Assembly (NCBI GenBank): GCA_014360825.1
Contig: JACIWT010000003.1
Span: 62,001 to 126,000 of the forward strand
Source of the DNA: Chloroflexota bacterium
GTDB lineage: Bacteria > Chloroflexota > Anaerolineae > UBA2200 > JACIWT01
Reading direction: 5' to 3'
DNA length: 64,000 bases
Both the position numbers and the translations under genes were made by a program. Below are positions 1-64,000 of the stretch, in pieces. Below the pieces are notes generated by a model. The model had not been told where the DNA came from. It saw only the letters and a program-made list of their open reading frames with translations, and made no database searches. How positions within the stretch are numbered: the stretch's first letter is position 1; each line of letters starts with the position of its first letter.

Positions 1-154
1 CAGCACCAATAGCCGGCGCGCCGCGGATCTCCATTTCCTTGATGGCTTTGGCCACGCCGCGGTAGTCCCTGTATTCCAACACCGCGTACTCCTGGGGGAG
101 CCTTCGCTGATCTATCAATTTGACAATCCCATCATGCCATTCGATACTGCGCAA
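1..154 (-). CDS. mtnA: Methylthioribose-1-phosphate isomerase, N-terminal part (runs off window)
   Basis: Only the first 51 codons are in the window; the gene continues past position 1. MtnA isomerises 5-methylthioribose-1-phosphate to the ribulose form in the cytosolic methionine salvage pathway. The visible residues match the family N-terminus: a start like MRSIEWHDGIVKLIDQ, then a LEYRDYRG segment and the conserved EIRGAPAIG motif near residues 43-51. The start is taken as TTG at 152-154 because GGAGG lies 6 bases upstream and family similarity begins there. A SAM-I riboswitch and its terminator lie in the leader, which fits control by S-adenosylmethionine. Confidence 0.9.
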   Translation of the reverse strand, partial: MRSIEWHDGIVKLIDQRRLPQEYAVLEYRDYRGVAKAIKEMEIRGAPAIGA

Positions 155-174
155 AATGAGCCTCCGCCGGTCAC

Positions 175-198
175 AAAAAAACTCCCCGATGGGAGAGA
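175..198 (-). terminator. Intrinsic terminator of the SAM riboswitch
   Basis: Read on the minus strand, CTCCC-ATCG-GGGAG is followed directly by seven T. It sits just downstream of the riboswitch aptamer and about 20 bases before the mtnA start, where the regulatory terminator of a SAM-I riboswitch is expected. The stem is short (5 bp). Confidence 0.8.
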
Positions 199-216
199 TG
201 CGTCTTGACAAGCACT

Positions 217-372
217 CCCTCATCTTCCAGAGAACTACCGCTTGGACGGCAAGCCTCTGCCGGACTTGGCACCGTGATCAGGCACATCCGAACAGAAGGA
301 ACTCAACGCGGCGCGCCTGAAATGGTTGCCGGGGTTTCACAGGGCCGGTCCCTCCACCCCTCTGGATAAGAG
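217..372 (-). promoter_or_regulatory. SAM-I (S-box) riboswitch aptamer
   Basis: The minus strand carries the S-box signature in order: CTCTTATCCAGAG, GGTGGAGGGAC, GGCCCTGTGAAACCC, CGGCAACC, then after a variable arm GGTGCCAAGTCC and GGCAGA, closing with GATGAGGG. The first CTCTTATC pairs with the last GATGAGGG over 8 bases with two G-U pairs, forming helix P1. S-box RNAs bind S-adenosylmethionine and usually cause early termination. Here a terminator follows and the target is mtnA, a methionine-salvage gene. I could not compute a fold or covariance score. Confidence 0.93.
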
Positions 373-411
373 CACGCTTTCTCCAGTATGTAATTGCTTT
401 AGAATAAACTC

Positions 412-440
412 ATAATAGCACAGGAAGGCAGGTTTGTCAA
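412..440 (-). promoter_or_regulatory. Promoter for riboswitch-mtnA transcript
   Basis: On the minus strand TTGACA (435-440) and TATTAT (412-417) are separated by exactly 17 bp, with TGC before the -10 (extended -10). Initiation would fall near 405, about 33 bases before the riboswitch P1 helix. Confidence 0.8.
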
Positions 441-443
441 AAA

Positions 444-472
444 TTGACAGTTTAAAAAAGGGGTCATACAAT
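444..472 (+). promoter_or_regulatory. Promoter for ssb
   Basis: TTGACA (444-449) and TACAAT (467-472) are separated by 17 bp. The -10 overlaps an upstream in-frame ATG at 471, so that ATG cannot be the translation start. The -35 box lies only 3 bp from the -35 box of the divergent mtnA promoter. Confidence 0.8.
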
Positions 473-506
473 GTATTTGACTACAAATCCGCTAAGAGGA
501 GGGGCT

Positions 507-896
507 ATGTATCAGAATACTGTGGTTGTGGGCCATCTGGGACGCGATCCCGAGATGCGATACACGCCTAAGGGTACGCCTGTGACCCAATTTACCATGG
601 CCACCACGCGTAAATGGACAGATGCAGAGGGCAACCCGCAAGAAAAGACCACCTGGTTCCGCGTGAGCGCTTGGGGGCGTCTGGCTGAAACATGTAATCA
701 GTATCTAAGCAAGGGACGATTGGTTCTCGTGGAGGGCGAGATTGATGCCTCGGCGTGGCAGGGGCAGGACGGCCAGCCTCGCGCCACGCTCGAACTTCGC
801 GCCCGTAACGTGAAGTTCCTCGGTGGTCGCGGTGCTGAGGCAGCCCCTGGTGAACTGGCTGTGGGTGAGGTGGCCGAAGAAGAGATCCCCTTCTGA
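507..896 (+). CDS. ssb: Single-stranded DNA-binding protein
   Basis: A 129-residue Ssb that coats single-stranded DNA in replication, repair and recombination. The OB-fold is recognisable: start MYQNTVVVGHLGRDPEMRY, then WFRVSAWGRLAE and YLSKGRLVLVEGEID, and a short acidic tail ending EEEIPF. The DD/EE-x-I-P-F tip is the usual site for docking partner proteins. The start is ATG 507 because AGGAGG precedes it and the upstream in-frame ATG at 471 lies in the promoter -10 box. The acidic linker is short compared with E. coli Ssb. Confidence 0.95.
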   Translation: MYQNTVVVGHLGRDPEMRYTPKGTPVTQFTMATTRKWTDAEGNPQEKTTWFRVSAWGRLAETCNQYLSKGRLVLVEGEIDASAWQGQDGQPRATLELRARNVKFLGGRGAEAAPGELAVGEVAEEEIPF

Positions 897-1028
897 CCCG
901 CTTGGTAGTGCGCCTACTCAGACAAAGGCAGGCCGGTTCCTCTGCTACTCTTTCTAACTGTTAACTGGCCTGAAGTTTTGGATTGCCGCATCATGACGAA
1001 CCTGGGGGGAACAACCGTCCAAAAGGTA

Positions 1029-1964
1029 ATGATCCAAGAAACCGCAAGCCGTGTGATAGACAACATTGAAAAAGTCATCGTTGGCAAGCGCGATGTCATC
1101 GAACTTGTGTTGGTGGCTTTGCTCTGCGAGGGGCACATCCTCATTGAGGATGTGCCCGGTATCGGTAAAACCACCTTGGCGAAGGCCATCGCTCGCTCCC
1201 TAGGCTGTACCTTTCAGCGCATTCAGTTCACCCCCGATCTCTTGCCTTCTGATGTGACGGGCATATCCTTTTATAACCAAAAGAAGGGCGAATTTGAGTA
1301 CCGCCCTGGCCCCATCATGTCCCAATTGGTGCTGGCTGATGAGATCAACCGCGCCACACCACGTACACAGTCGGCGTTGCTCGAGGCCATGCAAGAACAA
1401 CAGGTAACGGTGGACGGTGATACCAAACCCCTGCCTCGCCCCTTTCTTGTCCTCGCTACCCAGAATCCAATCGAACTGGAAGGTACCTTCCCTTTGCCAG
1501 AGGCGCAAGTGGATCGCTTTTTAATGAAAATTGCACTGGGCTACCCTAGTGAAGAGGATGAGAATCGCATCCTCCTTCGCTTTGAGAAGGATGACCCATT
1601 AGAGAACTTGGAACCCGTTATACAGAGCGCAGACTTGTTAGAACTCCAACGCGCTGCCAGAGACGTTCGCGTGGAGGCATCGGTGCGCGAGTACATCGTC
1701 CGTGTATGTCGTGCCACCCGAGAACACCCTTCCGTGGAATTAGGGGTGAGCCCTCGTGGGACATTGGCCTTGTACAAAACATCCCAGGCCCTGGCTGGTA
1801 TTCGCGGTCGCAACTATGTCATCCCCGATGACGTGAAACATCTGGCTCCGTATGTCCTCATTCACCGCATTATCATTAATCCCCAAACTCGGCTTCGCGG
1901 CCGCACCCCTCAAGAAGTGGTGGCCGAGATCGTGAACGCCGTCCCGGTGCCAGTGGAGCATTAA
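1029..1964 (+). CDS. MoxR-family AAA+ ATPase
   Basis: A protein of 311 residues in the MoxR branch of AAA+ ATPases, which act as chaperones that mature or insert metal centres in partner proteins. Seen: Walker A GIGKTTLA near residues 44-51, Walker B-type LADEINRATP, sensor region ATQNPIELEGTFPLPEAQ, and the lid SPRGTLAL. The start is set at ATG 1029, where family similarity begins (MIQETASRVIDNIEKVIVGK); an in-frame ATG at 993 and TTG at 978 lack a clear ribosome site. Its stop overlaps the ATG of the DUF58 gene (TAATG), so the two are translationally coupled. MoxR and DUF58 neighbours are a classic pair. Confidence 0.92.
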   Translation: MIQETASRVIDNIEKVIVGKRDVIELVLVALLCEGHILIEDVPGIGKTTLAKAIARSLGCTFQRIQFTPDLLPSDVTGISFYNQKKGEFEYRPGPIMSQLVLADEINRATPRTQSALLEAMQEQQVTVDGDTKPLPRPFLVLATQNPIELEGTFPLPEAQVDRFLMKIALGYPSEEDENRILLRFEKDDPLENLEPVIQSADLLELQRAARDVRVEASVREYIVRVCRATREHPSVELGVSPRGTLALYKTSQALAGIRGRNYVIPDDVKHLAPYVLIHRIIINPQTRLRGRTPQEVVAEIVNAVPVPVEH

Positions 1965-3205
1965 TGTTCAACGAGGTGTGGCTCATTCTGGCTGGCTTTG
2001 TTATGCTGGTCGGGCTGGTCCTCCACCAAGACGGTTTGATGACCATCTCTTCATTGCTCCTGACGGTCGCCGGTGTCGGCTGGGTCTGGAAACATTTTGC
2101 ACTGCGCTGCGTAGAATACGAACGTAAGTTCAGCGAACGGCGTGCCTTTGTGGGCGAGGTCATTGATCTTACCATCACAGTCACCAACCGTAAGCCGTTA
2201 CCCCTGGCCTGGCTACGTATCGAGGATGAATATCCGCTTCCAGTGGGTCTCCTGGATGGAACTTTGGCGCCTTGTAACAAACCTGAGACCGCCTATTTGA
2301 CCAACTTGCTTTCCTTGCGGTGGTATGAGCGAGTGCGCTGGCGATATCGCCTGCAGTGTAGCCAGCGTGGTGTATACGCCTTTGGCCCCGCAAAGATCAG
2401 TTCTGGCGATCTCTTCGGTCTGTTCAGCGAAAGCGTCATCTCCCCTAAGATCAACTGGCTCATTGTCTATCCTCAGGTGCGGCCCTTGGAGGACTTCGAA
2501 CTACCACCCAAGGAGCCGTTCGGCGAAATCAAAGCCCGCCAGCGTATTTTCGAAGACCCCAGTCGAACCATCGGCGTGCGTGATTACCACGCCGAGGATG
2601 CTCTGAAACGCATTCACTGGAAAGCGACCGCCCGTCAGCAAAAACTGCAGGTTCGTGTCTATGAGCCAACCACAATTCAACAACTCGCCATTTTCATGAA
2701 TATTGCTACGCTGCCTAAGGTTTGGCATGGCGTGATTCCCTCGCTGCTCGAAAAGGTAATCAGCGTGACGGCCTCCATCGCTGCCTATGGCATAGAGCGA
2801 CGTTGGCAGGTGGGCGTTCTGGCGAACGGCTGCTGGCCGCAATCTGATCAGCCATTAAAGGTATTGCCTGGTCGCAGTCCTGATCAGTTGACCAGTATTC
2901 TGGAGTCGTTGGCGGCTGTAACTTCCGTACCCACCATCTCCATCGAAGAGTTTATTGCTCGCGAAAGCCCACGCTTACCCTGGGGCGCGACGCTGGTCGT
3001 GGTAAGTGCCGTGCTCACCGAAGAACTACTGGTAGTATTGGCGCGTCTCCATGATGCTGGGCGACGCCTGGCGTTGGTCTCGCTGGATGAAAAGGTCCCT
3101 GCCCCGCAGGTGCCAGGGCTGCTCCTCTATCGAGTGCGTGAGGATGGGGAGGTGTTCCGTATGGAGCCGCTTGAGGAGGTAGCAGATGCGCACAGCGTTG
3201 CGTGA
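1964..3205 (+). CDS. DUF58 domain-containing membrane protein
   Basis: A protein of 413 residues. Two hydrophobic segments sit at about residues 4-40. They are followed by a beta-rich region and the DUF58 signature around GVRDYHAEDALKRIHWK (near residue 205), then a von Willebrand-A-like C-terminal half. DUF58 proteins are partners of MoxR ATPases, but their exact biochemical role is not settled. The ATG overlaps the moxR stop by one base, and the next gene starts 20 bases before this one ends. Confidence 0.88.
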   Translation: MFNEVWLILAGFVMLVGLVLHQDGLMTISSLLLTVAGVGWVWKHFALRCVEYERKFSERRAFVGEVIDLTITVTNRKPLPLAWLRIEDEYPLPVGLLDGTLAPCNKPETAYLTNLLSLRWYERVRWRYRLQCSQRGVYAFGPAKISSGDLFGLFSESVISPKINWLIVYPQVRPLEDFELPPKEPFGEIKARQRIFEDPSRTIGVRDYHAEDALKRIHWKATARQQKLQVRVYEPTTIQQLAIFMNIATLPKVWHGVIPSLLEKVISVTASIAAYGIERRWQVGVLANGCWPQSDQPLKVLPGRSPDQLTSILESLAAVTSVPTISIEEFIARESPRLPWGATLVVVSAVLTEELLVVLARLHDAGRRLALVSLDEKVPAPQVPGLLLYRVREDGEVFRMEPLEEVADAHSVA

Positions 3206-4634
3206 GCGCTGGCGACAGGAAGCCCTCCTCCTCGCAGTCGCGGCAATGGAGACTTGTTGGATCTACCCATGGCTCCTTTTCCTCACCCGCATCGCCGGTG
3301 AGAGGCAGAACCAGGTGCCTCCCGTTGCCGTGTTTGCCTCCCTCTACGGCGTGATCGTTGTCGCTCGAGTTCTATCCGCATTGGATGTGCGTTTGGTTCA
3401 CCAGCAGGTCATTGTCATTGTCCTGGCGATTGTATCCACCCACCTCCTTATCCGACTCTGTCTTTTTCCGGATTATGCCCCTTTTGATCCACGGTGGTGG
3501 AGCGACCTTATCGGCCAAACAGCACACACCTGGCAGCGTATCCCGGCTGCGTTAGTCGTCGCTTTCGTCAATCTGCTTGTGTGGTGGCGGGGGACCGATC
3601 TCTCCCATGAGTATTTAGGGATTGATGGTGTGGGTTTTTACTTCCGTTGGGGTATCGTGGCTCTTATTTGGTTTTTCGTAGCCAGTGTATTCGTCGCTAC
3701 GCTAAACATGGCTCCATGGGTGTTCGCTTATTTCTTCTGCGGGTTGCTTGCGGTCGCTTTGGCTCGTGTGCACGAGGTAAGCCAAGGGCACATGGGCATC
3801 CGCACACCTTTCAACGCCTCTTGGGCGGTAACTGTTTTGGTTGGAGCGTTGGCAGTAATTGGGTTGGGGGCCTTGCTCGCAGGCATGCTTTCGGTGGAGA
3901 GCCTAACCGCATTGATCGTGTGGCTTAACCCCGTGATCGTCATTTTGCAGGCTGTGCTACTCGTCATCGCCACGGTGCTTGGCCGGCTTCTATTAGAACC
4001 CCTCCTTCAACTTCTGATCAGGCTCTTCGAACACGTTTTCCAAAGCGACGCTCTGCGACAATGGTTTCAAACCAACCCGGGTGAAATGCCCGCCTTCTCA
4101 CCGCAGCCTTACCAACCACCCTTGTTTATTCAAGTCCTCGGTTGGGCCGTGCCACTTGTTATCTTGGGATTGGTCGTGGTGGCCATTGCTCTGACCATTT
4201 CACGGCACTTGCAAGGGCAAAATGGGCGAGAAGTAGAACGAGAGTCCGTCTGGACATCCACGGACCCTTTGAAAGATTTGCAGGGTGCATTCGGTGTTTT
4301 GCTCAAGCAGATGCGAGAGCAAGCAGCGCAACTCCTACGTATACGGGAGGAGGAATTCACTATCGAGTCTATCCGCAAGATATATGCCAGTCTGACTCGA
4401 CTTGCCGCCAATGCAGGGCATCCCCGCGCCGAGGCCGAGACTCCATACGAGTACCTGGATAGACTGCGCCAAGCCTTGCCAGGTAGTGAGGGGGATGTGG
4501 CACTGATCACCCAGGCATACGTAAGGGCACACTATGGTGAACAGCCCGATGATGAGTTGGAGTTGAGACGAGTGCGTGAGGCTTGGTTTCGTGTAAGCAG
4601 TCAGATGGAAAGAGAGTCGAGTAAAACGCATTAG
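3186..4634 (+). CDS. DUF4129 domain multi-pass membrane protein
   Basis: A protein of 482 residues with many hydrophobic segments across roughly residues 10-360 and a soluble C-terminal tail. Around residues 395-470 the tail contains EEEFTIESIRKIYASLTRLA, ETPYEYLDRL and ALITQAYVRAHYG, a pattern I recognise as DUF4129. In many bacteria a similar domain is fused to transglutaminase-like proteins encoded next to moxR and DUF58. Here no transglutaminase domain is evident. The start ATG 3186 lies inside the end of the DUF58 gene, so the three genes form a tight operon. Confidence 0.8.
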   Translation: MRTALRERWRQEALLLAVAAMETCWIYPWLLFLTRIAGERQNQVPPVAVFASLYGVIVVARVLSALDVRLVHQQVIVIVLAIVSTHLLIRLCLFPDYAPFDPRWWSDLIGQTAHTWQRIPAALVVAFVNLLVWWRGTDLSHEYLGIDGVGFYFRWGIVALIWFFVASVFVATLNMAPWVFAYFFCGLLAVALARVHEVSQGHMGIRTPFNASWAVTVLVGALAVIGLGALLAGMLSVESLTALIVWLNPVIVILQAVLLVIATVLGRLLLEPLLQLLIRLFEHVFQSDALRQWFQTNPGEMPAFSPQPYQPPLFIQVLGWAVPLVILGLVVVAIALTISRHLQGQNGREVERESVWTSTDPLKDLQGAFGVLLKQMREQAAQLLRIREEEFTIESIRKIYASLTRLAANAGHPRAEAETPYEYLDRLRQALPGSEGDVALITQAYVRAHYGEQPDDELELRRVREAWFRVSSQMERESSKTH

Positions 4635-4715
4635 ACGGTACGCCCACATGGACACTGGCTCTCACCGTTAGGCCTTTGTTCACTACGATAAAATCATGGA
4701 GAGGGGTACTATTTT

Positions 4716-5549
4716 ATGCCTGTAATTGATTTTCACATTCACCTGGCCCAAGCCGAGCACAGTCTCCCCTGGGTCGTTGAGTGGACTAAGAGCGTGGTCG
4801 CCGACCCAGAGACCATCGCTGTCCTGCAAACAGGTCTGACTCCAGAAAAAGTCTGCCGAATTCTACGCGGCGCAGGAGTGGACTACGCTGTCGCCCTGGC
4901 GGAGATGAGCCCCATTACCACTGGTGTTGTCACCAATGAATATGTGGCTGAATTCTGTCGGGCTACAGACATGCTGATCCCCTTCGCCAGCATAAACCCA
5001 TTTATGATCGCGTGGCCAGACCGCGAGTTAGAGCGTTGCGTGTGCGAACTAGGCTTTCGCGGCCTGAAACTGTATCCCACTTACCAGCAATTTTACCCCA
5101 ACGATGCCCAACTTTATCCCATCTACGCTGTAGCCCAGGAACTACACATACCAGTGATGTTCCACACCGGCCTCTCGGTCTTCCGCGGTTCACGACTGAA
5201 GTACGGTGACCCACTCCTATTGGATGATGTGGCAGTGGATTTCCCTGACCTCGTTATCCTGCAGGTGCATGGTGGACGGGGTGTGTGGTACGACCATGCA
5301 ATGCTGATGGCTCGACTGCATCCCCATGTGTACATAGAAATCTCCGGTCTACCGCCGAAGCGGTTACTTACCTATTTCCCGGATCTGGAGCGTTTCGCGG
5401 ATAAGTTCATCTTTGGCTCAGATTGGCCAGGACTGCCCAGTCTAAAAGGTAGCCTCGAGGAGATACGGGCCCTACCCATTAGCAATGAGGCGAAAGATAA
5501 GATACTGGGTGGCAACGCCAGTCGGATCCTGGGGTTAAACAGCGCTTAG
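4716..5549 (+). CDS. Amidohydrolase-2 family metal-dependent hydrolase
   Basis: A TIM-barrel hydrolase of 277 residues. Metal-binding features seen: the N-terminal HIH motif (residues 7-9), MFHTG in mid-protein, LQVHGGRG, and FGSDWPGLP near the C-terminus, whose Asp is the usual catalytic base. Members cleave or decarboxylate small ring and carboxylate compounds; the substrate here cannot be read from sequence. GGAGAGGGG precedes ATG 4716. It lies 17 bp before rph and is probably co-transcribed with it. Confidence 0.85.
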
Positions 5550-5566
5550 AAAGGCAGCGGAAACAC

Positions 5567-6286
5567 ATGCGCGCAGATGGCCGTGAAAATGACCAGTTGC
5601 GACCGGTAGTGATCAAACCAAACTACTTGGACTATGCCGAGGGCTCAGCCTTGATCCAGATGGGACATACATGGGTACTGTGTGCGGCTTCCATCGAAGA
5701 CGAAGTGCCCTTGTGGCTACGTGGCCAAGCCCAGGGTTGGGTTACGGCGGAGTATGATATGTTGCCCCGTTCCACACGCCAGCGGACTCCACGTAGCCGC
5801 ACGGCGATGGAAATGCGCGGCCGAACACAGGAGATACAGCGCTTTATTGGACGCTCGTTGCGCGCCTCGTTGGACTTGCGTAAATTAGGGGAGCGCACCA
5901 TCCTCGTTGACTGCGATGTTATTCAGGCCGATGGCGGCACGCGTACAGCGGCCATCACTGGTGGCTATGTAGCGTTGGCCCTGGCGCTCAAGAAACTCAT
6001 CCTGAACGGCCAGTTGCGCCGCGACGTTATACGTGCTCCTGTGGCTGCTGTGAGTGTGGGAGTGGTACAGGACGAACTGTTGTTGGACCTGTGCTATGCC
6101 GAGGATGCTCAGGCCGAAGTGGATTTCAATGTAGTGATGACGGCGCGGGGCCTGTTTGTCGAAGTGCAAGGAACAGCCGAGGGCCGCCCTTTCAGTCGGG
6201 ATACACTGGAAGAATTACTGGCCTTGGCGGAGAAGGGAATCCAAGATCTATTCGCTGCCCAGAGGCAGGTGTTGGAGGGGAAATAA
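5567..6286 (+). CDS. rph: Ribonuclease PH
   Basis: RNase PH is a hexameric phosphorolytic 3'-5' exonuclease that trims tRNA precursors. The 239-residue length is normal. Seen: start [14 protein letters not shown] (family RxDGR), then [33 protein letters not shown] and [18 protein letters not shown], which carry the phosphate-binding and catalytic residues. The window also encodes a second phosphorolytic RNase, PNPase. Confidence 0.96.
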
Positions 6287-6290
6287 AAGT

Positions 6291-6341
6291 GGAACCCTCC
6301 GCCAAAAGGCGTTCTTGAACGGTCTTTTGGCGAAGAGTTCC
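6291..6341. terminator. Hairpin between convergent rph and bS22-like gene
   Basis: CGCCAAAAG (6300-6308) pairs with CTTTTGGCG (6324-6332), and outer GGAAC (6291-6295) pairs with GTTCC (6337-6341). It lies 5 bases past the rph stop between convergent genes, so it could serve both. There is no long T run on either side, so efficiency is uncertain. Confidence 0.55.
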
Positions 6342-6415
6342 AAATATGATACGAGGGGTCAACCAGCGATTGGCACGGAACGGGGTCATTTGCCGAACAT
6401 AGAGACCCCCGGGCG

Positions 6416-6514
6416 CTACTTTTTGCGCTGCCGTTGCCAGCGCGTTCGTTTGAGCATCTTGCGATGTTTGTGCTTGGCAATTTTCTTGCGCCTTTTCTTG
6501 ATCACTGAGGGCAT
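6416..6514 (-). CDS. bS22-like / AURKAIP1-COX24 domain ribosomal microprotein
   Basis: A very small gene (32 codons plus stop) encoding an extremely basic peptide that starts MPSVIKKRRKKIAKHKHR and ends QRKK. The pattern SVIKKRRKK-(I/M)-x-KHKHRK-x-LKRTR matches the short proteins related to mitochondrial mS38 (AURKAIP1/COX24). It also matches bS22 of mycobacterial ribosomes, which is about 33 residues. By homology it would be a component of the small ribosomal subunit. A GGAAAG-type ribosome site precedes ATG 6514-6512, and a near-consensus promoter lies upstream. It is easily missed because of its size. Confidence 0.85.
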   Translation of the reverse strand: MPSVIKKRRKKIAKHKHRKMLKRTRWQRQRKK

Positions 6515-6555
6515 ACGACTTTCCTTTCTCCAGCGATTAGTTCGAATTCACCCTA

Positions 6556-6584
6556 ATTATGCCGTAATTCTTTGCCGAAGTCAA
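6556..6584 (-). promoter_or_regulatory. Promoter for the bS22-like gene
   Basis: On the minus strand TTGACT (6579-6584) and CATAAT (6556-6561) are separated by 17 bp. It lies about 40 bases before the ATG, which supports the microprotein as a real, separately transcribed gene. Confidence 0.72.
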
Positions 6585-6667
6585 CTGACTTGTTTTGAAC
6601 GCATTGTTTGCCGTATGCTCAACGCATCGTTAGAATTATTGATTACGAAATCCTTTGGGGGTGTTCT

Positions 6668-7240
6668 ATGAATCGCGATCAGGCTTGGGCGGCGCTAACA
6701 GAATTTACAGCCAATCCTAATCTCATCAAGCATGCTCTTGCGGTAGAGGCCGCCATGCGCGCCTACGCTCGCAAGTACGGCGAAGACGAAGATATTTGGG
6801 GCATTGTAGGCCTCCTCCACGACTTCGATTACGAGCAACACCCCACTGCCGAAGAGCACCCCTTCGTGGGGATGGAAATCCTGCGCCAGCGCGGTTGGCC
6901 TGATGAGATCATTGAGGCCGTGGCCTCCCACGCTGATTACACGGGCATCCCTCGTGACACCCGGATGAAAAAGGCTCTTTTTGCCGTGGACGAACTCACT
7001 GGTCTGATCGTAGCCGTTGCACTGGTGCGACCGTCCAAAAGCCTGATGGATGTGGATGTCGAGGCAGTGCGAAAGAAATGGAAGGATAAGGCTTTCGCCC
7101 GTGGTGTGAATCGCGCGGACATCGAGCGCGGTGCAGCGGAATTGGGCGTGGATCTGAATGAGCACATTTCCACAGTTATCAATGCGATGCAGAAGATTGC
7201 TGTTGAGTTGGGGTTGGGTGGAAATGAGCCTCGTAAGTAG
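6668..7240 (+). CDS. HD-domain (HDIG type) putative phosphohydrolase
   Basis: A protein of 190 residues. The metal-binding HD motif is clear: His22 (IKHALAVE), His51-Asp52 (LLHDFDYEQHP), His64 and the later SHADYTG. HD proteins hydrolyse phosphoester bonds in nucleotides and related compounds; substrate unknown. The start is ATG 6668 after a GGGGGTG ribosome site. An upstream in-frame extension to 6608 has no such site and runs through the intergenic region. Confidence 0.85.
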   Translation: MNRDQAWAALTEFTANPNLIKHALAVEAAMRAYARKYGEDEDIWGIVGLLHDFDYEQHPTAEEHPFVGMEILRQRGWPDEIIEAVASHADYTGIPRDTRMKKALFAVDELTGLIVAVALVRPSKSLMDVDVEAVRKKWKDKAFARGVNRADIERGAAELGVDLNEHISTVINAMQKIAVELGLGGNEPRK

Positions 7241-7302
7241 AGGTATAGAAACGCCAGCCTGCGCAGGTATCCTAAACACTAAAGAGGCGGGATCTCGAGA
7301 GC

Positions 7303-8256
7303 ATGAAGGCGGCGAGGGACTCGATTTTAACTCGTGATTGGCGTAAGCAAATCCCTTGGTCGATAGTTTTGCTGCTCGTTCTGGTCTTGGCTGCCACGGC
7401 AGGAACTTTCTGGCTGCTGGCCCCCTGGGCCAGTGGTCAGGTGCCATTGGTCACCCCGACGGCCACGTGCACTCCATTTCCGCCGACACGCACGCCCACA
7501 CCGACCCCTACACCCTCTGCGAGTCCTACCTTTCCGGTGAGTATCACTCACACCGTGTTGACGGGGGAGACCCTCTCTTCCATTGCCGAGGATTATGATG
7601 TGACCGTGGCATCCCTGGCCGCCGCCAATGACATGACTGGGAATGCGATCTTGCACGCAGGGCAGGTGCTTGCCATCCCTCTGCCTACTTCCGATAGCAG
7701 ACCATCTGCTACTCCCACGCCGCCCCCAGTCATTCACATCGTGCGAGAGGGCGATACTCTCGGTGCGATCGCCTTATTCTATGACACTACTATAGAGGCC
7801 ATTGTGGCTGCCAACGATCTTAAGAGCAGCGATCTCATCCGAGTAGGTCAGGCTCTTGTTATTGCAGGAGCCCGGCGCACCCCAACACCGACGGTGTTCT
7901 TCTCGCCTACGCCAACAGTGACCTGCACTCCTGCTTATACCTACCCCGCACCCGCGCTTCTATCACCGCCAGATGGTGCCTTTTTCCAGGGGCCCAACAC
8001 AACGGTCTTTGTGAACTGGACTTCAGTGGGAATCCTGGCGCCAGATGAGTGGTATGTTTTGCGCGTGCAGCGCATTGGAGGAGACCGACGCCTGGTCGAG
8101 ACAGTGTGGCTGAAGGACACAAATTGGCGCATACCTGCTTCGTGGCGCCACGGTGGCGGGCGTTTCCAGTGGTATGTGGTGGTAGTACAGAAAATCGGTA
8201 ACGCAATCAAGGAACTCAGCCCAGTGGGAGAATTGCGTACGTTCAGTTGGTATTAG
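7303..8256 (+). CDS. Membrane-anchored protein with two LysM domains
   Basis: A protein of 317 residues. A basic N-terminus is followed by one hydrophobic helix (about 20-42), a Pro/Thr-rich stalk (47-78), LysM 1 (81-127), a short Pro/Thr linker, LysM 2 (143-189) and another linker. Past residue 210 comes an all-beta C-terminal region that may be an Ig/FnIII-like domain. LysM modules bind N-acetylglucosamine polymers, so this is probably an envelope protein facing outward. No catalytic domain is visible. Confidence 0.82.
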   Translation: MKAARDSILTRDWRKQIPWSIVLLLVLVLAATAGTFWLLAPWASGQVPLVTPTATCTPFPPTRTPTPTPTPSASPTFPVSITHTVLTGETLSSIAEDYDVTVASLAAANDMTGNAILHAGQVLAIPLPTSDSRPSATPTPPPVIHIVREGDTLGAIALFYDTTIEAIVAANDLKSSDLIRVGQALVIAGARRTPTPTVFFSPTPTVTCTPAYTYPAPALLSPPDGAFFQGPNTTVFVNWTSVGILAPDEWYVLRVQRIGGDRRLVETVWLKDTNWRIPASWRHGGGRFQWYVVVVQKIGNAIKELSPVGELRTFSWY

Positions 8257-8330
8257 CGAACACTGCCGGTATGTGAACTCTAGCAGGTACAGCTCGATGA
8301 ATCTCGTTCACGGAGGTTAATGAGACGAAG

Positions 8331-9446
8331 ATGAGAGGCTTAACAAGATGGTATAATACCCTGATTGTTTTGTTGGCGATAGTACTGGTTTTGTCAGCAT
8401 GTGGTGGCGGGTCTGAACCAACGGTTATTCCTACCCGCACTCCGAGGCCTACTTTCACCTATGCGCCCCTATCCACGAGCACTCCCGTTCCTACTCCAAC
8501 TATGACAGCCACGCCCACCCCAACCACAAACCCTTATTACAACCCATTGTCCGGCCAACTGGTAACTGATCCGGCAGTGTTATCACGCCGCCCGCTACAT
8601 GTGCGCATTGGCAACGACCCGCAGATACGCCAGTGGCAGGCAGGGCTTTCACAGGCTGAGGTTGTGTACGAGGATATAATGGACGGCTGGTGGGACACGC
8701 GCTTGACCGCCGTCTTCCTGAGCGAGGACCCCGAAGCATTGGGTCCTGTCCGCAGCGCGCGCTTGGTGAACCTGGAACTGGCACCTCAGTACGACGCTGC
8801 TTTGGTACACTCCGGGGCCAGCGATCAGATCCGCTGGCTCATCTCCCAGTCTACCATTGTGGACCTAGATGAATTCTTTCACCCCAGGCCATATTACTAC
8901 GTGCAGGGCCGTGATTGGCGTGGCCGTCTGTTTACATCTGCCGAGGCTGTGCGCAAAGAACTGGTAACGATGGGGAAAGAGGGGCCAGTAGCCCTCAAAG
9001 GGTTTGTCTTCTCGCCCCAACTACCTGCCGGTGATGCGGCATCTTATATCCGCATTCCTTATCCGAAGGCAGCCATAGTCGAATACCGCTACGACCGGGA
9101 AAGCGGCCGGTATATGCGCTATGTGCAAGGCGAGCCCCACATAGATGACAATACTGACCAGGCGGTCGGCGTAGAGAACGTCATTGTGCAGTACGTCGAG
9201 CATCAAGCCACGGATATTGTCGAAGACAGCCTGGGCAATACTGCCATCCGCATCGTGCTGACCGGTCAGGGGCCAGTACAGATATTCCGCGATGGCGTGG
9301 TGATCAGCGGTATTTGGCGACGGGATAAGGAGACCGATTTCACCCAGTATCTCGATGCCGATGGCAATCCCATCCCACTCAAACCGGGTCACACCTGGGT
9401 GCAACTCGTTCCCCCGGACTACAAGATCGAATACAAAGCAGAATGA
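8331..9446 (+). CDS. DUF3048 domain lipoprotein
   Basis: A protein of 371 residues with a lipoprotein signal ending in lipobox LSAC (Cys24), a Pro/Thr-rich stalk (about 30-67) and a DUF3048 region from about residue 68. Typical segments are RPLHVRIGNDPQIRQWQAG, AEVVYEDIMDGWW, LGPVRSARL and LVHSGASDQIRW. The function of DUF3048 proteins (YerB type in Bacillus) is not established. Together with the preceding LysM protein it suggests a small envelope cluster. Confidence 0.85.
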   Translation: MRGLTRWYNTLIVLLAIVLVLSACGGGSEPTVIPTRTPRPTFTYAPLSTSTPVPTPTMTATPTPTTNPYYNPLSGQLVTDPAVLSRRPLHVRIGNDPQIRQWQAGLSQAEVVYEDIMDGWWDTRLTAVFLSEDPEALGPVRSARLVNLELAPQYDAALVHSGASDQIRWLISQSTIVDLDEFFHPRPYYYVQGRDWRGRLFTSAEAVRKELVTMGKEGPVALKGFVFSPQLPAGDAASYIRIPYPKAAIVEYRYDRESGRYMRYVQGEPHIDDNTDQAVGVENVIVQYVEHQATDIVEDSLGNTAIRIVLTGQGPVQIFRDGVVISGIWRRDKETDFTQYLDADGNPIPLKPGHTWVQLVPPDYKIEYKAE

Positions 9447-9468
9447 TCAGTGCTGGAGCGACAAGGAG

Positions 9469-9489
9469 CCGAGAGCCATAGGCTCTGGG
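9469..9489. terminator. Possible bidirectional hairpin between convergent genes
   Basis: AGAGCC-ATA-GGCTCT with flanking CC/GG pairs sits in the 50-bp gap between the DUF3048 gene and the convergent phosphodiesterase gene. No T run follows, so this is a weak call. Confidence 0.4.
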
Positions 9490-9496
9490 CCTTATG

Positions 9497-11404
9497 TCAT
9501 TCTTGTGGCCCAACGTGAAGGATGGCCTCAATAGACCTGCCGTCCGTTATATCGGGAGCCATACTGAAGCCGAGGATGCGGGCCACTGTGGGGGCTACGT
9601 CTACCAATCGTACTGTTTCCACTATCCCCGGCCGAATGCCATATCCAGCGGCGAGAAATACGCCTTGCATATCCTGTTCGTCCGCTGCATAGCCCCACTC
9701 GCCGTAGGTCCCGGCAGGTTCGAAGATAGCCTGCGCGCTCAAATCATCTGAGAGTGTGTAGCCCACTGCAGCCTGCACAAATACATCGCCGCTGTATTCA
9801 GCATCCAGTCCCAAATCCGCTAGCTCGCTGCGGCGCAGGATGCGGGCGAAAGGTGCTGCACCATCTTCATCCAGGGTATTGCGAAGAGCGGCTATGACGG
9901 ATTCCTGAACGGCGGCATACTGGTCAACTTCCACAGTGCCAGAACTTTCACGATCTACAAGGTTAAGGTAGATATGTGCTGCCGCGCCCGAAGAAACCGC
10001 TACGGCCTTTGTCTTGTTCGCATTGACGAGGCCATCTTTCGTAATAGCCAGTAGTCCGTCTCTGGACAGTACAGCGCTCAGGTTCACGGTGGTGTGAACA
10101 GGAGCCACACCATGGCCAGAAAGAACAAAGATGGCTGTTTCGCTTGCATTGGTTGTCTCCAACAGTTTGCCTAACGCAGTGTCGGCGATCTGGTAGGCCT
10201 GAAGCATGTAGGATTGGTAAATGCTTGCTTTTTCCACCGTATAACCCGGTTGGGCAGGATCCACCAGCAAGAACCGGCGTGCGCACAGGCCGATGATCGG
10301 CTGTGCCGTGACCAACAGATCGGGTTGGTATTTCGTCCACACATGGGCTGCAACTTCGGACATCCAGCGGGACTGCAGGGACGCCATATACAGATAGTCT
10401 TCGTCACTGATCCATCCCAGGCGATGAGCACGCTCATCCGGCGTAGGTGGCGGAAAACCAAACACATCGTTGATTTCACGCAGAAGTTCCACTGGCTGGG
10501 CCCGGTTATAACCCACAGGACTTTGATAGAGGGTACACTCACTGTCTTGTAGGTGCGTTATTTTGAAATATGCTCCACTTTGTAATTGTGGACTTACTGA
10601 GACCTTTGCCCACTTGCTTGTCTCTAGCAGTACATCACTTGGCTCCACGACCCGCTCGCGCTTAATGAGAAAGCGATCGTAGTTTTCCTGACCATCGTCG
10701 ATAGAGTCGAGCAATAGTAAGTAGAGGGTGGATACTTGTGCGCCCTCAGCACTCAAAAGATGTATTGTGCCCTCAAGTGGCGGGCTATATGAGACGGGCA
10801 TACCCTCCCAGTCTGCACTGGCAGTGAGGGTAATGGCATGCAAGGCACTATCCACGTAGATTTCTCCAGTCCCTACTATGTAATCGGCGACCTGTTCCGA
10901 GACATCCGGGTCCGCGTCGGGCCAGAAGAGTACCGCCGCGCGTAGTCCGTTCCGCATTGCCGTGCGCCACAGTGGCTCCACCTCACTTGGAGGCGCGGAG
11001 GCGCCGGCAGGCGACAGTTCGGTGCCAGGCAAGTGTGCGCGGTCGGCCACCAGCCCTGTTTTGGCAGGGAAGGCGCCCGAGGATAGCGCAGCGTAGGTGG
11101 GTAGCGTGGCCGTGGGATCCACGCCCAACAACGCTTCGGCCCGTGCCCCTTTCTCCACCAAGTGGCTCAAATGGGGCATTGTCGTTGCATTCAAATATGC
11201 TTTGAGAGCCTCGCTGCCTGCGCCATCGAGTACTAAGAAAAGGGCACCTGGCCCAACACGCCGGTGAAAACTTTCCTTTGGGAATGGACTAACGACGAGA
11301 TGAGGGGTGATGAGCTGCGGCTGCTCAGTCTTTGTCCTTCGACAGGATGCAAGTGATATGGACAGAATGAGCATGAGAATTATCTTCAGCCGAATGCCTC
11401 TCAT
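9497..11404 (-). CDS. Alkaline-phosphatase-superfamily phosphodiesterase lipoprotein
   Basis: A protein of 635 residues. A lipoprotein signal ends in LAS-Cys21, so it is expected to be anchored outside the membrane. Superfamily features: FLVLDGAGSEAL with a metal-binding Asp, DPTATLPTYAALSSG containing the Thr nucleophile, and SGHGVAPVHTTVNL with a metal-binding His. This fits the type I phosphodiesterase/nucleotide pyrophosphatase group. Its start overlaps the stop of the upstream inositol-monophosphatase-like gene by 4 bases. Substrate unknown. Confidence 0.85.
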   Translation of the reverse strand: MRGIRLKIILMLILSISLASCRRTKTEQPQLITPHLVVSPFPKESFHRRVGPGALFLVLDGAGSEALKAYLNATTMPHLSHLVEKGARAEALLGVDPTATLPTYAALSSGAFPAKTGLVADRAHLPGTELSPAGASAPPSEVEPLWRTAMRNGLRAAVLFWPDADPDVSEQVADYIVGTGEIYVDSALHAITLTASADWEGMPVSYSPPLEGTIHLLSAEGAQVSTLYLLLLDSIDDGQENYDRFLIKRERVVEPSDVLLETSKWAKVSVSPQLQSGAYFKITHLQDSECTLYQSPVGYNRAQPVELLREINDVFGFPPPTPDERAHRLGWISDEDYLYMASLQSRWMSEVAAHVWTKYQPDLLVTAQPIIGLCARRFLLVDPAQPGYTVEKASIYQSYMLQAYQIADTALGKLLETTNASETAIFVLSGHGVAPVHTTVNLSAVLSRDGLLAITKDGLVNANKTKAVAVSSGAAAHIYLNLVDRESSGTVEVDQYAAVQESVIAALRNTLDEDGAAPFARILRRSELADLGLDAEYSGDVFVQAAVGYTLSDDLSAQAIFEPAGTYGEWGYAADEQDMQGVFLAAGYGIRPGIVETVRLVDVAPTVARILGFSMAPDITDGRSIEAILHVGPQE

Positions 11405-12189
11405 TTATTACAACCCTCGTTCCAGGCCAATGAAACGAACTTTCGCACTTGATTGTGTAGGAGACCATTGGAGGCTAGTAACGTAGCATCAGTCAGGTGC
11501 CAACACTCGCCAGCAAAATTCGTTACTGTACCACCCGCCTCTCGCACAATGAGAGCACCGGCAGCGGCATCCCACGGGTGCAGGCTTGGCTGGATGTAGA
11601 AGTCGATCCACCCGGCGGCGACCAGGCAGAGCGACAGAGCCGCACTTCCAATGGAACGAACGGTAACGATATGTGGCAAAATGAGACCCATCAATTTCAC
11701 CAACAGTTCCCGGGCCGGAGGCTCGTAAGGGACGCTGAAACCTCCTATGGCCCGTGTCAAGTCGGGCGCAGTGTTCACATGAATGGGGCGGTCGTTCAGG
11801 TAAGCGCCTTTGTTCCTCTCGGCATGGAAGAGCAATCTTTGGTTCGGTTCATAAACCACACCCAGCAACGGCTCGTCGTCGTGATAGAGACTTATGGAGA
11901 CGGAGAAAACGGGGTAGTGATGCGCGTAATTCGTTGTACCGTCCAGGGGGTCTACAACCCACAAATATCTGGAGTGCCCCTTCCCTTCATTTGCCCCTGC
12001 TTCCTCTGATAGGATAGCGTGATCCGGATAGGCCGCTTGTAGGATCTCGAGGATAGCCGCCTCCGCCTTGTAATCAACCTCGGTTACTATGTTCCGGAAA
12101 CCTTTAGATCGAATCACCTGGGCCTTATTCAATTCCTCGATTAATATCTGGCCAGCGACACGCGCGGCTCTAATTGCTGTCTCTAACAT
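11401..12189 (-). CDS. Inositol-monophosphatase family protein
   Basis: A protein of 262 residues. The metal and substrate motifs of the family are present: ILSEEAGANEG, then WVVDPLDGTTNYAHHYP, and HPWDAAAGALIVREAGG near the C-terminus. Members dephosphorylate inositol phosphate, fructose bisphosphate, histidinol phosphate or PAP; the exact one is not readable here. It lies between a solute-binding lipoprotein (15 bp upstream) and a phosphodiesterase (4-bp overlap), clearly in one operon. Confidence 0.92.
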   Translation of the reverse strand: MLETAIRAARVAGQILIEELNKAQVIRSKGFRNIVTEVDYKAEAAILEILQAAYPDHAILSEEAGANEGKGHSRYLWVVDPLDGTTNYAHHYPVFSVSISLYHDDEPLLGVVYEPNQRLLFHAERNKGAYLNDRPIHVNTAPDLTRAIGGFSVPYEPPARELLVKLMGLILPHIVTVRSIGSAALSLCLVAAGWIDFYIQPSLHPWDAAAGALIVREAGGTVTNFAGECWHLTDATLLASNGLLHNQVRKFVSLAWNEGCNK

Positions 12190-12204
12190 GAGAAATCGCC
12201 CTGT

Positions 12205-13764
12205 TTACTGGGATAACAAACCATTGGCTTCGCGAGCAGCATCATCCAGGGCCTGTTTGGGAGACTTCGTCCCGTTGAGCGCTTCGCGCATAGCCTCGGC
12301 GAGCAGTTCTTGAACCTGATACCATGCGGCTATGCGAGGCTCCGCTCGGGCATAGGACAAGAACTCTGCGGCAGTGGCGTAAGCAGGGTTGTTCTTGATG
12401 TAATCCTTCATCACGTCCAGGGCGAGAGCCGACTTGCGGAGAGGGAAATAATTGGTTGCCATGGCCCATCGGGCATTGTTCTCGGGCTGGGTAAACCAGC
12501 GGATGAACAGCCAAGATGCCAGTTGCCGTTGCGGCGTGCTCTTGAAGAGGACGATGCTGGGGCCATGGATGATTACAACGGGCTCAGTTGTATTATGAGG
12601 TATCGGGGCTACTGCCCAACGGAACCTAGGTTTTCGTGTCTTGGGGTCGGTAATCTGCTGGGTATAGTAAGGGATTCCTGCCGACGTACCGGTGGTGAAG
12701 AGCGCCTTCTGTGTAGCAAAAGCGCTCTGATCATCATAGCGTTTACTCACTTGATAGGCATAGCCGCTGGAGACCAGTTCTGTGAGGAACGTAAGAGCGG
12801 CAACACCTTCGGAGTTATGAAAGGCTGCTTGTTTGTAGTCATCGCTCGTCAAGCTCCCTCCATATGACCAGATCCAATTCTCTAATACATAATGGTTCAC
12901 ATCCAGAGCATACCCATAGGCGTCCCTTATCCCATCCCCATCGGTGTCTCCAGAAGCGGCAATGCACAGGCTTCTGAATTGCTCCCATGTCTCCGGGGGA
13001 GTCTCGTAACCCAGCGCCTCTAACCAATCCATGTTGTAATACAGAACCTCCATGCTACGACTAGGCGGAAAACTTAATAGGCGGTTCTCGTAAGTGGGAT
13101 ATCGGTCAGATTCTAGAATGGTGGAAAAGATATCGGCTAGATCATCGGGAGTAAGGCCATATCGTACACTGCCAACATAGTCATCTAGCGGCTCGACAAT
13201 ACCGTATTGCTGGTACTCGGCCACTTGATTGGGAAAAGCGATAGCCAAATCGGGCGGCACACCAGCGGCCAAAGAGTCCAAGATCTTCTTTCGGATGTCG
13301 CTGAAATAGCCAGCATACTCTGCTCTGACAGTGATATGCCATTCGTTGGTCCTATTAAATTCCTCTACCAATTCCTGGAGTAGTCTTTCCTGGTCCTTGG
13401 TATACACATGCCAGAAAACGACCTCCTGTCCAGAGGGGTCAATGAGGCTAATTGGGTCGAGTTCAGTGGTGGGTGTGGGTGACACGACCGATGGAGAAGG
13501 CGTGGGCAATGACACGGTCGCTGGAGTGGGTGTGGACGGTGGCGCGACCGTACTGGATGTGGCAGTCGGGGTCACCAATGTGCGTACAGAAGTAGGAAAC
13601 ACACGGTTGGTATATGTGGGCACCGAGGTAGGATGCGCTTGGGCAACCTCTGATGTAGTGGAAGGTGCACGAATGAGTGTTTTATCCGAAGCGCAGCCCG
13701 CGAAGAGTGCCAAAGAGATGAGAGAGGTGACCATTATTATGAAAACAAGCGCTTTGAGGCGCAC
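12205..13764 (-). CDS. Extracellular solute-binding lipoprotein (family 1, sugar type)
   Basis: A protein of 519 residues. The start is GTG 13764-13762 because GGGAGG lies 6 bases upstream and a lipoprotein signal then follows directly, ending FAGC (Cys24). A longer frame to 13824 would run through the promoter. After a Pro/Thr stalk (about 45-100) come solute-binding family 1 features: VVFWHVYTKDQERLLQELV, PPDLAIAFPNQVAEY, and a C-terminal block with WLFIRWFTQPENNARWA. It would capture a ligand for an ABC importer, but no permease or ATPase genes lie beside it. Downstream genes encode phosphatases. Confidence 0.88.
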   Translation of the reverse strand: MRLKALVFIIMVTSLISLALFAGCASDKTLIRAPSTTSEVAQAHPTSVPTYTNRVFPTSVRTLVTPTATSSTVAPPSTPTPATVSLPTPSPSVVSPTPTTELDPISLIDPSGQEVVFWHVYTKDQERLLQELVEEFNRTNEWHITVRAEYAGYFSDIRKKILDSLAAGVPPDLAIAFPNQVAEYQQYGIVEPLDDYVGSVRYGLTPDDLADIFSTILESDRYPTYENRLLSFPPSRSMEVLYYNMDWLEALGYETPPETWEQFRSLCIAASGDTDGDGIRDAYGYALDVNHYVLENWIWSYGGSLTSDDYKQAAFHNSEGVAALTFLTELVSSGYAYQVSKRYDDQSAFATQKALFTTGTSAGIPYYTQQITDPKTRKPRFRWAVAPIPHNTTEPVVIIHGPSIVLFKSTPQRQLASWLFIRWFTQPENNARWAMATNYFPLRKSALALDVMKDYIKNNPAYATAAEFLSYARAEPRIAAWYQVQELLAEAMREALNGTKSPKQALDDAAREANGLLSQ

Positions 13765-13795
13765 CTGTTTCCTCCCTGTAACCCGATTCAAGGCG

Positions 13796-13824
13796 ATTGT
13801 ATTGGAAAGATGCCCATTGGTCAA
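13796..13824 (-). promoter_or_regulatory. Promoter for solute-binding protein/phosphatase operon
   Basis: On the minus strand TTGACC (13819-13824) and TACAAT (13796-13801) are 17 bp apart. It is about 30 bases upstream of the chosen GTG start. Confidence 0.75.
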
Positions 13825-13844
13825 ACTTTCATCCCCGACCTAAG

Positions 13845-13873
13845 TTGCACATTTGTTCTAAACGCATTATAAT
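13845..13873 (+). promoter_or_regulatory. Promoter for rarA
   Basis: TTGCAC (13845-13850) and TATAAT (13868-13873) are 17 bp apart and lie about 50 bases before the rarA ATG. Confidence 0.75.
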
Positions 13874-13923
13874 CAATCTGCTTGACCGAGAAGTTGTCTG
13901 CCGTTGTAGGCTGAGGATAGAAT

Positions 13924-15255
13924 ATGGCAGAGGATCTCTTCACTTACAGTCGAAAAGAGCAGATCCAGCGAGAAGCACCTTTAGCGGCACGGATGCGACC
14001 TCGCACGCTGGATGAATTTGTCGGCCAAGAGAAGATACTCGGGCCAGGGCGGCTCCTCAGACGCGCTATAGAGACTGATCAACTTTCTTCGCTAATCCTC
14101 TGGGGTCCACCAGGCACGGGAAAGACCACCTTGGCTATGGTCATTGCCAACCACACGAAATCCCACTTTGAAACTATCAGCGCAGTGATGGCTGGCGTGG
14201 CAGATATCCGCCGGCTAGTGGAGGAGGCCAAAAAGCGTCGTTCTCTGTACGGCCAACGCACCATTGTGCTTGTGGATGAGATTCACCGTTTCAACAAGGC
14301 CCAACAGGATGCACTCTTACCCCACGTCGAAAATGGCACCATCATTTTGGTGGGTGCGACGACGGAAAATCCATATTTTGAGGTCATCTCTGCGCTTGTC
14401 TCACGCTCGCGGGTTTTTCGACTCGACCCGCTGACTGAAGACGATTTGATCACCATCATAAAACGAGCTCTGACGGACAAAGAACGTGGTTACGGCAGGC
14501 TCAAGGTGCATATTGATGAGGACGCTTTATCACACTGGGTCAACGTTGCTGGCGGCGACGCCCGAGTGGCACTAAACGCATTAGAATCTGCTGTCGAAAC
14601 CACTCCACCCGATGAAAGTGGCACAATTCACATTGATCTCAACATCGCACAGGAGTCCGTCCAGCGCCGAGCCATTCTCTATGACAAAAACGGCGACGCT
14701 CACTATGACACTATTTCTGCGTTCATCAAGAGTCTGCGTGGAAGCGATCCGGATGCCGCGCTCTATTGGATGGCGAAGATGATCTATGCTGGCGAAGACC
14801 CTCGTTTCATTGTTCGCCGCATGATCATTCTGGCCTCTGAGGATATTGGTCTGGCTGACCCACAGGCGTTGGTGGTAGCCACAGCAGCGGCCCAGGCTTT
14901 GGAGTGGGTGGGGTTACCTGAAGCGCAGTATGCTTTGGCTGAGGCGGCAATCTATCTGGCCACCGCACCGAAGAGCAATTCCGTGGGTGGCTATTGGAAA
15001 GCGTTGGAGGATGTGGAAAGGCTCGGCGCTATCGAGGTTCCTGACCACCTCAAGGATGCCAGCCGTGATGGCAAGGCGTTGGGGCACGGAAAAGGCTACA
15101 AATATCCTCACGGTTACCCTGGCCATCACGTGGCTCAGCAATATCTCCCCGATAGGCTCCAGGGGCGACGTTACTACGAGCCGGGTGAACAGGGATACGA
15201 ACGGGTGATCAGGGAACGGTTAGAAAGATGGCGGAAGGCAATGCGGGGCGAGTAA
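13924..15255 (+). CDS. rarA: Replication-associated recombination ATPase RarA/MgsA
   Basis: A protein of 443 residues. RarA is an AAA+ ATPase acting at stalled replication forks. Seen: the N-terminal [18 protein letters not shown] box, Walker [12 protein letters not shown], Walker B with [13 protein letters not shown], sensor [11 protein letters not shown], and the tetramerisation region [17 protein letters not shown] (here [17 protein letters not shown]), then [11 protein letters not shown]. Length is normal. It is convergent with lipA. Confidence 0.96.
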
Positions 15256-15297
15256 CCTAACCGCGCTGCCCCAGATACTCTCCCTTTCCAATCCCTG

Positions 15298-16170
15298 TTA
15301 CTGTGCCTGACCTCGCTGATACAGAGCCTGGGCGTGAAACGAACTACGCACAAATGGTCCCGAGAGGACACCCAGGAAACCCATCGCTTCAGCCTGTTGC
15401 TGGTAGAAGGCAAAGGTGTCGGGGTGAACGTATTCTGCTACCGGATAGTGAGTGGCTGACGGTCGCAGATATTGACCAATTGTCAACAAGTCGCAGCCAA
15501 CGGCGCGCAAATCGCGCATCACGGCGATCACTTCATCTCGGCTTTCGCCGAGCCCCACCATAAGTCCGGATTTGGTCAATCCACCCGGCTTCAACGTCCG
15601 TGCCACTTTGAGCAATCGTAGGGAACGCTGATAATCAGCCTGGGGTCGCACCTTGGAGTATAGGCTGGGGACGGTCTCTACGTTGTGACCCAACACCTCT
15701 GGCGCGGCGGCCATGACCGTTGCTAATGCGGTCTCATCTCCGCGGAAATCGGGCACTAATGCCTCTACTGTAACGCCTAGCTCCTCATGTAGTGCCTGGA
15801 TGCAGGCCGCGAAAGCCGATGCTCCGCCGTCGGGTAAGTCATCCCGTGTGACCGAAGTCAATACAACGTGGCGTAGGCGCAAGTGCCGGGCTGCGGCCAC
15901 CAGACGGGCGGGTTCGGTAGTGTCTAAGGGTTCCCCCTGCCCATGTTTCACATTGCAGAAACGGCAGTTTCGCGTGCACGTGCGGCCGAGAATGAGAAAA
16001 GTGGCTGTGCCCTCGGAGAAACAATCGCCGATGTTCGGGCAATTAGCCTCCTCACAAATGGTCGCCAGTCGCATCTGCCCCAGAAGTGAAACCACGATCT
16101 GCATCGCTTTTTGACTAGGTGCTCGTTTGACCAGCCAGCGCGGTTTCGTGTCCGCAGAATCGGTACTCAT
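15298..16170 (-). CDS. lipA: Lipoyl synthase
   Basis: A protein of 290 residues. LipA inserts two sulfurs into protein-bound octanoyl groups using radical SAM chemistry. The auxiliary cluster cysteines are at 39, 44 and 50 (C-x4-C-x5-C), the radical SAM cysteines at 65, 69 and 72 (CxxxCxxC), and the C-terminal RSSFHA matches the conserved RSSYHA motif whose Ser ligates the auxiliary cluster. GGGAGGAGT precedes ATG 16170. No lipB or lplA lies nearby. Confidence 0.97.
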
Positions 16171-16200
16171 ACTCCTCCCTCATCCAATTCTTGCAGGAGC

Positions 16201-16229
16201 ATTATACTTTATGAGAGCGGAGATGAAAA
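16201..16229 (-). promoter_or_regulatory. Possible promoter for lipA
   Basis: On the minus strand TTTTCA (16224-16229) and TATAAT (16201-16206) are 17 bp apart, about 30 bases before the lipA start. The -10 is perfect and the -35 weak. Confidence 0.5.
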
Positions 16230-16277
16230 TGCAATGAGTCAAGGACGTCTTCTTCAAGCGGCCCCAGAGAGTCTGGC

Positions 16278-16306
16278 TTTGCATTATATCTAAAGCGTGG
16301 TATACT
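16278..16306 (+). promoter_or_regulatory. Promoter for the HEAT-repeat gene
   Basis: TTTGCA (16278-16283) and TATACT (16301-16306) are 17 bp apart, with TGG immediately before the -10. The transcript would start near 16313 and could continue through the following four genes. Confidence 0.65.
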
Positions 16307-16400
16307 TTATATAAAACTGCGCGCTTTTTTGAAGATATGGCCCATTCGAACATGAAAGTGAATTATTCGTAGCAATCCCGTTATCGGAGAAGGAGGCTTT

Positions 16401-17255
16401 TTGGCATTTTGGAGAGCACAGAAATCAGCGCAATTCGCAGGTAGAATAACCACTAAGCATGTGCTCGAGGGTTCGGAACGTGAACGCTGGGAAGCAATAG
16501 AGGCAGTTGGACATAACTTGGATGCCGAGTGGGTGGGGGCACTGGTCAGTGTCTTGGGTGACCCAAGCCCCGTTTTGCGCTGGGCGGCTGGTGTCGCGCT
16601 ATCGTGCTCGCGGCCTCGCAATGTATTAGAGCGGCTTGTGGCGATGGCGAGTAGAGGCAGTGTTTATCAGCGAGCCAGTGTAGCCGATGCGTTGGGAATG
16701 CTTGGAGACCCCAGCGCCATCGCCCCGCTCTGTGCAGCCCTCAAAAGCCGTAGCGAATTGGTGCGCTGGAGTGCGGCGGAAGCCTTGGCTAAACTGGCCG
16801 ATGAGCGCGCTGTGCCTGCCCTCATTCGTGCTTTGCAAGATGATTCGATGTGGGTACGCCGCGGCGCTGCAATGGCTTTGGGACACGCGGGTTCTGTGAG
16901 TGCAGTGCCAGCGCTTCTGGAACTTTTGCGTCACGATGTCCCGTTAGTGCGATCCGCCATAGCGTTAGCCCTCGGCCGTATCGGCGACACACGGGCTTTC
17001 GACGCATTGTTGCAACTCACCCACGATTCACATCCACAGGTACGCCGCGATGCGGCTCGCGCGCTGGGCATGTTGGGCGACGAACGCGCCCAGCATCGCC
17101 TCCAGATGCTCGGCGCTGATGAGACTCAGGTCTTCGGTCAATCTGTGGGCGCTGCAGCTGAATGGGCTTTGGCAGAGATCGAACGTCAGAAGCGACGCCG
17201 CGTGGGGTGGCGGCGAGTTTTTCTGAATGCCTTAACTGAGCGGTTGCTCGGATAG
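16401..17255 (+). CDS. HEAT-repeat protein
   Basis: A protein of 284 residues built almost wholly of helical repeats of about 31 residues. Examples are DALGMLGDPSAIAPLCAAL, EALAKLADERAVPALIRAL, MALGHAGSVSAVPALLELL, LALGRIGDTRAFDALLQL and RALGMLGDERAQHRLQML. These are PBS-lyase-like HEAT repeats, normally a protein-binding scaffold. The start is TTG 16401, with AGGAGG 4-5 bases upstream. The C-terminus ends in a basic, partly hydrophobic tail (KRRRVGWRRVFLNALTERLLG). Function unknown. Confidence 0.8.
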   Translation: MAFWRAQKSAQFAGRITTKHVLEGSERERWEAIEAVGHNLDAEWVGALVSVLGDPSPVLRWAAGVALSCSRPRNVLERLVAMASRGSVYQRASVADALGMLGDPSAIAPLCAALKSRSELVRWSAAEALAKLADERAVPALIRALQDDSMWVRRGAAMALGHAGSVSAVPALLELLRHDVPLVRSAIALALGRIGDTRAFDALLQLTHDSHPQVRRDAARALGMLGDERAQHRLQMLGADETQVFGQSVGAAAEWALAEIERQKRRRVGWRRVFLNALTERLLG

Positions 17256-17346
17256 AAATCAACCACTTGGATGCCGCGAGGCGGCGTAGGTTAGATAGCA
17301 ACAAGATCCGTTTCGACAGCCATAAAGGTGTTGGAGGGACCAGGAG

Positions 17347-18087
17347 ATGATTTACTGCCCTGCGTGTGGTACAGCGAACAGGGATGGCAGTCGCTTCTGC
17401 AATGAGTGCGGGGGGCGTCTGGACCAGAGCATTGGTCTCCTGTGCCCTAACTGCAATGCTTCCAATCCGTTGGGCACCTTGCACTGCAGCCAATGCGGTG
17501 CTCCACTAGTGCCTTCCACCAGTGGTTTGCAAGATCAGGCCGGTGAACCGGGCTATGAGGAAGCGCTTTCGGCCGAGACTCCCCCTTTGTCCCAAGAGAG
17601 CGAAGCAGTACCGGCTGTTTCACTAAAAGCCCTGCCTGAATGGCTATACCAAGAAGAGGATGAGACCGAAATCCCTGCTCCAGAGGCTCCGGTCGAGGAG
17701 GCGAGTGTGGACGTCTCCGTCCCTAATATTCCGGAAATGGTGTCGGAGGTTCATGCTAAAGCCCAACCTTCCTCTCCCACTCTATCGCTCTCATCTTCTG
17801 ACTTGGACCGGGCTCCTATTTCAGGCCCTCTGGCAGGCATTGCGGGTGTGCTCCCGTTGCCAGAAGAGTACGACAGTGCCCAGAGGTCACAACGTCTCAG
17901 CCCCGTGCAATGGTGGCCAAAGCCCACGACGGAAAAGACAGAGCCAAGACCTACGGCGGGCCGGGGTTCACGGGCAGAAAGTCTTGCGCCTGGGCTGATA
18001 GCCGTAGTAGTGGTCGTCATTCTTCTGGTGCTGGCCTTATTTGGGATACTCGTTGCTCAAGGGGTTATCCGTGTCCCGGGACGCTGA
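17347..18087 (+). CDS. Double zinc-ribbon protein with C-terminal membrane helix
   Basis: A protein of 246 residues. Two zinc ribbons occupy the N-terminus: Cys4-Cys7-Cys18-Cys21 and Cys33-Cys36-Cys47-Cys50. A long acidic, Pro/Glu-rich low-complexity region follows (about 60-200), then one hydrophobic helix near the C-terminus (about 215-238) and a short basic end. It is probably tail-anchored with the ribbons in the cytosol (inference). Its last 17 bases overlap the next gene, encoding a MutL-like ATPase. Role unknown. Confidence 0.75.
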   Translation: MIYCPACGTANRDGSRFCNECGGRLDQSIGLLCPNCNASNPLGTLHCSQCGAPLVPSTSGLQDQAGEPGYEEALSAETPPLSQESEAVPAVSLKALPEWLYQEEDETEIPAPEAPVEEASVDVSVPNIPEMVSEVHAKAQPSSPTLSLSSSDLDRAPISGPLAGIAGVLPLPEEYDSAQRSQRLSPVQWWPKPTTEKTEPRPTAGRGSRAESLAPGLIAVVVVVILLVLALFGILVAQGVIRVPGR

Positions 18088-19765
18088 TTCGATTCTACTT
18101 GCTGACATTGGGAATATCTGGACAAGGGCTTGGTTGCTCGATAAGGTGGGCAACGAGCATCGGTTGGTGGCTCGTTCGCGTGCGCGAAGTGTTCTGGGAG
18201 GGCCAGGTAGCGATGTGCGGGTGGGCTTGCGAGCGGCATTCCGAACTATAGAAAAGTACTCTGGCCGCCGCCTCACCTATGAGGGGGGCGAGCCAATCTC
18301 CCCGGAGGGGGCTAGCGGTGAAGGCGTGGACGCCGTTTTTATCACGGTAAGTGCGGACTGCCCGTTTCGCTTGACATTATTAGGTGGTGAATCCGACCAA
18401 AGCGTCGATCTTCTGCGTGCTGCTTTGGCGGAACTACCAGTGCTCTTGCATGATGTTATTTATCTCGAACGAGTTTCCACTGGGAGAATAGAGGACGCTG
18501 CAGGTTTTTTGGACCATCCGCCGGACCTGGTGCTCTTGACTGGCACACGACCCGATCTTATCTATGCGGGTGCTCGCCTATTGGCTGCCCTCTTCGCTGG
18601 CATAGAACCGAACCGCCGTCCAGCGACTCTCTATGTGGGCACACCTGAGGCATTGCAACAAGTGGCAGATCTGCTGACGGGTGTGGCGGACTACGTCGCC
18701 TTGGGTGAGGATGCACTCAAAGTCAGAGCACTGCAGCGGGAACTACATGACCGCTATAAACGAGCGTTGCTGCATTATTTTCCCGGCATGAGAGCGGTCA
18801 ATGGATGGTCTACAGCGCCAGTAAGGCCCAGTTACGAGAGCGTGAGAACGTTGGCAACGGCGCTGATGACACAAAGGAACCTGCCGCGTGGAGTTGCAGT
18901 GGCATATGTGGATGGAGCCTCCTGCACACTCGCGGTGATCCGGGATACAGAGCGGCTGATCGTCAGACCAGATGTCGGCTCAGAGTTGGTGCCCGTTGCT
19001 CCTGTGGACTTGGCTCGCTGGCTGCCTTTCACCGCGTCCGAAGACGAGATCGCGGTCCGTGTGGCAAATATGCGCACCCGTCCCGCCAGTGCTTCAGTGA
19101 CGAGTGAAGACATTTCAGTCGAGGCGGCAATGGCGCGTGAGATTGTACGACGTGCTGCGCAGGATTATGCAAATGATGCGGGACATAGTTTCGACCTGAT
19201 TGTGTTTGGTGGCCCGATAGTAGATGCCATTGGGAATCCGGCCTTGCTAACCCTTGTAGCATTAGATGCCCTTGAACCGGAAGGAGTGGGACGGCTGGTC
19301 CTGGATCGCCACGGTTTGTTGAGTTCGGCGGGCATTTGGGCAGCAATAGACCCTGCCGCTGCAGTTGATTTTCTAGAATGTGATGGGTTTCTGGATGTGG
19401 GGCCGGTTATCGCCCCGTTGGGACGTGGAAAAGTGGGCGCGCGCGCCTTATCCGTCGAGTGGATCTCAGCGGAAGGAGAACGCAAAAGAGAAAACGTGGC
19501 TTTTGGTTCGATTGCCACCATCCCAGTACACACCAGTGCCCCGATCTCTGTAGACCTGCGGCCTTCGCCTAGGTTTGACATCGGCCGGGCGCAGCGTGGA
19601 TGGGGTGGGACGGTCCGTCTAGTAGGTGGTGAATTGGGCCTTCTAATTGATGCGCGAGGCCGTCCGCTGACTTGGCCATCAAAAGGCACTCAAAGCCTGA
19701 TTCAACAGTGGCAGACGGCGGTAGAGATGGGATGTGGTGACCGTCTTTCCTGGGAGAACAAGTGA
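18071..19765 (+). CDS. MutL/GlmL-like actin-fold ATPase
   Basis: A protein of 564 residues. It resembles the glutamate mutase accessory protein GlmL/MutL family: ILLADIGNIWTRAWLLD at the N-terminus is an actin/Hsp70-type phosphate-binding motif. Later come VVTLTGTRPD-like VLLTGTRPDLIYAG, YVDGASCTLAVIRD and FDLIVFGGPIVDA. The start is GTG 18071 with AAGGGG upstream; extension to TTG 18041 is possible. In glutamate mutase operons the protein accompanies GlmS/GlmE, but neither is in this window. The protein is also longer than classic GlmL. The stop overlaps the next ATG (TGATG). Confidence 0.72.
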   Translation: MSRDADSILLADIGNIWTRAWLLDKVGNEHRLVARSRARSVLGGPGSDVRVGLRAAFRTIEKYSGRRLTYEGGEPISPEGASGEGVDAVFITVSADCPFRLTLLGGESDQSVDLLRAALAELPVLLHDVIYLERVSTGRIEDAAGFLDHPPDLVLLTGTRPDLIYAGARLLAALFAGIEPNRRPATLYVGTPEALQQVADLLTGVADYVALGEDALKVRALQRELHDRYKRALLHYFPGMRAVNGWSTAPVRPSYESVRTLATALMTQRNLPRGVAVAYVDGASCTLAVIRDTERLIVRPDVGSELVPVAPVDLARWLPFTASEDEIAVRVANMRTRPASASVTSEDISVEAAMAREIVRRAAQDYANDAGHSFDLIVFGGPIVDAIGNPALLTLVALDALEPEGVGRLVLDRHGLLSSAGIWAAIDPAAAVDFLECDGFLDVGPVIAPLGRGKVGARALSVEWISAEGERKRENVAFGSIATIPVHTSAPISVDLRPSPRFDIGRAQRGWGGTVRLVGGELGLLIDARGRPLTWPSKGTQSLIQQWQTAVEMGCGDRLSWENK

Positions 19766-20820
19766 TGACAGTGTGGCCTCTGGTGCGAGTGACACGGGCG
19801 CGGGTGCTGCCCGTGCCCGGCGAAGTGCAAGTGCAGGCGGGGCAGAACGTATCACCCGCGGATGTGATTGCCGAGACCGTTAACTCCGCACCAGCAGTGC
19901 TGATAGATGTAGCCCATGCGCTTGGCGTGGATGAAAAGGATGTCCTTCGCTTGATGCAAATACGCCCGGGTGAGGCGGTAGATCAAAGCGCGATTATAGC
20001 GTGCCGGCCGGATTTTGGTGGCTTGTACGTTCGGCGTTGCCGGTCGCCCGTGAAAGGGCGTTTCGTGGCACAGGCAGCCGGATGGGCGATTATCCGTCCC
20101 GATGGAGAGAAATACATCTGCACTGCCGGACTATATGGCGAGGTCATGCGCGTTATCCCTAACTACGGGGCTATCATCCGTGCCGATGTCGCGCGTGTTC
20201 GTGGCGTATGGGGAACCGGAGGTGAGGCACGCGGTCCCTTGGGTGTAATCTCGACCCGTCGCGGCGATATATTGTCGCCTGCCATGATCCACGAGCGACA
20301 CCGGGGATGCATTCTGTTAGTTGGCGCTGGGGTTACCAGGGAGGGCATGGAAGCTGCGCTGGCTGGGGGTGTGAAAGGCATTATAACCGGCAGTCTGGAT
20401 GCTGCCTGGTTGGGTACCGGAAAACTACCGCCTTTGCCGGTTATGATCACCGAAGGTTGGGGAGCACTGCCGATGGCAACCCCGATTTTCAACCTCCTGT
20501 GCGCTCTCCAAGGTCGCGAGGCGTTACTCATCGCTGTGCCCGTTGACTCTACTCACGGCACTGAGCCAGAGCTACTGGTCAGTCATGGTGCCGGCAAGCG
20601 CGCTGATGTGCCGCGCGAAGGAAATGAATCTTCGAGCACGCGAGTAAGAGCACCTGTGCGGCTGACGAGAGAACCTTATCTTGGCTTGATTGGTTGGCTG
20701 GAGGGATCTACTACTCGCCTCTCACGACTTGACCGATTTGGATACTACCAGGTAGTTGATGTAGTCTTAGGTGATGGCCAACGTATTACGGTGCCGACGG
20801 AGAACATCGAGTTCTTGTAA
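19765..20820 (+). CDS. Uncharacterised protein paired with the MutL-like ATPase
   Basis: A protein of 351 residues that I cannot assign. The N-terminal part (about 10-115) looks like a barrel-sandwich (lipoyl/biotinyl-like) fold: PGEVQVQAGQNVSPADVIAE, IRPGEAVDQ and a second hammerhead-like strand, but no lipoyl-Lys motif is evident. The middle has Gly-rich GVKGIITGSLDAAWLG, and the C-terminal 50 residues resemble an SH3/KOW-like barrel (YYQVVDVVLGDGQRITVP). It overlaps the MutL-like stop by one base, which argues that the two proteins are made in step. GTG 19762 is an alternative start. Confidence 0.6.
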   Translation: MTVWPLVRVTRARVLPVPGEVQVQAGQNVSPADVIAETVNSAPAVLIDVAHALGVDEKDVLRLMQIRPGEAVDQSAIIACRPDFGGLYVRRCRSPVKGRFVAQAAGWAIIRPDGEKYICTAGLYGEVMRVIPNYGAIIRADVARVRGVWGTGGEARGPLGVISTRRGDILSPAMIHERHRGCILLVGAGVTREGMEAALAGGVKGIITGSLDAAWLGTGKLPPLPVMITEGWGALPMATPIFNLLCALQGREALLIAVPVDSTHGTEPELLVSHGAGKRADVPREGNESSSTRVRAPVRLTREPYLGLIGWLEGSTTRLSRLDRFGYYQVVDVVLGDGQRITVPTENIEFL

Positions 20821-20867
20821 GAACGCGGTATCCACTCCACAGTGTCAATTTTGCCGGAAGGAGGGCA

Positions 20868-21341
20868 ATGGATATGGCCAATGTATTGCCTGATATCTCA
20901 CCGGAGGGAACTACCCCACCTTCGCGAGGGCGCAACTGGGGAGTAATTATCATTGCGATGGCAGTTGTTGTGGGCCTGATTTTGCTTGGAGCGTTAGGCG
21001 TAGCATTGTTCCTCCGCTCACGAGGGGGAATCTCTGCTATCCGCCTATTAGCAGCCACTCCTACACCGATGCCTACTTTCACTCAGATGCCTACTTTCAC
21101 GCCGTTGCGACCCACATTTACGCCCCTGCCTACTGTAACACCCACATCCGTGCCAACCCTTGAGCCAACGGCAACGAGGGTGCCCACTTTCACCCCCCTA
21201 CCACCGACGCTTACGCCAACACCACAGGCAGGTGAAGTCCCTAATACGGGGTTTGGCGACGCAGTATTATTTATCGGGGGTTTCGCGCTTGTAGTCGTCT
21301 TTTTCCTGGCGCGGCGGCTGCGGCTGAAGAGCAACTTCTGA
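20868..21341 (+). CDS. Small stalk protein with two membrane helices and LPXTG-like C-terminus
   Basis: A protein of 157 residues. A hydrophobic helix (about 25-48) is followed by a Pro/Thr-rich stalk (64-120), then VPNTGFGD, a second hydrophobic helix (about 130-148) and the basic end RRLRLK. The order (L/V)P-x-TG, helix, Arg-rich tail copies the layout of a sortase sorting signal. However, the motif has V for L and no sortase gene is in the window. GGAGGG precedes ATG 20868. Confidence 0.65.
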   Translation: MDMANVLPDISPEGTTPPSRGRNWGVIIIAMAVVVGLILLGALGVALFLRSRGGISAIRLLAATPTPMPTFTQMPTFTPLRPTFTPLPTVTPTSVPTLEPTATRVPTFTPLPPTLTPTPQAGEVPNTGFGDAVLFIGGFALVVVFFLARRLRLKSNF

Positions 21342-21349
21342 GGTAGATC

Positions 21350-21637
21350 ATGGCTCTGACACGGGAACAAGTAGCACACATTGCCGAATTGGCAAAATTG
21401 GCTTTGACTGAGGAAGAGATCGCGGTCTACAGTGCTCAACTGTCCGCCATCCTTGACTATGCGGCCCTGTTACAGCGTCTTGACACAGAGGCTATCCCAC
21501 CAACGGCGAGTGTGCTGCCGTTACGCAATGTGATGGCCCCTGACGTGCCACAGCCCTGTATGGATCGAGAAGATGTTCTCTTGAACGCACCTGACGCCCA
21601 AGACGGCTATTTCAGAGTAAAGCCGGTGTTGGAATAG
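21350..21637 (+). CDS. gatC: Asp-tRNA(Asn)/Glu-tRNA(Gln) amidotransferase subunit C
   Basis: A protein of 95 residues. GatC is the small belt-like subunit that stabilises GatA on GatB in the amidotransferase that makes Gln-tRNA(Gln) and/or Asn-tRNA(Asn). Seen: LTREQVAHIAELAKLALTEEE, the LDYAALLQRLDTEAIPPT block, and the Asp-rich tail ending DGYFRVKPVLE. gatA follows after an intervening glycosyltransferase gene; gatB is 5 kb downstream. Confidence 0.95.
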   Translation: MALTREQVAHIAELAKLALTEEEIAVYSAQLSAILDYAALLQRLDTEAIPPTASVLPLRNVMAPDVPQPCMDREDVLLNAPDAQDGYFRVKPVLE

Positions 21638-21644
21638 CCACACC

Positions 21645-22823
21645 GTGACATCTCGGATTGTCAATCAGTGTGAAGCGGGGAAGGGGCATTTGTTAGTCGC
21701 TTGGTTCGGCCATAAATCGCGGACACGAGGCGACGGTCTGATTACTTATTCCGAAGAGATGACGAATGGTCTCCGACAGCGTGGTCTGCGGGTGATCGTT
21801 TTCTTCCATGGACGCGAGGAGCGTGACGGGTTGGAGGCCGAAGACAATGTACGCATCGGGTCGTTCAACATCCTCAATCGAGATGTGGTTTCTGCGCCCG
21901 ATGCCCTGTCCGTTATTGAGCGCAGGCTTCGGCAGGAAAAACCCGACGTGGCCCACGTGTCTCTGGCCTTCTCTCAATTAGATTTCAGCCTGCCGGAACT
22001 GTGTCACAGCCTGGGGATACCCGTTGTCGCCACACTCCATTTCCCGTACGATCGACGCACCTCGTTCTGGGGTATATTGGCCACGGCTATGTACCGCTTG
22101 TACTCGTTGTCTCTCTCTCGTTACGATGCGATAATCATTTTCTCCGAGGAACAACGACAGTTGCTCGCGGGTTTCGGCGTGCCCATTGAGCGCATCCACG
22201 TTATTCCAAACGGTGTGGATACCAGTCGCTGGTCTCCTGGCCCATCGGATTATAAGACGCAGGTAGGGGCTGATTGTCTGATCGCTTTCTGTGGGCGTCT
22301 GGACCCGGAGAAAAACGTCGGGGCGCTTTTGGAGGCCTTTGAGAGAATGAATCCTCCGCCGGGCTGTAAACTCGTCGTGGTCGGCGATGGGGTGATGGCC
22401 CCTTTGTTACGCTCTCGCTACGCCGACAACTCCAACATTATCTTCACCGGCCTGATCGCCGAAGAGACCGAGCGAGTGCGCATACTTCGCGCCGCCGATA
22501 TTTTCGTTCTCCCATCGGAGGTCGAGGGTTTGTCTCTCTCCATGCTGGAGGCCATGTCCACGGGCCTGGCTACGGTTGCCACCGACGTAGGTGGAGATAG
22601 CGAGGCGCTGCGTGGAGCCGGCATCCTCATCGAGCCCCGACATCTCGATGTTCAACTCCCATTGGCGTTACAAATCTTGTTGGATTTCCCCGAGTTCCGA
22701 CTCCTATTGGGTCAGCGAGCCCGGCAACGGGCGACCGAATACTATGATCTCAATAAGAACATTGACCGGGTGGTCAACTTATATCAAGACCTGGTCGTTG
22801 AGTACAGAAAGGGAGAGAATTGA
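21645..22823 (+). CDS. Glycosyltransferase family 4 (GT-B fold)
   Basis: A protein of about 392 residues. Family features: N-terminal [19 protein letters not shown] (acceptor domain), then [42 protein letters not shown], and the donor-binding E-x7-E region ([15 protein letters not shown]). Such enzymes transfer sugars from nucleotide sugars to lipids or polysaccharides; acceptor unknown. GTG 21645 lacks a ribosome site, and TTG 21690 after GGGGAAGG could be the real start (377 residues). It is inserted between gatC and gatA, and its stop overlaps the gatA start. Confidence 0.88.
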
Positions 22824-24298
22824 TTTCAGGGTGGCATGAACTTTCGGTCCACGAGGCAAGTGCACTGCTCCAGGCGAGGGAGATTTCCTCAGTCGAACTG
22901 ACTGAGGCCATGATCGACCGCATCGTGGCACTGGATAACACGATTCGCGCTTTCCTGACCATTACTCCTGAGGTAGCGTTGGAGCAGGCTCGTGAAGCAG
23001 ATGAGCGCCGAGCCGCCGGGGAAGGCGGTGATCTGCTAGGCATACCTTTGGCGATCAAAGACGTTCTCTGTACCCAGGGTATCCCGACCACCTGTGGCTC
23101 GCGAATCTTGGAGAATTTCATACCGCCCTATGACGCCACAGTCGTTGCCAAACTCAAGGTCCAGGGGGCGGTGATACTGGGCAAGACCAATACCGACGAG
23201 TTCGCGATGGGTTCTTCTACGGAGAACTCGGCCTACTTCACTACCCGTAACCCTTGGGATACTACCCGCGTGCCCGGGGGATCCAGTGGTGGCAGTGCGG
23301 CGGCGGTCTGCGTCGGCGAGTGTCTGGCCGCGCTGGGCACGGATACGGGTGGCAGCGTGCGCCAGCCCGCAGCGCTGTGCGGAGTAGTGGGCCTGAAACC
23401 CACTTATGGGCGAGTTTCGCGCTACGGGCTCGTGGCCTTTGCTTCTTCTTTGGATCAAGTAGGCCCCATCGCGAAGGACGTTACCGATAGTGCTATCCTG
23501 TTGAATGCCATCGCCGGATATGATCCCCGCGACTCCACATCAGTGAATGTTCCAGTTCCCAATTACCGGGCGGCACTACGTACTGGGTTAGAAGGCATGC
23601 GCATCGGCGTGCCCCGCGAGTATTTCGTCGAGGGGCTTCAACCGGGCGTCGAGGCGGCTATCCGCGCAGCCATCGATATGCTGGCCGATCTGGGGGCCGA
23701 AATCGGCGAGGTCTCCTTGCCTCACACGGAGTACGCTTTGCCGACCTACTATCTCATCGCCCCTGCTGAGGCCTCAGCCAACCTGGCTCGCTATGATGGC
23801 GTTCGTTACGGCTATTCTGACCCCGACGCACCTGACATGTGGGAGGGGTTCCGTCGCACGCGAGGCCGGGGCTTTGGCCCAGAGGTCAAGCGGCGCATTA
23901 TGCTGGGAACCTACGCGCTTTCTGCTGGATACTACGATGCCTACTACCTCAAAGCGCAGAAGGTGCGCACATTGATCAAACAGGATTTCGATCAGGCTTT
24001 CGGAAAATTCGACGTGTTAGTTGGACCCACTTCTCCGACCACGGCTTTCAAAATCGGCGAAAAGGCAACCGACCCTTTACAAATGTATCTATCTGACATC
24101 TTTACACTCTCACAATCATTAGCGGGCATCACGGCCATATCAATCCCCTGCGGCTTCGTTGAGGGATTGCCTGTGGGCCTGCAGATTATGGGCCCAGCCT
24201 TCGGCGAGGAAACAATACTGCGTGTGGCCTATGCCTACGAGCAAGCAACTGAATGGCATAAGGCCCAGCCGCCGCTCGCTGCAGGTGTTGGAGCTTGA
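22820..24298 (+). CDS. gatA: Asp-tRNA(Asn)/Glu-tRNA(Gln) amidotransferase subunit A
   Basis: A protein of 492 residues. GatA is the glutaminase subunit of the amidase signature family. The Ser-cisSer-Lys triad is intact: Lys80 ([10 protein letters not shown]), Ser155 (GGSSGGS region) and Ser179 ([12 protein letters not shown]). The start is TTG 22820, with GGGAGAGAA directly upstream and a 4-base overlap with the preceding glycosyltransferase stop. Confidence 0.97.
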
Positions 24299-24320
24299 CC
24301 ATACGGAGGTTGATGCGACA

Positions 24321-25319
24321 ATGAAAGTCGTTATTCCACTGGCAGGTTTTGGGACGCGCCTGCGTCCTCACACCTTCACTAAACCTAAGCCTCTGGTCAG
24401 CGTGGCAGGTAAACCTGTCCTGGGACACATCTTGGACAAACTCAAGGGCGTAGATATCAGCGAGATCATTTATATTGTGGGTTACCTGGGTAATCAGATT
24501 GAGGAATACGTGGAAGCCAACTACCAGTTCCCCTCCCGCTACGTCGTTCAGGAGGAATTGAAGGGCCAAGCCCACGCTATCTGGCTGGCCCGGGAGCATA
24601 TCGAAGGGCCAGTGCTCATCATTTTCGTAGACACTATCTTCGAGACCGATCTGAGCGCCCTCAGAGATGAGCCCTCGGACGGCATCGTCTATGTCAGCGA
24701 AGTGGACGACCCGGGGCGCTTCGGTGTGGTCATTGTCGGCCAGGATGGCTATATCCAGAGGCTGGTAGAGAAACCCACGAAGCCGGTATCCAACCTGGCC
24801 GTCATCGGACTATACTACCTGAAAGATTCGGCGCTTTTGATGGAGTGCATTGACGAACTCATCCGCCGTGACATCAAGACGCAGGGAGAATACTTCTTGG
24901 CCGACGCGCTCCAATTGATGATTGACCGAGGCCAACGCCTGGTGGCCCGCACCGTGGAGGTGTGGGAGGACTGCGGGAAGCCTGAAACTGTGCTGCATAC
25001 CAATCGTTATTTGCTGGAGCACGGCGGAGCCCAGGAGGTGCCCACTGACCACGGCATCCTGATCCCACCGGTCTATGTGGATAAGACGGCGGTTATCCGC
25101 GAGTCCATTATTGGGCCTTACGTGAGCGTTGCCGCTGGCGCAGTGATCGTGCGCTCCATCATTCGCAACTCCATCATCAATGAGAACGCGCACATCGAGA
25201 ACGCCGTGCTCACAGATTCGCTTATCGGCAAGGATGCCGACGTTCGCGGCTCGTTCGAGCGCCTGAATGTAGGGGATTCATCACAGGTATCTTTTGCCGG
25301 GGGCGGTGATAGTAAATAA
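24321..25319 (+). CDS. Sugar-1-phosphate nucleotidyltransferase
   Basis: A protein of 332 residues. The nucleotidyltransferase fold starts at IPLAGFGTRLRPHTFTKPKPLV, a variant of the G-x-G-T-R-L-x-P-x-T loop with the KP(K)P(L) motif. It then has VEKPTKP and a C-terminal left-handed beta-helix-like tail (about 240-325) with short hexapeptide-type repeats (IRESIIGPYVSVAAGAVI). This layout resembles glucose-1-phosphate thymidylyl/uridylyltransferases. Nucleotide and sugar cannot be fixed from sequence. Start ATG 24321 with GGAGG 11 bases upstream. It may feed the nearby glycosyltransferase (inference). Confidence 0.85.
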   Translation: MKVVIPLAGFGTRLRPHTFTKPKPLVSVAGKPVLGHILDKLKGVDISEIIYIVGYLGNQIEEYVEANYQFPSRYVVQEELKGQAHAIWLAREHIEGPVLIIFVDTIFETDLSALRDEPSDGIVYVSEVDDPGRFGVVIVGQDGYIQRLVEKPTKPVSNLAVIGLYYLKDSALLMECIDELIRRDIKTQGEYFLADALQLMIDRGQRLVARTVEVWEDCGKPETVLHTNRYLLEHGGAQEVPTDHGILIPPVYVDKTAVIRESIIGPYVSVAAGAVIVRSIIRNSIINENAHIENAVLTDSLIGKDADVRGSFERLNVGDSSQVSFAGGGDSK

Positions 25320-25522
25320 TGGATGTGGAGTGCTACTCAGGCTACACCTATGCCCAAGAGCCACGAGCCTTTATCTGGCAAGGCGTGCGGCACGTCATTA
25401 AGCGGATATGGCGAGTTTGGCGGGAGCCTTGTGGGCTTTACTTCATGGTGGAAACAGAGGGCGGCTTGCTGTGCACGTTGGTGTACGACGAGGTGCAGGA
25501 TCTCTGGCGCATAGAGGGTTGA
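25319..25522 (+). CDS. Small conserved protein, DUF6504-like
   Basis: A protein of 67 residues starting on the stop of the nucleotidyltransferase gene (TAATG). The pattern PRAFIWQGVRHVIKRIWRVW...YFMV...LVYDEVQDLWRIEG resembles the short Trp-rich DUF6504 proteins, whose function is unknown. That family assignment is from memory of the pattern and is tentative. Coupling and composition support a real gene. Confidence 0.6.
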   Translation: MDVECYSGYTYAQEPRAFIWQGVRHVIKRIWRVWREPCGLYFMVETEGGLLCTLVYDEVQDLWRIEG

Positions 25523-25570
25523 GTTCCTCGGAGAATTTGACGTCTCATTCATTAATCAGGAGGAGCATCC

Positions 25571-26683
25571 ATGATCATCGGTGTGCCAAAGGAAATAAAG
25601 GATAAAGAGTTCCGGGTCTCATTGACACCCGGCGGCGCTCGTATGCTCGAAGAAGCAGGCCACAGAGTTTTGGTACAGGCTGGCGCTGGTGAGGGAAGTG
25701 GGTTCTCAGATGAGGAGTATGCGGCAGGGCGTGCGGAAATAGTAGTTGACGCGGCGACGGTATGGAAGGGTTCCGAACTGATACTCAAAGTGAAAGAACC
25801 CTTGCCTGAAGAGTACGATTATTTGCGCGAGGGGCTTGTGCTCTTCACCTTCCTGCACTTAGCAGCGGATGAACGTCTGACACGCACGCTTTTAGAAAAG
25901 AGAATTATCGGTATTGCCTACGAAACTGTGGAACTGTCAGATGGCACACTCCCCCTGCTCACCCCCATGAGCGAGGTGGCAGGTAAGATGGCTGTGCAGA
26001 TCGGTGCTCACTATTTGGAGGCGATGAACGGCGGACGAGGCAAGTTGTTAGGCGGAGTCCCCGGCGTCCGCCCCGCCGACGTGGTTATCATTGGCGGTGG
26101 TACGGTGGGTACGAATGCCGCCCAGGTGGCACTGGGCATGGGTGCCCACGTCACTATCATTGATGTGAACATAGAGCGCTTACGCTATTTGGCTGAGGTG
26201 CTGCATGGCAATCTAACCACACTCAGTTCGAATCCAGTGAACGTGGCCGAGGCGGTCCGTTATGCTGATCTCCTCATTGGGGCAGTGCTCGTCAAGGGGG
26301 CCAGAGCCCCCAAAATCGTAACCGAGGCTATGGTGCGCACAATGAAGCCTGGCAGCGTCATAGTGGACGTGGCGGTAGATCAGGGCGGGTGTGTGGAAAC
26401 GACTCGCCCTACGTCACACAGTGCACCCATCTTTCTCGTCCACGGTGTGCTACACTACGGCGTTCCTAATATCCCTGGGGCTGTCCCCCGCACCTCGACG
26501 TATGCCCTGTCTAATGTAACATTACCCTACGCGCTGGAATTGGCGAATAAGGGGTTTGAAGCAGCGGTCAGGAGTGATCCGGCGCTATATAAGGGTGTCA
26601 ACGTATATAGAGGACATTGCACTTACAAGGCTGTGGCGGATACGTTCGGGCTCGAGTACAAGGAGCTGGAAAGCCTACTCTGA
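25571..26683 (+). CDS. ald: Alanine dehydrogenase
   Basis: A protein of 370 residues. NAD-dependent enzyme interconverting L-alanine and pyruvate plus ammonia. Seen: N-terminal [18 protein letters not shown] with the substrate-binding Arg, [10 protein letters not shown] with catalytic His, the Rossmann [18 protein letters not shown] motif near residue 175, and [22 protein letters not shown] precedes ATG 25571. It lies 8 bp before gatB. Confidence 0.97.
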
Positions 26684-26691
26684 GGTATTGG

Positions 26692-28137
26692 ATGGACTAC
26701 GAACCTGTCGTCGGCATCGAAACCCACGCCCAATTACAAACGCAATCCAAAATGTTCTGCCGCTGTCCGGCCAACTACGCCGGGGCTGAACCCAACACCC
26801 TGGTCTGTCCGGTCTGCCTGGGGATGCCAGGCGTCTTGCCGGTGATCAACGAGCGTGCCGTCGAGTACACTGTTCTTGTCGCCCTGGCTCTCCACTGTGA
26901 GATCTCCCCGTTCTCCAAATTCGACCGCAAGAACTACCATTACCCAGACCTGGTGAAGGGCTATCAGATATCTCAGTACGATCTGCCCATCTCCCGCGAC
27001 GGCTGGATTGATCTCGAATTGCCCAGTGGCCGCATCTCGCGTGTCGGCATCGAACGCGTGCACTTAGAAGAGGACACGGGCAAACTCATCCACGTGGAGG
27101 GTCACAGCCTGATTGACTTCAACCGCTCCGGCGTGCCCCTGATTGAGGTCGTGACCAAGCCCGACTTGCATTCCCTAGAGGAGGTGCAAGCCTATCTGGC
27201 CAAATTGCGCAGCCTCCTGCGCTACCTGCGCGTGAACTCGGGCAACATGGAAGAGGGCGCTATGCGCTTCGAGGCCAATGTCTCTCTACGCCCCATTGGC
27301 TCTACGTCGCTCGGTACTAAGGTGGAGATCAAGAACCTCAATAGTTTTCGCGCTGTCCTGCGCTCGTTGGAGTTCGAGATAGGGCGCCAGTCCAGAGCCC
27401 TCAGCCGGGGTGAGGTTATCGTCCAGGAGACGATGGGGTGGGACGACGTACGAGGCGTTACTTTCGTGCAGCGTAGCAAAGAGTACGCCCATGACTACCG
27501 CTATTTTCCGGAGCCAGATTTGCCTCCTTTGGAATTGAGCCGAGAGTGGGTGGAGTCTGTCCGTGCCAAATTGCCCGAACTACCGGACGCCAAGCGCGAA
27601 CGCTTTATGGCGCAATACGGACTATCGGCCTATGATGCGAATTTGCTGACCGCCGAACGCGACATCGCTGATTACTTTGAGGCCGCTGTCGCCGCCGGCA
27701 AATCACTGGGCGTGAGCGCCAAGAGCGTGGCCAACTGGATGACGGGCGAACTGTTCCGTCTGCTGAACGAGACCGGCCTCGAGATCAGTGCCACCAGGGT
27801 CAGCGCCAGCAGTTTGGCATCGCTCATTGCCCTGGTCGAGGGTGGCACCATCAGCGGCAGCACGGGCAAAGAGGTGCTGGCCGAGATGTTCCACAGCGGC
27901 GTGGTGGCTGAAGATATCATCGCCGCGCGGGGACTGGCTCAGATCAGCGACGTGAGCGTGCTCGAGGCCATCGTGAACGAAGTGATCGCCACAAACCCGA
28001 AGCCAGTCGCTGAATATCGAGCGGGAAAAGAGCCGGTATTGCGCTTCCTCATCGGTCAGGTAATGAAAAAGACCGCGGGCAAGGCGAACCCCGCCCTGGC
28101 AGAGGAGTTGCTGCGCAAAAGGCTGCGTGGAGAGTAG
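26692..28137 (+). CDS. gatB: Asp-tRNA(Asn)/Glu-tRNA(Gln) amidotransferase subunit B
   Basis: A protein of 481 residues. GatB binds the mischarged tRNA and phosphorylates it before amidation. Seen: [33 protein letters not shown] with the zinc-binding cysteines, [20 protein letters not shown], and a C-terminal YqeY-like tail domain. The start is ATG 26692 with GAGGT upstream; the open frame extends to 26617 inside ald but without similarity. Confidence 0.97.
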
Positions 28138-28166
28138 GCGAGAGGTTAGGCATGGAAAATGGAAAA

Positions 28167-28213
28167 CAAGGGGCTTAAGCCCCTTGTCCTCAAGCCCCTT
28201 GTCCCCAAGCCCC
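28167..28213. repeat. Perfect 20-bp palindrome running into 15-bp tandem repeats
   Basis: The palindrome CAAGGGGCTTAAGCCCCTTG occupies 28167-28186. Its right half is the first unit of a tandem array: AAGCCCCTTGTCCTC (28177-28191), AAGCCCCTTGTCCCC (28192-28206) and a partial AAGCCCC (28207-28213). It lies 30 bp past the gatB stop and could terminate that operon, although no T run follows. Confidence 0.7.
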
Positions 28214-28320
28214 GCGCGCCATCGGACTTGTTGGAGGAGGGCTAAAAGGTGTCAACCGACAAGGGATTCAACCAGGTTACGCGCATTGATCTCTGGGGAT
28301 TTCTTCCCCCTCTCTCAAAT

Positions 28321-28348
28321 TTTGGCCGCCCACAAATCGTGGTATAAT
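28321..28348 (+). promoter_or_regulatory. Promoter for gdhA
   Basis: TATAAT (28343-28348) is preceded by TGG (extended -10). TTTGGC (28321-28326) sits 16 bp upstream as a weak -35. It lies about 58 bases before the gdhA ATG. Confidence 0.7.
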
Positions 28349-28405
28349 TCACAACTGGAGCGATGTCGCTCCAATCCAGAAAACCAATCAAAGGAGAAAG
28401 TATCT

Positions 28406-29659
28406 ATGGGCAAAGAAAATGAAAATCCCTGGCTGATCGCCCAAAAGCAATTCGACTTGGCAGCCGAGAAACTCAATCTCGAGCCTGGCCTGCGTGCCTT
28501 CTTGCGCGAACCTATGCGCGAATTGCACGTTACCCTGCCCGTGCGCATGGACGACGGGACAGTCAAGGTTTTCAAAGGCTTCCGCGTCCAGTATAACGAC
28601 GCTCGTGGCCCAACGAAAGGCGGCATTCGCTATCATCCGGAGGAAACGATTGATACGGTCCGCGCTTTGGCAGCGTGGATGACCTGGAAGTGCGCAGTGA
28701 TGGACATCCCGTTGGGTGGTGGCAAAGGTGGCATTATCTGCGACCCGCGGACAATGTCCCAGGGCGAGTTAGAGCGACTCAGCCGGGCCTACATTCGCCA
28801 GGTGGGGCGTATCCTCGGCCCAGAGAAAGACATTCCTGCACCAGATGTGTACACCAACCCGCAAATCATGGCCTGGATGATGGACGAATTCAGTTTCCTT
28901 CGCGGCTACAACGAACCCGGCGTGATCACGGGCAAACCACTACCGCTAGGTGGTTCCGCCGGACGTAGTGACGCCACTGCCCGGGGCGGTATCTACTGCA
29001 TCCGCGAGGCAGCCAAAGTATTGGGCCTTGATCTGAAGGGCGCAACGGCAGCCATCCAAGGGTATGGCAACGCTGGACAGCACGCCCATGTGCTGGGCCA
29101 GGAAATCCTCGGCTTGAAAGTCGTGGCGGTCAGCGATAGCACAAGTGGTATCTACAATCCCGATGGTTTAGACCCCCACGCGACCATCGCCCACAAAGAG
29201 ACAACGGGCAAGTGCAGGGGGTTCCCTGGCAGCAAAGAGATTACCAACGCCGAACTGCTCGAACTGGATGTAGATATCCTCATTCCAGCGGCACTCGAGA
29301 ACCAGATCACGGCCGAGAACGCTCCGCGCATCAAAGCCAAGATCCAAGCAGAACTGGCCAATGGCCCCACTACGCCAGAGGCCGACGACATCCTCTATCG
29401 GAAGGGTGTCTATGTGATTCCTGATTTCCTGTGCAATGCTGGAGGGGTGACCGTTTCGTATTTCGAGGGCGTGCAGAACGCTTACAACTACTATTGGTCG
29501 GTCGAAGAGGTGTACGAGAAACTCGACGCCAAGATGACTGCAGCTTTCCACGCTGTGCATGAGATGGCGCAGAAGCACAAAGTGAACAACCGCATGGCTG
29601 CCTACATGGTGGCCGTGGCCCGGGTCGCTGAGGCGGTGAAATTGCGCGGCTGGGTGTAA
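28406..29659 (+). CDS. gdhA: Glutamate dehydrogenase
   Basis: A protein of 417 residues, normal for hexameric GDH. It interconverts glutamate and 2-oxoglutarate plus ammonia. Seen: [23 protein letters not shown], the catalytic-Lys motif [44 protein letters not shown], and the Rossmann GYGNAGQHA. The start is ATG 28406 after AAGGAG. Reading upstream to 28127 gives residues with no family similarity, so that extension is rejected. It has its own promoter and a clear terminator. Confidence 0.95.
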
Positions 29660-29676
29660 CGACGCGAAGCCAACCC

Positions 29677-29716
29677 AAAAGGGGGAGTCGCCACATCAGG
29701 CCGGGCTCCCCTTTTC
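29677..29716 (+). terminator. Intrinsic terminator of gdhA
   Basis: AAAAGGGGGAG (29677-29687) pairs with CTCCCCTTTT (29706-29715), and CTATT follows. It starts 18 bases past the gdhA stop. Confidence 0.8.
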
Positions 29717-29733
29717 TATTCGAGGGGGCGAAA

Positions 29734-30975
29734 GTGGGGGAAACAGTCATCCTGCGAATGACGGACATGGCCCATGGGGGGGAAGCGTTAGGACGATTTG
29801 AGGGACAGGTAGTTTTCGTTCCTTACGCCATCCCTGGTGAATTGGTGCGCGCTGAGATTCTCGAGCGGCGACGACATTTCGCCCGCGCGCGCCTACTCGA
29901 GGTGTTGCAACCCTCCCCCCATCGCGTGGAGCCACCCTGTCCTTATTTTGGACACTGTGGGGGCTGCCATTGGCAGCACATAAAATACTCTGCACAATTG
30001 GAATACAAGGCGGCCATCGTACGCAACCAACTCCGCCGCCTGGGTGGTCTGGAGGACCCACCCGTCGAATCACCTCTGGGCACTATCCCGCCGTGGGGCT
30101 ACCGCAATCATGCCCAGTTCACAGTGAGCCAAGATGGCTTCCTGGGCTTTCTGGCTGCTTTCAGTCACCAGACAGTGCCTATCGCCCGCTGCCTGATACT
30201 GGACGAAGATCTGAACGATCTCTACTCCTCACTGGATATCGAGACGGCGGGCGTGCGCCGTCTCTCATTGCGAGCAGGCATTAACACGGGTGAATTGATG
30301 CTCGTGTTGGAGATGGAGGGCGACGAACCGCCAGAACTGGAGTTGGATTTCCCCATCTCAGTGACCATGCTCACTGCCGATGGACAAGTAGCAGCACTGG
30401 TGGGCAACACCTACTTCCACGAGGCGGTTCTGGGGCGGCGATTCCGGGTTTCGGCCAATAGTTTCTTCCAAGTGAACACTATCGGGGCCGAGGCGCTGGT
30501 GGAAATTGTCAGCAGTTACTTAGAACCAATAGGAGGCGAGGTCTTGCTTGATGCCTACTGTGGTGTGGGTACCTTCGGTTTGAGCCTGGCCGAGCGGGTG
30601 GGCGAGGTCATCGGCATCGAGTCACATCCGGCAGCCATTGCCGACGCTGAAGCGAACGCTGGCGAACTGGAGAATGTAACGCTGATCGAGGGTGCAGTGG
30701 AAGATGTGTTACCCGAATTGGAAGAACAAGTGGATTTGGCCGTGCTGGACCCGCCACGAGCAGGTGTTGCGCTGCAAGTGATCGAGACCCTTGCGGCAAT
30801 TGGTCCAACACGCATTGCTTATGTCTCGTGCGACCCCGCGACACTGGCTCGCGATGTCCGGCGGCTCTCCGAACGAGACTATCAGCTGGTGCAAGTGCAA
30901 CCGTTAGATATGTTCCCACAAACGTATCACATCGAGTGCGTGGCTCTACTTATGAGAGCCTCACCGCCGAGGTGA
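29734..30975 (+). CDS. rlmD: 23S rRNA (uracil-5-)-methyltransferase, RlmD/RumA family
   Basis: A protein of 413 residues. A TRAM domain covers the N-terminal 55 residues. The iron-sulfur cysteine set is CPYFGHCGGC, followed by WQHIKYSAQLEYK. The methyltransferase part has DAYCGVGTFGLSLAERV for SAM binding, LDPPRAGVALQVIETL and VSCDPATLARD with the catalytic Cys. The family methylates U1939 or U747 of 23S rRNA or tRNA U54, so RlmD is the best general name rather than a proven specificity. Start GTG 29734. Confidence 0.88.
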   Translation: MGETVILRMTDMAHGGEALGRFEGQVVFVPYAIPGELVRAEILERRRHFARARLLEVLQPSPHRVEPPCPYFGHCGGCHWQHIKYSAQLEYKAAIVRNQLRRLGGLEDPPVESPLGTIPPWGYRNHAQFTVSQDGFLGFLAAFSHQTVPIARCLILDEDLNDLYSSLDIETAGVRRLSLRAGINTGELMLVLEMEGDEPPELELDFPISVTMLTADGQVAALVGNTYFHEAVLGRRFRVSANSFFQVNTIGAEALVEIVSSYLEPIGGEVLLDAYCGVGTFGLSLAERVGEVIGIESHPAAIADAEANAGELENVTLIEGAVEDVLPELEEQVDLAVLDPPRAGVALQVIETLAAIGPTRIAYVSCDPATLARDVRRLSERDYQLVQVQPLDMFPQTYHIECVALLMRASPPR

Positions 30976-31023
30976 GATCGTTTTGTGCCGGGTTTGCCCA
31001 TGTGGAGGGTGCGCCGCGCACAT

Positions 31024-31052
31024 TTGGCGCTTGACCTAAATTGTGGTATACT
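31024..31052 (+). promoter_or_regulatory. Promoter for rpsO
   Basis: TTGGCG (31024-31029) and TATACT (31047-31052) are 17 bp apart, with TGG just before the -10. A short perfect inverted repeat, GTGCGC-C-GCGCAC (31009-31021), abuts the -35. Confidence 0.7.
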
Positions 31053-31087
31053 TTTAACGAAACTATGAGCAGAAAAGAGGTGAGTGC

Positions 31088-31357
31088 ATGGCTTTGGAGA
31101 AGGGCGAGAAAGAAGCCATCATCAAAGAATATCACGTTCATCCCAAAGATACGGGGTCACCTGAGGTGCAGATTGCTCTCTTGACCAAGCGCATCAATGA
31201 TCTCACCGAGCACTTAAAGGTGCATACCCACGATGAACATTCCCGTCGCGGTTTACTCAGGCTTGTTGGGCGACGCCGTCGCCACCTTGCCTACTTGAGT
31301 CGCGTGGATACAGAACGCTATCGCGCTATTGTAGCACGACTTGGACTGCGCAAGTAG
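31088..31357 (+). CDS. rpsO: 30S ribosomal protein S15 (uS15)
   Basis: A protein of 89 residues, the standard length. S15 binds the three-way junction of 16S rRNA early in 30S assembly. Seen: [46 protein letters not shown] and [12 protein letters not shown]. It lies upstream of pnp, the same order as in many bacteria including E. coli. Confidence 0.98.
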
Positions 31358-31384
31358 TTGGGAATCCAATACTTTGTTCCACGG

Positions 31385-31419
31385 AACGAGTAGGTGGAGG
31401 TAATGACATCTACTCGTTT
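31385..31419 (+). terminator. Hairpin after rpsO
   Basis: AACGAGTAG (31385-31393) pairs with CTACTCGTT (31410-31418), giving a 9-bp stem followed by TTGTTG. It may be a leaky terminator or processing site in the rpsO-pnp gap. Confidence 0.6.
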
Positions 31420-31463
31420 GTTGTGAGAAGATATCTGGGTTTCTGTTGGGATTGGGTTACAAA

Positions 31464-31587
31464 GGGAGATCGGAACGGGTGGTGCAGGAATTGGGGAGTG
31501 CGTCACATGGACGCCGTCAGTAACTGCAGTAGGGTATTCTGCCCATGGGACTTACTCCCCAGTCCCTGACCGCCGATCCGATCTCCT
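31464..31587 (+). promoter_or_regulatory. Long imperfect hairpin in the pnp leader
   Basis: Bases 31464-31510 pair with 31542-31587 to form a stem of about 46 bp. I count about 38 Watson-Crick or wobble pairs, six mismatches and one bulge by hand. The longest runs are GGAGATCGGA and TGGGGAGT against their complements. The loop is about 31 bases. The stem ends 16 bases before the pnp ATG. In E. coli a long pnp leader stem is cut by RNase III and lets PNPase repress itself; a similar role here is inference. Confidence 0.8.
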
Positions 31588-31603
31588 GAACTATGGAGAA
31601 AGG

Positions 31604-33808
31604 ATGCATGATTTCATGGTGAAAACAGTTAGCGCGCCATTGGGCAATTCCACTGTTTACATTGAGACTGGCAAGTTGGCAGGTCAGGCTGGTGGTTCTG
31701 TGACTGTCCGTTGCGGTGATACTTTATTGCTTGCTACAGCCACAGCCAGCAAAGAAATCCGTGAGGGAACTGACTTTTTCCCCCTGACGGTGGATTACGA
31801 GGAGCGTTTATATGCCGCCGGAAAAATCCCTGGAGGCTTCTTTAAGCGCGAGGGTCGCCCCACTGAGGCTGCAATCCTCCTCTGCCGGCTGGTAGATCGA
31901 CCCATCCGTCCGCTTTTTCCGAAAGGCCTGCGCAACGAGGTCCAGATCGTTCTCACTGCTCTCTCTGCCGACCAGGAACACTACTTGGATATCCTGGCCA
32001 TCATCGGCGCATCCGCCGCTCTGACTATCTCCGATATCCCGTTCTTGGGACCCGTCGGCGCCATTCGCGTTGGCTATGTGGATGGGCAACTCGTTTTCAA
32101 TCCCACTGCCTCTCAGATGGAAAAGAGCACGCTCGATCTGCGACTGGCAGGCACAGCCGATGCCGTGATGATGGTAGAGGCCGGAGCCAACGAAGTCTCC
32201 GAAGACCTCGTGTTAGAGGCTATCCAGCGTGGCCATGAGGCCATGCAAAGTGTTATCCAGATGCAAAACGAATTGCGCGAGGCAGTAGGAAAACCAAAAG
32301 GCAATTATCCCCTTTTCGATATCGGCGACGAGGTTCGCCAAGCCATTAGTACGGCCTGGGACGATCGCATTTGGGAGGTGTTGCAAAACGCAGGCGACAA
32401 GGGCGAAAGGAATGAGGCTCTGGATGCGTTGCGTGCTGAGGTTGTCGCCAGCCTGGGCGAGAAGTTCGAGGAAGCGGTGGTGTCCCAGGCTTTTGACGAG
32501 CGAGTGAAGGCCGTAGTCCGCGATGGCATTCTGAACAAGCGCATCCGACCCGATGGGCGTGATTTCACTACCATTCGGCCCATTAGTTGTGAGGTAGGTC
32601 TTCTGCCTCGGACCCATGGTTCGGGACTATTCACGCGTGGCCAAACGCAAGTGCTCACCATTGCTACCCTGGGCACCGTCAGCGATGAGCAAATCCTCGA
32701 GGGATTAGAGCCTGTCGAATCGAAGCGATATATGCATCATTATAACTTCCCGCCGTATAGCACGGGCGAGACCCGACCTATGCGTGGCCCCGGTCGTCGC
32801 GAGATCGGACACGGTGCTTTGGCAGAGCGGGCCCTGGTCCCGGTACTGCCGCCGGAAGAGGAGTTCCCCTACACCATTCGCTTGGTGTCCGAGGTCCTAT
32901 CTTCCAACGGTTCCACCTCGATGGCCAGCGTCTGCGCCAGTACCTTGGCGCTTATGGATGCTGGTGTCCCAATCCGCAAGCCCGTGGCGGGCATCGCGAT
33001 GGGGCTGGTGAAGGGCGAAAACGAGAGCGCCATCCTGACTGATATCATCGGCATGGAAGATCAACTGGGTGACATGGACTTCAAAGTAGCGGGCACCCGC
33101 GATGGCATTACTGCCCTGCAAATGGACATTAAGATCAAGGGTGTCTCCCCTGAGATCACACGGCGCGCATTGGCTCAGGCTCGCGAGGCTCGTCTCTTTG
33201 TGTTGGACAAGATGCGCGAGACCATCGCTGAACCGCGCCCGACGCTCTCGCCACATGCACCGCGCATCACACTTATCAAGATTGATCCCGAGAAGATCGG
33301 CACGGTCATCGGCCCTGGCGGAAAAACCATTCGTGGCATCATCGAGGAAACGGGCGCCAAAATTGATGTCGAAGATGACGGCACCGTCTACATCGCTACC
33401 ACCAATGGTGCGAGCAGCGACAAGGCCGTGGAGATGATTCGCCGCCTGACCGAAGAACCGCAGGTTGGCAAGATATACACGGGTAAGGTGGTGCGAATTA
33501 CGGACTTCGGAGCCTTCGTCGAGATTCTACCAGGCAAGGATGGTCTGGTGCATATCTCCCAACTGGCCGATTACCGGGTGTCCAAGGTTGAGGACGCAGT
33601 GCATGTGGGCGATGAGGTCATGGTCATGGTAATAGACATTGATTCGGAGGGCAAGATCAAACTCTCCCGCCAGGCCGTGCTGGAAGGCTGGACAGTCGAA
33701 GAGGCTCGTGAGCGTGACCGAAAGCCAGCGAGTGTTAGTGGGCGCCGACGCCCGTCTGGCCCTCGCGACCGTCGCGGCGGGAGCGGGCCTAACAGACCTC
33801 ATCGGTGA
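31604..33808 (+). CDS. pnp: Polynucleotide phosphorylase
   Basis: A protein of 734 residues. A trimeric phosphorolytic 3'-5' exonuclease of the RNA degradosome. Domains in order: RNase PH 1 (about 5-140), helical domain, RNase PH 2 (about 315-545), KH ([20 protein letters not shown], about 555-610) and S1 ([19 protein letters not shown], about 620-695), followed by a basic tail. Active-site [16 protein letters not shown] and [16 protein letters not shown] are intact. ATG 31604 has GGAG 5 bases upstream; ATG 31616 is an alternative. Confidence 0.97.
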
Positions 33809-33818
33809 TAGAGCCGCC

Positions 33819-34409
33819 ATGTCCAGAACACCCACCCTACCACCTTCCTTCGCGCCGGAGGGGTCGCCGCCCGATCAACCGATAACCTCAATTTGGCCCC
33901 TCATAAAAACGTGGCTGCGAGACATTCTGGAGACCGTTCTCCCTGCCCTGTTCATCGTTGTTCTGGTCAACGCGTTTCTGGCCCAGGCTACACGAGTGGA
34001 AGGGCAAAGCATGCAACCCAGCCTGCACAGCGATGAACGCCTGGTCATCGAGAAACTCTCCTATCATCTCCACCCACCTCAACGCGGCGACATCATCGTC
34101 CTACGGCTGACAGATCGTTCCACCAACCCGTTGATTAAACGAGTCATCGGCCTGCCTGGCGAAACCGTAGAGATCCGCGATGGACGCGTCTATATCAATG
34201 GGCAAGTGTTGGAGGAACCCTACGTGATTCAACCCGCATCAGGGTCTATGCCACCAAGAGTTGTCCCACCTGGCCACGTTTTCGTCTTGGGCGATAACCG
34301 CGACTACTCCAACGACTCTCGCACTTTTGGCGAAGTGCCCCTCGAGAACGTCTTGGGGCGGGCCTGGTTCCGCTATTGGCCGCTGAACGAAATCGGGTTC
34401 GTGCGGTGA
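33819..34409 (+). CDS. lepB: Signal peptidase I
   Basis: A protein of 196 residues. It cleaves signal peptides at the outer face of the membrane. One N-terminal helix (about 30-52) is followed by VEGQSMQPSL with the catalytic Ser, RGDIIVLRL, LIKRVIGLPGE with the catalytic Lys, and the box GHVFVLGDNRDYSNDSRTFG. The start is set at ATG 33819, 10 bases after pnp. A longer frame reaching back to 33639 lies inside the pnp coding region and adds no family sequence. Confidence 0.95.
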   Translation: MSRTPTLPPSFAPEGSPPDQPITSIWPLIKTWLRDILETVLPALFIVVLVNAFLAQATRVEGQSMQPSLHSDERLVIEKLSYHLHPPQRGDIIVLRLTDRSTNPLIKRVIGLPGETVEIRDGRVYINGQVLEEPYVIQPASGSMPPRVVPPGHVFVLGDNRDYSNDSRTFGEVPLENVLGRAWFRYWPLNEIGFVR

Positions 34410-34445
34410 TTGTCGCAGCCCCCTTGTTTTCGCGGTAAGGTGTGG

Positions 34446-34970
34446 ATGGGCAAGGCATTGCTTCTGACCGGCCGCCCCGGCGTGGGCAAGACCACACTTC
34501 TAAAGACGTTGGTCACTGGCCTGGGAGCCCGCTGTGGTGGCTTCTACACCGAAGAGATCCGGGAGCGTGGAGCGCGGGTTGGCTTCCGGATCTGCACCCT
34601 CCATGGCGAAACGGCTATTCTCTCTCATGTCCACTATCCCGGCCCCCATCGTGTAGGCAAATACGGCGTGGACATAGCAGCCCTAGAGCGGGTGGGGGTG
34701 GCTGCTTTGCGCCAGGCACTCCACGAAGCGGATTACATCGTCGTAGATGAGATCGGCAAAATGGAGCTCTTGTCCTCAGCCTTTCGCCATGTTATTCTGG
34801 AGGCGCTCTCCGGTCCGAAGGCTATAGTAGGCACGGTCATGTTCCGTCCACATCCCTGGGTGGATGCCATCAAAGCGGCCCCTGGCGTGCGCGTGGTTGA
34901 GGTGACGCTTGCAAACCGAGATCGTCTGGCAAGCGAACTTTTGTCTTGGTTGACCGCAGCCACCGATTAG
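34446..34970 (+). CDS. Nucleoside-triphosphatase, THEP1 family
   Basis: A protein of 174 residues. Walker A TGRPGVGKTTLLKTL is at the N-terminus, then CGGFYTEEIRERGARVGF and Walker B YIVVDEIGKMEL. These match the THEP1/NTPase family (PF03266), small P-loop NTPases without a settled cellular role. ATG 34446 is chosen; GTG 34440 and TTG 34410 are in frame upstream. It directly follows lepB. Confidence 0.87.
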   Translation: MGKALLLTGRPGVGKTTLLKTLVTGLGARCGGFYTEEIRERGARVGFRICTLHGETAILSHVHYPGPHRVGKYGVDIAALERVGVAALRQALHEADYIVVDEIGKMELLSSAFRHVILEALSGPKAIVGTVMFRPHPWVDAIKAAPGVRVVEVTLANRDRLASELLSWLTAATD

Positions 34971-35014
34971 TTTTGCACGCTCGGACGGACCCCGCTTGTT
35001 TGTTTGCACTGACC

Positions 35015-35043
35015 TTGACAGAATGGTGTAGTTATGGTATCAT
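35015..35043 (+). promoter_or_regulatory. Promoter for the triple-LysM lipoprotein gene
   Basis: Perfect TTGACA (35015-35020), 17 bp, TATCAT (35038-35043) with TGG before the -10. About 60 bases upstream of the ATG. Confidence 0.8.
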
Positions 35044-35102
35044 TGTGCATAGCGATGGGGTAGCGCCTGCCCGCCCAGCGCTTTGAGACAAGGAGGCACA
35101 CA

Positions 35103-35918
35103 ATGAAAAGGCGCGCTCAACAACTCTGCATCCTGGTCGTTTTCAGCGGGCTACTTTTGGGCTTCGCCGGTTGCCGCAGGGAGAAGCCAGAGGTTCTGGT
35201 GATGACCGATACGCCAACAGTGGTAGCGGCGGTCTCTACTCCGACGGCAGAACCCACCTTAGTCACTTCTGGAGTCCAGCCGACGGTTGTTTCAGTCGCC
35301 GAAGTCGCTACTCCTACTCCCACTTGGGTGGCAGGACTGCCGACGCTGACCCCTGTACCTACAGTTACCCCCACCGGCGCTATCCCCACGGCCACGCCTA
35401 CATCTACAGCCGCTCCGGGTGGCTATTTCGTGTACACTGTACAGTGGGGTGACTGGCTCTATGCCATCGCGCGGCGTTTCGGAACCACCGTGGAGGCGAT
35501 CCTGGCTCTGAACCCTCTTCCCAACCCCAACTACCTTAGCGTAGGCCAGCAATTGAGAATACCAGGCTCATCGCAGCCCACGCCAGGGGGATATACGGAA
35601 TATGTGGTACAGCCGGGCGATACGCTTTATTCGATCGCCATGCGCTATGGGGTTACTGTGGATGCCATTGTCCGCCTCAATGGGATTATCAACCCGTGGT
35701 TCATCCGTGCCGGCCAGACATTGCTCATACCCCAGGCTGGAGCACCAAGCGCTACCGGACCGGGAGGAGGGGGCGCTGTCTGGTACACTGTACAAGCGGG
35801 CGATACTTTGTACTCTATCGCTGCCAGATATGGCACCACACCCATGGCTATCATGAGCGCCAATAATCTCCCCAATGATCTGATTGTGCCGGGCCAGGTG
35901 TTGCTCATTCCACAATGA
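35103..35918 (+). CDS. Lipoprotein with three LysM domains
   Basis: A protein of 271 residues. The lipoprotein signal ends GFAGC (Cys24). A Pro/Thr-rich stalk (about 36-105) is followed by three LysM modules at about 109-155, 165-211 and 226-271. All three carry the (V/W)-Q-x-G-D-x-L-Y-x-I-A pattern. No catalytic domain is present, so it is probably a peptidoglycan- or glycan-binding surface protein. AAGGAGG precedes ATG 35103. Confidence 0.88.
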   Translation: MKRRAQQLCILVVFSGLLLGFAGCRREKPEVLVMTDTPTVVAAVSTPTAEPTLVTSGVQPTVVSVAEVATPTPTWVAGLPTLTPVPTVTPTGAIPTATPTSTAAPGGYFVYTVQWGDWLYAIARRFGTTVEAILALNPLPNPNYLSVGQQLRIPGSSQPTPGGYTEYVVQPGDTLYSIAMRYGVTVDAIVRLNGIINPWFIRAGQTLLIPQAGAPSATGPGGGGAVWYTVQAGDTLYSIAARYGTTPMAIMSANNLPNDLIVPGQVLLIPQ

Positions 35919-36041
35919 GGGTGACAGTCCTGGTCGAGATAGGGCCGCTCTTGGTAGCATTGCTGTCCGTGACCCTTTGTGAATTTGACTTCTGAGGGCA
36001 GAGATTTTAAACTAACAATTGTGCGTCCTACATTTGGGTTT

Positions 36042-36069
36042 GGGTGAAAAAGTTGAACTTTTTGTACCC
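36042..36069. promoter_or_regulatory. Palindrome overlapping the ECF sigma promoter
   Basis: AAAAAGTT-G-AACTTTTT (36047-36063) is a perfect inverted repeat, extended outward by GGGT (36042-36045) and ACCC (36066-36069). It covers the -35 position of the promoter whose -10 is TATAAT at 36082-36087 (17 bp downstream of 36064), where the -35 itself is poor. This looks like an operator; the binding protein is unknown. Confidence 0.6.
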
Positions 36070-36119
36070 GTCTCTTGTGTATATAATTGCAAGGGACGCT
36101 CGCGTTGGCGGGTGGTTCG

Positions 36120-36686
36120 ATGTGCCAGGACGCTGAGCTCATCGCGTTGATCCGAAGTGGCGATCTCAGCGCTTTCGAGGCCCTGTATAACAAATATAAG
36201 TTGCCGGTGTTCCAGACCGCGCTGGCGATTACACGGGACCACTACGCTGCTGAAGAAATCCTGCAGGACTGCTTCGTCCGCGCTTACTTGAATATAGACC
36301 GGCTAGATGGCTCGACCTCTATCTCTCCCTGGCTACATCGGATTGCCGTCAACCTGGCCTATAATTGGGTATTGCGCCGTCGTTGGACATTACCACTGGA
36401 AGACATTGTGGATTGTTTGGTGGCTGGCCCTCGCACCTCTCCAGAGCACCACCTTGAGGAGGATGAACTCCAGCGGACGCTCCGCGAGGCAATAGATTCA
36501 TTGCCGTTTCGGCAACGGGTGGTATTGATATTATACTATTTGCAGGGTTTCAGCCTGGGCGAGATCGCACAGATTTTGGATTGCCCGGTGGGCACCGCGA
36601 AGTCGCGGTTGCATTATGCCTGTGAGAAACTGCGTGCCAAACTCGAAAGAAAATTCCAGTCCCAAGCCGCCTACGAACTGCTCTGA
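36120..36686 (+). CDS. ECF-type RNA polymerase sigma factor 1
   Basis: A protein of 188 residues. Region 2 is seen at about 5-75 (ALYNKYKLPVFQTALAITRDHYAAEEILQDCFVRAY in part) and region 4 at about 120-175 (LPFRQRVVLILYYLQGFSLGEIAQILDCPVGTAKSRLHYA), the latter with the DNA-binding helix-turn-helix. It directs RNA polymerase to a special set of promoters. ATG 36120 is chosen; the in-frame TTG at 36087 overlaps the -10 box. A small membrane protein, possibly its anti-sigma factor, follows. Confidence 0.92.
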   Translation: MCQDAELIALIRSGDLSAFEALYNKYKLPVFQTALAITRDHYAAEEILQDCFVRAYLNIDRLDGSTSISPWLHRIAVNLAYNWVLRRRWTLPLEDIVDCLVAGPRTSPEHHLEEDELQRTLREAIDSLPFRQRVVLILYYLQGFSLGEIAQILDCPVGTAKSRLHYACEKLRAKLERKFQSQAAYELL

Positions 36687-36732
36687 GAGGCAAGGGTCAC
36701 GACAGACGTTTGCTTCGGCAAATGAGAGTGGT

Positions 36733-37131
36733 GTGGGTTCTCTAATTCGTTGGGCACTGAGAGAGTCCGTATCGGGCGGGGAGCCATCGCCGCAAGTTTG
36801 GAGCAATATTCTCTCTAAGATCCAGAGTAAGGGACGAGCGGTGCAGTCGAGGCAGCGAGGTCGTTTTTCTGCTTCATTCGTGCCGCTGCTCCAGGCAGTC
36901 GTCCTCAGCGCACTGATCTTGGCTTTCGGTGTCAGCCTGGAGCGAGACCTTGATTTGTGGCATCGAAGCGCTCCATCGGTGGCGGCAACGCCTACTCGTG
37001 AAACAGTGGTGCCCGAAGTGCTCTTCGAATCTCGGGACGACATGTTGAGCGGGGCTTTCCTGGCCCGGGTCGGCCGCGAGCAAGACAGCACAGGCTTTCA
37101 TTTGCCACTTTTCCGAGAAATCCCATGGTAG
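36733..37131 (+). CDS. Single-pass membrane protein after ECF sigma 1, possible anti-sigma factor
   Basis: About 132 residues if GTG 36733 is used; the frame is open further upstream into the sigma gene, so the start is uncertain. One hydrophobic helix is seen (SFVPLLQAVVLSALILAFGV, roughly residues 53-72 of this version). The N-terminal side is cytosolic-like and the C-terminal part may be outside. Position after an ECF sigma gene and the topology suggest an anti-sigma factor, but there is no recognisable zinc-binding HxxxCxxC motif. Confidence 0.5.
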   Translation: MGSLIRWALRESVSGGEPSPQVWSNILSKIQSKGRAVQSRQRGRFSASFVPLLQAVVLSALILAFGVSLERDLDLWHRSAPSVAATPTRETVVPEVLFESRDDMLSGAFLARVGREQDSTGFHLPLFREIPW

Positions 37132-37243
37132 TTTTTCATCTTTGCTCTGAGTATAGAAAGGGGGTGAGAGATTCAGGGGAACTCGTAGTTACCAAGGTGG
37201 TTTAGCGGTACGTCATTAGTTGAGAAAAGGAGGAAAAGAGTCA

Positions 37244-38893
37244 ATGTTCGGCAAGAGATTTGCGTGGCTTCTGACCCTGGTTCTGGTGCTGGCGACTATC
37301 CTGAGCGCCTGCAAGCCGGCCGAGAAACTGGCCACCGTGATCAACCTGAACCTGGGCACTGAGCCCCCCACACTGGACCCCCAGTTGGCCACTGACACTA
37401 CATCGGTGCAGTGCGATGAACTGCTTTTCTTGGGTCTGACCGACTTCGATGAGAAGACGATGGAAGTCATTCCCGAATTGGCCACCGAGTGGAGTGTCTC
37501 TGATGATGGGTTAACCTGGACGTTTAAGTTGCGCAAGGACGTCTACTGGGTCCATTGGGATCCGGCCACTGCCAAGGCCGAGAAGAAGCGCCTCGTCAAT
37601 GCCTACGACGTGGAGTACGCCGTCAAGCGCTGCCTCGACCCGGCAACAGCCTCTGACTACGCCTATGTGCTCTACATCATCAAGAACGGGCTGCAGGTTA
37701 ACACCGGTGAAATCACGGACCTGAACGAAGTGGGTGTGAAGGCCGTGGATGAGTGGACGGTGCAGTTCACGCTGGAGAAACCGGCTGGCTACTTCCCGGG
37801 CATTGCTGGCATGTGGGTCTGCCGGCCTACCCCGAAGGAAGTCCATGACCAATTCGGCGACAAGTGGACCGAGCCCGGCAATATCTGGACCAACGGCCCC
37901 TACTGCCTGGATACCTGGGAGCACGAGAACAAGATGGTCATGAAGAAGAACCCCTTCTACTATGGGGCCAAGGACGTGACCATCGAGACCATCAACTGGG
38001 CCATGGTGGTCGAAGAGTCCACGGCGTTCGCTATGTATGAGGCGGGCGAACTGGATGTTTGCGGCGTGCCATCAGCGGATCTGGACCGCGTGCGCGCCGA
38101 CGCAACGTTAAGCAAGGAACTCTACATCGCACCCATCCTGTGCACCTACTACTACGGCTTCAACACCACCAAGCCGCCGTTCGACAATCCCAAGGTGCGC
38201 CAGGCCTTCTCCTTGGCCATTGACCGCCAGAGGTTGATTGACACGGTGCTGAAGGGCGGACAGAAGCCGGCCAAGACCTTCGCCTGCCCCGGCATCTTCG
38301 GCTCGCCGGCTGAGGATCCAAACTTCCCGGACATTATCTTCGACCCCGCAAAGGCGAAGGCGTTGTTGGCCGAGGCCGGGTATCCCGATGGCAAGGGCCT
38401 GCCCGACATCACCCTGATGTTCAACACCAGCGAAGGCCACAAGCGCATCGCCGAGTTCATCCAGTCGTCCTGGAAGGAAAACCTGGGTGTAGAGGTGAAA
38501 CTGGCCAACCAGGAGTGGGCGGTCTACCTGAAGACGGTACACGGCCCCGACACACCGCAGATCTACCGCCTTGGCTGGTGCGCCGACTACCCGGATGAGA
38601 ACAACTGGGTGTTAGAGGTCTTCCATCCCACTTTGGGCTCGAATGACCCCAAGTGGAGTGGCCCAGCAGCCGAGGAATTCGCCAGGCTCACGGAGGAGGC
38701 TGCAGCCACGTCTGACCCGGCAAAGCGCAAGGAACTGTACTTCAAGGCAGAGAAGATCCTTTGCGTTGACGAGGCGGTGATCGCTCCCATCTACTACTAC
38801 ACCCGCGTCGTCTGCACCAAGCCGTACGTCGAACGTGGGTATGCCCCGTTGGGCGGCGAGCACATTGACCGCTGGAAGGTCAAGGCCCACTAA
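37244..38893 (+). CDS. ABC transporter substrate-binding lipoprotein, family 5 (first copy)
   Basis: A protein of 549 residues. The lipoprotein signal ends ILSAC (Cys23). Family 5 features: LGTEPPTLDPQLATDT, VIPELATEWSVSDDGLTWTFKLRKDVYW, NPKVRQAFSLAIDRQRLIDTV and the C-terminal APIYYYTRVVCTKPYV. It captures oligopeptides, oligosaccharides or similar ligands for the permease encoded downstream. ATG 37244 follows AGGAGG. Codons are strongly biased to CTG, GGC, GAG and AAG, more than its neighbours, as expected for a highly expressed protein. A strong hairpin follows. Confidence 0.92.
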   Translation: MFGKRFAWLLTLVLVLATILSACKPAEKLATVINLNLGTEPPTLDPQLATDTTSVQCDELLFLGLTDFDEKTMEVIPELATEWSVSDDGLTWTFKLRKDVYWVHWDPATAKAEKKRLVNAYDVEYAVKRCLDPATASDYAYVLYIIKNGLQVNTGEITDLNEVGVKAVDEWTVQFTLEKPAGYFPGIAGMWVCRPTPKEVHDQFGDKWTEPGNIWTNGPYCLDTWEHENKMVMKKNPFYYGAKDVTIETINWAMVVEESTAFAMYEAGELDVCGVPSADLDRVRADATLSKELYIAPILCTYYYGFNTTKPPFDNPKVRQAFSLAIDRQRLIDTVLKGGQKPAKTFACPGIFGSPAEDPNFPDIIFDPAKAKALLAEAGYPDGKGLPDITLMFNTSEGHKRIAEFIQSSWKENLGVEVKLANQEWAVYLKTVHGPDTPQIYRLGWCADYPDENNWVLEVFHPTLGSNDPKWSGPAAEEFARLTEEAAATSDPAKRKELYFKAEKILCVDEAVIAPIYYYTRVVCTKPYVERGYAPLGGEHIDRWKVKAH

Positions 38894-38928
38894 CGTTGAA
38901 CCAGGCTGTCGTATCCTGACGACCTGAT

Positions 38929-38968
38929 GCCACGTAGCCCTCATGGATATGAGGGCTACGTGGCTTTC
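38929..38968 (+). terminator. Perfect 16-bp stem after the first binding-protein gene
   Basis: GCCACGTAGCCCTCAT (38929-38944), loop GGAT, then the exact complement (38949-38964) and TTTC. It separates the highly expressed binding-protein gene from the permease genes and could also protect the mRNA 3' end. Confidence 0.75.
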
Positions 38969-39102
38969 ACAACTGCGGAGTCGCAGATTTTGCGTTTTCG
39001 AACAGCCTCGGACAGTGGTGGCGGAGCAATTGGTGCTAATTTGCAGATTTGCCAAATTGGCTATAATTTAATGATGAGTGATAAATAAAGGGGGTGTTTC
39101 AT

Positions 39103-40023
39103 TTGGCCAGATATATTGCGCGACGCCTGTTATGGATGATCCCGGTGTTGTTTTTCATTTCGGTTATCACCTTCGGCTTGGCTCACGCGTTACCCGGCGG
39201 TCCCTTCGACCGTGAGAAGCCCCTCCCTGCGGAGGTCATCGCCAACTTGGAGAAATACTACGGCCTTGACAAGCCCGTCTACCAACAATACATCGATTAC
39301 GTCGGGCGCATCGTCACCCGCTTTGACTTTGGGCCATCATATCGGGCCCGCGGTCGCACCGTGAACGACATTTTCCGGGACCACCTGCCGATATCGGCTC
39401 AGTTAGGCTTGCTGGCACTGGCTCTCTCAGTGGGCATCGGCGTGCCCTTGGGGATAGTTGCCGCACTGAAACAGAACACTTTCTGGGACTATTTGGGGAT
39501 GGCAGTGGCCATCTTCGGGGTCTCGGTGCCCAATATCGTGATGGGGCCGCTTCTGATCTGGATCTTTGCCCTCAAGTTGGGCTGGTTCCCCGTTGCAGGC
39601 TGGGGCACCCCCTCACAAATGGTGATGCCGGCGATGGCCCTGGGCCTTAGTAACTCAGCCCTCATCGCCCGCCTGACCCGGGCCAGTATGTTACAGGTGA
39701 TCCGTGAGGACTACATCCGCACTGCTCGCGCCAAGGGCCTCACGGAGCGGGCAGTGATGATCCGACATGCCCTGAAGAACGCATTTATTCCGGTGGCGAC
39801 CATTCTGGGGCCGTTGTTTGCTGTGCTCGTTACTGGCACCTTTGTTGTGGAGCAAATCTTCGCTATCCCAGGGATGGGCAAGTATTTCATCACCAGCATC
39901 ACGAACCGCGACTACCCGGTGGTGGTGGGGGCAATTCTTTTGTACGCGGTGTTCTTGGTATTGGCTAACTTGGCGGTGGATATCACCTACGCTTTCCTGG
40001 ACCCGCGCATCCGGTATACGTGA
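39103..40023 (+). CDS. ABC transporter permease, DppB/OppB type
   Basis: A protein of 306 residues with about six membrane helices. The N-terminal YIARRLLWMIPVLFFISVITF and the EAA-like loop (YIRTARAKGLTERAVMIRHALKNAFIP) are typical of the first permease of family-5 importers. The start is TTG 39103, with GGGGG 8 bases upstream; GTG 39094 is too close to that site. A TATAAT at 39062-39067 may mark a separate promoter, with no good -35. Confidence 0.93.
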   Translation: MARYIARRLLWMIPVLFFISVITFGLAHALPGGPFDREKPLPAEVIANLEKYYGLDKPVYQQYIDYVGRIVTRFDFGPSYRARGRTVNDIFRDHLPISAQLGLLALALSVGIGVPLGIVAALKQNTFWDYLGMAVAIFGVSVPNIVMGPLLIWIFALKLGWFPVAGWGTPSQMVMPAMALGLSNSALIARLTRASMLQVIREDYIRTARAKGLTERAVMIRHALKNAFIPVATILGPLFAVLVTGTFVVEQIFAIPGMGKYFITSITNRDYPVVVGAILLYAVFLVLANLAVDITYAFLDPRIRYT

Positions 40024-40038
40024 TAGGAGGTGGATAGA

Positions 40039-41094
40039 GTGACAGCAGGAGAAATGACGGCGCGGGAGCGGGCACTGGCTCGTCTCGCAGAGCGGACAGG
40101 CAAAGAAACGAACCTTTGGCTGGACGCTGCACAGCGACTGGTGAAAAATAAGGCCGCGGTGCTAGGATTGATTATCGTAACTCTGTTGGTGCTCAGTGCT
40201 ATTTTCGCGCCTCAAATTGCACCGTATCATTACGCGGCAGTCAATCCGGAATTGAACTACGCAGTACCCAGGTGGCTCTTGCCCGTCATGCCCAGCGGGG
40301 CGGAGTCATACGCCAAGATTGATAACCGCTTCCTGTTCGGGGCTGACTTCTTAGGACGGGATATCTTGAGCAGGCTGATCTATGGGACGCGGGTATCTTT
40401 GCCAGTGGGGCTGATGGGTGCCCTCACAGCCCTCGTCATAGGCTTGATCTACGGCTGTATTTCTGGATACTATGGTGGGCGGGTAGATGACATCATGATG
40501 CGCATCGTGGACATTATGTACGCTTTCCCGACTATGTTGCTCATCATCCTGATGATGGCCTTCTTCAAGTCTACCTTTGCCAAAGTGGAGCCAGGCTCTG
40601 TTGCCTATACTTTCAACCAACTCAACCGAGTGGTGGATTCGATCTTGGGTCTCCAGGGTGGTGGGATGCTCTTTATCTTCATGGGCATCGGCATCACGGC
40701 CTGGATGGGAATGGCGCGACTGGCACGTGGGCAAATCCTATCCCTGAAGGAGAAGGAGTTCATCGAGGCCGCGCACATGATCGGGGCAAGCGATATGCGC
40801 ATCATTGTCCGGCACATCTTCCCGAATATCATCGGCCCCTGCATTGTGGCTGAGACGCTGGCCATTCCCAACTACATTGTTACGGAGGTGTTCCTGAGTT
40901 TCATTGGTTTGGGAGTGGACCCACCTACCCCGAGTTGGGGAATGATGATCTCCGAGGGCTCGCGTTCCATTCGCTCGTACCCGCATGAGGTTCTGCTCCC
41001 GGCGCTGGCATTGGCGATCACTATGTTCGCCTTTAACTTCTTAGGCGACGGCATGCGCGACGCTCTCGACCCGAAGATGAGAGGGACCAGTTAA
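40039..41094 (+). CDS. ABC transporter permease, DppC/OppC type
   Basis: A protein of 351 residues. The N-terminal helix is followed by FLFGADFLGRDILSRLIYGTRVSL, the hallmark of the second permease, and an EAA-like loop (EFIEAAHMIGASDMRIIVRHIFPN). It ends FNFLGDGMRDALDPKMRGTS. Start GTG 40039 with AGGAGG 8 bases upstream. It forms the channel together with the preceding permease. Confidence 0.94.
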   Translation: MTAGEMTARERALARLAERTGKETNLWLDAAQRLVKNKAAVLGLIIVTLLVLSAIFAPQIAPYHYAAVNPELNYAVPRWLLPVMPSGAESYAKIDNRFLFGADFLGRDILSRLIYGTRVSLPVGLMGALTALVIGLIYGCISGYYGGRVDDIMMRIVDIMYAFPTMLLIILMMAFFKSTFAKVEPGSVAYTFNQLNRVVDSILGLQGGGMLFIFMGIGITAWMGMARLARGQILSLKEKEFIEAAHMIGASDMRIIVRHIFPNIIGPCIVAETLAIPNYIVTEVFLSFIGLGVDPPTPSWGMMISEGSRSIRSYPHEVLLPALALAITMFAFNFLGDGMRDALDPKMRGTS

Positions 41095-41152
41095 GGAGCG
41101 CCCTGGAAATAGATAGTCAACGCCTCATCCAGGGCAAAGGGCGCCTTCCTTT
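41093..41152 (+). terminator. Possible terminator after the permease genes
   Basis: CCCTGG (41101-41106) pairs with CCAGGG (41129-41134). Outer AAGG and GCGCC (41093-41102) can pair with GGCGC and CTT (41140-41147), and CTTTC follows. The structure is irregular, so confidence is modest. Confidence 0.5.
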
Positions 41153-41234
41153 CGCGCTTGTGAATCGCATGGGGTTTTCCACTTCGATCTTGCCTGGCCA
41201 TGCGTTTTTGATTGCACCTTGACAATAGGACTGT

Positions 41235-41263
41235 TTGACAGACGTTGGGGCCTGTGTTAACAT
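41235..41263 (+). promoter_or_regulatory. Promoter for the second binding-protein gene
   Basis: TTGACA (41235-41240), 17 bp, TAACAT (41258-41263), with TGT before the -10. A second TTGACA at 41219-41224 lies 10 bp upstream but has no matching -10. Confidence 0.75.
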
Positions 41264-41308
41264 TGCGCCCAACGAGCATACAAAGCGTTGCTTCTACTGC
41301 GGAGTGGT

Positions 41309-42931
41309 ATGTCTAGACATAAGTGGATCCTTGTCTCTGTCCTGGTTGTTCTGTTCGGCTGCATTTTCTGCGTGTGCGCCGCTGTAGGGCTCTACTTGCT
41401 GATTGGCCGCGAGTTCGAGTTCTCGTGGACGGCGGAGCAGGGCACCCTGCCTACCGCTGAGGATACCCTCCGTCTGGCTGGCGGGATTCCACCCACCTTG
41501 GACCCGGCCCTGGTGTGGGATGTGGTCGCTGCCGAATACGTGGTGGAGATTTTCAGCGGGCTGGTTACCCTGGATGCGCAATTGGAGATCGTGCCTGACC
41601 TGGCTGAACGCTGGGATCTCAGTGAAGATGGCCGGACCTACACCTTTCATTTGCGCCAGGGCCTCCGCTTCCACGATGGGCGCCCGCTCACGGCGGATGA
41701 TGTCAAATTCTCTTTGGAGCGGGCTTGTTCACCGGAGACAGGTGATCCGCAACTAATTCGCACTTATCTGGCGGATATCGTCGGCGCTTTGGACCTATTG
41801 AGCGGGCGCGCCGATTCCCTGATCGGTGTTGAGGTGATAGACGAACGCACTGTGCGCGTCACTCTCATCACGCCACGGGTGGATTTCCTGGCCAAGTTGA
41901 CCTATCCCATTGCCTTCGTCGTGGACCGGCATAACGTGAAAGATGCGGATTGGACACGCCACCCGAATGGTAGTGGCCCATTCAAACTGGTCGAGTATAC
42001 GGATGACCGTATTGTTTTGGAGCGCAATGAGCATTATTGCCAGGAGGTCCCGGCTCTGCGTCGTGTGGTGTTCTTATTGGATGCGCCTTCGCCACTGACC
42101 ATGTACGAGAATGGCGAGTTGGATATGGCGGAAGTGACGGGACCAGCAGTGGAGCGGGCGCTGGATCCGTCGAATCCCTTGTATGACGAGTTGCACATTG
42201 TGCCTCGACTGGACATCCAGTACTTGGCCATGAATGTTACCGTGCCGCCATTCGATAGCGTGAAGGTGCGCCAAGCCTTTGTTCATGCCCTGGATCGAGA
42301 GCGATTGGCCCGGGTGGTAATGAATAACACAGTAGTTCCGGCAATTGGCATTTTGCCCCCAGGCATGCCGGGATACAACCCCCACCTGGCGGGCCTCGAA
42401 TTCGATCCCGAACACGCTCGCCGTCTTATCCGCGAGTCTGGGTACGGCAACGCGACCGCATTGCCAGAGGTAACGCTAACTATCGGTGGTGAGAGCGGGG
42501 TTTTGCCTTCGTATGTGGAGGCTATCTTGGCAATGTACGAAGAGAATCTGGGGATCACCATCAGCGTAGAGCAGAGTGACCGGGCCTCGCGTCGGGGCAA
42601 GACTGTTCAGTTCTTCACTTCCGGTTGGCTGGCCGATTACCCGGACCCAAGCAATTTTCTGGAGGTTATGTTTCACAGTGAGAGTGGCCTGAACGAGACG
42701 GGCTACTTCAATCCGGAAGTAGACCAACTGCTCGAAGCAGCGCGGGTGGAGAGAGACCACGACAAGCGAATAGCTCTTTTCCAGCAGGCAGAGGCAATCA
42801 TCGTCCGCGAGGCACCGTGGGTTCCACTTTGGCATGAACGCACTTATCTCGTGGTCAAACCATATGTCAAGGGGGTCGCTTATACTCCGGCGATTATCCC
42901 GTGGCTGAAAGATGTGTATATACAAAACTAG
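41309..42931 (+). CDS. ABC transporter substrate-binding protein, family 5 (second copy)
   Basis: A protein of 540 residues. The N-terminal hydrophobic stretch (about 7-32) contains several Cys (FGCIFCVC), so it may be a lipoprotein or a membrane anchor; the lipobox is not standard. Family features: LRLAGGIPPTLDPALVWDV, IVPDLAERWDLSEDGRTYTFHLRQGLRFHDG, VKVRQAFVHALDRERLARV and WVPLWHERTYLVVKPYVKG. Its sequence is clearly different from the first binding protein, so the importer may take two classes of ligand (inference). Confidence 0.9.
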   Translation: MSRHKWILVSVLVVLFGCIFCVCAAVGLYLLIGREFEFSWTAEQGTLPTAEDTLRLAGGIPPTLDPALVWDVVAAEYVVEIFSGLVTLDAQLEIVPDLAERWDLSEDGRTYTFHLRQGLRFHDGRPLTADDVKFSLERACSPETGDPQLIRTYLADIVGALDLLSGRADSLIGVEVIDERTVRVTLITPRVDFLAKLTYPIAFVVDRHNVKDADWTRHPNGSGPFKLVEYTDDRIVLERNEHYCQEVPALRRVVFLLDAPSPLTMYENGELDMAEVTGPAVERALDPSNPLYDELHIVPRLDIQYLAMNVTVPPFDSVKVRQAFVHALDRERLARVVMNNTVVPAIGILPPGMPGYNPHLAGLEFDPEHARRLIRESGYGNATALPEVTLTIGGESGVLPSYVEAILAMYEENLGITISVEQSDRASRRGKTVQFFTSGWLADYPDPSNFLEVMFHSESGLNETGYFNPEVDQLLEAARVERDHDKRIALFQQAEAIIVREAPWVPLWHERTYLVVKPYVKGVAYTPAIIPWLKDVYIQN

Positions 42932-42967
42932 CAATCTTTTTATAATGGATGATGTAAGGAGGCATGC

Positions 42968-43951
42968 ATGGCCGAACTCTTGAAAGTAAGAGGCCTCAAA
43001 ACCCAGTTTTTCACCCAAGATGGAGTAGTGAATGCTGTAAACGGCATCTCTTATGATCTCATGGAAGGGGAAACCTTGGGCATAGTGGGAGAAAGTGGTT
43101 GCGGTAAAAGCGTGAGCGTGCTCTCCATTATGCGCTTGATCCCCCAACCGCCAGGCCGTATCGTAGGTGGCGAGGCCATCTTTCAGGGTCGTGATCTGTT
43201 GCGTGTGGATGAGGAGGAGATCCGCTCCGTCCGCGGCAATAAGATCTCTATGATTTTCCAAGACCCTATGACATCATTGAACCCAGTGCTCACCATCAAC
43301 CAGCAGGTGAGCGAGGCATTGGAATTGCACTTGGGTATGACCAAGGCACAGGCACGCAAACGCACCATCGAGTTGCTGGAAATGGTGCGCATCCCAGACG
43401 CTGCCAGTCGCATTGACGATTATCCACACCAGTTCTCTGGCGGCATGCGCCAACGCGTCATGATCGCCATGGCCTTATCCTGTAACCCGCAGTTGCTTAT
43501 CGCAGACGAACCGACGACCGCATTGGATGTGACCATCCAGGCCCAGATTCTCGATTTGGTCAGGCGTCTGAAAGAAGAGATCGGCATGGCGGTGATTTGG
43601 ATCACCCACGACCTGGGAGTGGTGGCTGGCCTAGCAGATCGCGTGATTGTCATGTACGCGGGTTACATCGTCGAGATGGCCGATGTCAAAGATATGTACT
43701 CCGACCCGCGCCATCCCTATACCCTGGGCTTGTTGAGCTCGATCCCGCGCCTGGACGCCGAACGCAAATCCAAACTGAAGCCCATCGAAGGTCTGCCGCC
43801 AGACCTAATTGACCCCCCGCCAGGGTGCCCGTTTGCTCCTCGCTGTGAGTGGGTCATTGACCGGTGCCTGGAGGAAAACCCAACGCTGGAACCCGTCGGC
43901 CGCCGCCATTATATCGCCTGCTGGGTAGATGTGACCGGAGGGAGGAGGTAA
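42968..43951 (+). CDS. ABC transporter ATP-binding protein, DppD/OppD type
   Basis: A protein of 327 residues. Walker [13 protein letters not shown]-loop [10 protein letters not shown], signature FSGGMRQR, Walker [13 protein letters not shown], and the C-terminal oligopeptide-transporter domain with CPFAPRCEW and a later Cys, the cysteine set often seen in this subfamily. It powers import together with the next gene product, which begins 3 bases after its stop. Confidence 0.95.
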
Positions 43952-43954
43952 GGT

Positions 43955-44941
43955 ATGGTTACCGATAATATCCTGGTCGAAGTCAAAGACCTGAAAATGT
44001 ATTTTCCCATCACCCAGGGGATTATTATCCAACGCAAGATCGGCGACATCAAGGCTGTAGATGGCCTGAATTTCTTCATCCGAAGAGGGGAAACCTTAGG
44101 CCTGGTGGGTGAAAGCGGCTGTGGAAAATCCACAACGGGTCGTGCTATCCTCCAGCTTTACCGGCCTACCGCTGGTGCTGTCTACTTTGAGGGCGTGAAC
44201 CTCTGCGAACTCAAAGGCGAGCGGCTCCGCCGCATGCGTCGCAAGATGCAGATGATCTTCCAGGACCCTTATGCCTCTCTGAATCCGCGTATGACGGTGG
44301 GCGATATCATCGGTGAACCGCTCGAAGTTCACAATATCCTCAAGGGTAAGGAGAAGAAGGAGCGGGTACAGGAACTGCTCACGGTGGTGGGTTTGAACCC
44401 CTATTTTATTAACCGCTACCCACATGAGTTCTCCGGTGGCCAACGCCAACGCATTGGTGTGGCCCGGGCCTTGGCTGTGCAGCCGGATTTCATCGTTTGC
44501 GATGAGCCCATTTCTGCCCTCGATGTTTCCATTCAGGCCCAAATTATCAACCTGTTGGAGGAACTTCAGGAGAAATTCCACCTGACATATCTTTTCATTG
44601 CCCATGACCTTTCGGTCGTGCGCCACATCAGTGACCGCGTGGCGGTTATGTATCTGGGCAAGATCGTTGAGTTGACAACCCGAGACCAACTGTATAACAA
44701 TCCGCTACACCCATATACCCAGGCCCTGCTCTCAGCCGTTCCCATCCCCGATCCGGAAGTAGAAGCCAAGCGCCGCCGCATTATCCTAGTGGGCGATGTG
44801 CCTAGCCCGGCCAATCCACCCCCAGGGTGCAATTTCCACACTCGCTGCCCGGTGAAAATTGCTGGGACCTGCGACATCACTGAACCAGAATTCAGAGATG
44901 TGGGCAACGAACACTGGGTAGCCTGCTATCGCGTGAGTTAG
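43955..44941 (+). CDS. ABC transporter ATP-binding protein, DppF/OppF type
   Basis: A protein of 328 residues. Walker [17 protein letters not shown]-loop [12 protein letters not shown], signature FSGGQRQR, Walker [13 protein letters not shown], and a C-terminal domain with [10 protein letters not shown]. It is the second ATPase of the importer. A terminator follows about 77 bases after the stop. Confidence 0.95.
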
Positions 44942-45017
44942 TGGCAGGCGAAAAACACTTCACTTTGAGCAAGTGGGCGACGCTTATCTTGCTTCCTAAT
45001 AATCTGATCCTGGAAAC

Positions 45018-45055
45018 AAGTGGGGCCTGAGAAAGAGGGGCCCCACTTTTGCTTT
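45018..45055 (+). terminator. Intrinsic terminator of the ABC importer operon
   Basis: AAGTGGGGCC (45018-45027) pairs exactly with GGCCCCACTT (45039-45048), followed by TTGCTTT. Confidence 0.82.
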
Positions 45056-45075
45056 CGTCAGAGAGGGTGAATACC

Positions 45076-47376
45076 GTGAGCAAAGGACAAATCCGTCTCC
45101 GCGATCGCCTGATCCTCGACCCCAAGACCGGGCTCATCCAATTTGTAGATGGCACTCGGACACTTCTGGCAAACGCTACCGCGGCAGTCAAGTATCTTCT
45201 GCATAACGACGAAAGGGCCATTTCACTGGTCCAGGGCAAGGCAGCCTATGGTGTCTCACCTGATCGGGTTAGTCTGAGTGTCTCAGATCAACATCTGGAA
45301 TTGTCATGGCAGATTGCGTTGGGCGAAGACATATTCTGCTGGGTCGAGGTACGCAACATCGGCAAACGCGAGGTCCGGCTGCAGGAACTGTGCGTCCTAA
45401 ACGTGGCTGCCGAACTGGGTGGCAGGCTCGGCTATGAGACCCCGCTGGCTGAGTGGCGTTTCTTTCAACATGGCTGGCAGTCTTGGTCACCTGCCTTTGC
45501 TCGACGCACCGACGATGGAATTTACATTGACCCAAACACGGATGATTACCGCATCAAACATCAGCCTCATCCCCTTTCTCAGGCTATCAAGAGTCTGAGC
45601 AGTGAATGGTTTACAGTGATCACCCCTGGGCCAGGCACTATCCGAGGGGATTCGCCGTTGCTTCTTGGCTTCGTTACGGCGCGCAATCAACTCTCCGAGA
45701 TCAGGTTGGACTTGACCGATGACGAGTTCCGGGCCCTGCGCGCTACTTCTTATGCCGATGATTATCCCCTCGCTCCTGGTGAATCCTATGCTTCTGAGCG
45801 TCTTCTCATCCGCTTGGATAGCAACCCCTTGGAATTGCTTCGTTATTACGCTGCTCGCTTAGGTGAGGTCATGGGTGCTACGGTGCCCAAGGTGGTGCCA
45901 ACCGGTTGGTGCACTTGGTACTACTTTTACGGGGAAGATCGAATACACGATATCGAAGCCAACCTCAAATCCTTAGAACATTACAAACTGCCCCTTGAAT
46001 ACGTGCTGATTGACGATGGTTACCAGAGCGCCATTGGCGATTGGCTTACTCCCAACTTGGAGAAATACCCCGAAGGCATGGCTGCTGTCGGTGAACGGAT
46101 CCGCGCTGCCGGACGTAAACTGGCTATCTGGACCGCCCCGTTCGCGGCTGAGGCGCACTCGCGACTCTGTGCGGAGCACCCCGATTGGATTCTGCGCGAT
46201 GCCCAAGGGGCGCCAGTGGTGGCTTGGCAACACTGGGGTGTGGATACTTACGCACTGGATCTGACCACCCCTCAGGTCGAAGAATGGTTACGGAGCGTCT
46301 ACCACACTATGCGCCAAGAATGGGGATGCGAACTGTTCAAACTCGATTTTCTGTACGCGGCTGCTCTGCCTGGAGTGCGCCACAATCCGCGACTCACCCG
46401 TGCTCAGACTCTCCGACGCGGGTTAGAGATCATCCGCGAGGCAGTTGGCGATGCGTTCATCTTGGGATGTGGCGCGCCATTGGCCACATCAGTTGGACTG
46501 GTGGATGGGATGCGCGTCGGCCCAGATGTGCACATGGACTGGGAACCGCTCTGGGCGGACCTCTCCTACCCATCGGCTCGGAACAGTCTGCACACCTCTA
46601 TCACTCGCAGTTTCATGCATCGCCGTCTCTGGTTGAATGACCCTGATTGTCTGCTCGTGCGACACAGGGGCGATGAATCCAGCCTGGTGCTCAACGAGAT
46701 GCGTACTATGACCTCGCTGGTCGGCTTGTTGGGTGGGCTCACTTTGAACAGCGACAACCTGGCAGTGATCCGGCCAGGGCGTCTCAAGTACCTGCGTCAA
46801 GTATTGCCCCCCTTAGGGGAGAGCGCCATTCCGGTAGATTTATTTGAGCGAGAGCGTCCGGAGGTACTGGTGCTACCCGTGCAAAGGCCATGGGGGAACT
46901 GGTGGGTGGTAGGGTTAGTGAACTGGGAAGACAAGACTCGGAAAACCACACTGCATTTGTCGCACCTCGGCTTGCCCGATGGAGAATACCACATTTACCA
47001 TTACTGGCATCGTCGCTATCTGGGCCGTACCTCGGACCAAGTGACTATCAAGCGACATCAGCCTCATGAGACTGTACTCTTGTTGATCAGGCCTGTGTCG
47101 GCAGAACCAGCGATATTCACCTCTACGTTCCACGTGGCTCAAGGAGCAGCAGAGATACAGAGTGTGGAGGTCACCGACGGTAGGTTACGGGTCATTCTGA
47201 ACAAGCCTGGCGTGCAAAAAGGGAAAATTCTCTTCTGCATTCCCAAACCTTATCGTGCGCTTGGCGTAAAAGTGAACGGGCGCCGACAAAAATTGGTGCC
47301 AGTGGCGGAGGGAATCTACTCTGTTGGGCTGCGATTGACAGATGCGGCAGTGATAGATCTACTTTATGAGCGTTAG
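45076..47376 (+). CDS. Glycoside hydrolase family 36, alpha-galactosidase type
   Basis: A protein of 766 residues. An N-terminal beta-supersandwich is followed by a TIM barrel with PTGWCTWYYFYG, the nucleophile Asp424 (FKLDFLYA) and the acid/base Asp484 (VGPDVHMDW). The 60-residue spacing equals that of characterised GH36 enzymes such as Thermotoga GalA (327/387). It releases terminal alpha-galactose, for example from raffinose-type sugars; other GH36 specificities exist. There is no signal peptide, so it acts in the cytosol. Start GTG 45076 with GAGAGGG upstream. The preceding importer may supply its substrate (inference). Confidence 0.88.
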   Translation: MSKGQIRLRDRLILDPKTGLIQFVDGTRTLLANATAAVKYLLHNDERAISLVQGKAAYGVSPDRVSLSVSDQHLELSWQIALGEDIFCWVEVRNIGKREVRLQELCVLNVAAELGGRLGYETPLAEWRFFQHGWQSWSPAFARRTDDGIYIDPNTDDYRIKHQPHPLSQAIKSLSSEWFTVITPGPGTIRGDSPLLLGFVTARNQLSEIRLDLTDDEFRALRATSYADDYPLAPGESYASERLLIRLDSNPLELLRYYAARLGEVMGATVPKVVPTGWCTWYYFYGEDRIHDIEANLKSLEHYKLPLEYVLIDDGYQSAIGDWLTPNLEKYPEGMAAVGERIRAAGRKLAIWTAPFAAEAHSRLCAEHPDWILRDAQGAPVVAWQHWGVDTYALDLTTPQVEEWLRSVYHTMRQEWGCELFKLDFLYAAALPGVRHNPRLTRAQTLRRGLEIIREAVGDAFILGCGAPLATSVGLVDGMRVGPDVHMDWEPLWADLSYPSARNSLHTSITRSFMHRRLWLNDPDCLLVRHRGDESSLVLNEMRTMTSLVGLLGGLTLNSDNLAVIRPGRLKYLRQVLPPLGESAIPVDLFERERPEVLVLPVQRPWGNWWVVGLVNWEDKTRKTTLHLSHLGLPDGEYHIYHYWHRRYLGRTSDQVTIKRHQPHETVLLLIRPVSAEPAIFTSTFHVAQGAAEIQSVEVTDGRLRVILNKPGVQKGKILFCIPKPYRALGVKVNGRRQKLVPVAEGIYSVGLRLTDAAVIDLLYER

Positions 47377-48230
47377 AAAGCGCTGTCTGCCAGAGAGGCA
47401 TAGCGGCCGCGCAACCGTTCAGGTAATAAACGAGCGATAGCAGTCATCAGTCGATCGCTGGCCCAGCGGTCGAGTTCTTCTTTGGACATACCTGGCGGGG
47501 GATGCAAGACGTAGGGCTTCCCAAATTGCACAGTCAAAATACCATCGTTCAGGTAAACACCGGCGGGCAATATTCGCAGACCGTGTTGGCAAATTCTGAG
47601 GATGAAGCGTCCTGTACCTGGCGGCGGGTCGGTAAGTGCGCCGTCGGCGCTATCTCTCCCCTCGGGAGCTAGTCCGATCATCACCTCGCCGCCCTTTTGC
47701 GCAATGGCCAGCGTTTTCCGAACCGCCTGTGCTCTCTCATGGACCTCTCCTGGCCTGGGCGGCATGGGCGGCATAGGGATACCGCCATAGCAAGTGGCCA
47801 TACGGGTGAAGAGCCATCGCGTAGTCGGGGTGATGATCAGGCTACGTAGAGCGTCTTCGTAACTCCACTGATTGGTCATGATCCAGTGTACGTCACTTTC
47901 GCCTGCTGCCCGATGATGTGCTAGTATGCTCTGGATCACGGCAGGTCCCCACCAGGAATCCGCACCGGGTGCGCTGTGGTGGTTCAGCGTGATCACCAGT
48001 GAGCCAGTTGCTGGGATGTTCTCGACTCCCAGTACGACTGGCGGGTGGGGCATATGCAAGACCAGCCACTGTGCGTCTCTGGCGATGGATCTCTTCCGTC
48101 CCAGGACTACGGCGCGAGTCACCTCGATCACTTTCACTGCGGGCAAGCGGTATGGCACGCGCGCTTCACCGGTTAATCTCCTCGTTGCTCGCTCTTTTGG
48201 TGGCGGGAAAATCAAGGTCCCCATGCTCAT
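47373..48230 (-). CDS. 1-acylglycerol-3-phosphate acyltransferase-like protein (PlsC family)
   Basis: A protein of 285 residues. Block I reads NHHSAPGAD, an NHxS start with a longer gap to Asp than the usual H-x4-D. Block III is present as LAPEGRDS, a variant of FPEGTRS. The last block resembles ILPAGVYLNDG. It probably transfers an acyl group in phospholipid or glycolipid synthesis, but the altered motif leaves the reaction open. Its stop codon shares two bases with the stop of the convergent GH36 gene. It lies 10 bp downstream of mfd. Confidence 0.7.
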   Translation of the reverse strand: MSMGTLIFPPPKERATRRLTGEARVPYRLPAVKVIEVTRAVVLGRKRSIARDAQWLVLHMPHPPVVLGVENIPATGSLVITLNHHSAPGADSWWGPAVIQSILAHHRAAGESDVHWIMTNQWSYEDALRSLIITPTTRWLFTRMATCYGGIPMPPMPPRPGEVHERAQAVRKTLAIAQKGGEVMIGLAPEGRDSADGALTDPPPGTGRFILRICQHGLRILPAGVYLNDGILTVQFGKPYVLHPPPGMSKEELDRWASDRLMTAIARLLPERLRGRYASLADSAF

Positions 48231-48240
48231 ATTGCTCCTT

Positions 48241-51200
48241 TCAAACGGTGTTGCTGCCCGGAGAACGGCTCAACGCTTTCAACAATTGTAGTAATACACC
48301 GCGCCAGGTAGCGTCTTTATCTATTGCCACCCAGATTTGTCTCTGCCCCATCCAAACGCACTGGCCAAAACTTTCTATTACTTTGCTTTCCCACGACTCG
48401 ACGGGCCGGTTCAAACGCAGTGCCAGGTGATTGTTGTCACGGCCAATGCTGTGTATGCGTGCTTGGGCCGCCAAGAGACGAATGCGCAAGACATAGAATA
48501 AGTTGTCCACTGATTGGGGTGGGTCTCCGAAGCGATCGGCTATCTCGCTCGCCGCCTCGTCAATGGCCGACAGCGTGGTTAGCCCTGCCAGCCGGTGGTA
48601 TACCCGCAAGCGCAGGTTCTCGTCCGGGATATATTCCTCTGGCAATCGTGCTTCTAAAGGCAATTCAACAGTGGGCAGAACCGGTACATCGGGCATATCG
48701 CCGCTCATTATCGTGCGTCCCTCTCGTTGCGCTCGAAGTTCCCTTACTGCCTGGGCCAGCAGCCGTGTGTAGAGGTCAAAGCCCACTGCAGCGATGTGGC
48801 CGTGCTGCTCTGTGCCTAGGATCTCGCCTGCACCGCGTATCTCTAAATCGCGCATGGCGATGCGGAACCCGGCGCCTAACTCGCTTGCCTCTAGTATGGC
48901 CTGGAGCCGGCTGCGAGAAATGGCAGAGAGGCTCTCCCGGGGGCTATAAAGGAAATAGGCGTAAGCCTGGCTCGAACTGCGTCCCACCCGCCCGCGCAAC
49001 TGGTATAGCTGCGCCAATCCGAAGGTATCGGCACGGTTGATGATAATGGTGTTCACGTTGGGAATATCCAGGCCGCTCTCGATAATCGATGTACACACCA
49101 ACACGTCGTACTTGCCGGCAGTGAAGTCCAGCATCACTTTGGAGAGTGCCTCCTCGTCCATTTGCCCATGAGCGATTGCAATTCTCGCTTCTGGGACAAT
49201 GCGCTGCAGACGCTGAGCCATCAGATGGATGCCCATGACCCGATTATGGACGAAATACACTTGCCCTCCGCGTTCCAATTCTCGCAAAATGGCTTTGCGT
49301 ATCAGTCCCTCCTCGTATGGAGCTACCTGCGTCCGAATGGGCAATCGTTGCTCTGGAGGCGTGTCAATGGTGCTCATGTCTCGGATGCCAGTGAGAGCCA
49401 GGTGCAAAGTGCGAGGGATGGGTGTGGCGGTGAGGGTGAGCACATCCACCTGCCGCCGCACTTGTTTTAACCACTCCTTGTGTGCGACACCGAAGCGCTG
49501 CTCCTCATCCACGATGACGAGCCCCAAATCCTTAAACTCCACATCTTTCTGGAGCAGGCGGTGTGTGCCAATGACAATGTCCACACCACCCTTACGTAGG
49601 CCGTCCAGCACTCGCCTTTGTTCTATTGGTGAGCAGAAGCGAGAGAGCATCTCCACCGTGATAGGAAAAGGAGCCAGGCGTTCCCTAAACGTGATAAGGT
49701 GTTGTTGTGCCAGAACGGTAGTGGGCACGAGCATTGCCACCTGCTTGCCATCCATCGCCGCCTTGAATGCTGCTCGAAGCGCGACTTCGGTCTTCCCGTA
49801 TCCTACATCCCCGCAGATGAGCCGGTCCATCGGCTTAGGCTTCTCCATGTCGGCCTTGACCTCGGCTAATGCGCGCAACTGATCCTCGGTCTCTTCGTAG
49901 GGAAAGGAGGCCTCAAGTTCAGCCTGCCAAGGCGTGTCAGGTGAAAAGGCGAACCCTTGTACCACTTCGCGGGCAGCATATAGTTCCAGTAGTTCAGAAG
50001 CGATTTCGGCTACAGCCTTTTTTGCACGGGCGCGCACTCGAGCCCAGTCAGCAGAGCCGAGGCGATGCAAGGTTGGCATACGATGACCAAGACCGATGTA
50101 GCGACTGACTCGGTCTATTTGGCTGACAGGCACATAGAGTCGGTCTCCCGCGTCGTATTCGAGGTCTAGGTACTCACGCTCCGTGCCGTCCACGACTTTG
50201 CGCACTAAACCACGATAGATTGCGATCCCGTGTTCGATATGTACGACGTAATCGCCCTCATGCAATTCGGCAAAGAAGGCTTCAGGGGCTGCTGGCCTCT
50301 TACGCTGCACAAGGCTGCGCCGACGTGCCCACCCGAATATCTCTTTGTCGGTCCAGACGATGCACGAACTCCTGGACTCCGGGAGATGCAAGGTCCACCC
50401 TTCAGCCAGAGATCCTTGCACCAGTGTCAGACTGCCGGGCGGTGGCGGGGTGGCCACATCTTCTGTGGGGGTGACGTAGAGGTCGCGTTCACGCAAGAGA
50501 TCTGCCAGACGTGAAGCCTGTCTACTGACCATGATCACTCGGTCACCGGCGGATTTCCTAACAGCGCATTTCTCGATCACGGCGTTCAATCGGCCTCCGA
50601 AATGCTCGCTGAGCCCCCAGACACCAGGTTCGATTGCTTCTTCTGTATCCTCGTCTATTCCCAGATGCAGAGCAGGTCGCCCCGTTAGCAATGAAGCCAG
50701 TTCAGGCCACTCAATATAGGGCACTGGGAAATCTGGTGGCAGTTCGCCGCTCTCCTCCAATTCAGCCCGCAAAGCGACGGCTTGCGCTTCAAGCCTCTTC
50801 GCAGCGCTCTCGCTCTCCCGTCGGTCATCGAAAACGAATAGCGTAGAGGGCGGCAAGTAATCGGATAATGTGCAGGGCTGCGGCGCCAAACATGCCAAGT
50901 AAAACTCCATTCCCCGGAAATAGACACCGGTCTCCAGTAAGGGTAGGTCGCGGTGCAGTCGGCCCTCCGATAGGCTATCTGGGCGAGCCGCCAGGTGATC
51001 CAGAAATGCTCGAGCATTTGCGGCATAACGAGGCAAAGCCTCGCTGGCAGGGATAATCTCGACCGATTCCATAAATTGCTTTGACCGCTGGCTCACCGGA
51101 TCGAAGGAGCGCAGGCTTTCTATCTCGTTGCCAGAGAATTCGATGCGGACCGGATCCTCTCGATGAGGTGGGTAGATGTCTACAATGCCGCCCCGATGAC

Positions 51201-51759
51201 TGAAAGTCCCTGCCTCTTCGACGACAGGCACAAGCTGATAACCGTGATCCAGCCAATTCCTGATCAGGTCGTTGATGTTCGCCTTTTGACCGCGATGAAG
51301 GGTCATGATACCTTGGCGCACGTATTCGGGCGGAATGGTGCAGGTCATAAACGCCCATGCCGAAGTAACGATGACGCTGCCCTCTTCTTTCCAACCGGTG
51401 GACGTCAGCCAGGCAAGGACCGATATGCGCTGGTGGATGGTCTCACCGTCCCAGGGGGTGCGGTCGTAAAACAGGGCATCAGGAGCGGGGAAATATCGCA
51501 CTCTGTCTGGTCTTGCTGACCAGATGCGCACTTGTTCGTAAGCCTGTCGTGCCTGTTCTGGACTGGGTGTGACCAACAGGATGTGCCCTGGCCAGTGGCG
51601 CTGCAGGGCAGCAATAAACGAAGGACGGGCTGCATTCAAGAGGCTTAACGTGAGAGACGACGAGCCTTGCTCTGCAGTGGCCAGCTGTTGTAGCCCATCC
51701 AGGAAACGGCGATAGTTCGCGGTGTCCTCGATTAGGGGCAAGAGTCCGCTGAGATTCAT
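48241..51759 (-). CDS. mfd: Transcription-repair coupling factor Mfd
   Basis: A protein of 1172 residues. Mfd removes RNA polymerase stalled at DNA lesions and recruits UvrA. Seen in order: a UvrB-homology N-terminal half, the RNA-polymerase-interacting CarD-like domain ([18 protein letters not shown], near residue 500), then translocase motifs [17 protein letters not shown] (Walker A), [12 protein letters not shown] (Walker B), [18 protein letters not shown], and [29 protein letters not shown]-terminal TRCF domain follows. Its start overlaps the pth stop by 4 bases. Confidence 0.97.
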
Positions 51760-52340
51760 CCCCGTGCCTGATCATTTATAACAACGGCATTAAACCGGTT
51801 CATGGCAGCAGTAATCCCCTCGGTCAGGAAACAAACCATAGCCGCGACTGCCTCATCGTAGGCGCGTTTCATGAGGGTCCACTGTGTCCGAGTGAAATTT
51901 CGTAAGACGTACATCTCTGGATCGCCCCGTACGGGCCGACCGATGCCCACTCGAAGTCGGGGAAATTCTTGAGTCCCCAGTGCCTGTATAACGGAGAGCA
52001 TCCCCTTGTGGCCTCCAGCGCCTCCGCTGGCTCGCAGTCGAATGTGACCCAGTGGCAAATCCAAATCATCATACACCACTAGCAGATCTTCTAGTCCAAC
52101 TTGATACCACTGCACAAGGGAACGCACTGATTGGCCGCTCAAGTTCATGAAAGTGAGCGGCTTTGCCAGTACAACAGCGACGTCCTCTATTTCCCCCTGT
52201 GCAGTAAGGGCTTTGAACTGTATCTTGTCGAATGAGAGTGCATAAACTGCAGCCAGGGCATCTACGCACTGGAAGCCCACATTATGTCGGCTCTTAGCAT
52301 ACTTTTGGCCTGGGTTGCCTAATCCCACGATCATTTTCAC
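51756..52340 (-). CDS. pth: Peptidyl-tRNA hydrolase
   Basis: A protein of 194 residues. It frees tRNA from peptides dropped by ribosomes. Seen: MIVGLGNPGQKYAKSRHNVGF with the catalytic His, KPLTFMNLSGQSV, VVYDDLDLPLGHIRLRASGGAGGHKG with the catalytic Asp, and RVGIGRP. GTG 52340 gives the usual M-K-x-I-V-G-L-G-N-P start; ATG 52334 is equally possible. The stop overlaps the mfd start. Confidence 0.96.
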   Translation of the reverse strand: MKMIVGLGNPGQKYAKSRHNVGFQCVDALAAVYALSFDKIQFKALTAQGEIEDVAVVLAKPLTFMNLSGQSVRSLVQWYQVGLEDLLVVYDDLDLPLGHIRLRASGGAGGHKGMLSVIQALGTQEFPRLRVGIGRPVRGDPEMYVLRNFTRTQWTLMKRAYDEAVAAMVCFLTEGITAAMNRFNAVVINDQARG

Positions 52341-52429
52341 CTTGCATCTTCTCCAACACTTGTAGGGGCTAATCTTGCTGACTAGCCCCTCGCTGTGCAA
52401 ACTTCCTTTTGGATGTAAGACGAATTAGT

Positions 52430-53092
52430 TTACATAAAACGACGCAGCGCAAATAGGATGCCGACTACGATTACCGCCGCTATCATAATTTGTGCGCCCA
52501 TACAAAACGCACTTTGCCAAGCCTTCACATCGAGTAAGGTAGAAAGATCGCCAATTGGTGGTCGGGCGAGGGTAGGGGTAGGCGATGGCAATGTCAATGG
52601 CGTTCCAGGGATGATAAAGGTTGGCGTTGCTGCCGGGAGCGGAGTGTAGGTCGCTGTGGCTGTCAGGGTGGGCATCGGTGTGTCCGTCGGAATGGCGTTG
52701 GCGACGGAAATCTGGCGGACGTAATATTCCTGATAGTTACCCGTCTTATCCACTACCCGCAAAAGAAGGCTGTAACTACCATCTGGGATGTTCTGGGTAT
52801 TCCATGTTTCCAGATAGCCGTCAACGACCTGGTTCTCATGCAGGCCGATGAGAACCCAGCGATTCTCCGGATTCGGTTCGGGTGCAAAATAAACCTCATA
52901 TTTCCAAAAATTCGGGTGGGTGGCTGAGCCAGTGATGACCACATTACCACGCACAACGGCGTTCATGTTTGGTGACGTGATGACCGCCTGCGCCTGATTC
53001 GCGGGCATAGCAGCCTGAATTGCTGTCATGCGTGTGTGAACAACAATAACTATGATGGTGGAAATAAGCAGGACAGCCAGTGGCTTTTTCAT
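52430..53092 (-). CDS. Exported Ig-like protein with Pro/Thr stalk and C-terminal membrane helix
   Basis: A protein of 220 residues. N-terminal signal (about 4-25), then a beta-rich domain (about 35-130: ITSPNMNAVVRGNVVITGSATHP, VLIGLHENQVVDGYLETWNT, IPDGSYSLLLRVVDKTGNY) of bacterial Ig-like type. A Pro/Thr-rich stalk (about 137-180) and a final hydrophobic helix with RRFM (about 195-220) follow. This puts the Ig-like domain outside the cell on a stalk. ATG 53092-53090 is chosen; the frame stays open upstream across its promoter. Function unknown. Confidence 0.72.
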   Translation of the reverse strand: MKKPLAVLLISTIIVIVVHTRMTAIQAAMPANQAQAVITSPNMNAVVRGNVVITGSATHPNFWKYEVYFAPEPNPENRWVLIGLHENQVVDGYLETWNTQNIPDGSYSLLLRVVDKTGNYQEYYVRQISVANAIPTDTPMPTLTATATYTPLPAATPTFIIPGTPLTLPSPTPTLARPPIGDLSTLLDVKAWQSAFCMGAQIMIAAVIVVGILFALRRFM

Positions 53093-53132
53093 GGCGCTGT
53101 GCACTCCCTCAATGAACACATGGTTAAACGAA

Positions 53133-53161
53133 AGTTTACCATAGAACATCTCTATTGGCAA
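53133..53161 (-). promoter_or_regulatory. Promoter for the Ig-like stalk protein gene
   Basis: On the minus strand TTGCCA (53156-53161), 17 bp, TAAACT (53133-53138), with TGG just before the -10. Confidence 0.68.
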
Positions 53162-53196
53162 CTCCAAAGCGCTAGCGTGAATACGGCGATATAGCA

Positions 53197-53228
53197 AAGA
53201 GGCTGGCCCAAAGGAAGGCCAGCCTCTT
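53197..53228 (-). terminator. Hairpin terminator after fabF
   Basis: A 12-bp perfect stem, AAGAGGCTGGCC / GGCCAGCCTCTT, with an 8-base loop, 25 bases past the fabF stop on the minus strand. There is only a weak T tract. Confidence 0.7.
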
Positions 53229-53252
53229 GCGAATTCTCGAATAGAGTTACGC

Positions 53253-54506
53253 TTATACGCCGTCCACACGGCGCATCACCAATGTGGCGTTTTGTCCGCC
53301 AAAGCCGAAGCCATTGATCAGAACTGCATCCACTCGCGTCTTGCGGGCAACTTTGGGTACATAGTCTAAGTCGCATTCTGGGTCCGGCGTTTCGAGGTTG
53401 ATGGTGGGTGGGATGATGTTATCCCGCATGGATAGTACCGCTGCCACTGTAGAGATGGCTCCTGCCGCTCCCAGCATGTGGCCAAGCATGGACTTGTTGG
53501 CGCTGACGGGTATCCGGTAAGCCTGCTCGCCGAAGACGGCCTTGATGGCCAGCGTCTCAGACACATCATTCAAGGGTGTGCCGGTCCCATGGGGTATAAT
53601 GAGATCTATCTCGTCCGGTGACATCCCAGCGTCAGCAATGGCCGCCCTCATAGCACGCGCTGCTCCATCGCCAGTAGGGTCCGGCGCCACAAGATGGTAG
53701 GCATCCTCCGTCAGCGCATAGCCTACTATTTCAGCCAGAATCGGTGCATCTCTACGCATGGCGTGTTCCCATTCCTCTAAAACGACGACTGCGGCACCAT
53801 CACTCATAACTGTGCCGTCACGGTTTTTGTCGAAGGGACGGATGGCCTTGGGAGGATTGTCTTCGTGGCCGCTGGAGAGCGCCCCCAGCCGTCCGAAAAT
53901 GGCGAAGGCAAGTGGCAACTCAACCGCCTCAGTGCCTCCCGCTAGCATTACGTCCGCATCGCCATGCTGAATACGTCGCATGGCGTCGCCGATGGCAGCA
54001 TTGCCGGTGGCACAGGCCGCCACGGGGCTCATAGTCGGACCCTTAAAGCCAAACAGGACCGCGGCGTGACACGCAGCTGTGCTGGTCAGGATGCTCGGCA
54101 AGAAAGCGGGATTCACGTGGCGCCAACCCTTCTCCCGAAAAACTGTAGCCTGCTCCACGATGGGGATAATCCCACCTATGGCACTGCCTATCTCAACCCC
54201 CACTCTGCTGGCATCCTCGCAAGCCATGTCAATTCCGGCATCTTCCATGGCTTGTTTGAGGGCTGCACACCCATATTGGGTAAACAATGCCATGCGGCGC
54301 GCCTCGCGCCGTTCGAAGTAGTTCTCAGGGTCGAAATCTACAACCTCGCCCATGACCTTGGCTGGATACTCGCTGACATCGAACCTGCTAACTCTCCGTA
54401 CGCCGGATTGTCCTTGGCAAAGTTTTTCCCAGAAGTCTGCCACTGTTAGGCCAAGAGGAGTAATAACCCCCATGCCGGTGATGACCACTCGTCTAAGTTT
54501 CGCCAT
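53253..54506 (-). CDS. fabF: Beta-ketoacyl-ACP synthase II
   Basis: A protein of 417 residues. FabF elongates fatty acids by condensing malonyl-ACP with acyl-ACP. Seen: VVITGMGVITPLG at the N-terminus, the catalytic Cys in VAACATGNAAIGDA, His in IPHGTGTPLNDVSET and His in NKSMLGHMLGAAG, and FGFGGQNATLVM near the end. The start is ATG 54506-54504 with GGAGG upstream. No acpP or fabD/fabG is adjacent. Confidence 0.95.
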   Translation of the reverse strand: MAKLRRVVITGMGVITPLGLTVADFWEKLCQGQSGVRRVSRFDVSEYPAKVMGEVVDFDPENYFERREARRMALFTQYGCAALKQAMEDAGIDMACEDASRVGVEIGSAIGGIIPIVEQATVFREKGWRHVNPAFLPSILTSTAACHAAVLFGFKGPTMSPVAACATGNAAIGDAMRRIQHGDADVMLAGGTEAVELPLAFAIFGRLGALSSGHEDNPPKAIRPFDKNRDGTVMSDGAAVVVLEEWEHAMRRDAPILAEIVGYALTEDAYHLVAPDPTGDGAARAMRAAIADAGMSPDEIDLIIPHGTGTPLNDVSETLAIKAVFGEQAYRIPVSANKSMLGHMLGAAGAISTVAAVLSMRDNIIPPTINLETPDPECDLDYVPKVARKTRVDAVLINGFGFGGQNATLVMRRVDGV

Positions 54507-54582
54507 AGGAGAGCCTCCCGAATTCATTTCCCATATATTAACACCAAAAGGGAGCAAAAGGACGTGCGGAGCCGCAGGGACT

Positions 54583-54611
54583 TTGACAAAGAGGGGTAGA
54601 GTGCGTAGAAT
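54583..54611 (+). promoter_or_regulatory. Promoter for the winged-helix regulator gene
   Basis: TTGACA (54583-54588), 17 bp, TAGAAT (54606-54611). Between it and the ATG lies TTTGGAATTTTTGGAAA (54621-54637), a direct repeat of TTGGAA that could be an operator. Confidence 0.75.
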
Positions 54612-54653
54612 TAGCCCAAAGTTTGGAATTTTTGGAAACGCCGGAGGCGTGAG

Positions 54654-55346
54654 ATGGATCTGACCCCGCGGCAGCAGGCTTTCTTATCCAAATTGGTGGA
54701 ACTGTATAACGCTGGTGGCCGCGCCGTCCACTATTCCATCGTGGCTCAGGCCCTCGGCGTGAGCCGGTATTCTGCTTATGACATGCTGCGTTTGCTGGAA
54801 ACGAAGGGCTTAGTTGCCTCCGAATATCATCTCGATAGCACTCACTCAAGTCCAGGGCGCTCATCGGTTTTCTTCTATCCTACTCATAACGCTCGGTTTT
54901 TGATGTCGCGGCATGGTGATCTGAAGGTGAACGAAGATTGGAACCGCTTCAGAGCGGAAATTTTGCAGCGACTGCGAGGAGCCTATAAGTCGGACCCATT
55001 GGAAGCCTTGCGGGATGCGCTCTCGAATCTGCGGGATTGTCGGTCGCCTCTCGAATTTTGCGCTCGCATGATCGGCGCTTTGCTTCTGAACCTCAACGGC
55101 GCTCTGGAGATTGCCAACGATCATCGCGTTCTCAGTGCCCTTCGCTCAGGTGGAGAGTGGAGCCTGGGCACATTGATAGGCCTTAGTATAGGCTCAACTC
55201 TGTCAAAAACGGGGGACGTCTCGGTACTCGACCAGCTTTTAGCCTGTACCCGGCAGTACCAACGGTATCTCCAAGAACTGAGTTACGAGAACCGCCGGCG
55301 GTTAGCAGGGTTTCTCCAAGAGGCTCTGGCTATTTTTTCGACATAG
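54654..55346 (+). CDS. Winged-helix transcriptional regulator, unknown family
   Basis: A protein of 230 residues. The first 80 residues form a helix-turn-helix: QAFLSKLVELYNAGGRAVHY, IVAQALGVSRYSAYDMLRLLE and KGLVASEYHLD, with a wing near PGRSSVFFYP. The rest is helical and may be a ligand or dimer domain (about 100-230). It is divergent from fabF, and a fabH-like gene lies 2 kb downstream, so control of lipid genes is a reasonable guess, not shown by sequence. GGAGG precedes ATG 54654. Confidence 0.7.
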   Translation: MDLTPRQQAFLSKLVELYNAGGRAVHYSIVAQALGVSRYSAYDMLRLLETKGLVASEYHLDSTHSSPGRSSVFFYPTHNARFLMSRHGDLKVNEDWNRFRAEILQRLRGAYKSDPLEALRDALSNLRDCRSPLEFCARMIGALLLNLNGALEIANDHRVLSALRSGGEWSLGTLIGLSIGSTLSKTGDVSVLDQLLACTRQYQRYLQELSYENRRRLAGFLQEALAIFST

Positions 55347-55461
55347 TGTTAAGCCATCCTCGTTGCCACTCATATCAGCAGACCCCTCGTTGCCCGTAAC
55401 TTGTGTAGCCCGATGGTGTTTCTAAAAGTGATACCTCGGGCAATAAGGTGAACCCGAGAGA

Positions 55462-56007
55462 ATGGATGTCGAAGAACGCACACTCGTGGAGAGAGCCAAG
55501 CAAGATCCATCTGCCTTTGGTATACTTTACGAGTTACACGTAGACAAGATTTACAACTACATTTATCAAAGGACGGGAAACCAACGTGATGCGGAGGATC
55601 TGACCGCTCGTACCTTCTATCGTGCTCTAGCCAACATTCGGTACTACGTTCCACGGGGTGTACCGTTTTCCGCCTGGCTCTACCGGATTGCCCACAACCT
55701 AGTTGCAAACTGGCATCGCGACCGTAGCCGGCGCAAGGTTGTTTGTCTGGACGACCTAGTTACTGCCGATGGGGAGGGCGACGGGCTTGAAGGGGTCCTC
55801 CAGAATCAGGAGCAGGAAGCAGCACTACGCCGTGCCATTCGACGTCTGAGCCCCGAGCGCCAGCAGTTGCTGATCTTGAAATTCAGCGAAGGACTGTCGA
55901 ATGCTGAGATCGGGGCCATCATGGGGCGTAGCGAGGGGGCTATCAAGTCACTTTATCATCGTACCCTTGTGGCTCTGCGTGAGGAACTACAAAACGAACA
56001 GCCGTAA
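55462..56007 (+). CDS. ECF-type RNA polymerase sigma factor 2
   Basis: A protein of 181 residues. Region 2 (about 18-85) includes AFGILYELHVDKIYNYIYQR, DAEDLTARTFYRAL and FSAWLYRIAHNLVANWHRD. Region 4 (about 120-175) includes LSPERQQLLILKFSEGLSNA and EIGAIMGRSEGAIKSLYHR. It is not close to sigma factor 1 in sequence. The next gene encodes a small membrane protein, the usual place for a regulator of the sigma factor. Confidence 0.93.
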   Translation: MDVEERTLVERAKQDPSAFGILYELHVDKIYNYIYQRTGNQRDAEDLTARTFYRALANIRYYVPRGVPFSAWLYRIAHNLVANWHRDRSRRKVVCLDDLVTADGEGDGLEGVLQNQEQEAALRRAIRRLSPERQQLLILKFSEGLSNAEIGAIMGRSEGAIKSLYHRTLVALREELQNEQP

Positions 56008-56123
56008 AAGCATTTGAGGTGAGGTGTTCCCATTCGCTTTCGTATCCGTCTCGATACGTCCATCTCTATTACAGTTCATTTCTCGCGACGACGCGAACAA
56101 AGCAAGGAGGCTTTGGTTCCAAG

Positions 56124-56465
56124 ATGGCAGTGAGTGTTGAAGATATGTTGTCTGAACATGCAGATGCACTGAATTGTGGGCAACTATATGAACCGCAAGG
56201 CACCGAAACAGTGGCCATCCTGTCGCCGCTGATAGACCTGGCCATTCGCGTAAAGTGGGTTCTGGCTCCAGCGAGGCCATCGCCACAATTTCGTGAACAA
56301 TTGCGCGCTAATCTCATGCAGATGGCCGGGCATGCGGAACTACAGCCGGTGCTGATGCACCAGGCCCCGCGGTATCAGCGCGGGTTGCTCATCGGTGCGG
56401 CAGCAGTATTTGCGGGCAGTGTTGCCTATCTATTGCGTAGCCGCATCGCGGGAAGGGCGCATTGA
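56124..56465 (+). CDS. Small single-pass membrane protein after ECF sigma 2
   Basis: A protein of 113 residues. A helical, soluble N-terminal part is followed by one hydrophobic helix near the C-terminus (RGLLIGAAAVFAGSVAYLL, about 85-103) and a basic end. The conserved-looking PSPQFREQLRANLMQMA segment resembles motifs in small proteins encoded next to ECF sigma genes. A role as anti-sigma partner is inferred from position only. The ribosome site AAGGAGG is 13 bases before ATG 56124, longer than usual. Confidence 0.6.
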   Translation: MAVSVEDMLSEHADALNCGQLYEPQGTETVAILSPLIDLAIRVKWVLAPARPSPQFREQLRANLMQMAGHAELQPVLMHQAPRYQRGLLIGAAAVFAGSVAYLLRSRIAGRAH

Positions 56466-56502
56466 TGCCCTAACCATCAACTGAATGAGGATAGCAATGA
56501 GA

Positions 56503-56540
56503 ACGGGCACCGGGGCCCGGCTCGGTGCTCGTTTTCTTTT
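56503..56540 (+). terminator. Intrinsic terminator after the ECF sigma 2 module
   Basis: ACGGGCACCG (56503-56512) pairs with CGGTGCTCGT (56523-56532, one G-U pair), followed by TTTCTTTT. Confidence 0.82.
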
Positions 56541-56575
56541 CGCAGGGTGCAAAGGCGAATTCTGGAGGTGATCAA

Positions 56576-57709
56576 TTGACATTCTATGCTCGTTTAGTGG
56601 GCTGGGGCAAATACCTGCCCAAAAAGGTTGTGACTAACGACGACTTGGCAAAGATTGTGGATACTAGTGACGAGTGGATCGTGTCTCATACGGGAATCCG
56701 TGAGCGCCGTGTGGTGGCCGACGATGAAACTACTGTGGATATGGCCTTTCATGCAAGTCAGGAGGCGCTCAAGGTTGCAGGATTGGCTGCAAAGGACTTG
56801 GATTTGATCATCCTGGCCACGTCTTCCCCAGATTATCAGGTACCAAGCGGAGCCAGCGTCCTACAGGGGCGGTTCGGAGCCAAGCGCGCTGCTGCCTTCG
56901 ACCTCCGTGCTGGGTGCAGTGGCTTCATCTACGGGCTGGCGACCGCTAGCCAGTTTATTGCTACTGGTACCTATCGTAATGCTCTGGTGGTGGGCGCGGA
57001 GATCATCTCCAAGTTTATGGATTGGACCGATCGGCGGACGTGTGTGCTATTCGGCGATGGCGCGGGTGCAGTAGTACTGCAGGCCAGTCGCGAGCCATGT
57101 GGGGTGTTGTCCTTTGATCTGGGCTCCGATGGCGAAAATTATGATGCGCTTTATATTCCCGCTGGCGGCAGCGCCCATCCGTTTGATCAAGAGGCGCTCG
57201 ATAAAAAACTGCACCGCATTCGCATGGATGGGAAACGCATCCTCCGCTTCGCCGCGAAGATCATTGGTCCAACGGCAAAAGCAGCGGTTGCGGGCAGCAG
57301 TCTCCATCCCGATGAGATTGATCTGCTCATACCTCAGCAATCCAGCGCTCGTTTTATAGAATATGCCAGCCGGCGACTCCATTTCCCCTTGGAAAAGATT
57401 TTTGTGAATGTCGACCACTATGCGAATACATCGGCAGCTTCGGTGCCCATTGCTTTATGCGAGGCCTTCGAGCAGGGGCGCATTCGAGAGGGCGACAATG
57501 TCCTGCTTATCAGTTTCGGTGCAGGGCTTACGTGGGCTTCGGCAGTAGTATCGACGGGTGTGTCGAGAGAGATGCCTATCGCTGTGGATTGGCCACTGGC
57601 CCGTTTTTTCGAGAATGTGCGCGAGGTCGTCGAGGTGGTGAGTAGCACAGCTGCATCTGCTCTTTCGGCCTTACTTCTGCCCTTCTTCACCCGCAACGAC
57701 CGAAGATAG
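56576..57709 (+). CDS. fabH: FabH-like beta-ketoacyl-ACP synthase III with altered active site
   Basis: A protein of 377 residues. It matches KAS III: LVGWGKYLPKKVVTNDDLA, DEWIVSHTGIRERR, the catalytic Cys114 (AGCSGF) and Asn284 (YANTSAAS). The His of the Cys-His-Asn triad (H244 in E. coli, in PHQAN) is Gln254 here (PQQSS); the spacing to Asn284 is exactly the normal 30 residues. About 45 extra residues with a hydrophobic stretch follow the usual FabH end. It may be a starter synthase with changed chemistry or a different acyl condensing enzyme. Start TTG 56576 after GGAGGTG. Confidence 0.82.
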   Translation: MTFYARLVGWGKYLPKKVVTNDDLAKIVDTSDEWIVSHTGIRERRVVADDETTVDMAFHASQEALKVAGLAAKDLDLIILATSSPDYQVPSGASVLQGRFGAKRAAAFDLRAGCSGFIYGLATASQFIATGTYRNALVVGAEIISKFMDWTDRRTCVLFGDGAGAVVLQASREPCGVLSFDLGSDGENYDALYIPAGGSAHPFDQEALDKKLHRIRMDGKRILRFAAKIIGPTAKAAVAGSSLHPDEIDLLIPQQSSARFIEYASRRLHFPLEKIFVNVDHYANTSAASVPIALCEAFEQGRIREGDNVLLISFGAGLTWASAVVSTGVSREMPIAVDWPLARFFENVREVVEVVSSTAASALSALLLPFFTRNDRR

Positions 57710-57725
57710 AACTTCCTAGGACATA

Positions 57726-57762
57726 GAAGCCGCCTGTGCAAGTGCAGGCGGCTTCTTTCTTT
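57726..57762. terminator. Terminator between convergent fabH-like and 472-residue genes
   Basis: GAAGCCGCCTG (57726-57736) pairs with CAGGCGGCTTC (57745-57755), an 11-bp stem followed by TTTCTTT on the plus strand. It may also act on the minus strand. Confidence 0.8.
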
Positions 57763-57798
57763 GCCGAATTGGGGAAATCACTTTGAATAATCAGAAAT

Positions 57799-59217
57799 CT
57801 AGGCTGCTACAGCCATGCAGCGTGGTTGTCCCAATGTCAGCGAGTGGCGAACGGGCTTCGTAGATTGGTGGGTCAGACTGGGGATGAATTGCACTAACGC
57901 GCGGTAAAAGTCCGGGATCCGACCAGCCTCGGCGAAATGCAGCCATTCTTCACCATCGATGACCCCCGCTATGAGGGTAGGGCTCCTTTCGCGATCAATG
58001 ATTCGCACCCTGAACAGAGAGGGATGCCAGCGGGAAGCGGGTGGCACGACGGCAGGTGGAAGACCCTGCCAGACTCCGCGTAGGACCTCGGCGAGCTGCC
58101 CAAATGGCCAGCGTCGTTCAATGTTGCCATCGAGCCGCCAGCGAAGCGATGGTTGCGAAGTGCCTTGGGGAGGGATCAATGTAGCGCAATAGTTGGCAGA
58201 TCGGGAGTCCCAGTGCACATCAAACCAAGCCTTACCTTCGTTAGCGCTCTTCAGTCTAGCCATAAATTCGTCCATTGTAGTCAGAGGGATCCACAGTACT
58301 GACCAGAACGGTCCTGCTTTTCCTGATATCAATTCCAAGACGGTGACGAAACCCGAATTCAGTTCTGCCAGGGAAATGTCGTCGAAAATCTCCCAACTAA
58401 CGAATGGGCGTGTAGTTCTGCCAAGCCAAGCAGGTAGGGACGCTGTCAGGGAACGACTATTGCTAAGTTGCTGTCGAGGGGCGGGCGATGCAAGGCGCAG
58501 GTTTGTTATAGTCCCCTGCTGAGCGCCTATGCCTTGCTTGAGTCGAGCAACCTCATAAGCTCGGATCAACTCTTGCATGTTCGTGCAGTTGCGAGGCACA
58601 TTGTCCGGAGACCACTCTGGGGGTAGCGTGATGTATAGGGGCTGCCCTCTGGGAGAGAACCCCAGACAGGGGCCATTTTGGTTGCTTCGGCAGGGGAATG
58701 GGAGATCAACGGGAAGACGAGGGAAAGGAAGATCCCTCAATTGGCAATCTGAGCAGTTAATCCCTGGGTAATAACGCCGCAGGATATTTGGCCACCATTG
58801 TAGCCAGTTCACAAGTTGAGTGGAAATGGGACTGCTCGCGTTACCCGTCAACAATGCTTCGAGCAATTGTTGTGCCCCGAGGGCATCTGATACTTCGAGC
58901 GAGCCTCTGCGGGCCGCCATACGGGCTATGATATTCCACGCCCTTGCCGCATCGGCTTCTAACATCTCTAACCAGACGATATTGAGCGTTGTTAGCGCCA
59001 GACGAGCATCAGGGGGTATAGCACGTGGGATCGGCCACCCCACAGTGATGGCGAGCATTTGACGCTCAATGGCGGCAAGTTGCGTATCGGAAATTCTCGC
59101 CGTGCCAGAGTGACGCAATGACCATAAAGCGGCGATTGCTTGATCAGGTAACCCACTTCGTCGCTGTCCTTGACAGCCAAGCCGGGCGGAAGGCCTTGTG
59201 CGTGTGGATGTAGGCAT
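57799..59217 (-). CDS. Uncharacterised 472-residue protein with Cys motif
   Basis: I do not recognise this family. The N-terminal third is helical. Around residues 150-190 lies a Cys set (NCSDCQLRDL, then FPCRSN and GPCLGF), C-x2-C-x18-C-x6-C, which could hold zinc or an iron-sulfur cluster. The C-terminal half is rich in Trp and beta-strand-like segments (PFVSWEIFDDISLAEL, FWSVLWIPLTTMDEFM, SLRWRLDGNIERRWPFGQL). No signal peptide or membrane helix. The start is ATG 59217 with GGAG 8 bases upstream. It has its own strong promoter and a leader of about 200 bases. Confidence 0.65.
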   Translation of the reverse strand: MPTSTRTRPSARLGCQGQRRSGLPDQAIAALWSLRHSGTARISDTQLAAIERQMLAITVGWPIPRAIPPDARLALTTLNIVWLEMLEADAARAWNIIARMAARRGSLEVSDALGAQQLLEALLTGNASSPISTQLVNWLQWWPNILRRYYPGINCSDCQLRDLPFPRLPVDLPFPCRSNQNGPCLGFSPRGQPLYITLPPEWSPDNVPRNCTNMQELIRAYEVARLKQGIGAQQGTITNLRLASPAPRQQLSNSRSLTASLPAWLGRTTRPFVSWEIFDDISLAELNSGFVTVLELISGKAGPFWSVLWIPLTTMDEFMARLKSANEGKAWFDVHWDSRSANYCATLIPPQGTSQPSLRWRLDGNIERRWPFGQLAEVLRGVWQGLPPAVVPPASRWHPSLFRVRIIDRERSPTLIAGVIDGEEWLHFAEAGRIPDFYRALVQFIPSLTHQSTKPVRHSLTLGQPRCMAVAA

Positions 59218-59423
59218 CGATGTTGCCTCCGTACGTTGGCGTGGGCGGAAATTTGTTTGCGGTTGGATTCGCTGTTGTTTGCTGCGTTTCGACGATAGTG
59301 TCTGTCAGCGTATGCGCGTCCGCTCAGTGCCTCAACCGCAGCAAGCGAATATGTTCTTCGATTCTCACAGGTAGGGAAGAGTTCCCCTTCTGATCTCCTT
59401 GACTCTCTTGTGGTTCAAATCCT
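59218..59423 (-). other. Leader region of the 472-residue protein gene
   Basis: About 200 bases lie between the predicted transcription start and the ATG. I see a short GGGAA-CTC-TTCCC hairpin in its first part but no known riboswitch signature and no convincing coding sequence. The whole gap between this gene and the PIG-L gene is 59218-59528. Confidence 0.4.
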
Positions 59424-59452
59424 ATTATAGCATAAAAAGGCTCATAAGTCAA
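59424..59452 (-). promoter_or_regulatory. Strong promoter for the 472-residue protein gene
   Basis: On the minus strand TTGACT (59447-59452), 17 bp, TATAAT (59424-59429), with TGC before the -10. Confidence 0.82.
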
Positions 59453-59528
59453 ATATAAGTATCTAATAGGGTGCTATTTGGTATCTACACTCTTTTCTGG
59501 TGGGTGCTGCACTGTCTTCTCCAGTTCG

Positions 59529-60230
59529 CTACTCCAATTCGATTCGCTTGAAAGCCTCGGCGTAGGCCATGCCATGCCCCTGAGCCGTTGCACTATTCCA
59601 GCCACGTATCATTTCCTCCACCCAGGCGCCTTCTCCGACCTGACTTTTATGTGCTTTCAGAGCAGCGATTTTCTGATCTATGAAATCGGTGATGTCTATC
59701 CAAGTATCCGGTTCCAGGGTACCGGACAAATACACCTCTTTCACCTTGTGCGGCTCCAATCCTTCGTCCAGCAATTCGGGGAAAACGAAGCGTGTTTCCG
59801 CTGACGGGAACACCGCGTCCAAGGCCGCATCAGCGGCAGCGCGGTGGTCAGGATGGTTCAGGTATGTGCTATTGTATATACGCACGCGGGGGTCACCGCA
59901 CACCACCAAATCTGGCTTGTAGCGGCGGATCTCGCGCGTGATGTCACGGCGTAGTTCCAGGGTGGCCTGTAATGTGCCATCAGCATAGCCCAGGAAAACC
60001 ACATCCTTGAGGCCCAGTATGCGTGCTGCTTCGCGCTGTTCTTGCTGACGGACCAGCGCCATCTGTTCCGGGCTCATTTGTGGGTTGTTGCTGCCTCGGC
60101 TGCCATCTGTGCAAATCACGTAAATGACGTCGTGCCCTTCAGCCACCCACCGGGCCACGGAACCCGCTACTGTAAACTCAGCATCATCTGGGTGAGCAAC
60201 GATGACCATGATCGTTTTCTTCGCTGACAC
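59529..60230 (-). CDS. PIG-L/LmbE family deacetylase
   Basis: A protein of 233 residues. The zinc-binding motif AHPDDAE (residues 12-18) and the second HPDH motif (NHPDHRAAADAA) mark the PIG-L family, which removes acetyl groups from N-acetylglucosamine conjugates such as mycothiol, bacillithiol or GPI precursors. The substrate here is unknown. It has no signal peptide, so it acts in the cytosol. Start GTG 60230-60228. Confidence 0.9.
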   Translation of the reverse strand: MSAKKTIMVIVAHPDDAEFTVAGSVARWVAEGHDVIYVICTDGSRGSNNPQMSPEQMALVRQQEQREAARILGLKDVVFLGYADGTLQATLELRRDITREIRRYKPDLVVCGDPRVRIYNSTYLNHPDHRAAADAALDAVFPSAETRFVFPELLDEGLEPHKVKEVYLSGTLEPDTWIDITDFIDQKIAALKAHKSQVGEGAWVEEMIRGWNSATAQGHGMAYAEAFKRIELE

Positions 60231-60544
60231 GTATCTTCACCCCTCAATCCATTCGATATGTTTCCATTGCGGCTCCTAGCCAAAATATCTCATGCGCTAG
60301 TGGGATCTTATTGCATATAGCCGTCCAACCCCCTTGGCGTAGCCTCATTACTGCGCGTGAAGGATAACGCGGCATCGCAACATCATGGAAGTGACCGTGT
60401 GCTGTGAAAACAGTCCGTGATCTGTAGCGAGGCACCCGTTGGGCGAGGTTCTCTGTGGAGGATGTTCTCGACCGGCAGGCTCTGCACGCTTTCTGTCGAA
60501 ATGGATCTCGATCCCGAGACCATCTATTACACGCTATCCGATGG
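60231..60544. other. Intergenic stretch without a recognised gene
   Basis: This 314-base gap between the PIG-L gene and an upstream lipoprotein gene holds an open minus-strand frame. Its product is Arg- and Cys-rich, resembles no family I know, and reads as a shadow or a decayed remnant. I see no tRNA, hairpin terminator or clear promoter in it. Confidence 0.4.
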
Positions 60545-61633
60545 CTACAGAATAGTAACCTGGTCCATTTTCCATAGGTTCTTATCGCCCTCAGGCACGC
60601 GGGTGAGATTCCAGCGTATTCTCGCCGGCGGGCTCTGTGTACCTGCCTCGCTGACAAAGATGGCGGTGAGTTCCACAGTGGCTGCAGTCGAATCCTCGCC
60701 TGGTGGGTAATACCGGATCTCTTTAACCAAGACGCGCTTGAGTTTGTCCGTTGGCCAAGGGGAGCCGTAATTCAGTGTTTTCTTCCCGAGTTGCTCCGCG
60801 GCCGCCTTGCTCAGGAGTTGTTTAGCGGAGTCCGGGGCGGATGGGAGCCAAAGGTAGAAGGATAGCACGATCTTCTCAGGATATGGTGATTCCATGACGT
60901 TGGCTGGTGGGCGACCTCCGGGGAACGTTAGATAAGCCTCGCTTGGGTCTACCAGTTGATTGGTCAGTGATTTGAAAAAGGTGTTGGTTTGGGGGTCTAA
61001 TTTGTAAGCCTTGACCACGATGAAGCCACTTCGTTCGTTTGGATCGGTAGTATAGACCTCGACCGTCTGGGTATCGGTGATGACGTTCACCCCAGCGTTG
61101 CCCTGGAAATAACCGATGCATTCATAGACAGGCGTGTCGGGGCTATCGAACGGCTGGCCCAGAGGTCCCCCAGGCTTATCATTGACTTTGATGATCGCCA
61201 GTTCAGTACCGCTGGAGACCATCAATTGGGGCCTATTTGCGTCCATCGGGGTCAAAATGCTTATTTTGCTGATCTGCGTTGGTATTTTCTCCGGATCTCC
61301 ATGATAATAGCCAAGCCGACCTTGCCCTGGCATCCGCAACTTGTAGGGGTATATGATAGGTGGATTGCCACGGTCAGAATCGTACACGAGCACACCGATG
61401 GGCCCGGTTCCATTGATATTTTCCATCAAATAGAGCACTACCCATTCGTCTTCGCCATCGAAATCTGCGTCGAAACGCCGCACGTCCACGACGTTGTCGC
61501 CTAACACCTCCGGGGCTCTGAAATCCACCCAGAGGGGTGTTTTGGTCTCCTCAGTTTTGCACGCGCCAAACAGCAGGCTGCCGATCGCAGTGATGAGCAG
61601 GACTGCGCGGTTGAAAGAGGCTCTTTGTACCAT
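60545..61633 (-). CDS. Lipoprotein of unknown function
   Basis: A protein of 362 residues with a signal ending LLFGAC (Cys25). After it comes VRRFDADFDGEDEWVVLYL, a calcium-loop-like DxDxDG segment as in FG-GAP or dockerin-like repeats. The C-terminal 100 residues (VEITAIF-like VELTAIFVSEAGTQSPPARIRWNL) resemble a small NTF2-like or beta domain. I cannot assign a family. AAGGAGGGGTGAG precedes the ATG. It lies 38 bp downstream of lon, so the two may be co-transcribed. Confidence 0.72.
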   Translation of the reverse strand: MVQRASFNRAVLLITAIGSLLFGACKTEETKTPLWVDFRAPEVLGDNVVDVRRFDADFDGEDEWVVLYLMENINGTGPIGVLVYDSDRGNPPIIYPYKLRMPGQGRLGYYHGDPEKIPTQISKISILTPMDANRPQLMVSSGTELAIIKVNDKPGGPLGQPFDSPDTPVYECIGYFQGNAGVNVITDTQTVEVYTTDPNERSGFIVVKAYKLDPQTNTFFKSLTNQLVDPSEAYLTFPGGRPPANVMESPYPEKIVLSFYLWLPSAPDSAKQLLSKAAAEQLGKKTLNYGSPWPTDKLKRVLVKEIRYYPPGEDSTAATVELTAIFVSEAGTQSPPARIRWNLTRVPEGDKNLWKMDQVTIL

Positions 61634-61671
61634 CTCACCCCTCCTTGTGATGACCAGAGCCGTGCGCTCCC

Positions 61672-64000
61672 CTATGCTTGGCTCGACGTCACCTTCTTGC
61701 GTGATGTTGCAGTTTCAGACACAAGAGCCACCGGTAACACCTCAGCCATATGCTCTACCAGAACGAAGTCCAGTTCCCGTTTGACTTTCTGGGGGATATC
61801 CACCAGGTCTTTCTCGTTCTTGCGTGGGATAAGCAACTTTTTCAGCCCGGCGCGGTAAGCCGCCAGAGCCTTTTCTCGTAAACCGCCGATGGGCAGCACG
61901 CGTCCGCGCAGCGTGATTTCACCAGTCATGCCCACTTCGCGGTGCACAGGTCGGCGCGTCAGGGCTGAAACCAGCGCAGTGGCCATGGTGATGCCTGCCG
62001 ATGGGCCATCCTTCGGTATTGCCCCCTCTGGTACGTGGATGTGGATGTCCACTTTGTCGAAATCCACATTTTCAATACCTAACGCTTTAGCATGTGAGCG
62101 GGCATAACTCAATGCCGCTTGAGCCGATTCCTGCATCACCTCGCCCAACTGCCCTGTCAGCAGGAGTTGCCCTTTGCCTGGCATGACACTGACCTCCACA
62201 GGCATGGTATCGCCGCCAGCCTCCGTCCACGCCAAAGTGGTGGCTACGCCAATTTCGTCGTCCTCTTCCGCCATGCCAAAGGTGAAACGTGGCGGCCCTA
62301 GGTACTTAATTAGGGAACGACCTGTGACGTGGGTGGGGGCGCGTTTGCCCTCTGCTATCCGTCGCGTTACTTTACGGCAGATGTTAGCGATCTCTCGCTC
62401 GAGGTTGCGCACTCCAGCCTCGTGTGTGTACTCGCGTATGATTTGCTTGATCGTCTCCTCGGGGAAATGAAGTGAGGAGAGCCCGTGTTCTTCGATCTGA
62501 CGCGGGATCAGAAATTGCTTCGCAATCTCTATTTTTTCCTCTTCAATATAACCGGGGAACTCGATCACTTCCATCCTATCCTGCAGAGCGGGTGGGACGG
62601 GATCGAGGATGTTGGCTGTAGTGATGAAGATAACTTTGGAAAGATCGTATGGTACTTCCAAATAATGGTCGGAGAAGGCGAAGTTCTGCTCTGGATCAAG
62701 CACCTCAAGCAGCGCCGCTGAGGGGTCTCCACGAAAGTCGATCCCCACCTTATCGATTTCATCGAGCATGAATAGCGGATTGATTGTTCCGGCCCGGCGC
62801 ATGGTCTGGATAATGCGCCCCGGCAGTGCCCCCACGTAGGTGCGGCGGTGTCCGCGTATCTCCGCCTCGTCGCGAATGCCACCTAGACTGACACGCACAA
62901 ACTTGCGTCCTAGCGCCTGAGCAATAGATTTGCCCAGCGATGTTTTACCCGTGCCAGGAGGTCCCACAAAGCAAAGGATGGGGCTGCGCATTTTATTCGC
63001 TGCCATTTTTCGGACAGCGATATACTCTAAGATGCGTTCCTTCGCTTTCGGCAAACCGTAATGATTTTCATCTAACACCTTGGCGGCGTGATTGATATCC
63101 AAATTGTCTTCGCTGGCTTCAGTCCAGGGCAATTCCAAGAGCCAGTCCAGATAAGTTCGAATCACTGCGATTTCCGGGGCCATAGGGGGCATGGCAGCCA
63201 GACGGGCCAATTCTGCCTCTGCTTTACTGCGCACCTCCGCTGGCCACGCTTTCTGCGCGATTCGCTCTCGCAATTCGTTTATTTCCTGCATCATAGGGTC
63301 GCTCTCGCCAAGTTCGCTTTGTATCACCCGCATCTGTTCGCGCAGGAAGAATTCGCGCTGGCTCTTGTCCACCTCCTGTTGTACTTGGGAATGGATACGG
63401 TTCTCCAATTCCAAAACGTCAAGTTCCTTGCCCAGCAGAATGCTCACTTTCTGCAGGCGTGTGTTGGCATTGAACGTTTCCAGTAGCTCCTGCCGCCTTT
63501 CCACACTTAGAGTGAGGGTATGGGCTACCAGATCGGCCAGCCAACTTGGGTCCTCGATATTCATCGCTAAAACATAGGCATCGTCAGGCAGACTGCGACT
63601 CAGGCGCACACATTTCTCAAACAAAGCCAGCACTGCTCGCATCAATGCCTCTGTGGCCAGGGTCTGTTCGATCGTCTCCTTCACGGGGGTTACATGGGCA
63701 GTGATATAGGGTGCACTCTGCACAAAGCCCTCTAACCGCACCCGCTGTCGGCCTTGCACAAAGACGCTCGTGGTCCCATCGGGCATGCGCCACATCCGCC
63801 CGATGACAGCCTCTGTTCCCACGGTGTACAAGTCGCTTTCGCTGGGGTCCTGGACTTCGGGATCCCGCTGAGCGAAGACGACGATGCGCTGGTCGTTCGC
63901 CATAGCCGCTTCGACAGCGCGGATGGAACGATCGCGTCCTACAAAAAGTGGGACCACCATGTGGGGGAACAACACTGTATCACGCACAGGAACCACTGGT
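61672..64000 (-). CDS. lon: ATP-dependent protease Lon (5' end beyond window)
   Basis: About 776 residues are visible; the frame stays open to base 64000, and the family normally has a few more residues before [19 protein letters not shown], so the true start lies outside. Domains: N-terminal LAN domain (about 1-195), AAA+ with Walker [14 protein letters not shown] and Walker [10 protein letters not shown], then the protease domain with the catalytic Ser in [15 protein letters not shown] and Lys in [16 protein letters not shown]. It degrades misfolded and regulatory proteins in the cytosol. Confidence 0.97.

Follow-up and report, generated by a model that had tools for sequence, protein, structure and literature searches.

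What does a MutL/GlmL-like ATPase do when it is encoded beside two genes that have nothing obvious to do with a mutase? The question is raised by a 64,000-nucleotide stretch of a Chloroflexota genome (the window; the genome is 97.9% complete, in 64 contigs), in which the genes for a zinc-ribbon (ZnR) protein, the ATPase and a partner protein overlap. A preliminary description proposed that together they could form an undescribed membrane-associated ATPase system. Our analysis supports that proposal, through a transmembrane (TM) tether encoded at the locus and through the membrane-protein genes of the full operon found in relatives. We give roughly even odds to the more specific reading in which the trio represents the smallest form of an envelope module common among bacteria, whose ATPase acts as a switch or scaffold tethered by short tail motifs.

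The locus and its neighbourhood across phyla

The three open reading frames (ORFs) are intact and share a strand, and the overlaps of 17 bp and 1 bp reported earlier are exact with the GTG start of the ATPase and the ATG start of the partner (Table 1). Homologues of a possible fourth gene lie 3' of the partner gene in several loci; its window product scores 15.6 bits against LPXTG_anchor, below the cut-off of 15.9. A promoter and terminator scan returned matches no more numerous than in shuffled sequences, and eight proteins gave no match to PADLOC anti-phage defence families.

Table 1. Genes of the locus, with positions counted from the first nucleotide of the window.
Feature	Position	Strand	Details
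Zinc-ribbon (ZnR) gene	17347-18087	+	ATG start; 246 aa; start/RBS, Pfam, TM
MutL/GlmL-like ASKHA ATPase gene	18071-19765	+	GTG start, 564 aa; TTG at 18041 also open, 574 aa
Partner gene	19762 (GTG) or 19765 (ATG)-20820	+	352 aa
Possible fourth gene	20868-21341	+	TM + Thr/Pro-rich protein, LPXTG-like end; cluster c6, 7 members

Of the 301 Chloroflexota genomes sampled, 177 contain the partner family, though 7 of these matches (E ~1e-4) are probably spurious; the trio is thus not a chance arrangement. When these seven weak genomes (E ~1e-4 to 7e-4) are left out, 165 of the 301 genomes have both ATPase and partner (170 with partner, 179 with ATPase; Fisher 3e-60, uncorrected for phylogeny). Among the matches listed, the two genes are adjacent in 108 of 135 Chloroflexota genomes and apart in 27; 26 of the latter fall in families f24, f34, f60 and f63, and one (G041) is split by contig ends. 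Dispersal of the pair is a feature of one lineage, and in the loci read the separated partner adjoins response-regulator genes.

We read two sets of loci using simple longest-ORF gene calls. The first (L032-L071, Chloroflexota) was picked mainly by the partner and also supplied the profiles, which makes its counts non-independent; loci of the second (L072-L151) were picked by the ATPase only, as the best 80 of 523. The reading revealed a conserved gene set in which the ASKHA-fold ATPase (c0) and the partner (c1) are joined by a small helical protein (c17/c10) and by four membrane proteins: a DUF6754 protein (c3; PF20539), two polytopic proteins (c4 and c5) and an ectodomain protein (c2). In 20 of the 41 Chloroflexota loci, c3, c4, c2 and c5 stand in this order on a single strand, with the ATPase gene 3' of them. 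Among the ATPase-chosen loci (best 80 of 523), 21 show c3, c4, c2 and c5 in that order on one strand; 16 of these are from outside Chloroflexota, and two (L072, L124) are loci already present in the first set. The module also occurs in Planctomycetota, Armatimonadota, Bacillota and others, and 65 of 66 genomes with DUF6754 also match the ATPase profile. The preliminary description had named the lack of any conserved neighbourhood as one outcome that would undo it; both the adjacency of the pair and the ordered membrane genes contradict that outcome. Overall, the module and its membrane link are well supported.

That distant phyla keep these genes in the same order suggests that the module serves one cellular role, as yet without a name, and it places DUF6754 and several families lacking names in a shared setting. 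Pfam scans of one c4 and one c5 protein assigned no family, and those of the c2 ectodomain and c17 gave only weak single matches; profile searches of the PDB with the c2 ectodomain and c5 returned nothing convincing. We found no paper describing the module in the open-licence PMC literature on DUF6754, PF13941, GlmL/MutL or RnfC/barrel-sandwich/KOW proteins. The window's own genome gave no match to DUF6754 nor, in searches run without a same-search positive control, to c4, c5, the ectodomain or c17, and the module's ATPase with its C-terminal extension is present beside the partner. The window trio is a minimal, reduced case of the module and not a typical one, and it shows which three components can be retained when the membrane core is missing.

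The partner protein

The AlphaFold model of the partner (pLDDT 90, pTM 0.74; a single chain, as for the ATPase) bears out the lipoyl-like fold and SH3-like C-terminal end proposed earlier. Residues 43-114 resemble the NqrA/RnfC barrel-sandwich (Z 7.8), residues 120-276 form a swivelling domain (AF_0055, Z 9.8), and residues 290-352 form a KOW/SH3 domain (Z 7.2-7.5). The barrel-sandwich and KOW calls are middling (Z below 8) and are backed by Pfam matches in homologues, with RnfC_N in 7, KOW in 9 and NQRA_N in 1 of 36; the partner profile also matched Spt5 KOW at 7e-8. The absence of other folds from the structure-comparison lists is not evidence that such folds are absent. The window partner itself matched no family in Pfam and curated family scans, and a search of the genome contigs with this single protein gave 43 pattern matches and no relative. 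The lack of a lipoyl lysine was likewise confirmed: within the hairpin region (residues 78-106), lysine appears in at most 4 of 36 rows at any column, which rules out a lipoyl carrier. RnfC carries CxxC motifs for Fe-S clusters; the window partner has no CxxC, ruling out membership of an Rnf complex.

The RnfC_N, NQRA_N and barrel-sandwich matches, along with the two conserved polytopic proteins, could also mean that the full operon encodes an ATP-energised transport or ion/electron complex, with c4/c5 as the channel and the partner as an RnfC/NqrA-like peripheral subunit. We consider this unlikely: the window partner lacks CxxC, the c4 and c5 proteins scanned have no Pfam family, and ATPase and partner persist in a genome in which c3, c4 and c5 were not found. 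Moreover, no ASKHA ATPase is known to power transport.

The ATPase and the glutamate mutase question

The ATPase matches PF13941 at 61.8 bits (cut-off 27), and this family match would label it "MutL" or GlmL-family, a misleading name. Against the NCBIfam GlmL equivalog it scores 11.9 bits, with the cut-off at 475; four of six GlmL-type controls pass. The mutase subunit GlmE (PF06368) exceeds its cut-off in only 4 of the 301 Chloroflexota genomes. In the window's genome it is not matched at all, in line with the earlier remark that the window contains no mutase subunit. That description would also have been undone by mutase genes lying elsewhere with the trio dispersed in relatives; the first part fails here with the absence of GlmE, and the second holds for some genomes, namely the 27 of 135 noted above. 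Two genomes, G176 and G290, have a GlmL-family gene at a locus separate from the ATPase-partner pair. In G176 this gene adjoins GlmE; in G290 its product comes closest to the ornithine-degradation relative Or-4 but scores below the Or-4 cut-off.

A C-terminal extension of ~120 aa bears a D-x-R-G-R-P motif, whose D and R are kept in 31/31 Chloroflexota rows and 71/71 other rows, with a gap in 6/6 GlmL rows. In a quick-mode, midpoint-rooted tree that carries a long-branch warning, the six GlmL rows form one clade (100*) with the window ATPase outside it. The ATPase is therefore not the GlmL of glutamate mutase: it misses the cut-off, GlmE is absent, and true GlmL proteins lack the extension and form a separate clade. 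An identity as the GlmL chaperone of glutamate mutase is ruled out by the missed cut-off and the absence of GlmE.

The ATPase model (pLDDT 88.7, pTM 0.90) shows an actin-like two-lobed ASKHA fold. Its nearest folds are FtsA (Z 13.5 over 274 residues, rmsd 9.0), PilM, acetone carboxylase and dehydratase activators; 3-methylbenzoyl-CoA reductase chain O matches at Z 13.0 (214 residues, rmsd 3.9). A profile search of the PDB with the ATPase gave nothing convincing, with glycerol dehydratase reactivase at 0.0017. This last match, the folds of the dehydratase activator and of diol dehydratase reactivase, the PF13941 match and the distant GlmL-family scores obtained by up to 23 of the 31 homologues would fit a GlmL-like chaperone or reactivase for another B12-dependent or radical enzyme, which the partner would present. 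We judge this quite unlikely, given that the best E value among the 31 homologues is 4e-29 and the GlmL cut-off is still missed, that extension and clade are the ATPase's own, and that its constant neighbours are membrane proteins and no enzyme, with no GlmE in the genome.

Among its motifs, which we take to be phosphate-1 (P1), phosphate-2 and adenosine, the ATP-binding P1 residues D/G/T are present in at least 70 of 71 rows outside the Chloroflexota set. The window ATPase has P1 (DIGxxxTR) and the adenosine GG, and its phosphate-2 Asp is displaced by one residue. Given this displacement and the protein's divergence (end branch 3.05 in the tree), the window protein may be unable to hydrolyse ATP.

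The tether and a proposed mechanism

The ZnR protein matches Zn_Ribbon_1/DZR in Pfam and has a single C-terminal TM segment, in agreement with its description as tail-anchored. It comprises a double zinc ribbon, an acidic linker with one LPEWL, a GPLAGIAGVLP motif and the TM segment, and it matches the c2 profile at 3e-9. In Chloroflexota, c2 acquires a cytoplasmic zinc ribbon and a linker with P-x-W-L (PxWL) repeats, so that the full architecture is ZnR-TM-ectodomain-TM; the window protein is a short form of c2, with neither the ectodomain nor the second TM. Its linker motif is the only PxWL copy in the window tether. Across Chloroflexota, PxWL turns up 263 times among 24 of 28 c2/ZnR proteins; 248 of these copies precede the first TM, none follow it, and 15 are in TM-less proteins. 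With a stricter pattern, ORFs holding at least two copies number 8 among 9962 and 21 among 7751; apart from an antisense reading (L059) and an ATPase tail (L056), every one is of c2/ZnR type. ZnR was found upstream of the ATPase in only 23 of 36 c0 loci. No ORF in non-Chloroflexota loci carries two PxWL copies, so PxWL docking cannot be the ancestral mechanism; motif and zinc ribbon are Chloroflexota features. The wider operon, the PxWL motif and the partner's swivelling domain do not figure in the preliminary description.

That the trio is a decaying, functionless remnant in the window lineage strikes us as distinctly improbable. The membrane parts not found in the genome, the degenerate phosphate-2 motif and the long branch would suit such decay, but the three overlapping ORFs are intact, and the ATPase and partner match their family profiles over nearly full length. 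Moreover, other families (L042, L043, L064) also have a short tether that bears PxWL and a TM segment, which suggests a stable reduced form.

FtsZ of the window's genome ends in DELDIPAFLRRNK, which the PxWL repeats of Chloroflexota c2-type proteins appear to resemble, although the likeness is statistically weak: 11 of 1000 FtsZ shuffles reach the FtsZ score, and of the 51 ORFs in the window 9, including the tether, equal or surpass it. It is very unlikely that the motifs, which resemble DIPAFLR, mimic the FtsZ tail so that the module regulates division via FtsA or other FtsZ-tail readers (the tail is read by several proteins, according to PMC8669495), since the likeness does not stand out from that of other ORFs, linkage of the trio to division genes was not observed, and PxWL repeats are absent outside Chloroflexota.

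Returning to the envelope-module reading, we infer a mechanism in which the ATPase would be of the FtsA/PilM kind, a switch or scaffold driven by nucleotide, and not an enzyme reactivase. It would dock at the membrane via the short tail motifs of the c2/ZnR tether, in the manner of FtsA with the FtsZ tail and PilM with the PilN N-terminus, and the partner would bridge it to the membrane core or a client. ATP binding and hydrolysis would change tether binding and thereby the assembly or activity of an envelope complex; in the window's genome the membrane core would have been lost, leaving tether, ATPase and partner. The PxWL motif opens the way to a direct binding experiment. We would call rather doubtful a bolder version: a hitherto unrecognised actin-like envelope machine of many bacterial phyla, in which the ASKHA ATPase assembles under the membrane, multivalent FtsZ-tail-like motifs on the ZnR tether hold it there in Chloroflexota, and the partner relays nucleotide state to DUF6754 and an extracytoplasmic domain.

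Among known systems, GlmL/MutL shares the ASKHA-type domain and PF13941, whereas the window system has no mutase genes, scores below the GlmL cut-off, and adds the DxRGRP extension, the partner and linked membrane proteins. The RnfC/NqrA barrel-sandwich is common to the partner, which differs in lacking the Fe-S CxxC motif and in continuing into swivelling and KOW domains. With Pfam DUF6754 the link is direct in the full module, whose c3 belongs to that family, and is not found in the window's genome. PilM is FtsA-like and recognises a conserved motif in PilN (PMC5805733). That motif is cytoplasmic and N-terminal in a membrane protein; the fold is held in common, but no pilus genes were recognised in the loci, and partner and membrane proteins are unrelated by family search. 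FtsA binds the FtsZ tail through its subdomain 2B (PMC9098913). The ATPase has no FtsA family match, but FtsA is its nearest ASKHA fold, and the FtsZ-tail-like motif lies here in a membrane-anchored ZnR protein and is repeated across its family.

Genes and predicted domains of the trio

Our reading of the open reading frames (ORFs) bore out the three genes, and the overlaps between them, that the preliminary description had reported. The first encodes a protein with a double zinc ribbon (by family search), an acidic linker, and a single transmembrane (TM) segment at its C-terminus, in agreement with its proposed tail anchoring. The second product matches PF13941 with 61.8 bits (cut-off 27), and its structure model (pLDDT 88.7, pTM 0.90) is predicted to adopt an ASKHA fold, with FtsA closest in structure comparison (Z 13.5, 274 residues, rmsd 9.0).

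A family search with the window's third ("partner") protein gave no family. Its model (pLDDT 90) resolves three putative domains: a barrel-sandwich domain that resembles NqrA/RnfC with a Z score of 7.8, a swivelling domain that matches AF_0055 at Z 9.8, and, at the C-terminal end, a KOW/SH3 domain (Z 7.2-7.5). Two of these also have sequence backing, since homologues match RnfC_N (7 of 36) and KOW (9 of 36). These data support the lipoyl-like fold and SH3-like C-terminal end proposed for the partner, in which, as also proposed, no lipoyl lysine was found. Homologues of the LPXTG-like protein, which scores slightly below the NCBIfam LPXTG cut-off, come after the partner in several loci.

Features of the trio and its surroundings in the window
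Feature	Coordinates	Strand	Remarks
HEAT-repeat protein	16401-17255		immediately upstream of trio
Zinc-ribbon tether	17347-18087	+	trio
MutL/GlmL-like ATPase	18071-19765	+	trio
Partner	19762-20820	+	trio
LPXTG-like protein	20868-21341		TM, Thr/Pro-rich region, C-terminal VPNTG

Separation of the ATPase from GlmL

We rejected identification of the ATPase as GlmL, the glutamate mutase accessory protein, as it scores 11.9 bits versus the NCBIfam GlmL cut-off of 475 bits. Four of six GlmL-type proteins from other Chloroflexota exceed this cut-off; one is near it (437 bits), and the other is closest to the ornithine-degradation relative Or-4. GlmL forms a clade of its own in our tree and lacks the D-x-R-G-R-P motif found in the C-terminal extension of the ATPase family. 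The motif's Asp and Arg are kept in 31/31 Chloroflexota-set and 71/71 second-set sequences, whereas these columns are gaps in 6/6 GlmL rows. The window was noted earlier to contain no mutase subunit; one such subunit, GlmE, had no match anywhere in the window's genome, and is above cut-off in 4 of 301 Chloroflexota genomes. In one genome (G176), GlmL adjoins GlmE and an ATPase-partner pair lies at another locus. In another (G184), a MutL-type match lies within a long ORF (1268 aa; locus L071), and a genome-wide search for the partner found none.

Conservation of the pair and of a larger membrane module

The ATPase profile matches 179 of 301 Chloroflexota genomes, a few of them GlmL, since the profile also picks up true GlmL (G089, 154 bits). 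The partner is found in 170 (after removal of 7 weak genomes), and both in 165. Among the matches listed for both, 108 of 135 genomes have the partner immediately downstream of the ATPase, a conserved neighbourhood consistent with the proposed ATPase system. Among the same matches, 26 of the 27 non-adjacent genomes belong to four families (f24, f34, f60, f63), and the other is interrupted by contig ends. In the loci read from these families the separated partner adjoins response-regulator genes; a response-regulator protein (c11) comes after it in L044, L046, L048, L055 and L068, three of which have a regulator/kinase (c13) in the intervening space.

Four membrane proteins, namely DUF6754 (c3), c4, the ectodomain protein c2 and c5, are encoded upstream of the ATPase in 20 of 41 Chloroflexota loci, in invariant order. 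A pattern derived from the ATPase extension identified 523 relatives among 566 stretches, from genomes of many phyla. The best 80 of these 523, picked by ATPase alone, encode the partner in 53 loci, a small helical protein (c17) in 49, and all four membrane proteins, in order, in 21; Planctomycetota and Armatimonadota loci show the order c17-ATPase-partner-c3-c4-c2-c5. Some Clostridia loci encode two ATPase-partner pairs; in L078, L079 and L108 (Clostridia/Bacillota) the pairs are consecutive, possibly specifying a heteromeric ATPase. Immediately upstream of c17-ATPase-partner in L110, L120, L122, L127, L140, L142 and others lies one protein cluster (16 members in 15 of the best 80 loci), which we take to resemble glycine dehydrogenase subunit 2.

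The window's zinc-ribbon protein matches the c2 profile at 3e-9. Ahead of its TM segment it has a GPLAG-type motif that recurs in five full-length c2 proteins (7/28 c2/zinc-ribbon proteins overall; shuffle expectation 0.11). Because of this match and motif, we assign it, by sequence, as a shortened c2; L042, L043 and L064 encode short tethers of a comparable kind. Searches of the window's genome for DUF6754, c4, c5, c17 and the ectodomain gave no match, and only tether, ATPase and partner appear to be left of the module. The window ATPase is divergent, with an altered second phosphate motif in the alignment, so the trio may have taken on a scaffold role or be in decay.

Tether motif, proposed mechanism and known systems

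Chloroflexota c2/zinc-ribbon proteins carry repeats with the consensus [DE][LVI]P[DAE]WL[RQK]. The motif P-x-W-[LMIVA] occurs 263 times across 24 of 28 such proteins (248 ahead of the first TM segment, 0 after, 15 in TM-less proteins), with up to 44 copies in one protein under a stricter pattern. Almost no further ORF of the loci has at least two P-x-W-L (PxWL) copies; at L056:7326-9464, the ATPase itself carries two in its C-terminal tail. The gene set, gene order and folds of the module are shown here, together with hints of its topology. In our model, the ATPase would act as a nucleotide switch or scaffold, the tether motifs would hold it at the membrane, and the partner would couple it to an envelope complex.

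We found no description of the module in the open-licence literature searched, and it may have been named elsewhere earlier. Every domain fold is already known; the assembly of ATPase, partner and membrane proteins fits no named system we recognised. The PxWL repeats resemble the FtsZ tail, which in the window's genome ends DELDIPAFLRRNK. A profile test supports this likeness weakly (11/1000 shuffles reach the score and 9/51 window ORFs score as high), so we offer the FtsZ-tail-like nature of PxWL as a hypothesis. The FtsZ tail is a ligand of FtsA, the closest fold to the window ATPase, and is bound by FtsA subdomain 2B according to PMC9098913; the FtsA-like PilM binds a conserved motif of PilN, as described in PMC5805733.

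What the first reader, a model, noticed from the sequence alone, without database searches (positions are those of the whole stretch)
31464..31587. A near 46-bp imperfect hairpin directly before pnp
The two arms pair at about 38 of 46 positions with one bulge, ending 16 bases before the PNPase start. E. coli controls pnp through an RNase III-cut leader stem that PNPase then degrades. A stem of this size in the same place, behind rpsO, suggests a similar feedback loop in a distant phylum, or independent evolution of it.
Basis: partly seen in the sequence, partly recalled or inferred. Interest (0 to 1): 0.65.

Follow-up and report, generated by a model that had tools for sequence, protein, structure and literature searches.

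The report
Conserved RNA switch before pnp gene
The messenger RNA just before the gene for the RNA-degrading enzyme PNPase folds into a long hairpin that most members of a large class of bacteria (Anaerolineae) share, and its far arm can also cover the gene's ribosome-binding site, so PNPase could plausibly shut off its own synthesis by eating the near arm.

Summary
The hairpin is real (31464-31587, -70.8 kcal/mol, z = -7.3) and is not a local oddity. It is a conserved RNA element in the rpsO-pnp gap across the class Anaerolineae (Chloroflexota): strict core in 46 of 57 pnp-retrieved leaders, including all 30 nearest, and in 181 of 298 class genomes by covariance model (a lower bound). The core is 5'-AGG-N-AUUGG...CCAGU-N-CCU-3', with a maintained mismatch, a near-invariant U.G wobble and a hypervariable apex. 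No Rfam family covers it.

Beyond the finding: the 3' arm is also complementary to the pnp Shine-Dalgarno (SD) region of its own genome, more than to other genomes' (0/2000 permutations; independent nearest-pair test p = 0.001; 5'-arm control null). Removing the 5' arm in silico lowers SD accessibility from 0.45 to 0.22. The E. coli leader shows no such change.

Best reading: an RNase III/PNPase feedback leader of the E. coli/Streptomyces kind, as a separate RNA family with a built-in SD-hiding step. Structure, conservation and alternative pairing are shown; cleavage, trimming and feedback are inferred. New variant of a known kind.

The parts
31088..31357 (+). rpsO, ribosomal protein S15 (upstream gene)
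   Evidence: PF00312, E 1.3e-35
31384..31419 (+). Hairpin A, short stem directly after rpsO (arms 31385-31396 and 31407-31418), terminator-like position
   Evidence: Inverted repeat; same place in relatives; GAGYAG..CTRCTCG form in 42 of 105 rpsO-adjacent gaps
31464..31587 (+). Long pnp leader hairpin (the finding)
   Evidence: Fold z -7.3; conserved with covariation in relatives
31486..31494 (+). Core, 5' strand AGGAATTGG; A31489 faces C31564 (mismatch), T31491 faces G31562 (U.G wobble)
   Evidence: Pair table on 46 strict-core leaders retrieved by pnp homology and alignment A1
31559..31567 (+). Core, 3' strand CCAGTCCCT
31500..31553 (+). Apical part, hypervariable in sequence and length among relatives (30-223 nt between core strands)
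31576..31586 (+). 3' arm segment that can leave the hairpin and pair with the SD and start codon (31576-31579 with 31602-31605; 31582-31586 with 31595-31599)
   Evidence: Fold of the leader without its 5' arm; genome-specific complementarity across 109 leaders
31595..31603 (+). Shine-Dalgarno region GGAGAAAGG of pnp
   Evidence: Sequence; position relative to ATG 31604 and ATG 31616
31604..33808 (+). pnp, polynucleotide phosphorylase (start 31604, or 31616 in frame)
   Evidence: RNase_PH, PNPase, KH_1 and S1 domains; 55-75% identity to relatives

Best explanation
The hairpin is a cis-acting feedback leader of the pnp mRNA. In the intact transcript the 5' and 3' arms pair, which keeps the 3' arm away from the Shine-Dalgarno, so pnp is translated. 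RNase III cuts the long duplex; PNPase then degrades the 5' arm from its new 3' end, as reported for E. coli. The freed 3' arm folds onto the SD and start codon and stops translation, after which the mRNA decays. High PNPase therefore lowers its own synthesis. Shown here: the structure, its class-wide conservation and covariation, its fixed place before pnp, and the second pairing with the SD. Inferred: RNase III cutting, PNPase trimming, the direction of regulation, and the role of the conserved core, which I guess positions RNase III or binds a protein.
For: Fold z -7.3. 19 pairs, 91.8% of cells paired against 32-52% with slid partners, 38 double-change cells, 0/500 shuffles as high. 46 of 57 pnp-retrieved leaders have the strict core; 181 of 298 class genomes hit by the model, with strong hits between rpsO and pnp. 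All 109 stems have 28 bp or more, long enough for RNase III; RNase III is encoded. 3' arm to own SD -11.87 against -9.33 swapped, 0/2000; nearest-relative pairs 36 to 14, p 0.0013, control 24 to 30. SD unpaired probability 0.45 intact, 0.22 without the 5' arm, 82 of 102 leaders fall. The same architecture is RNase III-cut in E. coli and S. coelicolor (PMC10126417; PMC7866481; PMC10362022).
Against: No transcript or cleavage data. The SD pairing is not universal: some leaders lack a complementary segment, and 20 of 102 show no fall in accessibility. In the window itself the SD is already poorly accessible with the intact hairpin (0.11, falling to 0.00). A 3' arm to upstream-segment control is mildly positive (z -2.5). 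In R. sphaeroides an rnc mutant showed no effect on pnp mRNA (PMC7866481), so RNase III control of pnp is not general. RNase III is not known to need a conserved sequence core (my knowledge), so the core is unexplained by cleavage alone.
Confidence: 0.62

Rival explanations
1. A protein-binding translational operator without cleavage: PNPase (KH/S1), S15 or another protein binds the conserved core in the intact stem and controls whether the 3' arm folds onto the SD.
For: The core is conserved in sequence on both strands, with a maintained mismatch and a U.G wobble, which looks like a recognition site rather than mere duplex. An RNase III-independent translational repression by PNPase is reported for E. 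coli (reference 10 in PMC10362022).
Against: A stem of 28 bp or more in all 109 leaders is longer than such an operator needs. KH and S1 domains bind single strands as a rule (my knowledge).
Confidence: 0.2
2. A processing or stability stem only: RNase III separates rpsO and pnp messages or the stem shields a message end, without feedback; the pairing with the SD is incidental.
For: Location between two cotranscribed genes with different demand; RNase III is present.
Against: Genome-specific 3' arm to SD complementarity survives matching by close relatives and GC matching, so it is not incidental to composition.
Confidence: 0.13
3. A transcription terminator, a dispersed repeat, or a chance palindrome.
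For: Some class genomes carry hundreds of GGGATTR inverted arrays that resemble the core and explain the model's hits away from pnp.
Against: No T-run follows the stem and the scan finds no terminator there. The core occurs once in the own genome, which has no GGGATTR arrays. Covariation and fixed position in tens of families exclude chance.
Confidence: 0.02

Closest known systems
E. coli pnp leader (RNase III-cut stem, PNPase autocontrol)
   Same: Same order of parts: rpsO, terminator, long stem, SD, pnp; long duplex suited to RNase III; RNase III gene present.
   Different: No shared sequence core; the E. coli SD accessibility does not change when the 5' arm is removed (0.39/0.39), against 0.45 to 0.22 here.
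Streptomyces coelicolor rpsO-pnp intergenic hairpin
   Same: Intergenic hairpin after an rpsO terminator; cut by RNase III; rnc loss raises PNPase activity 2-4 fold (PMC10126417; PMC5872136).
   Different: Cut on both sides of a 4/4 internal loop; here the internal feature is a 1x1 mismatch and bulges. Sequence not compared directly.
Actino-pnp RNA (RF01688)
   Same: A conserved cis-regulatory RNA named for pnp, in Actinomycetales (PMC2864571).
   Different: Its model gives no match in the own genome at E <= 1 or in the leader at E <= 10.

Membership tests
RNase III-processed pnp leader (E. coli/Streptomyces functional class) | Long stem between rpsO and pnp | tested here: met
RNase III-processed pnp leader (E. 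coli/Streptomyces functional class) | Duplex of about two helical turns or more | tested here: met
   28 to 81 bp, median 40, in 109 leaders
RNase III-processed pnp leader (E. coli/Streptomyces functional class) | RNase III encoded in the genome | tested here: met
   TIGR02191, 241.5 bits, over cut-off
RNase III-processed pnp leader (E. coli/Streptomyces functional class) | RNase III cleavage of the stem, PNPase degradation of the upstream strand, and negative feedback on pnp | not testable with these tools
   Needs RNA ends, mutants or purified enzymes
E. coli pnp leader as a sequence family | Shared sequence or covariance-model match | tested here: not met
   E. coli leader lacks the AGGNAUUGG/CCAGUNCCU core by inspection; no Rfam family exists for it beyond SraG and the S15 leader, and neither matches here
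Actino-pnp (RF01688) | Match to the covariance model | tested here: not met
   No match in own genome or leader; note that no control genome exceeded the cut-off either, so no positive control
Intrinsic terminator | Run of T after the stem | tested here: not met
   Sequence after 31587 is GAACTATGGAG (base 31588 on); scan

The most novel reading that the evidence does not exclude
An exonuclease-operated RNA switch: instead of binding a ligand, the leader senses PNPase because the enzyme removes one arm of the hairpin, and the other arm then folds onto the Shine-Dalgarno. It would be a class-wide RNA family with its own recognition core, distinct from the E. coli leader.
Probability: 0.5. Interest if true: 0.75.

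Novelty: new variant of a known kind. Interest (0 to 1): 0.6.

Why it matters
PNPase autocontrol is a textbook case worked out mainly in E. coli. A separately conserved leader in a mostly uncultured class would show that control of pnp through a double-stranded leader is widespread, and would offer a mechanism in which RNA processing directly flips a ribosome-site switch. It also supplies an RNA family missing from Rfam 15, and a conserved duplex motif whose binding partner can be sought.

Tried and rejected
Rfam at gathering and relaxed thresholds: only chance microRNA models. Intrinsic terminator: no T-run. Dispersed repeat: core unique in the own genome and GGGATTR arrays absent there. Opposite-strand RNA: outside the core mismatch and wobble, G.U-type pairs outnumber A.C-type about 56 to 14 on the + strand (my sum), which favours the pnp sense strand. 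The literature held here gave no Chloroflexota pnp leader; the 2017 survey of 224 RNA motifs and the primary E. coli and Streptomyces papers are not held (for the latter), so an earlier description cannot be excluded.

Full report
Observation. The window carries rpsO (31088-31357) and pnp (31604-33808) on the + strand. Between them lie a short hairpin at 31384-31419 and the long hairpin of the finding. Folding 31464-31587 gives -70.8 kcal/mol against -43.4 +/- 3.7 for shuffles, z -7.3.

Where it comes from. The genome is an unnamed draft assembly. A contig of a same-order relative (G004:C31, 48,703 bases) has the same length as the public record DCVA01000053.1, titled Anaerolineales bacterium UBA2200, and pnp-linked hits bear titles such as Anaerolineales, Caldilineales, Thermoflexales, Aggregatilineales and Ardenticatenia. 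I take the class to be Anaerolineae of Chloroflexota; this is inference from record titles.

Conservation. I fetched pnp from 60 relatives and read their rpsO-pnp gaps. All 30 nearest have the same hairpin. In the set retrieved by pnp homology alone, 46 of 57 leaders have the strict core, five more have recognisable variants (L100, L101, L103, L106, L108), two have a different hairpin and four have none that I recognise (variants judged by eye). A covariance model from 27 leaders hits 181 of 298 class genomes, a lower bound because few candidates per genome are scored and long-loop copies are missed. In a phylum-wide draw it hits 14 of 400; five of these lie outside the class, are weak, and four of the five sit directly before pnp (L073, L074, L075, L077). 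One family of the class has the core with a compensatory change, GGAAUUGA..UCAGUCCC (L107, L278-L280). Leaders of many other families of the phylum lack it.

Structure. Over 19 pairs in 27 leaders 91.8% of cells are paired, against 32-52% with slid partners; 10 pairs have double changes, and no shuffle of 500 reached the 38 double-change cells. In the pnp-retrieved set the U.G wobble, the next U-A pair and one G-C pair are the same in all 46 strict-core leaders, while the position facing C31564 stays mismatched in 42 of 46 (A.C, U.C, G.G, U.U, G.A). Caution: the strict core was found with a pattern that fixes several of these letters, and the relaxed variants include one (L106) with U-A in place of U.G. 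The core strands lie 30 to 223 nt apart. All 109 non-redundant leaders have at least 28 bp; many of these 109 were fetched with the exact core pattern, so letter frequencies from that set are biased, but its outer arms and SD regions were not selected.

A second pairing. In many relatives the 3' arm reads GACCTCC while the SD downstream reads GGAGGT. I tested whether this is genome-specific. In 109 leaders the 20 nt around and after the end of the core pair with their own SD region at -11.87 kcal/mol on average, against -9.33 when SD regions are swapped between genomes (sd 0.22; 0 of 2000). Controls: 5' arm to SD has no effect, 3' arm to loop z 0.8, 3' arm to an upstream segment z -2.5. With the closest relatives matched in 54 disjoint pairs, own pairing beats swapped in 36 against 14 (p 0.0013), while the 5' arm to SD control gives 24 against 30. 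So the 3' arm is under two constraints: pairing with the 5' arm and pairing with the SD. Where both use the same bases, they exclude each other.

Consequence. Predicted SD accessibility is 0.45 with the intact hairpin and 0.22 when the 5' arm is removed; it falls in 82 of 102 leaders. If the tail of the 3' arm is shuffled it is 0.32. In the window, removing the 5' arm lets 31576-31586 fold onto 31595-31605, covering SD and ATG, though the SD is already poorly accessible before (0.11 to 0.00). The E. coli leader shows no change, 0.39 to 0.39.

Mechanism. In E. coli RNase III cuts the leader stem and PNPase degrades the upstream strand, which leads to loss of the mRNA (PMC7866481; PMC10362022). 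RNase III represses PNPase in several distant bacteria (PMC8708148), in S. coelicolor by cutting the rpsO-pnp hairpin (PMC10126417). The window's genome encodes RNase III. The simplest reading of the Anaerolineae leader is the same loop with an explicit last step, in which the freed 3' arm closes the ribosome site. I put this at 0.62. Structure, conservation, covariation and dual complementarity are shown. Cutting, trimming and feedback are inferred.

Novelty. The functional kind is known; the RNA family is, as far as Rfam 15 and the held literature show, not described. I file it as a new variant of a known kind: it probably works like the E. coli leader but is not shown to be related to it by descent.

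Noticed in passing
31384-31419; relatives L002-L029: A second conserved hairpin directly after rpsO, arms ACGAGTAGATG..CATCTACTCGT. It sits where the E. coli rpsO terminator sits, but its sequence is conserved far more than terminators usually are (GAGYAG..CTRCTCG in 42 of 105 gaps), and the palindrome occurs once in the own genome.
   Followed up: partly
G100 (L111, L113, L285), G119 (L116), G243 (L117), G192: Dispersed inverted arrays of GGGATTA/GGGATTG heptamers, 448 pattern matches in G100 and none in the window's genome. They resemble the core and cause the model's hits away from pnp.
   Followed up: partly
L117, about 1540-1690: In G243 a hairpin with a core-like sequence, CAGGGATTGGGGA..TCCCCAGTCCCTGACC, sits directly before the ATG of an M20-peptidase-like gene (gene name by eye), perhaps a heptamer-array relative put to use, or chance.
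   Followed up: no
L104, L105 (family f5): Two class members lack the core but have a different hairpin before pnp with arms TTAGAGG..CCTCTAA, possibly a replaced version.
   Followed up: no
217-372, minus strand: SAM riboswitch (RF00162, 78.3 bits).
   Followed up: no
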